IMG/VR virus record: IMGVR_UViG_3300044626_000751
Span: 1 to 23,307 of that record
Source: a virus
Strand: one strand, 5' to 3'
Length of the DNA: 23,307 bases
Under the pieces are notes generated by a model. It searched no databases. It was not told where the DNA came from and worked only from the letters and a program-made list of their open reading frames with translations. Shown one piece after another: positions 1 through 23,307 of this stretch. A program made the position numbers and the translations under genes. Within the stretch, counting starts at the first letter, position 1, and every line of letters begins with the position of its first letter.

Positions 1-2
1 AG

Positions 3-2414
3 GCTTTGAAAGCATTAGCGGGTGTACCGAAGGAAGTAGCGGTTGCTTTTAAGGGAATACCGTCAGCACTTGCTGCTGCGGCACAGAAAGCTAAATTACT
101 CGGACATGATTTGAAAAAAGTTCAAGATATTGGTGACGGTATGTTGGATATTGAACAATCGCTTGAAAAAGAAATGGAAGCAAGGGTATTGACAGGTAAA
201 AATCTTCAATTAGATAAAGCTCGTGAACTTGCATTGAACGGTGATATTGCTGGACTTCAAGATGAATTGTTAAAGCAAGCAGGTGGTTTAGGTGAATTTA
301 CAAAAATGAATCGTATTCAACAAAAGTCTATGGCAGAAGCAATGGGTATGTCTGTTGAAGAAATGACTACGATGTTGTCAAACGCTGATAAACTACAAAA
401 AATGGGTGTTTCTCAGAAAAGACTGGATGAAATGCAGAACATGAACGCGGAAGAACTTCGTAAACTGAATCAAGATGGCATGAACGATGTGATGAAGGGT
501 GAAATTGAAAAAATGGCAAAGGAAAAAGAATCCGCTGCAATTAAAGAAAGAATGTCAAACATAGTAACTAAATTGCAAGAAAAACTATCAAAATTACTTT
601 CACCTATATTAGAAATGGTGCATGGTATGTTAGACGCTACCGAAGCAGGTGGTGGTTTTGATGAAATAATAGAATCGATTTCAAGTACAGTAAAAGGAAT
701 TATTCCGATTGTAAAAACAGTATTTAGTGTTATGACTGCGTTAATTAAACCTGTTATGTCTATATTTGGATTTATTACAAATATTGGTTCATCTACTGTT
801 CAGGTAAAAGATGCAGCAGGTAAATTAACTGGACAGGTTGAAACAGTTAAATCCAGTTTTGGTGGAATCCTTGGTGTTGTAACTGCAATCGGTGCTGCTT
901 TTGCTGGTAAGGCATTACTTGGTAAAGGCATGGATATGTTGAAAGACAAAGCAGCAGATGTTGGTAAATCAGTATTAAAAAATATTGGTGGTTCACTTAG
1001 TAAAGTGGGTGGTAAATTTGGAAAGGTTGCAGGTAAAGCGTTAGGAAAGGGTGGAGGGGCTAAAATACCAAAAATGCCAGATGCAAAAGGTGCAAAGGGT
1101 GGTGGTTTCATGGATTCTTTGGTAGAAGCATTTAATAAAATAGATGCAAAAAAAATGATTCAGGGTGCCGCTGCATTGGTTATTCTTTCTGTTGCATTGT
1201 TTATTACTGCAAAAGCGGTTCAAGAATTTATGAAAACGGATTGGGATGCAATGGCAAAAGCAGGTGTTGCTCTTCTCGGTTTAGCTGCAATAGCATATTT
1301 GATGAGTAAAGCAAGTACAGAAATGATAAAAGGTGCAGCCGCAATGTTAATACTTGGGGTTGCATTGGGTATAGTTGGTCTTGCACTACAAACGTTTATG
1401 AGTGTACAATGGGAAGATATGGCAAAAGCCGGTGTTGCTCTTCTTGGGTTAGTTGGAATTGCGGCTCTAATAGGTGCTTTTATTGTACCTATAGGTCTAG
1501 GCGCAATTGCTTTGATAACGTTATCTGCAGCATTTTTGATATTTTCTGCTGGAATGTTGGTGTTGAGTAAGGCAATGGAAGGTTTTGTTCCTATGATGGA
1601 AACTCTTTTCACCGGAATAAGTGGTATAATAACAGTAGTTGGTGAAGCTATTGTTAAAATAATTAATGCAGTTGCAGGTGGTATAACAGGAATAATTGAC
1701 AAGTTAATGGGACTGGCTAATCTTGATGGAGAAAACTTAGGAAAAGTTGCACTTGGCGTAACTGCGTTAGGTGTTGCTATTGCAGCGTTTGGTGCAGGTG
1801 GAGGCATCGGTGCCGGATTAGCTGGACTTGGTTCATTATTAGGAGGGGAGAGTCCAATAGAACAAATTGTTAAAATAACAAAAGAATTACAACCTGAAAA
1901 ATTAACAACTGCAGCGACGGCAATCGTTGCTATGTCTTCTGCTATGAAACAATTACAAGAAGCACTTTCTAAGTTAGATGTTGATAAAATGGCAAAAGCA
2001 ATTGATAAATTGAATTCAATGGAAGTATCAAAGGGTGTAGGATCAATGCTTGGTGGAATTGGCTCGGCTGTTTCTTCTGTATTCGGTGGAGGTAAAAAAG
2101 AAGAAGTAGCAGCAACTGGCGGTGGTGGTGCTAATGTAAAAGTAGAAGGACAACAAACTGCAGGAGTCGCAATGGCAGGTGCAGGTGGTGGTGCAGGCGG
2201 TGTAGGTGGTGGAGCAGGCGCTGCAGGTGGTGGTGGAAGCATGAGTGGTGTAGAAAAGAAATTAGATTCTTTGATTAGTATAATATCTGGTATGTCATCA
2301 ACTCCTACTATTATTAAAATTGGTGATAAAACCGTTGAGGAAATTAATATGAAAGGTGATTTTAAGAAAGCGTACCAAATCGGCTCAGATAATACATTCG
2401 GTAAGGCACTTTAA
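3..2414 (+). CDS. Tape-measure-like tail protein (5' end outside the window)
   Basis: The reading frame is open at the left edge, so this is the C-terminal ~803 residues of a longer protein. The TTG at 6 is probably an internal codon. The visible part begins with charged, Met/Lys/Glu-rich helical sequence (residues ~1-210 counted from position 6). Long hydrophobic Ala/Gly/Leu segments follow (~385-530), including a 56-residue tandem duplication, then a Gly-rich low-complexity linker (~695-750) and a short structured end. This is the usual make-up of phage tape measure proteins, which fill the tail tube, set its length and often enter the host membrane during DNA injection. Position upstream of baseplate genes agrees. 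No lytic domain is visible. The role rests on composition and context, not on a diagnostic motif. A membrane-active internal virion protein is the alternative. Confidence 0.75.
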   Translation, partial: ALKALAGVPKEVAVAFKGIPSALAAAAQKAKLLGHDLKKVQDIGDGMLDIEQSLEKEMEARVLTGKNLQLDKARELALNGDIAGLQDELLKQAGGLGEFTKMNRIQQKSMAEAMGMSVEEMTTMLSNADKLQKMGVSQKRLDEMQNMNAEELRKLNQDGMNDVMKGEIEKMAKEKESAAIKERMSNIVTKLQEKLSKLLSPILEMVHGMLDATEAGGGFDEIIESISSTVKGIIPIVKTVFSVMTALIKPVMSIFGFITNIGSSTVQVKDAAGKLTGQVETVKSSFGGILGVVTAIGAAFAGKALLGKGMDMLKDKAADVGKSVLKNIGGSLSKVGGKFGKVAGKALGKGGGAKIPKMPDAKGAKGGGFMDSLVEAFNKIDAKKMIQGAAALVILSVALFITAKAVQEFMKTDWDAMAKAGVALLGLAAIAYLMSKASTEMIKGAAAMLILGVALGIVGLALQTFMSVQWEDMAKAGVALLGLVGIAALIGAFIVPIGLGAIALITLSAAFLIFSAGMLVLSKAMEGFVPMMETLFTGISGIITVVGEAIVKIINAVAGGITGIIDKLMGLANLDGENLGKVALGVTALGVAIAAFGAGGGIGAGLAGLGSLLGGESPIEQIVKITKELQPEKLTTAATAIVAMSSAMKQLQEALSKLDVDKMAKAIDKLNSMEVSKGVGSMLGGIGSAVSSVFGGGKKEEVAATGGGGANVKVEGQQTAGVAMAGAGGGAGGVGGGAGAAGGGGSMSGVEKKLDSLISIISGMSSTPTIIKIGDKTVEEINMKGDFKKAYQIGSDNTFGKAL
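1155..1490 (+). repeat. Tandem 56-codon duplication in the tape-measure hydrophobic region
   Basis: Two adjacent in-frame copies begin at 1155 and 1323. Each starts M-I-(Q/K)-G-A-A-A and runs through a hydrophobic stretch to F-M-x-x-x-W-(D/E)-x-M-A-K-A-G-V-A-L-L-G-L. The MAKAGVALLGL blocks start at 1251 and 1419, exactly 168 bp apart. Copies differ mainly at third codon positions and a few residues, so the duplication is not recent. Confidence 0.8.
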
Positions 2415-2436
2415 TCCTAATATTTTAGGTAGTATT

Positions 2437-2445
2437 ATATTTATA
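2437..2445 (+). promoter_or_regulatory. ATATTTATA box upstream of the giant gene
   Basis: An ATATTTATA element lies in the 52-bp gap after the tape-measure gene, 21 bp before the ATG at 2467. It resembles the ATATTTAT core found in gaps near 11263, 15614, 16063 and 22329. A phage-specific promoter element is possible, but in AT-rich DNA a chance match cannot be excluded. Confidence 0.25.
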
Positions 2446-2466
2446 TGAATAATAATAGGAATAAGA

Positions 2467-5400
2467 ATGTCAGTACTAGATTTCAAGTCAGATTTATCAA
2501 AATATAGAGCTGAGGTTTCCGTTGAAGAGAAGAATGGACCACAGACATCCGTTGCGAAAAGTAGTAAAGCGTTCGCAACACTTCAACCTATTACTGATAA
2601 GTTATTAAAGAATTTACCAGAAATAAAAAAACCACAGCAGCAACAATCGTCCTACGATAAAAAATTAGAGCAAAGTAAATTAGATGATATTATTCGTAAA
2701 GATTTTGATAATATGATTGTTAATTCTGTTTCCGAATATTCTCCAACTAATATTGATACTAACACTTATAATTTGGGCAGACAAACATTAGATAAAATTA
2801 TCTCTAAGTTTTCAGATATAAAGCAAGAAGAAATTGTTACTCATTTGGATAAATCGAACACTTTAGTATTAAAATCAACTTCTGGTAAAAATAATAACGA
2901 ATCACCGATTGAAGTTAAACAACCAAATCCAATGTTTGATTTTTCTGGCACTACACCTGACATTAAAAAGTTAGAAGGTAATGAGTCAGACAATATTGTT
3001 ATTCCTGAAATAAAAATTAATGGTAAACCACTTACTATAAATCGTGAAAAACAAACGGTTATTATAAATAGAACTTTATTTTCACCAATAAATAATGTTG
3101 TTAATCCTAACATAGCGTTATCTAAAGAAATAAAAGTTTCAACCAAAAAAATACAAACACCCGATATAGTAACAGATACTATAAAAGAAGGGCTTGTAAT
3201 GAATCCTGATACTAAAATTGTTAAAATACAAGCGGGTATGAATCACTTCATTGATGAGAGTGATTTGAATTTAGCTGATAGAGTTGCTAGATTTAATCCA
3301 ATGTCTAAACTTGTAACCAAAGAACCTGTTTTAAAAGTAATATCAAGTAAATACGATGGTATATCAGCACAGTTAAAAGATAGAAGCAAATTCAATATAG
3401 ATACTGTTTCACGAACAAATCCAACAGGTAGAAATGATGATCCAACCTTGTCATTGTATGCAAACAATAAGAATTTTATAGCTGATTTCTTTGGTAACCA
3501 GTTCTTTAAAGGATTCAGTATAAATCAAGCACAATCTGATTATAATGAAAAAGCAGTATCTTCTTACGGATGGAGTGGTAATTCTGCTAATGCGCCAACA
3601 ACAAACTTTATGTCTGATTCAAATGCAAAAGGTTTCAAGAAGTTTACAAAACAAAATGAAACAGAATATAAAAGAGATATTTCTGTTTTTGGATTTGATA
3701 CAATACGCTCAGTTAATTTCTTTGATGTAAAGAAAGAGTACGCAAAACAAGGATTTACACCGTTTGCACGTGGATTGGAAACCAGTTATATAAATGATGT
3801 TTCTAATTTTACATGGGTTGGCAAGAAAAAGGTAGCACCTGCGGTGGATTATTTTGATATTGGAAGAGAAAAATCAACAGCCGGATTCCACACATTCGCT
3901 CAAAATTTAGAAACTAAATACAAAACATCTGCTTCGATTTATGATTGGGACGGTAAACGTGAAAGAGCACCTGAAGTAAATTACTTTGATATATCGAAAC
4001 AACATACAAAGAAAGGATTTCATAAATTTGCAAGAAATCTTGACAGTAAATTTATTGCGGAATCTTCCATTTTCGATTGGGATGGAAAGCGAGCAAAAGC
4101 ACCGAGTGTAAACTACTTTGATGCTGCATTAACAAACACGACTGTAGGTTTCCATAACTTTGCTCAACTATACGATACAAAGTACAAAACAGAATCTTCT
4201 ATTTACGATTGGGATGGCGTTCGTGAAGATGCTCCTATTGTAAATTATTTTGATTTAGGTGGTAAGAATACAAGTATTGGTTTTCATTCATTCGCTCAAA
4301 TTTACGATACAAAATATGTAACATGGTCTTCCATTTTTGATTGGGATGGATATAGAAGAAATGCACCGTATGTTAATTATTTTGATGTAAGTAAAACAAA
4401 TTCAAAGGAAGGTTTTCATAATTTTGCTCAACTATACGATACAAAGTATGTACACGAATCTTCCATTTTTGATTGGGACGGAAACAAACAAGAAGCGCCT
4501 GTTGTAAACTACTTTGATTTAACTGGACAAAATACATCGATTGGTTTCCACTCATTCGCTCAGAAATATGATACAAAATATATTCCAGAATCTTCTATAT
4601 ATGATTGGGATGGTACAAAAGAACAAGCACCTGGTGTTGATTATTTCGATGGTCCAAAACGTAACACAACAATAGGTTTTCACATATTTGCACAACACCT
4701 TGATACTAAATACATTCACGGTTCTTCAAGATTCGATTGGGATGGTTTTAGAAAAGATGCTCCTGCTGTAAATTACTTTGATACGCCAGAAACTAATAGA
4801 ACTGAATTTATTGGTGGGTTTTCTTCAAAAACAAGAGCAGGATTCCATGCGTTTGCAAGAAAATATGATACACAATATATTCCACAATCTTCTGAATTTG
4901 ATTGGGATGGTACTCGTGATAATGCACCAACTGTAAACTATTTCGATACAACTCTTACAAACAGAACAGAATCAGAGTTTCCAACTGGCTTTATTTCACA
5001 CACAACAGCTGGTTTCCATGCATTCGCTCAAAAGTATGATACAAAGTACGTTAGAAATTCTTCTATATATGATTGGGACGGAAAACCAGATAGAAAGAAT
5101 TTCAAAAATCCTATACCAGTTGATTACTTTGATAATACCGCTGCGGTTGGAAGATTGTTTGGAAAGGGTTTAATAATAAACTCAAGAAACGATTATCGTG
5201 GTGGTGGACTCGTAGTTGGTACAAAAGATAAATTTATAGCAAAGACTCTTGGTGGTTTCCACATATTTGCACAATTATATGAAACAAAGTATATACCAGA
5301 ATCTTCGAGGTTTGATTGGGATGGTACTCGTGAGAAAGCACCAACTGTAGATTATTTTGATACTGCAAAAACAAATCGTTCCACTTCTGAACTTATTAAT

Positions 5401-8400
5401 GATTTGTTTGTTCCAAAAACATCAACAGGTTTCCATACATTTGCATTAAGATATGATACAAAATATATTCCAGATTCTTCTATTTACGATTGGAATGGTA
5501 AATCTGATAGATTGAATTTCAAAAATCCTATACCAGTTGATTACTTTGATAATGTAGGTGGATTTAATAAGACATTTAGTGATTCTTTATTTATCAGTAG
5601 TGGTGCAAATTACTTTGGCGGTGGTCTTGTTGTTGGAAGTGTAGATAAGTTTATTACTAAAACAACAGACGGTTTCCATATATTTGCACAATTATATGAT
5701 ACAAAGTATATACCAGACGCTTCTCGCTTTGATTGGGATGGTTTACCAGACAGAACTGGCTTTGCAAATCCACTAGGTGTTGATTATTTCGATACTGCGG
5801 TGGGTATAAATGAATACCGTACAAGAATCGGTCTTCCTGTGTTAATGACAAAAACTCTCAAGAACTTTCAAAAAACTACTGCAGGTTTCCATGTATTTGC
5901 TCAAACTTACGATACAAAATATATTCATGGTTCTTCTCGTTTTGATTGGGATGGTGGACGCCAATCAGCACCAGCGGTTGATTTCTTTGATAATTTATCA
6001 GTTTCAAGAGTTAATGATAGAATTAGTCAGTTAGTTTCATTCCGACCTAAAGTTGGTGCAAAAGATGGATACGTAGTTAAGACTCATGGTTTTGATACGT
6101 TTATTGATACATATGATACACGATATATTGATGCAGCTTCGAGATTTGATTGGGACGGTAACAGAAATGATGCACCTTCTATAAATTATTTTGATTTACA
6201 AAGTAGACATACGAATGCTGGATTTCATAAATACGCTGTTAGAGGTGATACAAAATACATACAAGCAACTTCAATTGACACACCAACTTCAGAATTTGGA
6301 TGGGGTGGTAGTAAGCAAAAAGCAAAAACAGTTGATTTCTTCTTTAATAGTTCTGGACAAGGTTTTAAATCATTTTCATTAGAACTGATTTCAAATTACC
6401 TAAAAGGTGTTTCAAGGTTTGATTGGGATGGAAATCGTGCTGCTGCACCAGAAGTAAATTATTTTGGTAAAATAACTCCAAAAACTGGTTATGCAAAACA
6501 ATTGATTTCTGCTGAATCTCTGTTCTCTGCAATTTTTGGAAGTAATGATGGTGACTCTGGTTTTAAAACTTTTTTCATAAATAAGAACGATACAAGATAT
6601 TCACCACTTACAACAGAGTTTTCAACTGCAGCGAGATTAGATAGATTTACAAATTTCTTTCCTGCTCCAAACAACTATTATTGGGCAGGCACCAGTAGAT
6701 TAGACGCAACTGATCCATCTACACTTGGATTGACAACTGGATTATTGACAGGTATTGCTGGATTTATACCATATCTTGGTAGTTTGAATAGACCAAACGT
6801 TGATCCGTCAATTCAAATTCCTAGTGGATTATTTCAAACAAAAACTCTTGGTTCAAGATTATCATTAGTTGATGCTAAAGAAAAAAATACACGATTCTTT
6901 GGTTGGGGTAAATATCCAGATTTCAAACAAGGATTTTTGCCTAACATGACTATATTTGATGGTACTATGTATCCTATAATACTACCGCCATTGACTACTA
7001 GTGATAGAGCTGACTTTTACACAATGCGGAATCAGATTAGTGAATTACGAGCAGGAAGAGATGTGTTTGGTACTGCGTTTGACCTAGTAACCGATACTAC
7101 GTGGGATGATGGTAGAGAGAATACGGTACTCGTTCAGAGAAGAGATGCATCTGGTCCATTGGGGCAAGTTGGAATGGGTATGCAAGTTGTACACGGTATA
7201 AATACACGTGATAGTTGGCATACTAATCAGCAATTGTTTTTAGATACATACTTACCTAATTCATTGGGTAAACGCCCTTGGCAATCCAATATGGGTAATT
7301 CATTGTTTTCAACATTATCCAATCAATATCCTACATATGCTGGAGATAAGTTATCTAGATTTTATGGATATAGAAGACCTAACCATTCTGGTGTTTATGG
7401 TGAAACGGGATTAATGGATGATATTAGGGATAGATTCAGAGAGCATTATGATGGAATTAAAACAAATGTAGATAGAAGAATTTTTGCAGGTGAACGATAT
7501 GAAACTCAATTAAAAAATGGTTTTTGGGCACGACCAGTAACCGATGAAGAAGCACAGGTGGCAGAAATAGTTAATGATCCAGGAGCATATGAAGCAAGTG
7601 GGTATAAATCTACACCTAAAGATTGGCAAAATGGACTTTCTACATTAACTAGTTACGTTGGACATTGGCAAATTGATACTGAATCTCAAAATTTAGTTAG
7701 AAAATATGGTAATATTGTTAGATGGGCTGTAAAGTCTGGTGAATTGGAAAAGCAATATAATAAGTATAGTTTAAGAGCAGACGCACATAATACTGACTTG
7801 TTCTGGCGTCAACCATATTACGTAACGGAAATTGGATCCCATTGGGGAGGTGGAAATGGTGGCTGTGGACGGGGAAGTATAACTACTCAAATAGATAGAA
7901 GAATAGCAGATACATCACGTATATTCAAGTTTATGACATCTGGTAAAGGTATTATGTGGAACTTAGTACAATTTGGGTTACAAGCAACTAATCCATCCTT
8001 GGATAGTTGGAGTGAACCATTTGATTTGTTTCAACAGGATGCATTGGGAGAGAAAAACGTATTAGAAAGGGGCCCAGATGGTTCTGAAAAATTTACACAA
8101 TCAATTAATGTAACCAATACGTCTTTACTTCCTAACTTTTTTGGTAAAGATGACGGTAATGGCGGTATAAAATCCTTGTTAGGTAATACAAATATATTCA
8201 TGCCGCCACCAACACAAATATATAATCCACTTTCTATTTTTCAGAATATATTAGGTAGTGGTTTTCTTACTCGTACTCAAAGACACTCAACTGCTGCTGC
8301 ATACGGAATGGATGGTCCAGGTCAATGGCAAAAGGGATATAAAGAGCAGATTGGTTCTTTAACAACATATAAAATTGGAACAGGCGACGGGAAATTTGAT

Positions 8401-11250
8401 ATATTAACAGAAAGAAAAAATATAGATAATGTAGGAACTACGGCAGATTTGAAAAACTTAGGTTTTCCAACTGGACGTAATAATGTTCCAAAAGACTTGA
8501 ATCAACACTATGAGGCACAAACTACATATAGAAATAAAACAGGATTTATTGATCAAAACATAGCGGGATTAAAATACGGTCCAAAATCTTTTCATATGAA
8601 AGATGCAGCTGGTAATTGGGTAGCACCTGCATTTGATCCATCACAATGGAACAGTACAGCAAAAAATCCATCTGCAACGGGTCCATATGATGCCGGACTA
8701 AAGGATGAAAAAGCATCTTCATTGGACTATTTTGAAGACCCAAAGAAAGATAATAATATAACTCGTCAGCGGAGATATAACCGTTTGATTGGTTTGATGA
8801 AAGAACTTTTACCACAGTCATTTGCTCCTACTATGGATCCGACTCGTGGTGGAACACCACAAGCGGACTATGGTCCATCATTTGATTTACTTAAATCGAG
8901 TAAGCCTGCTTCATTGGTTGATCAGATTGCTGGGTTCTTACCATTTAAAACAAGAATGATTATGCCTTGGGAGGGTATTGCCGGTGGACTTGAGGAAGGG
9001 GATTATAATACAGCAGGAATAAACGCAACTGACCCACAGTCAAAACTGCGTATACAAGCAAGTACAGTATTATTGAATGTTAGTAATAAAAGACTTAGTG
9101 ATTCGGAAATAATAAGAATTTCTTCTAATTTTGGTGGACCACATTCATTTTTTGGATTGTTTGGTACTAAATTTACCAAATCTTCTCATAAGTTACTTGG
9201 ACCATATACAACATCGCCTGTGTTAGATAAAGATAAAGTTAGAGACGGACTGCAAAGAGAATCGTTTTTCTCATTGGACTTCTATGGTTCTTACCGAGAA
9301 AGATTAAAAGCGATTCGTGTTAAAGAATTAACTTCTATTTCGAAATCTGGAGACATTGGTGGTGATTTACGTTCACTTGTTGCCGGTTTAACTGTACAGA
9401 GAGATGGTTCTACCCCATTAAATCCGTATGCACAAGGAAATGCCTTTTTAACAGATGGAAGAAGTACAGCAATCGATAAAAAATATAAGAAATTATTGGG
9501 TGAACAAATAACAATTCAACCAATTACGCAGATGCGTTTACAGACTAATAATCCTTTTGAATTCAGATACCCATCCTCTACCGATAGATTAAGAAATATA
9601 TCAGGAATTCACATTGCTAGAGGCGCAGGAATGGACAGTTCAAATGCATTCATACCAGATGCATCAACTGCTGTTGCTGGAAATACACCAAACAGAATTA
9701 CAAATCCTATTTTGAGTCCAATAAAATATCATAAAACATCAGATTATGCTCATTTAACAAAATACAAAGTATCAAGACCAGGCGCTACAGCAAATTGGAA
9801 TTCATCTGCATTTACAGGTGCAGGTTCTCTGAGAAGTGAAAAGTTTAATGATTTCCGTTGGGACATTGAAGATTTAAACGGTACAGAAGCAGGTGCAACT
9901 CCTAATGCAACTGCAGGTTGGAATGACAAATTAAGTCTTGCATTTTCACCACATCCTAAAATAATTGACTTTCAAAGTCAAAATTTAGAAACAAAATTTG
10001 GATTAAGTGGTGCTGCTGGTAAAGCGGGTGTAGATAGAGGAAATCCAAGAGTTACACATATACAACATCAAAAAATACAAGATGCTTTTAGTGGAACAAC
10101 TGGTAATATTTCAGGTAGTGGTATTACATTACCAGGTGGTATAGCGTTAGGTGGTGCTGGTGGTGGAGTCACGTCGATTATAAAAGGAAAAGGTGGAAAA
10201 TACGCAACATATCCTGTACCTGTGGCAAAACCAGGGTTTACGGCAGACGCGTTTAGAGGAGATAGAATTAATATTATAGATTATAAGAGAGCTAATTTCC
10301 CTATAACATCTGATTTGGTTTATGAAAAAGGAGTATTTGATAATCCAAACGGTATTCCTGGAGCAGATGATTTAGTAGAATTTTACTTCTCAAGTCTTGT
10401 GTTAGACGGACATAATTATTGTCCTGCCGAAGTAATTGTATTTAGAGCAACATTTGATAGTATTACCGATAACCATAAACCAACGTGGAATGCGGTTAAA
10501 TATATGGGTAGAGGAGACCCACTCTATACATACGACGGTTATGAAAGAGATGTTTCATTTGGATTCACAGTACATATTGGTTCTCGTGATGAAATGAAGG
10601 CTTCTTGGCGTAAATTAAATTATTTAGCAGGTTATACTGCGCCAGAATATACGAGTGCAGGATTTATCCGTGCACCGCTTTGCCGTCTTAATATAGGTAA
10701 TTTATTTAAGAAAATGCCTGGCTATATTAGTTCACTTTCTTATACATTTGATAATCAAGGTAGTACATGGGAAACCGCTCATCTTGAAGGTGATCGCTAT
10801 AATAATACAACCAACCCAACTGTAAGAGATGAATCAACGCCTGGTGTTTTACAATTACCGAAAACAATACAGGTAGCAGTTGGATTTGTTCCAATAGGTG
10901 TTTATCGTCCAGAAAAATATGGTGTATTTTATCCATTATATGATGATAGAACTAATAGTGCAAACGATATAGAAACAGGACTCATACCAGACACCGATGA
11001 ACGTGTTAATTGGTTTAAGCCATTTGATAATATTACTAATTCACTTGCTATTGTTACTGCTGGTACTCCAGGTATACCTGTACCATTATTACCAGGTCAA
11101 TTAGGACCAGCAGCACCAGCAGTAGCAGCGGTTGGTGCAACAGGTGGTGATGCAGACGCAACGGAATATTTAGCAGTTCGTCCAGGTGATGAAGAGGTGG
11201 TACTAAACCAAGCAACATTTGCTCCAGCATCGATTCCGCCAATACCATAA
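2467..11250 (+). CDS. Giant (2927 aa) repeat-containing baseplate protein
   Basis: The start is ATG with AGGA seven bases upstream. Visible layout: residues 1-~360 are polar and Asn/Lys/Ser-rich, probably flexible. Residues ~364-1380 are about 19 imperfect repeats built on F/Y-D-W-D-G, then A-P-x-V-(N/D)-Y-F-D, then G-F-H-x-F-A and D-T-K-Y. Residues ~1380-2600 are unique and include a GSHWGGGNGGCGRGS segment (~1790), an R-R-I-A-D-x-x-R-I-F-K-F segment and Y-N-P-L-S (~1919), in the style of long structural proteins of large phages. Residues ~2600-2800 contain G-R-G-D-P-L-Y-T-Y-D-G-Y, S-R-D-E-M-K and L-N-Y-L-A-G-Y-T-A-P-E-Y, resembling tube/baseplate junction proteins (T4 gp48/gp54-type role). 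The end is Pro/Ala/Gly-rich. Position between the tape measure and a LysM/hub pair supports a baseplate role. The repeat function is unknown; the C-terminal assignment is from memory of family patterns and moderately sure. No frameshift was seen. Confidence 0.8.
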   Translation: MSVLDFKSDLSKYRAEVSVEEKNGPQTSVAKSSKAFATLQPITDKLLKNLPEIKKPQQQQSSYDKKLEQSKLDDIIRKDFDNMIVNSVSEYSPTNIDTNTYNLGRQTLDKIISKFSDIKQEEIVTHLDKSNTLVLKSTSGKNNNESPIEVKQPNPMFDFSGTTPDIKKLEGNESDNIVIPEIKINGKPLTINREKQTVIINRTLFSPINNVVNPNIALSKEIKVSTKKIQTPDIVTDTIKEGLVMNPDTKIVKIQAGMNHFIDESDLNLADRVARFNPMSKLVTKEPVLKVISSKYDGISAQLKDRSKFNIDTVSRTNPTGRNDDPTLSLYANNKNFIADFFGNQFFKGFSINQAQSDYNEKAVSSYGWSGNSANAPTTNFMSDSNAKGFKKFTKQNETEYKRDISVFGFDTIRSVNFFDVKKEYAKQGFTPFARGLETSYINDVSNFTWVGKKKVAPAVDYFDIGREKSTAGFHTFAQNLETKYKTSASIYDWDGKRERAPEVNYFDISKQHTKKGFHKFARNLDSKFIAESSIFDWDGKRAKAPSVNYFDAALTNTTVGFHNFAQLYDTKYKTESSIYDWDGVREDAPIVNYFDLGGKNTSIGFHSFAQIYDTKYVTWSSIFDWDGYRRNAPYVNYFDVSKTNSKEGFHNFAQLYDTKYVHESSIFDWDGNKQEAPVVNYFDLTGQNTSIGFHSFAQKYDTKYIPESSIYDWDGTKEQAPGVDYFDGPKRNTTIGFHIFAQHLDTKYIHGSSRFDWDGFRKDAPAVNYFDTPETNRTEFIGGFSSKTRAGFHAFARKYDTQYIPQSSEFDWDGTRDNAPTVNYFDTTLTNRTESEFPTGFISHTTAGFHAFAQKYDTKYVRNSSIYDWDGKPDRKNFKNPIPVDYFDNTAAVGRLFGKGLIINSRNDYRGGGLVVGTKDKFIAKTLGGFHIFAQLYETKYIPESSRFDWDGTREKAPTVDYFDTAKTNRSTSELINDLFVPKTSTGFHTFALRYDTKYIPDSSIYDWNGKSDRLNFKNPIPVDYFDNVGGFNKTFSDSLFISSGANYFGGGLVVGSVDKFITKTTDGFHIFAQLYDTKYIPDASRFDWDGLPDRTGFANPLGVDYFDTAVGINEYRTRIGLPVLMTKTLKNFQKTTAGFHVFAQTYDTKYIHGSSRFDWDGGRQSAPAVDFFDNLSVSRVNDRISQLVSFRPKVGAKDGYVVKTHGFDTFIDTYDTRYIDAASRFDWDGNRNDAPSINYFDLQSRHTNAGFHKYAVRGDTKYIQATSIDTPTSEFGWGGSKQKAKTVDFFFNSSGQGFKSFSLELISNYLKGVSRFDWDGNRAAAPEVNYFGKITPKTGYAKQLISAESLFSAIFGSNDGDSGFKTFFINKNDTRYSPLTTEFSTAARLDRFTNFFPAPNNYYWAGTSRLDATDPSTLGLTTGLLTGIAGFIPYLGSLNRPNVDPSIQIPSGLFQTKTLGSRLSLVDAKEKNTRFFGWGKYPDFKQGFLPNMTIFDGTMYPIILPPLTTSDRADFYTMRNQISELRAGRDVFGTAFDLVTDTTWDDGRENTVLVQRRDASGPLGQVGMGMQVVHGINTRDSWHTNQQLFLDTYLPNSLGKRPWQSNMGNSLFSTLSNQYPTYAGDKLSRFYGYRRPNHSGVYGETGLMDDIRDRFREHYDGIKTNVDRRIFAGERYETQLKNGFWARPVTDEEAQVAEIVNDPGAYEASGYKSTPKDWQNGLSTLTSYVGHWQIDTESQNLVRKYGNIVRWAVKSGELEKQYNKYSLRADAHNTDLFWRQPYYVTEIGSHWGGGNGGCGRGSITTQIDRRIADTSRIFKFMTSGKGIMWNLVQFGLQATNPSLDSWSEPFDLFQQDALGEKNVLERGPDGSEKFTQSINVTNTSLLPNFFGKDDGNGGIKSLLGNTNIFMPPPTQIYNPLSIFQNILGSGFLTRTQRHSTAAAYGMDGPGQWQKGYKEQIGSLTTYKIGTGDGKFDILTERKNIDNVGTTADLKNLGFPTGRNNVPKDLNQHYEAQTTYRNKTGFIDQNIAGLKYGPKSFHMKDAAGNWVAPAFDPSQWNSTAKNPSATGPYDAGLKDEKASSLDYFEDPKKDNNITRQRRYNRLIGLMKELLPQSFAPTMDPTRGGTPQADYGPSFDLLKSSKPASLVDQIAGFLPFKTRMIMPWEGIAGGLEEGDYNTAGINATDPQSKLRIQASTVLLNVSNKRLSDSEIIRISSNFGGPHSFFGLFGTKFTKSSHKLLGPYTTSPVLDKDKVRDGLQRESFFSLDFYGSYRERLKAIRVKELTSISKSGDIGGDLRSLVAGLTVQRDGSTPLNPYAQGNAFLTDGRSTAIDKKYKKLLGEQITIQPITQMRLQTNNPFEFRYPSSTDRLRNISGIHIARGAGMDSSNAFIPDASTAVAGNTPNRITNPILSPIKYHKTSDYAHLTKYKVSRPGATANWNSSAFTGAGSLRSEKFNDFRWDIEDLNGTEAGATPNATAGWNDKLSLAFSPHPKIIDFQSQNLETKFGLSGAAGKAGVDRGNPRVTHIQHQKIQDAFSGTTGNISGSGITLPGGIALGGAGGGVTSIIKGKGGKYATYPVPVAKPGFTADAFRGDRINIIDYKRANFPITSDLVYEKGVFDNPNGIPGADDLVEFYFSSLVLDGHNYCPAEVIVFRATFDSITDNHKPTWNAVKYMGRGDPLYTYDGYERDVSFGFTVHIGSRDEMKASWRKLNYLAGYTAPEYTSAGFIRAPLCRLNIGNLFKKMPGYISSLSYTFDNQGSTWETAHLEGDRYNNTTNPTVRDESTPGVLQLPKTIQVAVGFVPIGVYRPEKYGVFYPLYDDRTNSANDIETGLIPDTDERVNWFKPFDNITNSLAIVTAGTPGIPVPLLPGQLGPAAPAVAAVGATGGDADATEYLAVRPGDEEVVLNQATFAPASIPPIP
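3556..6606 (+). repeat. In-frame array of ~19 DWDG repeats (132-bp core unit)
   Basis: Units starting at 3931, 4063, 4195, 4327, 4459, 4591 and 4723 are exactly 132 bp (44 codons) apart. Each encodes S-S-x-(F/Y)-D-W-D-G, A-P-x-V-(N/D)-Y-F-D, G-F-H-x-F-A and (Y/L)-D-T-K-Y. The first three units (3556-3930) are degenerate. Units from 4723 onward carry insertions of varied length between Y-F-D and G-F-H, up to about 37 residues. The units near 6280 and 6409 are again degenerate. Insertions keep the frame, which shows selection on the protein. Confidence 0.93.
5097..5553 (+). repeat. Higher-order duplication within the DWDG array (40-bp identical copies)
   Basis: Positions 5097-5136 and 5514-5553 are identical over 40 bp and lie 417 bp (139 codons) apart. 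They encode N-F-K-N-P-I-P-V-D-Y-F-D-N. The surrounding units also share G-G-G-L-V-V-G and D-K-F-I-x-K-T insertions found in no other unit. A two-unit block was therefore duplicated after the basic array had formed. Confidence 0.85.
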
Positions 11251-11262
11251 AATTTTATATAT

Positions 11263-11273
11263 TTGATATTTAT
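11263..11273 (+). promoter_or_regulatory. TTGATATTTAT box upstream of the LysM gene
   Basis: This 11-mer lies 13 bp after the giant gene's stop and 41 bp before the proposed GTG start at 11315. The same 11-mer recurs in the gaps at 15614 and 16063. It may be a phage promoter element with no evident -35 partner. A processing or pause site is also possible. Confidence 0.4.
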
Positions 11274-11314
11274 TGGTATATGTTTTATGTTTAATAGTGT
11301 ATGGAGCATTTCTT

Positions 11315-11650
11315 GTGCAAAACAGATATTCAAATGTATCTATAATAAATAATGTTAGAAAATTAGAACCAGATGATAATGTTAGAATTGTTTCTAGGTT
11401 ATCAACACAATTTTATCCAAATTTAGACACTACTGATGATTCTATTATTATTAGCAGTCTTGGTGATAGATTGGATATTCTTGCTAAAGAATATTATGGC
11501 GATGAATCATTTTGGTTTGTTATAGCCCGTTCTAACAATTTAGGTAGAGGTACACTTAATATACCACCTGGAAGATTAATACGTATTCCAAGATACGCTG
11601 AATACTCTGGAATTGGTGCTTTAATTAACACTTATAATGATGAGAGGTAA
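11315..11650 (+). CDS. Small LysM-domain baseplate protein
   Basis: A 111-residue protein. The frame is open from 11273, but the GTG at 11315 has GGAG eight bases upstream and gives a sensible N-terminus (MQNRYSNVS), so it is preferred. Residues ~49-94 form a LysM-like module: L-G-D-R-L-D-I-L-A-K-E-Y-Y-G, then W-F-V-I-A-x-x-N-N-L and P-P-G-R-L-I-R-I-P. Small LysM proteins are common at phage hubs and wedges (T4 gp53 has a LysM-like fold, and P2 gpX is of this class), where they help join hub, tube and wedge. The gene sits between the giant baseplate protein and the hub-like protein and ends 3 bp before the next start, suggesting translational coupling. A peptidoglycan-binding role in entry is the alternative. 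Confidence 0.78.
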   Translation: MQNRYSNVSIINNVRKLEPDDNVRIVSRLSTQFYPNLDTTDDSIIISSLGDRLDILAKEYYGDESFWFVIARSNNLGRGTLNIPPGRLIRIPRYAEYSGIGALINTYNDER

Positions 11651-11653
11651 TTT

Positions 11654-13699
11654 ATGCCACGAGTTGGAACTGGACCATACGAAAGTCCATTCTATAGAGA
11701 AGTTTATGGGTGGGTGCAAGGAGAATTAAATGCCAGAGCATATCACTATGGTAAGAAAACAAGAGGTAGTGGAGCAGATCGAACAGCTAAAAGTGTTATG
11801 TGGTCATATGGAAAAAAACCGTGGGCAAGGATAACTGGTGGCGGTATTACGTTAGGTACTAATGGTAGTCCGGTTATGAGTAATAGAAACGGTGACTTAA
11901 CTATGTATTCTGCTCAAAGAAATGTTCCAAGATTTCCCCTACTAAAAAGTCTTGAACTTTCCAATGAAGGTACGATGGGCTCTTTACTAAAAGGAAAATT
12001 TACATTTGTCATATACCCTCGCATCAATGCGGCGGGTTTTGAACTTGGTGGAATAGAAACAGCTTTTTTTACACCTGGTGCAGAAGTTAACGTTTCTTGG
12101 GGATGGAGTGTTTCTGCTGCAAATGGACAAGCGTGTAGAGGTCAGTTTAGAGGTATTATATATAACTTTAATTGGTCTGTTAATCCAGATTTATCTATAA
12201 CCGCAGATGTTTCTATTGTTTCTGCTGCAACTGTATCAGTTGGTGTTAGTGGAGACCAAACAAGTCCAGACCAGCAAGGTACTGGTGGTTCTACACCTGT
12301 TATTGACCCGCTTGGTGCACCCATAGTAGGACCAAATCTGGCATCAGTCATAGACAAAGACTTTGCTAATCCAGGTGGTTGGCCAGCTAGTGTTGCTCCA
12401 GGAGCCCAAGCGTATATTGCTGCAACTGCTACTGCTAATCAACTATTAGATTATTTTGCAATAGGTCTTCCATTTCAGGCAGTTGAACCAGAATCGGAAA
12501 GTACAGACCCAAATAATACAGACTCTGCTCAACAGAAAGCGCAAGCACCACCGCCACCTATACCTAAAACTTTTTATTATATAAATCTAGCCAGACTTAC
12601 TGAGTTTGTTAACGCATTGATAGCAAGATTAGAAGGATCGGCTACTGCTGGTCCATTGGGTTCATTATTTAGGGTACAATCATTAAATAATCCAACCGCA
12701 CATAGTCCAGTAATAAAGTCTGCTTTTCCAATTGATGTATATTTTCCAGATCCTACGATGGGAGAATATGGTCCAACATTGAATCCATGGGCAGGTGCAA
12801 GTTCTCTCACGACTGGTATGCCAGCAGGGCAGATTAATATTGGATATATACTGTTAGGTACTGATTTTGTAAAAAATACGTACAAAAATTTTGTAGAAAA
12901 AAATTCTGCTAATATCCCGTATAAAAATATAACAAGTTTTTTTGAAGAAATATGCAAAAAAATAAATGAAGCAACGGGTGACGCTTATCAAATAACTGCA
13001 ACTTTATTTGAACCAACGAGTAACATCGGTGGTGCACCACCTGCTAATGGTCAATGTATACTGAGTATAGAAGATACAAATATGGAGAAATCACTAGTTG
13101 ATGCAGTTACTCCATATGTATTTGGGGTTAATATATTCAGACCTTTGATTAAAAACGCATCCATAAGTTGTAAACCACCTGCTGCATCCGCTGCAGCAGC
13201 GTATACATCTGCGAGGGCAGCCAAAGCACCAACCAACGTAGATGTTAACAATACACCTAGAACATTGCGCAGCCCCGGTGATCAACCACTTGCAGGTGCT
13301 CCAGCCGGAGCCGGTGTAGCAGGTGGAACCGACGCAAAAGCAGAACTTTTGGCTAAAAAAGATTCTGCAGTTTCTTCTGGATTTAATAAGAGTTGGGGTG
13401 AGCAATTTCGTGGATTGTTACAAAAGTATAAGAAGTTTCAAACAGAATCCGGTGCAGGTGGTACATCACAAGATGGACATTGGTTAAATGCTGCAATATA
13501 TCCAATTGATTTAACGTTAACCATTGACGGTATAAACGGTTTTAAATTTGGGGACACTTTAGAATGTAGGGCTATACCAGCAAGGTATAATACTCCACCT
13601 TGGCAAATTGTATTTACGGTTGTAAAAGTAAATCACGTTATAGATGATTCAAAATGGGAAACAACATTAACTACTAAAGCAAGAATTAACTTTGGATAA
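11654..13699 (+). CDS. Baseplate hub-like protein
   Basis: 681 residues; ATG preceded by AGAGG. Residues ~110-200 contain G-K-F-T-F-V-I-Y-P, F-T-P-G-A-E-V-N-V-S-W-G-W-S and F-R-G-I-I-Y-N-F-N-W-S. This is the beta-rich pattern of hub proteins that cap the tail tube (T4 gp27 / P2 gpD class). The C-terminus (~620-681) has F-K-F-G-D-T-L, P-P-W-Q-I-V-F-T-V-V-K-V-N-H and a final T-L-T-T-K-A-R, also typical of these proteins. Between are Pro/Gln-rich and Ala/Gly-rich linkers (~285-300 and ~505-565). No lysozyme domain is visible. The final codons lie in a 22-bp tandem duplication. With a single copy, the frame would end two residues later, at a TAA overlapping the next ATG. Family assignment rests on recalled pattern and context. 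Confidence 0.7.
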   Translation: MPRVGTGPYESPFYREVYGWVQGELNARAYHYGKKTRGSGADRTAKSVMWSYGKKPWARITGGGITLGTNGSPVMSNRNGDLTMYSAQRNVPRFPLLKSLELSNEGTMGSLLKGKFTFVIYPRINAAGFELGGIETAFFTPGAEVNVSWGWSVSAANGQACRGQFRGIIYNFNWSVNPDLSITADVSIVSAATVSVGVSGDQTSPDQQGTGGSTPVIDPLGAPIVGPNLASVIDKDFANPGGWPASVAPGAQAYIAATATANQLLDYFAIGLPFQAVEPESESTDPNNTDSAQQKAQAPPPPIPKTFYYINLARLTEFVNALIARLEGSATAGPLGSLFRVQSLNNPTAHSPVIKSAFPIDVYFPDPTMGEYGPTLNPWAGASSLTTGMPAGQINIGYILLGTDFVKNTYKNFVEKNSANIPYKNITSFFEEICKKINEATGDAYQITATLFEPTSNIGGAPPANGQCILSIEDTNMEKSLVDAVTPYVFGVNIFRPLIKNASISCKPPAASAAAAYTSARAAKAPTNVDVNNTPRTLRSPGDQPLAGAPAGAGVAGGTDAKAELLAKKDSAVSSGFNKSWGEQFRGLLQKYKKFQTESGAGGTSQDGHWLNAAIYPIDLTLTIDGINGFKFGDTLECRAIPARYNTPPWQIVFTVVKVNHVIDDSKWETTLTTKARINFG

Positions 13700-13718
13700 A
13701 GCAAGAATTAACTTTGGA
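13675..13718 (+). repeat. Perfect 22-bp tandem duplication across the hub stop codon
   Basis: Positions 13675-13696 are repeated exactly at 13697-13718, head to tail. The hub stop TAA (13697-13699) is formed by the first bases of the second copy. The second copy also carries the GGAG (13716-13719) that serves the next gene. The length is not a multiple of three, so it shifts the frame. Confidence 0.95.
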
Positions 13719-13726
13719 GACCAATA

Positions 13727-14386
13727 ATGCAAGAGTACCGTAGTAAAATATATTATCAAGATCATCAGATAGCAAAAAATTTATTTACAACCGGTAAAGA
13801 ATTTATGACATTATCCGATTGGAAAGAATATACTGGACCATATCACGTATATTCAACGGGTGAAGTTTATACTGAAGCAGAATGGCATCCAAAAAAATCT
13901 ACAAAATTAGTTAGATATAGAGAGCGTAGTGAATCGTATTTCAAGTATATTGATATAAAATATTATGCTAAAAAAGCAACTGGACAAAAGGCACTTATAA
14001 GCGGTGCACAAAAATATGATAATTACAAAAAACCAATTTCTGTTTTTATCCAACCCACTAATGACGATTACACAAACGGTTTTATTACAAGACATTTTGC
14101 ATATAAAAGAAATGAAAGAAACCAGTTTTTTGTTGAAGTTGATAAAAAACAAACAATTGATTATTATGTAGATAGAATGGGAATGAACCAATATTTATAC
14201 GGATTATTTGATATAACATGGAAACTAACTGGTCCAGAATTCGATATTAAGAATTCAGAAGGTAATATAATTGAATTTGGTGTTGTTGATACAAATAAAA
14301 GAACTGTTGCAAGATTGTCACGAGAATTTCCTATATTAGCTGTAGTTCTCAATAACCCAAAACAATTTTCAAAATATGATGTTTAA
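13727..14386 (+). CDS. Unassigned protein in the baseplate cluster (219 aa)
   Basis: ATG with GGAG (13716-13719) upstream. The protein is basic and aromatic-rich. Its N-terminus carries N-L-F-T-T-G-K-E-F and Y-T-G-P-Y-H-V-Y-S-T-G-E-V-Y, and there is a later R-R/K-rich middle (F-A-Y-K-R-N-E-R-N-Q-F-F-V-E-V-D). No signal peptide, membrane segment or catalytic motif is seen. The Y-x-G-x-Y-H-V-x-x-x-G-x-x-Y segment recalls small conserved proteins encoded near baseplate genes of large phages. I cannot name a family. Position directly after the hub and before the polymerase-like gene makes a minor virion role likely, but this is inference. Confidence 0.75.
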   Translation: MQEYRSKIYYQDHQIAKNLFTTGKEFMTLSDWKEYTGPYHVYSTGEVYTEAEWHPKKSTKLVRYRERSESYFKYIDIKYYAKKATGQKALISGAQKYDNYKKPISVFIQPTNDDYTNGFITRHFAYKRNERNQFFVEVDKKQTIDYYVDRMGMNQYLYGLFDITWKLTGPEFDIKNSEGNIIEFGVVDTNKRTVARLSREFPILAVVLNNPKQFSKYDV

Positions 14387-14391
14387 ATTTT

Positions 14392-15612
14392 ATGTTTCAA
14401 GATAAATCGTGTGTTTGTGTTCCTCTACTTTCAAATTGGAACAAACATTCTTCTGATACCACAGTAATTGGTATGTACTTTCGATTTACCGATGGTACAG
14501 ATACGTATATTAACTTTACACATCCAGATGAACTCGATTCCGATATTCAATTAACTCATATTAAGTTATCACCAACTTCTCTTGTGTTTAACAAGAAGGC
14601 AATGCTTTATCATGGGTTCAATGAAGGTATTGATTTGAATTCATACTTACATTATTACGCTGGCGATAGTATTAATCCACGAGAATTTTACCCAAAAGGA
14701 ATGGAAGTTTTATCTACTAAGTTCTTTAGAATAGATGATTTAGGTCATGTTATACCATTGGCAAATCAATTGGAATGGGCAAAGAAGATTGCAGAGTATG
14801 TTTTACGGTTTGAGCAATTTAGAAGTGAAAGTATAATAACTCAACAATGTATTGACTATTGCAATGACTTTACAAATGTATTTTATGAAATTGAAAAGAA
14901 TGAAATTCTGGTTGGCGATGAACGTAAGAAACAAAATTATATGTGGTACACCGCAACAAGTAGACCGAGCAATGCGTGGAATAACTTTAACTTCTCTGCA
15001 TTGAATAAAAAAGACGGTACAAGAAATAAAATTCACTCAAGATTTGAAGGTGGAAAAATAGTTCAGTTTGATTATGACGCTTTCCATATTAAGTTATTAG
15101 CAAAGATTTTAGATTATAAATTTGACTACCACCCATATGAACAAATAAAAGCAGAATTAGGAATGGATGGCGAGTATGACACATTCAAAACAAGAGTGTT
15201 TCAAAACATCTATGGTAGAATAACATCAGACTTTATTCAACATCCATTCTTCCAACGTGTACAAGTGGTTATAGATCAATTGTGGGAAGGGTATGAAAAG
15301 GATGGTTATGTTGATTCTCACTTCTATGGCAAACTATTCAGAGGTATCCAAGACCCAACACCGAATAAAGTATTTAATTATATACTTCAATCGTTAGAAA
15401 CTGAATATAATGTGAAAAAGATTAAAACTGTTTTACCTGTTATTAACGATAAAAAGTCCATTTTCTCTATGTATTTGTACGATGCGTTCGTGTTTGATAT
15501 ACATCCAGACGAAGAAAACCTAATAAATCTATTAAAAAATATTTTTGAAACCGATGGAATGACAGTAAAAGTTTTTGCTGGTGATGACTTTGGTGCTATT
15601 AAAAGAATTTAA
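14392..15612 (+). CDS. Compact family A DNA polymerase-like protein
   Basis: 406 residues, less than half of E. coli Pol I. Palm/finger motifs appear in order. An S-R-P-S-N segment (190-194) matches the R-L-S-S-x-x-P-N region. Motif A is F-D-Y-D-A-F-H (226-232), with D227 at the metal-binding position. Motif B is K-T-R-V-F-Q-N-I-Y-G (266-275), matching K758, F762 and Y766 of Pol I. N-Y-I-L-Q (329-333) matches the conserved N845/Q849 pair. Motif C is Y-D-A-F-V-F-D-I-H (363-371), with D364 as second metal ligand. Substitutions: the motif A Glu is His232, and the Glu after the motif C Asp is Ala365. The first ~150 residues show no recognisable 3'-5' exonuclease motifs and the thumb region is short. 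No SD precedes the ATG, which lies 5 bp after the previous stop. It probably extends DNA; whether it is the replicative enzyme is unknown. Confidence 0.8.
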   Translation: MFQDKSCVCVPLLSNWNKHSSDTTVIGMYFRFTDGTDTYINFTHPDELDSDIQLTHIKLSPTSLVFNKKAMLYHGFNEGIDLNSYLHYYAGDSINPREFYPKGMEVLSTKFFRIDDLGHVIPLANQLEWAKKIAEYVLRFEQFRSESIITQQCIDYCNDFTNVFYEIEKNEILVGDERKKQNYMWYTATSRPSNAWNNFNFSALNKKDGTRNKIHSRFEGGKIVQFDYDAFHIKLLAKILDYKFDYHPYEQIKAELGMDGEYDTFKTRVFQNIYGRITSDFIQHPFFQRVQVVIDQLWEGYEKDGYVDSHFYGKLFRGIQDPTPNKVFNYILQSLETEYNVKKIKTVLPVINDKKSIFSMYLYDAFVFDIHPDEENLINLLKNIFETDGMTVKVFAGDDFGAIKRI

Positions 15613-15613
15613 T

Positions 15614-15624
15614 TTGATATTTAT
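15614..15624 (+). promoter_or_regulatory. TTGATATTTAT box after the polymerase gene
   Basis: An exact copy of the 11-mer at 11263 and 16063. It begins 2 bp after the polymerase stop and ends 36 bp before the TTG start at 15661, a distance compatible with a promoter core and short leader. Confidence 0.4.
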
Positions 15625-15660
15625 GTAAGTACAATTTATGTAAAAATTGAGAGAGAATTA

Positions 15661-16050
15661 TTGAAAACACAGTTGGTATGTACATTCACTAGAAAGCACC
15701 AAGTGGAACGAGTGTTGGATGATATAAAAGATAATTTTAACATATTAAATAATAAAGTATTTTTATTTAAGTCACTTGAAACTAAAGAAGATTCTATTTT
15801 ATCATATAATATAATAATGGATACGTATAAGAAGTTTTTACCAAACTCCATAATGGTCCATCAGAAAAAAGAAACAAATACAATATATACTATAAACGCT
15901 TTGAACGAACTTATAATGAATCTTAACAACGGTGTATTAGATAAATCATATAAAATAGAATGGGAGCGTTATCGTAATTGTGCTCTTTTAAAAAACAGAG
16001 AAGGGTTCAGAGTGGTAAAAATATTTTTAACTAACGTTTACACATTATGA
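15661..16050 (+). CDS. Unassigned small protein (129 aa)
   Basis: The start is TTG, supported by GAGAGAG five bases upstream and by the lack of any other plausible in-frame start until residue ~52. The sequence is Lys/Asn-rich, with a C-terminal half containing N-T-I-Y-T-I-N-A-L-N-E-L-I and then W-E-R-Y-R-N-C-A-L-L. No signal peptide or membrane segment is evident. The second half, with an alternating Tyr/Trp/Arg pattern, looks like a compact conserved domain, possibly nucleic-acid-associated by charge, but I do not recognise the family. It lies between two copies of the TTGATATTTAT box, so it may be a separate transcription unit. Confidence 0.7.
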   Translation: MKTQLVCTFTRKHQVERVLDDIKDNFNILNNKVFLFKSLETKEDSILSYNIIMDTYKKFLPNSIMVHQKKETNTIYTINALNELIMNLNNGVLDKSYKIEWERYRNCALLKNREGFRVVKIFLTNVYTL

Positions 16051-16062
16051 TTTTTAATTAAA

Positions 16063-16073
16063 TTGATATTTAT
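16063..16073 (+). promoter_or_regulatory. TTGATATTTAT box before the 16102 gene
   Basis: The third exact copy of the 11-mer, in the 51-bp gap, 13 bp after the preceding stop and 28 bp before the next ATG. The spacing from the preceding stop matches that of the copy at 11263. Confidence 0.4.
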
Positions 16074-16101
16074 ATATTATTAAATAAACTTATAACAAAG
16101 T

Positions 16102-16428
16102 ATGAAAACCATGAAACCAAAAAAACTAATAGAAGTAATAACAAATCGAGTAATTAAAAGATTATTGGAGATTAGTTCTATTGATGAAGGTAGTGGGTTT
16201 GATACCATATTCAATGAATTAAAGAAAAAGTTAGACAATATTCAGATTCTACCTGATAATGTTATAAGTGTTGAAGGATACAAAGAACACGAGGTGGTTG
16301 ATGCTCTAAAAGAAATGGGGTATATATATAGAAAACCAATAGGTAACAAACTTCACTTTTTTAATAAGAAAACAAGTATAAGTGTGTACTTAGTTCAAAA
16401 TCAAAATAAAATAACCTTATTACCGTGA
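16102..16428 (+). CDS. Unassigned small protein with basic amphipathic N-terminus (108 aa)
   Basis: The start is ATG with no clear SD; a second in-frame ATG at 16111 is also possible. The N-terminus K-K-L-I-E-V-I-T-N-R-V-I-K-R-L-L-E is a predicted basic amphipathic helix. A linker and a small alpha/beta-looking domain follow (~45-108) with G-Y-K-E-H-E-V-V-D-A-L-K-E-M-G-Y-I-Y and a beta-rich end. No enzyme motif is visible. The basic helix recalls the C-terminus of the next gene's product, and the three genes 16102-17849 form a closely spaced run. Function unknown. Confidence 0.7.
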   Translation: MKTMKPKKLIEVITNRVIKRLLEISSIDEGSGFDTIFNELKKKLDNIQILPDNVISVEGYKEHEVVDALKEMGYIYRKPIGNKLHFFNKKTSISVYLVQNQNKITLLP

Positions 16429-16435
16429 GATATTA

Positions 16436-17098
16436 ATGAAGAAACAGAGAAGCAATAAAAAGCAATTAAAAGAAGCAATATCAGCAGGGGCACTTAGCCC
16501 ACTTGGATATTCGGTATTGGTTGATGCTTCAAATGTTTTAGAAAAGAAGCGTGGTTTAATACGAAGTATGTTTCCATCAACAAACCCAGCCAACATTAAA
16601 AAATGGTTCTTGAAAATTTCACTAAATGATAAGTACGGTGAATCTAAGGAAAAACTGATGGCGCTTGGTTCTCGTTTTTCTGATATGGCTACCTTAAAGG
16701 TATTATACAAATCATTGAATGCATTAAAGTCAACACCGTTACCTGAAGCAGAAAAAGAACAAAGGGAAAAAGATATTCAGAAAATGATTGATAAAATTGG
16801 ATTGTTTATTCGTAAAAGACTTACTGATGGCGATGCAGAATTAATTGAAAAGTTTGTAAATGTAATTAATAATGTTGCTAATAACATTGCAGGGGAAATT
16901 GATACTGAATTACAAAATTCTGTTCAATCACCAGAACCAGAAAAACCAAAAGAAGAACCAAAAGAAGAACCCAAGAAAGAACCTGCAAAACCAATTGAAG
17001 CTCCAAAAGTAGAAGGGAAAGTGAATGAGCGATTGAAGAACAAACTTCGTAAGAAAATCAAAGAAATAATTAGAACTCATATTATTAAATTAAAGTAA
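16436..17098 (+). CDS. Unassigned protein with Pro/Glu/Lys linker and basic C-terminal helix (220 aa)
   Basis: ATG with GAGA just upstream, 7 bp after the previous stop. Residues 1-~160 are helical and charged, with an S-A-G-A-L-S-P-L-G-Y segment near residue 20 and a likely coiled region at ~95-150. Residues ~162-190 are a P-E-P-E-K-P-K-E-E-P type low-complexity linker. The last ~22 residues are a basic amphipathic helix (N-K-L-R-K-K-I-K-E-I-I-R). Modular helix/linker/helix design is seen in scaffold, internal-head and adaptor proteins of phages, but nothing here identifies one. Function unknown. Confidence 0.75.
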   Translation: MKKQRSNKKQLKEAISAGALSPLGYSVLVDASNVLEKKRGLIRSMFPSTNPANIKKWFLKISLNDKYGESKEKLMALGSRFSDMATLKVLYKSLNALKSTPLPEAEKEQREKDIQKMIDKIGLFIRKRLTDGDAELIEKFVNVINNVANNIAGEIDTELQNSVQSPEPEKPKEEPKEEPKKEPAKPIEAPKVEGKVNERLKNKLRKKIKEIIRTHIIKLK

Positions 17099-17114
17099 AT
17101 TTGGAGTGGGCAAA

Positions 17115-17849
17115 ATGAAAAAAATTGTGGTTGTAAAAGACTTAGTATTGGAAAATAGAAAAATCCAAGATACATTCAAAAAAAGATTGAACGAGGGATT
17201 TTTTGATAATGTATTGAAAAAAGTTGGTATGGGTGGACCAGAAAAAGTAAAAGAAAAAAAAGTTTCAACAATGACACCGAAAGAAAAAGAATTATATGAC
17301 AAAGCAATTGCTGCAGCTGGAACTGCTGCTGAAGATGCTGCTTGGGCAGAATATGAATCAGAAAAATATGGAACAGGTGATACATCACCAATACTTGGCA
17401 AACAAGAAACACCTATGGCACGAGAACTTCAAAAGAAAACAGTTCAAGAATTAGCAAAAGATATGCGTCTTGATTTTGCTAAAATTCAGATGTTCACGAA
17501 TGGAAAGGCAGATTATGAGGGAGTTTTCCATTTTTATCCACCCCTCCACGTTGATGATAAAAATAATTTATTATTGCCATGGAATATAGTAGATGGTTTG
17601 AAGTTAAATGCTGTGATAACATCTGATCCTTTTGAAAAGTACAAAGGTCTTCCAAAAAAAGTTAAAACGTTTATAATACCAGATGAACCACATCCTTGGT
17701 ATGAATCACTTGGAAGTTATAAAGCGATAAAGGACGCTATTTCAAAACACGTAGATGTTGAGAAATGGGACATTAAATATGAATTCAAATGGCAAAAGAA
17801 CAAGGAAGCGGGTCGTTCTGCTGATTACGATGATCAAATGCAACGATAA
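17115..17849 (+). CDS. Unassigned protein (244 aa), last gene before the terminator
   Basis: The frame is open from a GTG at 17106, but that GTG overlaps the GGAG (17103-17106) that suits the ATG at 17115 (eight-base gap), so 17115 is chosen. The N-terminus is charged with K-K-R-L-N-E-G-F-F-D-N-V-L-K-K-V-G, a segment type often found in phage proteins of unknown role. An Ala/Glu-rich helix follows (~60-80). From ~105 there is a folded-looking domain with F-H-F-Y-P-P-L-H-V-D and several Pro/Trp residues (P-H-P-W-Y-E-S-L-G-S-Y). The C-terminus is basic. No known domain recognised. The intrinsic terminator begins 22 bp after its stop. Confidence 0.75.
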   Translation: MKKIVVVKDLVLENRKIQDTFKKRLNEGFFDNVLKKVGMGGPEKVKEKKVSTMTPKEKELYDKAIAAAGTAAEDAAWAEYESEKYGTGDTSPILGKQETPMARELQKKTVQELAKDMRLDFAKIQMFTNGKADYEGVFHFYPPLHVDDKNNLLLPWNIVDGLKLNAVITSDPFEKYKGLPKKVKTFIIPDEPHPWYESLGSYKAIKDAISKHVDVEKWDIKYEFKWQKNKEAGRSADYDDQMQR

Positions 17850-17871
17850 TATGTTGCAAGGTAAGAATATT

Positions 17872-17896
17872 ATCTGGGGACATTTTGTCCCCAGAT
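17872..17896 (+). terminator. Intrinsic (Rho-independent) terminator
   Basis: An 11-bp perfect stem (17872-17882 pairing with 17886-17896) with a TTT loop has a core of four G-C pairs plus GACA/TGTC. A T-rich tract (TTATTTT) follows. It lies 22 bp after the 17849 stop and separates the upstream run of genes from the replication block. Confidence 0.88.
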
Positions 17897-17912
17897 TTAT
17901 TTTACATAAGAT

Positions 17913-17941
17913 TTGAATATTAAACACTAAAACATTATATT
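17913..17941 (+). promoter_or_regulatory. Candidate sigma70-type promoter for the replication block
   Basis: TTGAAT (17913-17918) and TATATT (17936-17941) are separated by 17 bp, the optimal spacing, directly after the terminator and upstream of the gp32-like gene. Transcription would begin near 17948. AT-rich DNA yields chance matches, so the call rests on position as much as on sequence. Confidence 0.5.
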
Positions 17942-17953
17942 TGTACTAACATA

Positions 17954-17972
17954 TTGAACGATATGAGTTCAA
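17954..17972 (+). promoter_or_regulatory. Hairpin in the gp32 leader, possible translational operator
   Basis: TTGAAC (17954-17959) and GTTCAA (17967-17972) form a 6-bp inverted repeat with a 7-nt loop. An A/T-only run but for one C follows (17973-17990), then AAGGAG (17991-17996) and ATG at 18004. T4 gene 32 mRNA is autoregulated by a 5' folded element followed by an unstructured A/U-rich stretch covering the start site. The layout here is similar, but a DNA operator or no function are equally open. Confidence 0.4.
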
Positions 17973-18003
17973 CATTATTTATTATTTATTAAGGAGTTAC
18001 ATC

Positions 18004-18774
18004 ATGGCTATCAATCTTGATGCAATTAAAAATCGTCTGTCTTCATTAAAAAACACAAACAATCGTGTTTCAAACATTTGGAAACCAGAACCAGGTGAAC
18101 ATCAAATCCGAATTGTTCCTTATGTTCACAACTTAGAAAATCCATTCATTGACCTTTACTTTCATTACAACATAGGAAAGCGTTCTATTCTTTCTCCTGT
18201 AACATATGGTCGCCCTGACCCTATTCTTGAGTTTGCTGAGAAGTTAAAACAAACAGGTGACAAAGAAGATTGGCTAATGGGAAGAAAGCTCGAACCAAAA
18301 ATGAGAACATATTTACCAGTTATTATCCGTGGACAAGAATCTGAGGGTGTAAAGTTTTGGGGATTTGGTAAAATGATTTATGAAGAACTTTTAACATTTT
18401 TTGCTGATGAAGATTACGGTGATTTATCCGATCCTAAAAATGGGCGTGATATTGTAGTTACTGTTAAGTCAGCAGAAGAAATCGGTAAGTCTTATGCAGA
18501 AACATCTATTCGTGTTAAACCAAAACAAACACCACTTACAGAAAATGCTGCGGTTCTTGAGAAAGTTAAACAGCAACCAAAAATCAATGAACTTTATCCA
18601 GAACCAACTTATGATGAATTAAAATCCCAATTACAAACTTGGATGGGAACTACACACGAAGATGTTGTAAAAAGTTCTACAAACAACACATATGGTAAAA
18701 CCAGTAATTCAGAAGAACATACAAAAGCGGTAACTTCTTCAACAGTTGCTTCTTCTTTCGATGACTTATTTTAA
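18004..18774 (+). CDS. 32: gp32-like single-stranded DNA-binding protein
   Basis: 256 residues; ATG with a strong AAGGAG seven bases upstream, suggesting high expression. The N-terminus (A-I-N-L-D-A-I-K-N-R-L) and the core W-K-P-E-P-G-E-H-Q-I-R-I-V-P-Y (~27-41), with F-H-Y-N-I-G-K-R-S (~53-61) and G-R-P-D-P-I-L-E-F (~69-77), follow the OB-fold core of T4 gp32-class proteins. The C-terminus is Ser/Thr-rich and ends S-S-F-D-D-L-F, an acidic/aromatic tail of the kind that binds replication partners. The zinc-ligand Cys residues of T4 gp32 are absent: there is no Cys in the protein. It coats ssDNA and would load UvsX, the helicase and the polymerase. It heads the replication block and lies 14 bp before uvsX. 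Confidence 0.9.
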   Translation: MAINLDAIKNRLSSLKNTNNRVSNIWKPEPGEHQIRIVPYVHNLENPFIDLYFHYNIGKRSILSPVTYGRPDPILEFAEKLKQTGDKEDWLMGRKLEPKMRTYLPVIIRGQESEGVKFWGFGKMIYEELLTFFADEDYGDLSDPKNGRDIVVTVKSAEEIGKSYAETSIRVKPKQTPLTENAAVLEKVKQQPKINELYPEPTYDELKSQLQTWMGTTHEDVVKSSTNNTYGKTSNSEEHTKAVTSSTVASSFDDLF

Positions 18775-18788
18775 TAGGGATATACGTT

Positions 18789-19934
18789 ATGGCAAAATCA
18801 AAGAGTGACTTATCCGATGAACTCGGTGGAGTTATTGCAGAAACAATAAATAAAAAGTTCAAAGAACAGCATTTTAAAACCGCTTATTTTCTTGAGGGTG
18901 ATAGTGATGCACCCACGATTGTAAAAGAATGGGTTGGTACTGGCTCAACAATTCTTGATTTGGCAATTTCAAATCGTAAGAATGGTGGATTTCCAGTCGG
19001 TAGAGTGTCTGAAATAACAGGATTAGAACAATCAGGTAAATCATTGTTAGCAGCACACGCTCTACTAAATACTCAAAAAAAAGGTGGACTTGCAGTTTAC
19101 ATAGATACGGAAAATGCAATATCTCCTGAGTTTTTAACCGCAATTGGTTTGAACCTTAAAGATATGCTTTATATTCCATTAGATACGATGGAAGATGTTT
19201 TTGAAGCGGTTGAGGTTATTATAGAGAAAGTTCGTTCCTCTGATAAAAACAAATTAGTTACAATAGTTATTGACTCTATTGCCGGTGCATCTACTAAAAC
19301 AGAGATGGCTGCAGATTTTGATAAAGATGGTTATGCTACGGCAAAGGCACTTATCATTTCAAAAGCAATGAGAAAAATAACAAACTTAATCGGTAGAGAA
19401 CGCATTTGTTTGATATTTACAAATCAACTTCGTCAGAAATTAAATGCGCCAGCATTCTCCGATCCTTGGACAGCACCTGGCGGTAAAAGTATTCCTTTCC
19501 ATGCCTCTGTTAGAATTAGATTGTCTTCTATTGGTGCTATAAAAGTAAAAGTAGATGGACATGAAGAAATCGTTGGTTCAAGAGTAAAGGCTAAATTAGT
19601 AAAAAATCGTTGTGGTCCTCCTCTGCGGGAATGTGAATATGAAGTATACTTCGATTCAGGAATCGATGATTACAGTAGTTGGTTAACAACTATGAAGGAC
19701 TATAAGTTGGTTGATCAGGCAGGTGCTTGGTATTCATGGACAAACAAAGAAACGGGTGAAGTTATTAAATTTCAATCGAAAGATTTTGTTGAAAAAATTA
19801 TGAATCATCCAAAATTAAAAGAAATGATTTATGATGAAATTGCAGAAAAGGTAATTATGAAATACCAACAACTTGACTCTGCTCGTATTGATGAAGTAAT
19901 TATTTCAAACCAGCCAATTGATGATGAAGTATAA
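18789..19934 (+). CDS. uvsX: UvsX/RecA-family recombinase
   Basis: 381 residues; ATG with AGGGA upstream. Walker A is G-L-E-Q-S-G-K-S (78-85). I-D-T-E-N-A-I-S-P-E-F carries the catalytic Glu (E108). Walker B is T-I-V-I-D-S-I-A-G (D162). F-T-N-Q-L-R-Q-K (~205-215) and the A-P-G-G-K-S-I-P-F-H-A-S segment match the L1/L2 and RecA-core regions. T4 UvsX is close in size (391 aa). The protein forms a filament on ssDNA, pairs homologous strands and starts recombination-dependent replication together with gp32. The C-terminus is acidic (P-I-D-D-E-V). The TAA overlaps the next ATG (TAATG), so the two genes are translationally coupled. No UvsY-like mediator is visible in the window. Confidence 0.96.
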   Translation: MAKSKSDLSDELGGVIAETINKKFKEQHFKTAYFLEGDSDAPTIVKEWVGTGSTILDLAISNRKNGGFPVGRVSEITGLEQSGKSLLAAHALLNTQKKGGLAVYIDTENAISPEFLTAIGLNLKDMLYIPLDTMEDVFEAVEVIIEKVRSSDKNKLVTIVIDSIAGASTKTEMAADFDKDGYATAKALIISKAMRKITNLIGRERICLIFTNQLRQKLNAPAFSDPWTAPGGKSIPFHASVRIRLSSIGAIKVKVDGHEEIVGSRVKAKLVKNRCGPPLRECEYEVYFDSGIDDYSSWLTTMKDYKLVDQAGAWYSWTNKETGEVIKFQSKDFVEKIMNHPKLKEMIYDEIAEKVIMKYQQLDSARIDEVIISNQPIDDEV

Positions 19935-20977
19935 TGAACAAGTATCAGAAACTACTTCAAGAAATAGAAACTGAGAAAGAACTACAAGGTAATTTACACC
20001 GCGATAGTAAGGTTTTGATTGTAGATGGAATGAACTTATTTATAAGAACATTTTCAGCTATTCCTACTCTTAACGAGGATGGGCAACACATCGGTGGTCT
20101 TTCTGGTTTTCTCCAATCACTCGCTGCAACAGTCCGTATGGTTAATCCCACACGGGTTGTTGTGGTCTTTGATGGGAAGGGTGGTTCACTAAGAAGAAAG
20201 AAAATATATTCAAATTACAAGGAAGGTAGAGCAAATAAATCTAAATTAAATAGGGTTGCGGGTTTTGAGAATCTTGAGGATGAACAAAAGTCTATGAGGT
20301 TTCAACTGTTTCGTCTGTTTACTTATTTACAGAATTTGCCATTAACCATTATATCGATGGATAATATTGAGGCTGATGATGTTATTGCCTACCTTTCTTT
20401 TTATTTGAAAGAAAAATCTGTTATATTATCGAATGATAGAGATTTTTTACAGTTGGTATCAGAACAAGTTTCTGTGTATTTACCAACGAAAAAAAAGTTA
20501 TATACACCGGAAAATCTATTAGAAGAAACGGGAGTATGGTGTGAGAATTTTATTTTATTCAAAGCATTATTAGGCGATAAGAGTGATAACATTAAAGGCA
20601 TTAATGGGTTTGGTGAAAAAACAATATTGAAACATTTCCCAATACTTTCAGAAAAAAGAAAAATTGATTTAGATATGTTCGTAGAATTTTGTAAATTGTA
20701 TGATAATAAATCTAAAGCAATCAATGAACTCAAAAATAACATTAGTGTATTAGAAACTAACTATAAGATTATGCAATTACACGATGTTGATATTTCACAA
20801 AGTTTTAAATCATCTATACGTGGCATGGTCGATGGTGAAATCCAAAAACTAAATAAAATGGAATTGGACAAATTATTTATAGCAGATAAATTATACTCTG
20901 CTATACCTAATTTTGAACACTGGTTGCAAAGAAATTTTGGAAATCTAAATACGATTCGGAATATATATGCAGGATAA
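19934..20977 (+). CDS. FEN-type 5'-3' nuclease (T4 RNase H class)
   Basis: 347 residues; T4 RNase H has 305. The acidic active-site residues are in order: V-D-G-M-N (D31), F-D-G-K-G-G (D80), E-A-D-D (E146, D148, D149), S-N-D-R-D (D168, D170) and G-D-K-S-D-N (D215, D218). G-I-N-G-F-G-E-K-T begins the helix-3-turn-helix DNA-binding element (~220-232). Such enzymes remove RNA primers and 5' flaps during lagging-strand synthesis, a job done in bacterial Pol I by its N-terminal domain. The start codon overlaps the uvsX stop by one base and the end overlaps the helicase start by 11 bp, consistent with coordinated translation. The C-terminal ~80 residues are Lys/Ile-rich and not assigned. Confidence 0.92.
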   Translation: MNKYQKLLQEIETEKELQGNLHRDSKVLIVDGMNLFIRTFSAIPTLNEDGQHIGGLSGFLQSLAATVRMVNPTRVVVVFDGKGGSLRRKKIYSNYKEGRANKSKLNRVAGFENLEDEQKSMRFQLFRLFTYLQNLPLTIISMDNIEADDVIAYLSFYLKEKSVILSNDRDFLQLVSEQVSVYLPTKKKLYTPENLLEETGVWCENFILFKALLGDKSDNIKGINGFGEKTILKHFPILSEKRKIDLDMFVEFCKLYDNKSKAINELKNNISVLETNYKIMQLHDVDISQSFKSSIRGMVDGEIQKLNKMELDKLFIADKLYSAIPNFEHWLQRNFGNLNTIRNIYAG

Positions 20978-22319
20978 TTTATCCCAATACGGTCAAACGT
21001 TTCAAACAAAAGTAATTATTTCACTATTAAAAGATAGAGAATTCTTACAACAAGTGTCAGACATTATAGATCCAACTTATTTTGAATCACAGGCAAACTC
21101 TTGGTTAGTTGAGAAGATTATTTCTTATTATGAGAAATATAAAAGTCCGCCAACATCAGACGTATTCAAATCTGAATTACTAGTGGTAGATGATAAAGTA
21201 TTGAAAACAACGGTAGTTGATGCACTTAAACAAGTAAAAAAGTACACAGACAATTCTGATGATGAGTATGTTAAAAATACTGTACTTGAATTTTGTAAAA
21301 ATCAAAAGATGAAAATAGCGATATTAGAATCAGTTGATTTGTTAAGAAGTGGTAAGTATGATTTGATTAAAAAGAAAATTGATAATGCACTTAAAGCAGG
21401 AGCGGATAAAGATATTGGACATGAATATAAAATTGATGTAATATCTCGCTATGCAGAAGGTGCGAGAGTGTGTGTTCCAACTGGTTGGAATGTTATCAAT
21501 GACATTATGTCAGGTGGGTTAGCAGCAGGAGAACTTGGTGTATTAGTTGCACCAGCAGGCGGTGGTAAGTCATGGGGCTTAGTGAGTGTTGCTGCAAATG
21601 CAGTTAAAGCAGGTAAACGTGTTATTTATTATACACTTGAATTGAATCAACATTATGTTGCAAGAAGATTCGATGCTTACTTCACAAAGATTGCTTTTCA
21701 AAACTTAGGCGAAGAACACGCACAAGAAAAAATTAAATCGGCAATGGAGAACTTAAAAGGTGAATTGATTGTTAAATATTATCCAACAAAAACTCCATCG
21801 ATTAACACACTCACTTCGCATATAGAGAAATGTATTAGTCAAGGTAAACCACCCGATTTGATTATTGTTGATTACGCAGACTTGATTAAACCCGCAAAAG
21901 CAGGTGATAAGAGATTAGAGTTAAACGATATTTACGAAGACCTTAGAGGAATTGCAGGTTTATATCAACTTCCAATTTGGACTGCTTCACAAGCAAATCG
22001 TTCTTCATTGGAAGACGATGTTATCGAAGGTGGTAAGGTTTCAGAATCATATAATAAAATGATGATTGCTGACTTTGTAATGTCACTATCAAGAAAGTTA
22101 GATGATAAAGTTGGTGGTACAGGCAGATGGCACATTATCAAAAATAGGTTTGGTCCAGATGGCATGACGTTTCCAAGTAAAGTAAACACAATGACTGGCC
22201 ATATAGAAATATACGAACCTAACTCCGATATGGGTAAAACTGTAACGGTTACTATGAAAGGTGAAAAGAATGTAAAGAAAGCACTTTCACAAAAATTTAA
22301 AGAGTTGGAAGGATTTTAA
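20967..22319 (+). CDS. 41: DnaB-type replicative helicase (T4 gp41 class)
   Basis: 450 residues, close to T4 gp41 (475). The N-terminal ~140 residues are helical (I-I-D-P-T-Y-F, then S-P-P-T-S-D-V-F), as in DnaB/gp41 N-domains that build the hexamer and bind primase. The RecA-like core follows. Walker A is A-P-A-G-G-G-K-S (195-202, K201) and Y-Y-T-L-E-L-N sits just after it. Walker B is I-I-V-D-Y-A-D (D302), and W-T-A-S-Q-A-N-R (338-345) supplies the DnaB motif H3/H4 Gln and Arg. It unwinds DNA 5' to 3' on the lagging strand. The start overlaps the nuclease gene by 11 bp. The C-terminus is Lys-rich and ends in G-F. No fused primase or intein is seen. Confidence 0.94.
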   Translation: MQDNLSQYGQTFQTKVIISLLKDREFLQQVSDIIDPTYFESQANSWLVEKIISYYEKYKSPPTSDVFKSELLVVDDKVLKTTVVDALKQVKKYTDNSDDEYVKNTVLEFCKNQKMKIAILESVDLLRSGKYDLIKKKIDNALKAGADKDIGHEYKIDVISRYAEGARVCVPTGWNVINDIMSGGLAAGELGVLVAPAGGGKSWGLVSVAANAVKAGKRVIYYTLELNQHYVARRFDAYFTKIAFQNLGEEHAQEKIKSAMENLKGELIVKYYPTKTPSINTLTSHIEKCISQGKPPDLIIVDYADLIKPAKAGDKRLELNDIYEDLRGIAGLYQLPIWTASQANRSSLEDDVIEGGKVSESYNKMMIADFVMSLSRKLDDKVGGTGRWHIIKNRFGPDGMTFPSKVNTMTGHIEIYEPNSDMGKTVTVTMKGEKNVKKALSQKFKELEGF

Positions 22320-22328
22320 CACTAACAC

Positions 22329-22337
22329 ATATTTATA
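22329..22337 (+). promoter_or_regulatory. ATATTTATA box abutting the 22340 start
   Basis: This copy ends 2 bp before the ATG. If it is a promoter core, the annotated start would be leaderless or too close, so this copy may be a chance match. No SD lies in the gap. Confidence 0.2.
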
Positions 22338-22339
22338 TT

Positions 22340-23056
22340 ATGTCATACTTGAATACACCAATACCCATTATTGATGGGTATATTCGAGGTAACTTTTTGA
22401 GAGATCAAAAAGATTCCTTTGATAAAAAATTCCCATGTTTTATATTTGGATTTACTTCTATACCTGGTCAAGCACCTTTGTTTCATTTTGCAATGGAAGA
22501 TGGTGGTTTATGGTGGAGAATGCCAATACACGCTTTTTGTTGGAAAGAAGATGCACCACAACAGGAACTTGACGAGCTTGTACTTTGGGATTCATTCTCG
22601 TATCATGTAAGCGTGACACAGTTTCCGTACTTGAAGAATAAGGTTTGTGGATTTATTTCTCGAAGGAGAACTGAATACAAAGGAAAGTATTTGTTTACAT
22701 TAGATTGGGCAGCAAGTACAAATTCTGGTGATACTGACTATTTATTCTCGGAATATCCATCACAACATAAGTGCGGACACGTGATAATGATGGATAACGG
22801 TAATTTTGCCATACAACCCAATAATCGTTTCAGTCTCCACGATCCGTCATTCACTACCAAGGAAAAACCTGTGATAGATAGAATGTACAATAACACCCTA
22901 TGGACTGCGGAGCGAAATCATAGATGGGTTACACCAGATACGGAAAACATGAATTATGATCACACGGATTTAGATGCGGGTGAATCTAATGAAGAACGAT
23001 CAAATCACTATAACGAGAGGTTAAATGAAAACACGAATCAGTCATTTAAACGGTGA
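22340..23056 (+). CDS. Unassigned conserved-looking protein (238 aa)
   Basis: ATG without an SD, 20 bp after the helicase stop. Residues ~1-160 are rich in Trp, Tyr and Phe (G-G-L-W-W-R-M-P-I-H, L-W-D-S-F-S-Y-H-V, Y-L-F-T-L-D-W-A), with beta-strand-like alternation suggesting a compact folded domain. The last ~45 residues are Asn/Glu/Arg-rich and probably disordered. No catalytic motif is recognised. Its place after the gp41-type helicase makes a replication-linked role possible, but nothing in the sequence shows one. Its end overlaps the next gene by 32 bp. Confidence 0.75.
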   Translation: MSYLNTPIPIIDGYIRGNFLRDQKDSFDKKFPCFIFGFTSIPGQAPLFHFAMEDGGLWWRMPIHAFCWKEDAPQQELDELVLWDSFSYHVSVTQFPYLKNKVCGFISRRRTEYKGKYLFTLDWAASTNSGDTDYLFSEYPSQHKCGHVIMMDNGNFAIQPNNRFSLHDPSFTTKEKPVIDRMYNNTLWTAERNHRWVTPDTENMNYDHTDLDAGESNEERSNHYNERLNENTNQSFKR

Positions 23057-23307
23057 ATATCAAAGCGATACAGCAGCCGATTTATGTGAGGTGTTTTGTG
23101 AACCCGAAGGAGAGACCTATCGGGAATTATTTGAAGCGGGTTGGCTTCCAACCGAAAAAGGTGAGTGGTATCAGTCAAGGTCATCGAGGGTTAAAATAGA
23201 ACCTATTTCCTCAAGACGCAGATACCAACTCAAGAAAATAAACGTAAGTACTACTGGCGATTATCAGAAGATATTTGAGCAATCAAAATATCTTTACGAT
23301 GAAAAAG
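23025..23307 (+). CDS. Partial gene at the window end, weakly arginyltransferase-like
   Basis: An ATG at 23025 with AGAGG (23016-23020) upstream opens a frame that runs uninterrupted to the window end (94 codons), overlapping the preceding gene by 32 bp. The N-terminus has D-L-C-E-V-F-C-E-P, then Y-R-E-L-F-E-A-G-W, E-W-Y-Q-S-R-S-S-R-V-K-I and S-R-R-R-Y-Q-L-K-K. The order (Cys pair, Y-x-x-L-x-x-x-G-W/F, Y-x-x-x-x-x-x-R-V/I-x-I, S-R-x-R-R) is reminiscent of the N-terminal part of arginyl-tRNA-protein transferases, but key Cys residues after the Gly-aromatic step are missing. The similarity is weak and the rest of the gene is outside the window. The gene call is firmer than the name. Confidence 0.6.
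   Translation, partial: MKTRISHLNGEYQSDTAADLCEVFCEPEGETYRELFEAGWLPTEKGEWYQSRSSRVKIEPISSRRRYQLKKINVSTTGDYQKIFEQSKYLYDEK

Follow-up and report, generated by a model that had tools for sequence, protein, structure and literature searches.

Organization of the locus

The stretch of DNA analyzed here (hereafter the window) is 23,307 nt long and corresponds to positions 1 to 23,307 of the IMG/VR virus record IMGVR_UViG_3300044626_000751. It carries a 2927-aa open reading frame (ORF) directly downstream of the gene for the tape measure protein (TMP) and upstream of a LysM/gp53-type baseplate wedge gene. The features relevant here are as follows:

3–2414, + strand: TMP, C-terminal 803 aa, gene start beyond the window (PHROG 4372 tail length tape measure, E 9e-15)
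2467–11250, + strand: 2927-aa tail protein, intact ORF, with N-terminal repeats and a predicted C-terminal tube-initiator domain
2467–3564, + strand: pre-array region, aa 1–366; shorter repeats in many relatives; its length enters the TMP regression
3565–6612, + strand: array of 19 DWDG units, aa 367–1382 (unit HMM); the unit count enters the TMP regression
3808–4731, + strand: seven units in exact 132-bp register, aa 448–755
6613–10251, + strand: middle region, aa 1383–2595; its length is unrelated to TMP length
10252–11031, + strand: predicted C-terminal tail-tube-initiator domain, aa 2596–2855 (AF2 model, PDB structural matches, phage homologs)
11273–11650, + strand: small baseplate wedge protein, likely of the gp53/LysM type (PHROG 7145 baseplate wedge subunit, E 1e-10)
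11654–13699, + strand: probable baseplate hub protein, assigned by position alone, with no convincing family match; control gene in the TMP regression

Because the TMP gene is incomplete at the start of the window, the complete copy (1296 aa) of L002, a locus near-identical to the window, was used in its place. A 22-bp exact tandem pair (window 13666–13718) lies across the probable hub gene's end and the gap before the next gene.

The DWDG array

An iterated unit HMM detected 19 units at aa 367–1382 of the 2927-aa ORF (window ~3565–6612), starting at aa 367, 411, 448, 492, 536, 580, 624, 668, 712, 756, 811, 868, 949, 1007, 1088, 1159, 1227, 1277 and 1318. This confirms the about 19 DWDG repeats placed at 3556–6606 by a sequence-only reading of the window. 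The seven consecutive units for which that reading gave an exact 132-bp register were also recovered: the 44-aa/132-bp period is kept at aa 448–755, and TRF independently returned periods of 132 and 264. In the units of aa 756–1226, in-frame insertions separate the YFD block from the GFH block, and three of these units have an extra 3–4 aa at an earlier site, after the first G and ahead of the P that precedes YFD. The claim that insertions enter the unit at one point holds mostly for the window, since in relatives (L179 and L131, for example) they occur at other points too.

The array is far beyond chance, because its units recur across full-length relatives that carry the C-terminal domain (the immuto clade, described below, is without DWDG units). 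Most of the array is too similar between the window and L002 for dN/dS to be informative (5 nt differences in 860 codons), and unit-by-unit orthology with relatives of 57–60% TMP identity was not clean, with the best partners scattered.

Conservation, fold and family of the unit

In 845 aligned units, G5, G26, F27 and S43 are conserved at 99–100%, and positions 1, 3 and 15 hold an aromatic residue in 97–100%. In contrast, the two Asp positions of DxDG hold D in 56 and 51% of the units, which speaks against the proposed calcium binding by this motif. Near-invariant aromatics and glycines with variable Asp disfavor a metal site and favor a binding motif.

The beta-hairpin or solenoid fold per unit that had been suggested is not supported so far. 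AlphaFold2 (AF2) prediction of six regular units from a 60-row alignment gave a pLDDT of 36 and a pTM of 0.15; this is weak evidence, since the tandem-unit alignment contained register shifts and the model was a monomer. The array unit appears to be without an autonomous predicted fold, and folding on a partner would be compatible with the monomer model. We infer that each unit serves as a binding motif of aromatics and glycines and does not form a domain of its own.

PDB sequence searches with the whole protein, a C-terminal profile and an array profile returned nothing significant (best E for the array not below 0.3), and PHROGs and NCBIfam gave no match for the 2927-aa protein. Pfam matches on array fragments (calicivirus capsid, eIF W2, KilAC) were rejected as repeat-summed artefacts, because their scores accumulated from many ~20-residue matches, individually below threshold, to unrelated families. 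Pfam WDGH (PF25311) was likewise set aside: ~25 of its 97 domain positions were matched per place, none significant alone, and the scores were summed over the repeats. The sequence-only reading described a tail-protein repeat of no recognized family, and no Pfam, PHROG, NCBIfam or PDB family accounts for it.

The C-terminal domain resembles tail-tube initiators

AF2 prediction (58 sequences) of a 421-aa C-terminal construct gave a pTM of 0.76 and a mean pLDDT of 78, with pLDDT >90 over most of the domain at aa 2596–2855. The model matched 6j0n_b (Z 9.1), 6rao_G (8.8), 8kea_R (8.5), 6u5b_g (8.5) and 5iv5_BE (8.1). These moderate scores (Z 8–9) were to tail-tube initiators and tube proteins of PVC, AFP, KP1, cyanophage A-1(L), pyocin R2 and the T4 baseplate, and the predicted tube-like fold is shared with the initiators of AFP, PVC, pyocin R2 and cyanophage A-1(L) and with T4 gp48/gp54. 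With hhalign, the C-terminus reached a probability of 0.09–0.35% against single T4 gp48/gp54 sequences. Since sequence profiles fall short of T4 gp48, the assignment rests on the predicted fold and gene order; T4 gene 48, like the gene studied here, directly follows the tape measure gene (gene 29). These data suggest a tail-tube initiator of the gp48 type, with the C-terminal domain of the 2927-aa protein expected at the tube base. Both this domain and the length coupling described below were missed by the sequence-only reading.

The known initiators are far smaller (about 135–450 aa in the compared chains, with 364 aa for T4 gp48) than the 2927-aa protein, and a 1000-residue repeat array was found in none of them. 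Homologs of the C-terminal domain are present in Flavobacterium phage immuto, Rhodothermus phage RM378 and LR756508 (a 484-kb uncultured phage). Immuto gp035 and the RM378 homologs have the C-terminal domain in common with the window protein, but they are 458–716 aa long, have shorter N-termini and are without DWDG units. The immuto gene lies just downstream of the TMP gene, as in the window.

Two N-termini of other composition were observed. In LR756508 (L010:4765–9504), a long acidic array of 16–17-aa period (EDExFDHTxxESEVP-like) stands before the C-terminal domain; it occupies the pre-array position and is unrelated to both the DWDG sequence and the pre-array repeats. An immuto-clade relative (L087:4985–7726) has an N-terminus with its own repeats of roughly 65–70 aa (GDTRQTTATSGSFGISSNV...).

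Distribution of the array

Scans of IMG/VR detected the C-terminal domain in 66 loci and the array in 74. Every unit-bearing ORF with a C-terminus has the initiator domain; the 11 exceptions end at a contig or locus edge. The array is spread through a large clade of phages; full-length relatives have 7 to 22 units, with a typical period of 39–45 aa and up to about 72 aa, and some tolerate large insertions in every unit. These relatives are mostly metagenomic contigs with guessed start codons, and degenerate units may be missed in the counts. Array relatives were absent from 84,980 bacterial and archaeal genomes, in which 139 pattern matches were found, none of them related.

The sole isolate carrying the array is Microcystis phage Mel-JY01. 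Its WWT39329.1, a full homolog of the window protein but unannotated (hypothetical protein), has 21 units, some near-identical to one another (up to 98%), and 37.6% identity to the window protein over the matched parts. The 70–72-aa units of L179 (L179:9062–17674) have a median mutual identity of 74% (up to 99%), which suggests a recent amplification of units.

The array covaries with the tape measure

For 47 non-redundant relatives, TMP length was regressed on the number of units and the length of the pre-array region. The fit, TMP length = 539 + 19.6 × units + 1.08 × pre-array residues, had an R2 of 0.94 (n = 47), and leave-one-out prediction gave an R2 of 0.93 with an rms error of 22 aa. 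With phylogenetic contrasts, each unit was worth 17.3 ± 1.4 TMP aa and each pre-array residue 1.05 ± 0.08 (R2 0.83; p<1e-13 for the coupling), and 0 of 5000 permutations were as good. Other branch-length schemes gave an R2 of 0.80–0.83, and among the 23 larger predicted contrasts 22 or 23 agreed in sign; contrasts on a tree from two other genes gave 0.90–0.91. The diverged L182/L179 branch was under-predicted, by 101 aa for L182 and 47 aa for L179.

Five control lengths (the LysM gene, the hub gene, two downstream genes and the protein's own middle region) showed no relation to TMP length, and the middle region had no effect as a route of the coupling (p 0.97). In the immuto clade, which is without DWDG units, longer N-termini likewise go with longer TMPs (contrast r 0.63, n 19). 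When TMP insertions were mapped for a fixed place or period, they fell instead in several places, including low-complexity C-terminal stretches. Across relatives, the repeat number in the predicted initiator protein rises and falls with TMP length.

Unit number, not residue span, predicts TMP length

The count and the residue span of the array were compared as predictors with a model fitted to 40 relatives whose units lack insertions; the window's clade was left out. The count model predicted a TMP of 1298 aa for the window, against 1296 observed (L002), and four further insertion-bearing relatives were predicted within 7 aa. The residue-span model overshot the window and those four relatives by 66–131 aa. 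Span, a worse predictor that adds nothing to the unit count, was rejected; unit number, not residue span, matters for TMP length.

Autocorrelation revealed pre-array repeats with periods of 16–17, 20 or 34 aa in many relatives, and no such periodicity was detectable in the window's own copy. The ratio of the two regression coefficients (b_n/b_pre) was 16.4 (95% 14.3–20.4), so that one DWDG unit is worth ~16.4 pre-array residues, or about one short repeat. Close pairs illustrate the exchange. Between L131 and L137, one additional unit and two additional 20-aa repeats go with 54 additional TMP residues; between L045 and L047, three fewer units are offset by 47 aa of ~16-aa repeats at unchanged TMP length; and between L124 and the window, one unit is swapped for one 19-aa repeat (TMP 1302/1296). 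L046/L044, L035/L003, L182/L179 and L132/L121 are less clean. Among the relatives, one unit gained or lost, of either kind, goes with roughly 17–20 TMP residues.

A proposed length-matched string along the tape measure

By convention, control of tail length is assigned to a single protein, the tape measure. At this locus a second, unrelated protein follows TMP length, and its units and preceding short repeats predict TMP size to about 1–2%. The sizes of the tape measures of lambda (gpH), T4 (gp29) and diffocin (CD1366) track tail length as the array tracks the TMP; the array differs from them in that another protein carries it and that units, not residues, are what is counted. A length coupling between initiator and tape measure was not found in the literature searched. 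Through the array, the reading of a tape measure can be studied with a modular partner whose units can be counted, and length coupling between adjoining genes is a computational test that can be applied to other phages.

The repeat is real, a length-matched string attached to a predicted tail-tube initiator. As to its physical role, the C-terminal domain would anchor the chain at the base of the tail tube, and the N-terminal half would form a string of short 16–20-aa repeats followed by DWDG units. This string would run along the TMP and advance by a fixed axial step with each unit, so that string and TMP must end together; while the tail is assembled, it would serve the TMP as a sleeve or co-ruler of matched length. 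Its path would most likely be beside the TMP within the tube lumen, since the initiator is at the tube base and the TMP inside the lumen (T4 review, PMC3004832; diffocin, PMC11329794). We consider it probable on balance that the protein is a gp48-type initiator with a modular repeat string count-matched to the TMP and running along it as such a sleeve or co-ruler. The stronger proposal, that tail length is set by two matched rulers, the TMP and an initiator-anchored string of interchangeable units each equal to one fixed axial step, is tentative and we think it rather doubtful. Co-variation of array and TMP lengths is not contact, and a causal role of the array in setting length is conjectured from comparative sequence data.

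A tail tube ring is about 40 Å high. The diffocin TMP covers 1388 Å with about 817 residues, implying 1.7 Å per residue (PMC11329794), and at this value 17–20 TMP residues per unit correspond to ~30–34 Å. This step is somewhat shorter than a tube ring, and therefore a rule of one unit per ring is not claimed. By rough volume arithmetic with general values, six arrays and a TMP trimer would just fill the ~40 Å lumen with 44-aa units, and would exceed it with the 70–72-aa units of L179. So tight a volume may point to a smaller number of copies, a path outside the tube or a role confined to assembly.

An assembly-only role could be that of a chaperone in cis, whose repeats would coat the new TMP, one unit per ~17–20 residues, for TMP solubility and baseplate loading, with no need to line the mature tube. 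The coupling is in TMP residues per unit and not obviously in ring height, the units are aromatic-rich and the array is without a stand-alone predicted fold, all of which would suit a chaperone. To our knowledge, however, the known phage TMP chaperones are separate proteins, whereas the array is fused to a predicted structural ring protein, and we judge a chaperone in cis to be unlikely. An external sleeve, which would follow the tail shaft or the outer face of the tube and hence track tail length, would give a coupling of the same appearance, and the large insertions in every unit of some relatives fit better outside a crowded lumen. A contracting sheath, however, leaves scant space around the tube, and the initiator would anchor the chain at the tube base; such an arrangement seems improbable.

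Correlation by itself is also compatible with no contact between the two proteins, both lengths answering a common pressure independently, for example a host envelope that favors longer tails and larger baseplate extensions. Against this, the residual scatter is just about 16–21 aa, the two unit types exchange close to one-for-one, count outperforms span and neighbouring genes show no relation, which gives independent responses a similarly low probability. The suggestion of the sequence-only reading that the units are receptor-binding or calcium-binding beads on a fibre drew on the DxDG-like motif and on insertions resembling surface loops; with Asp conserved at 51–56% only and no predicted fold, and with the TMP coupling left unexplained, it is hardly credible. 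The preferred reading remains a count-matched string along the TMP.

Replication genes of the window

A 406-aa ORF (window 14392–15612) has motifs (DYDAFH, YDAFVFD) like those of the family A DNA polymerase palm, with no obvious exonuclease part and a weak PHROG DNA polymerase match (E 0.011); this could be a polymerase that is split or reduced to a minimal form, as reportedly occurs in phage RM378. Window 18004–22319 is a T4-like replication block, with a single-strand binding protein, a UvsX recombinase, a 5′ exonuclease and a DnaB-type helicase.
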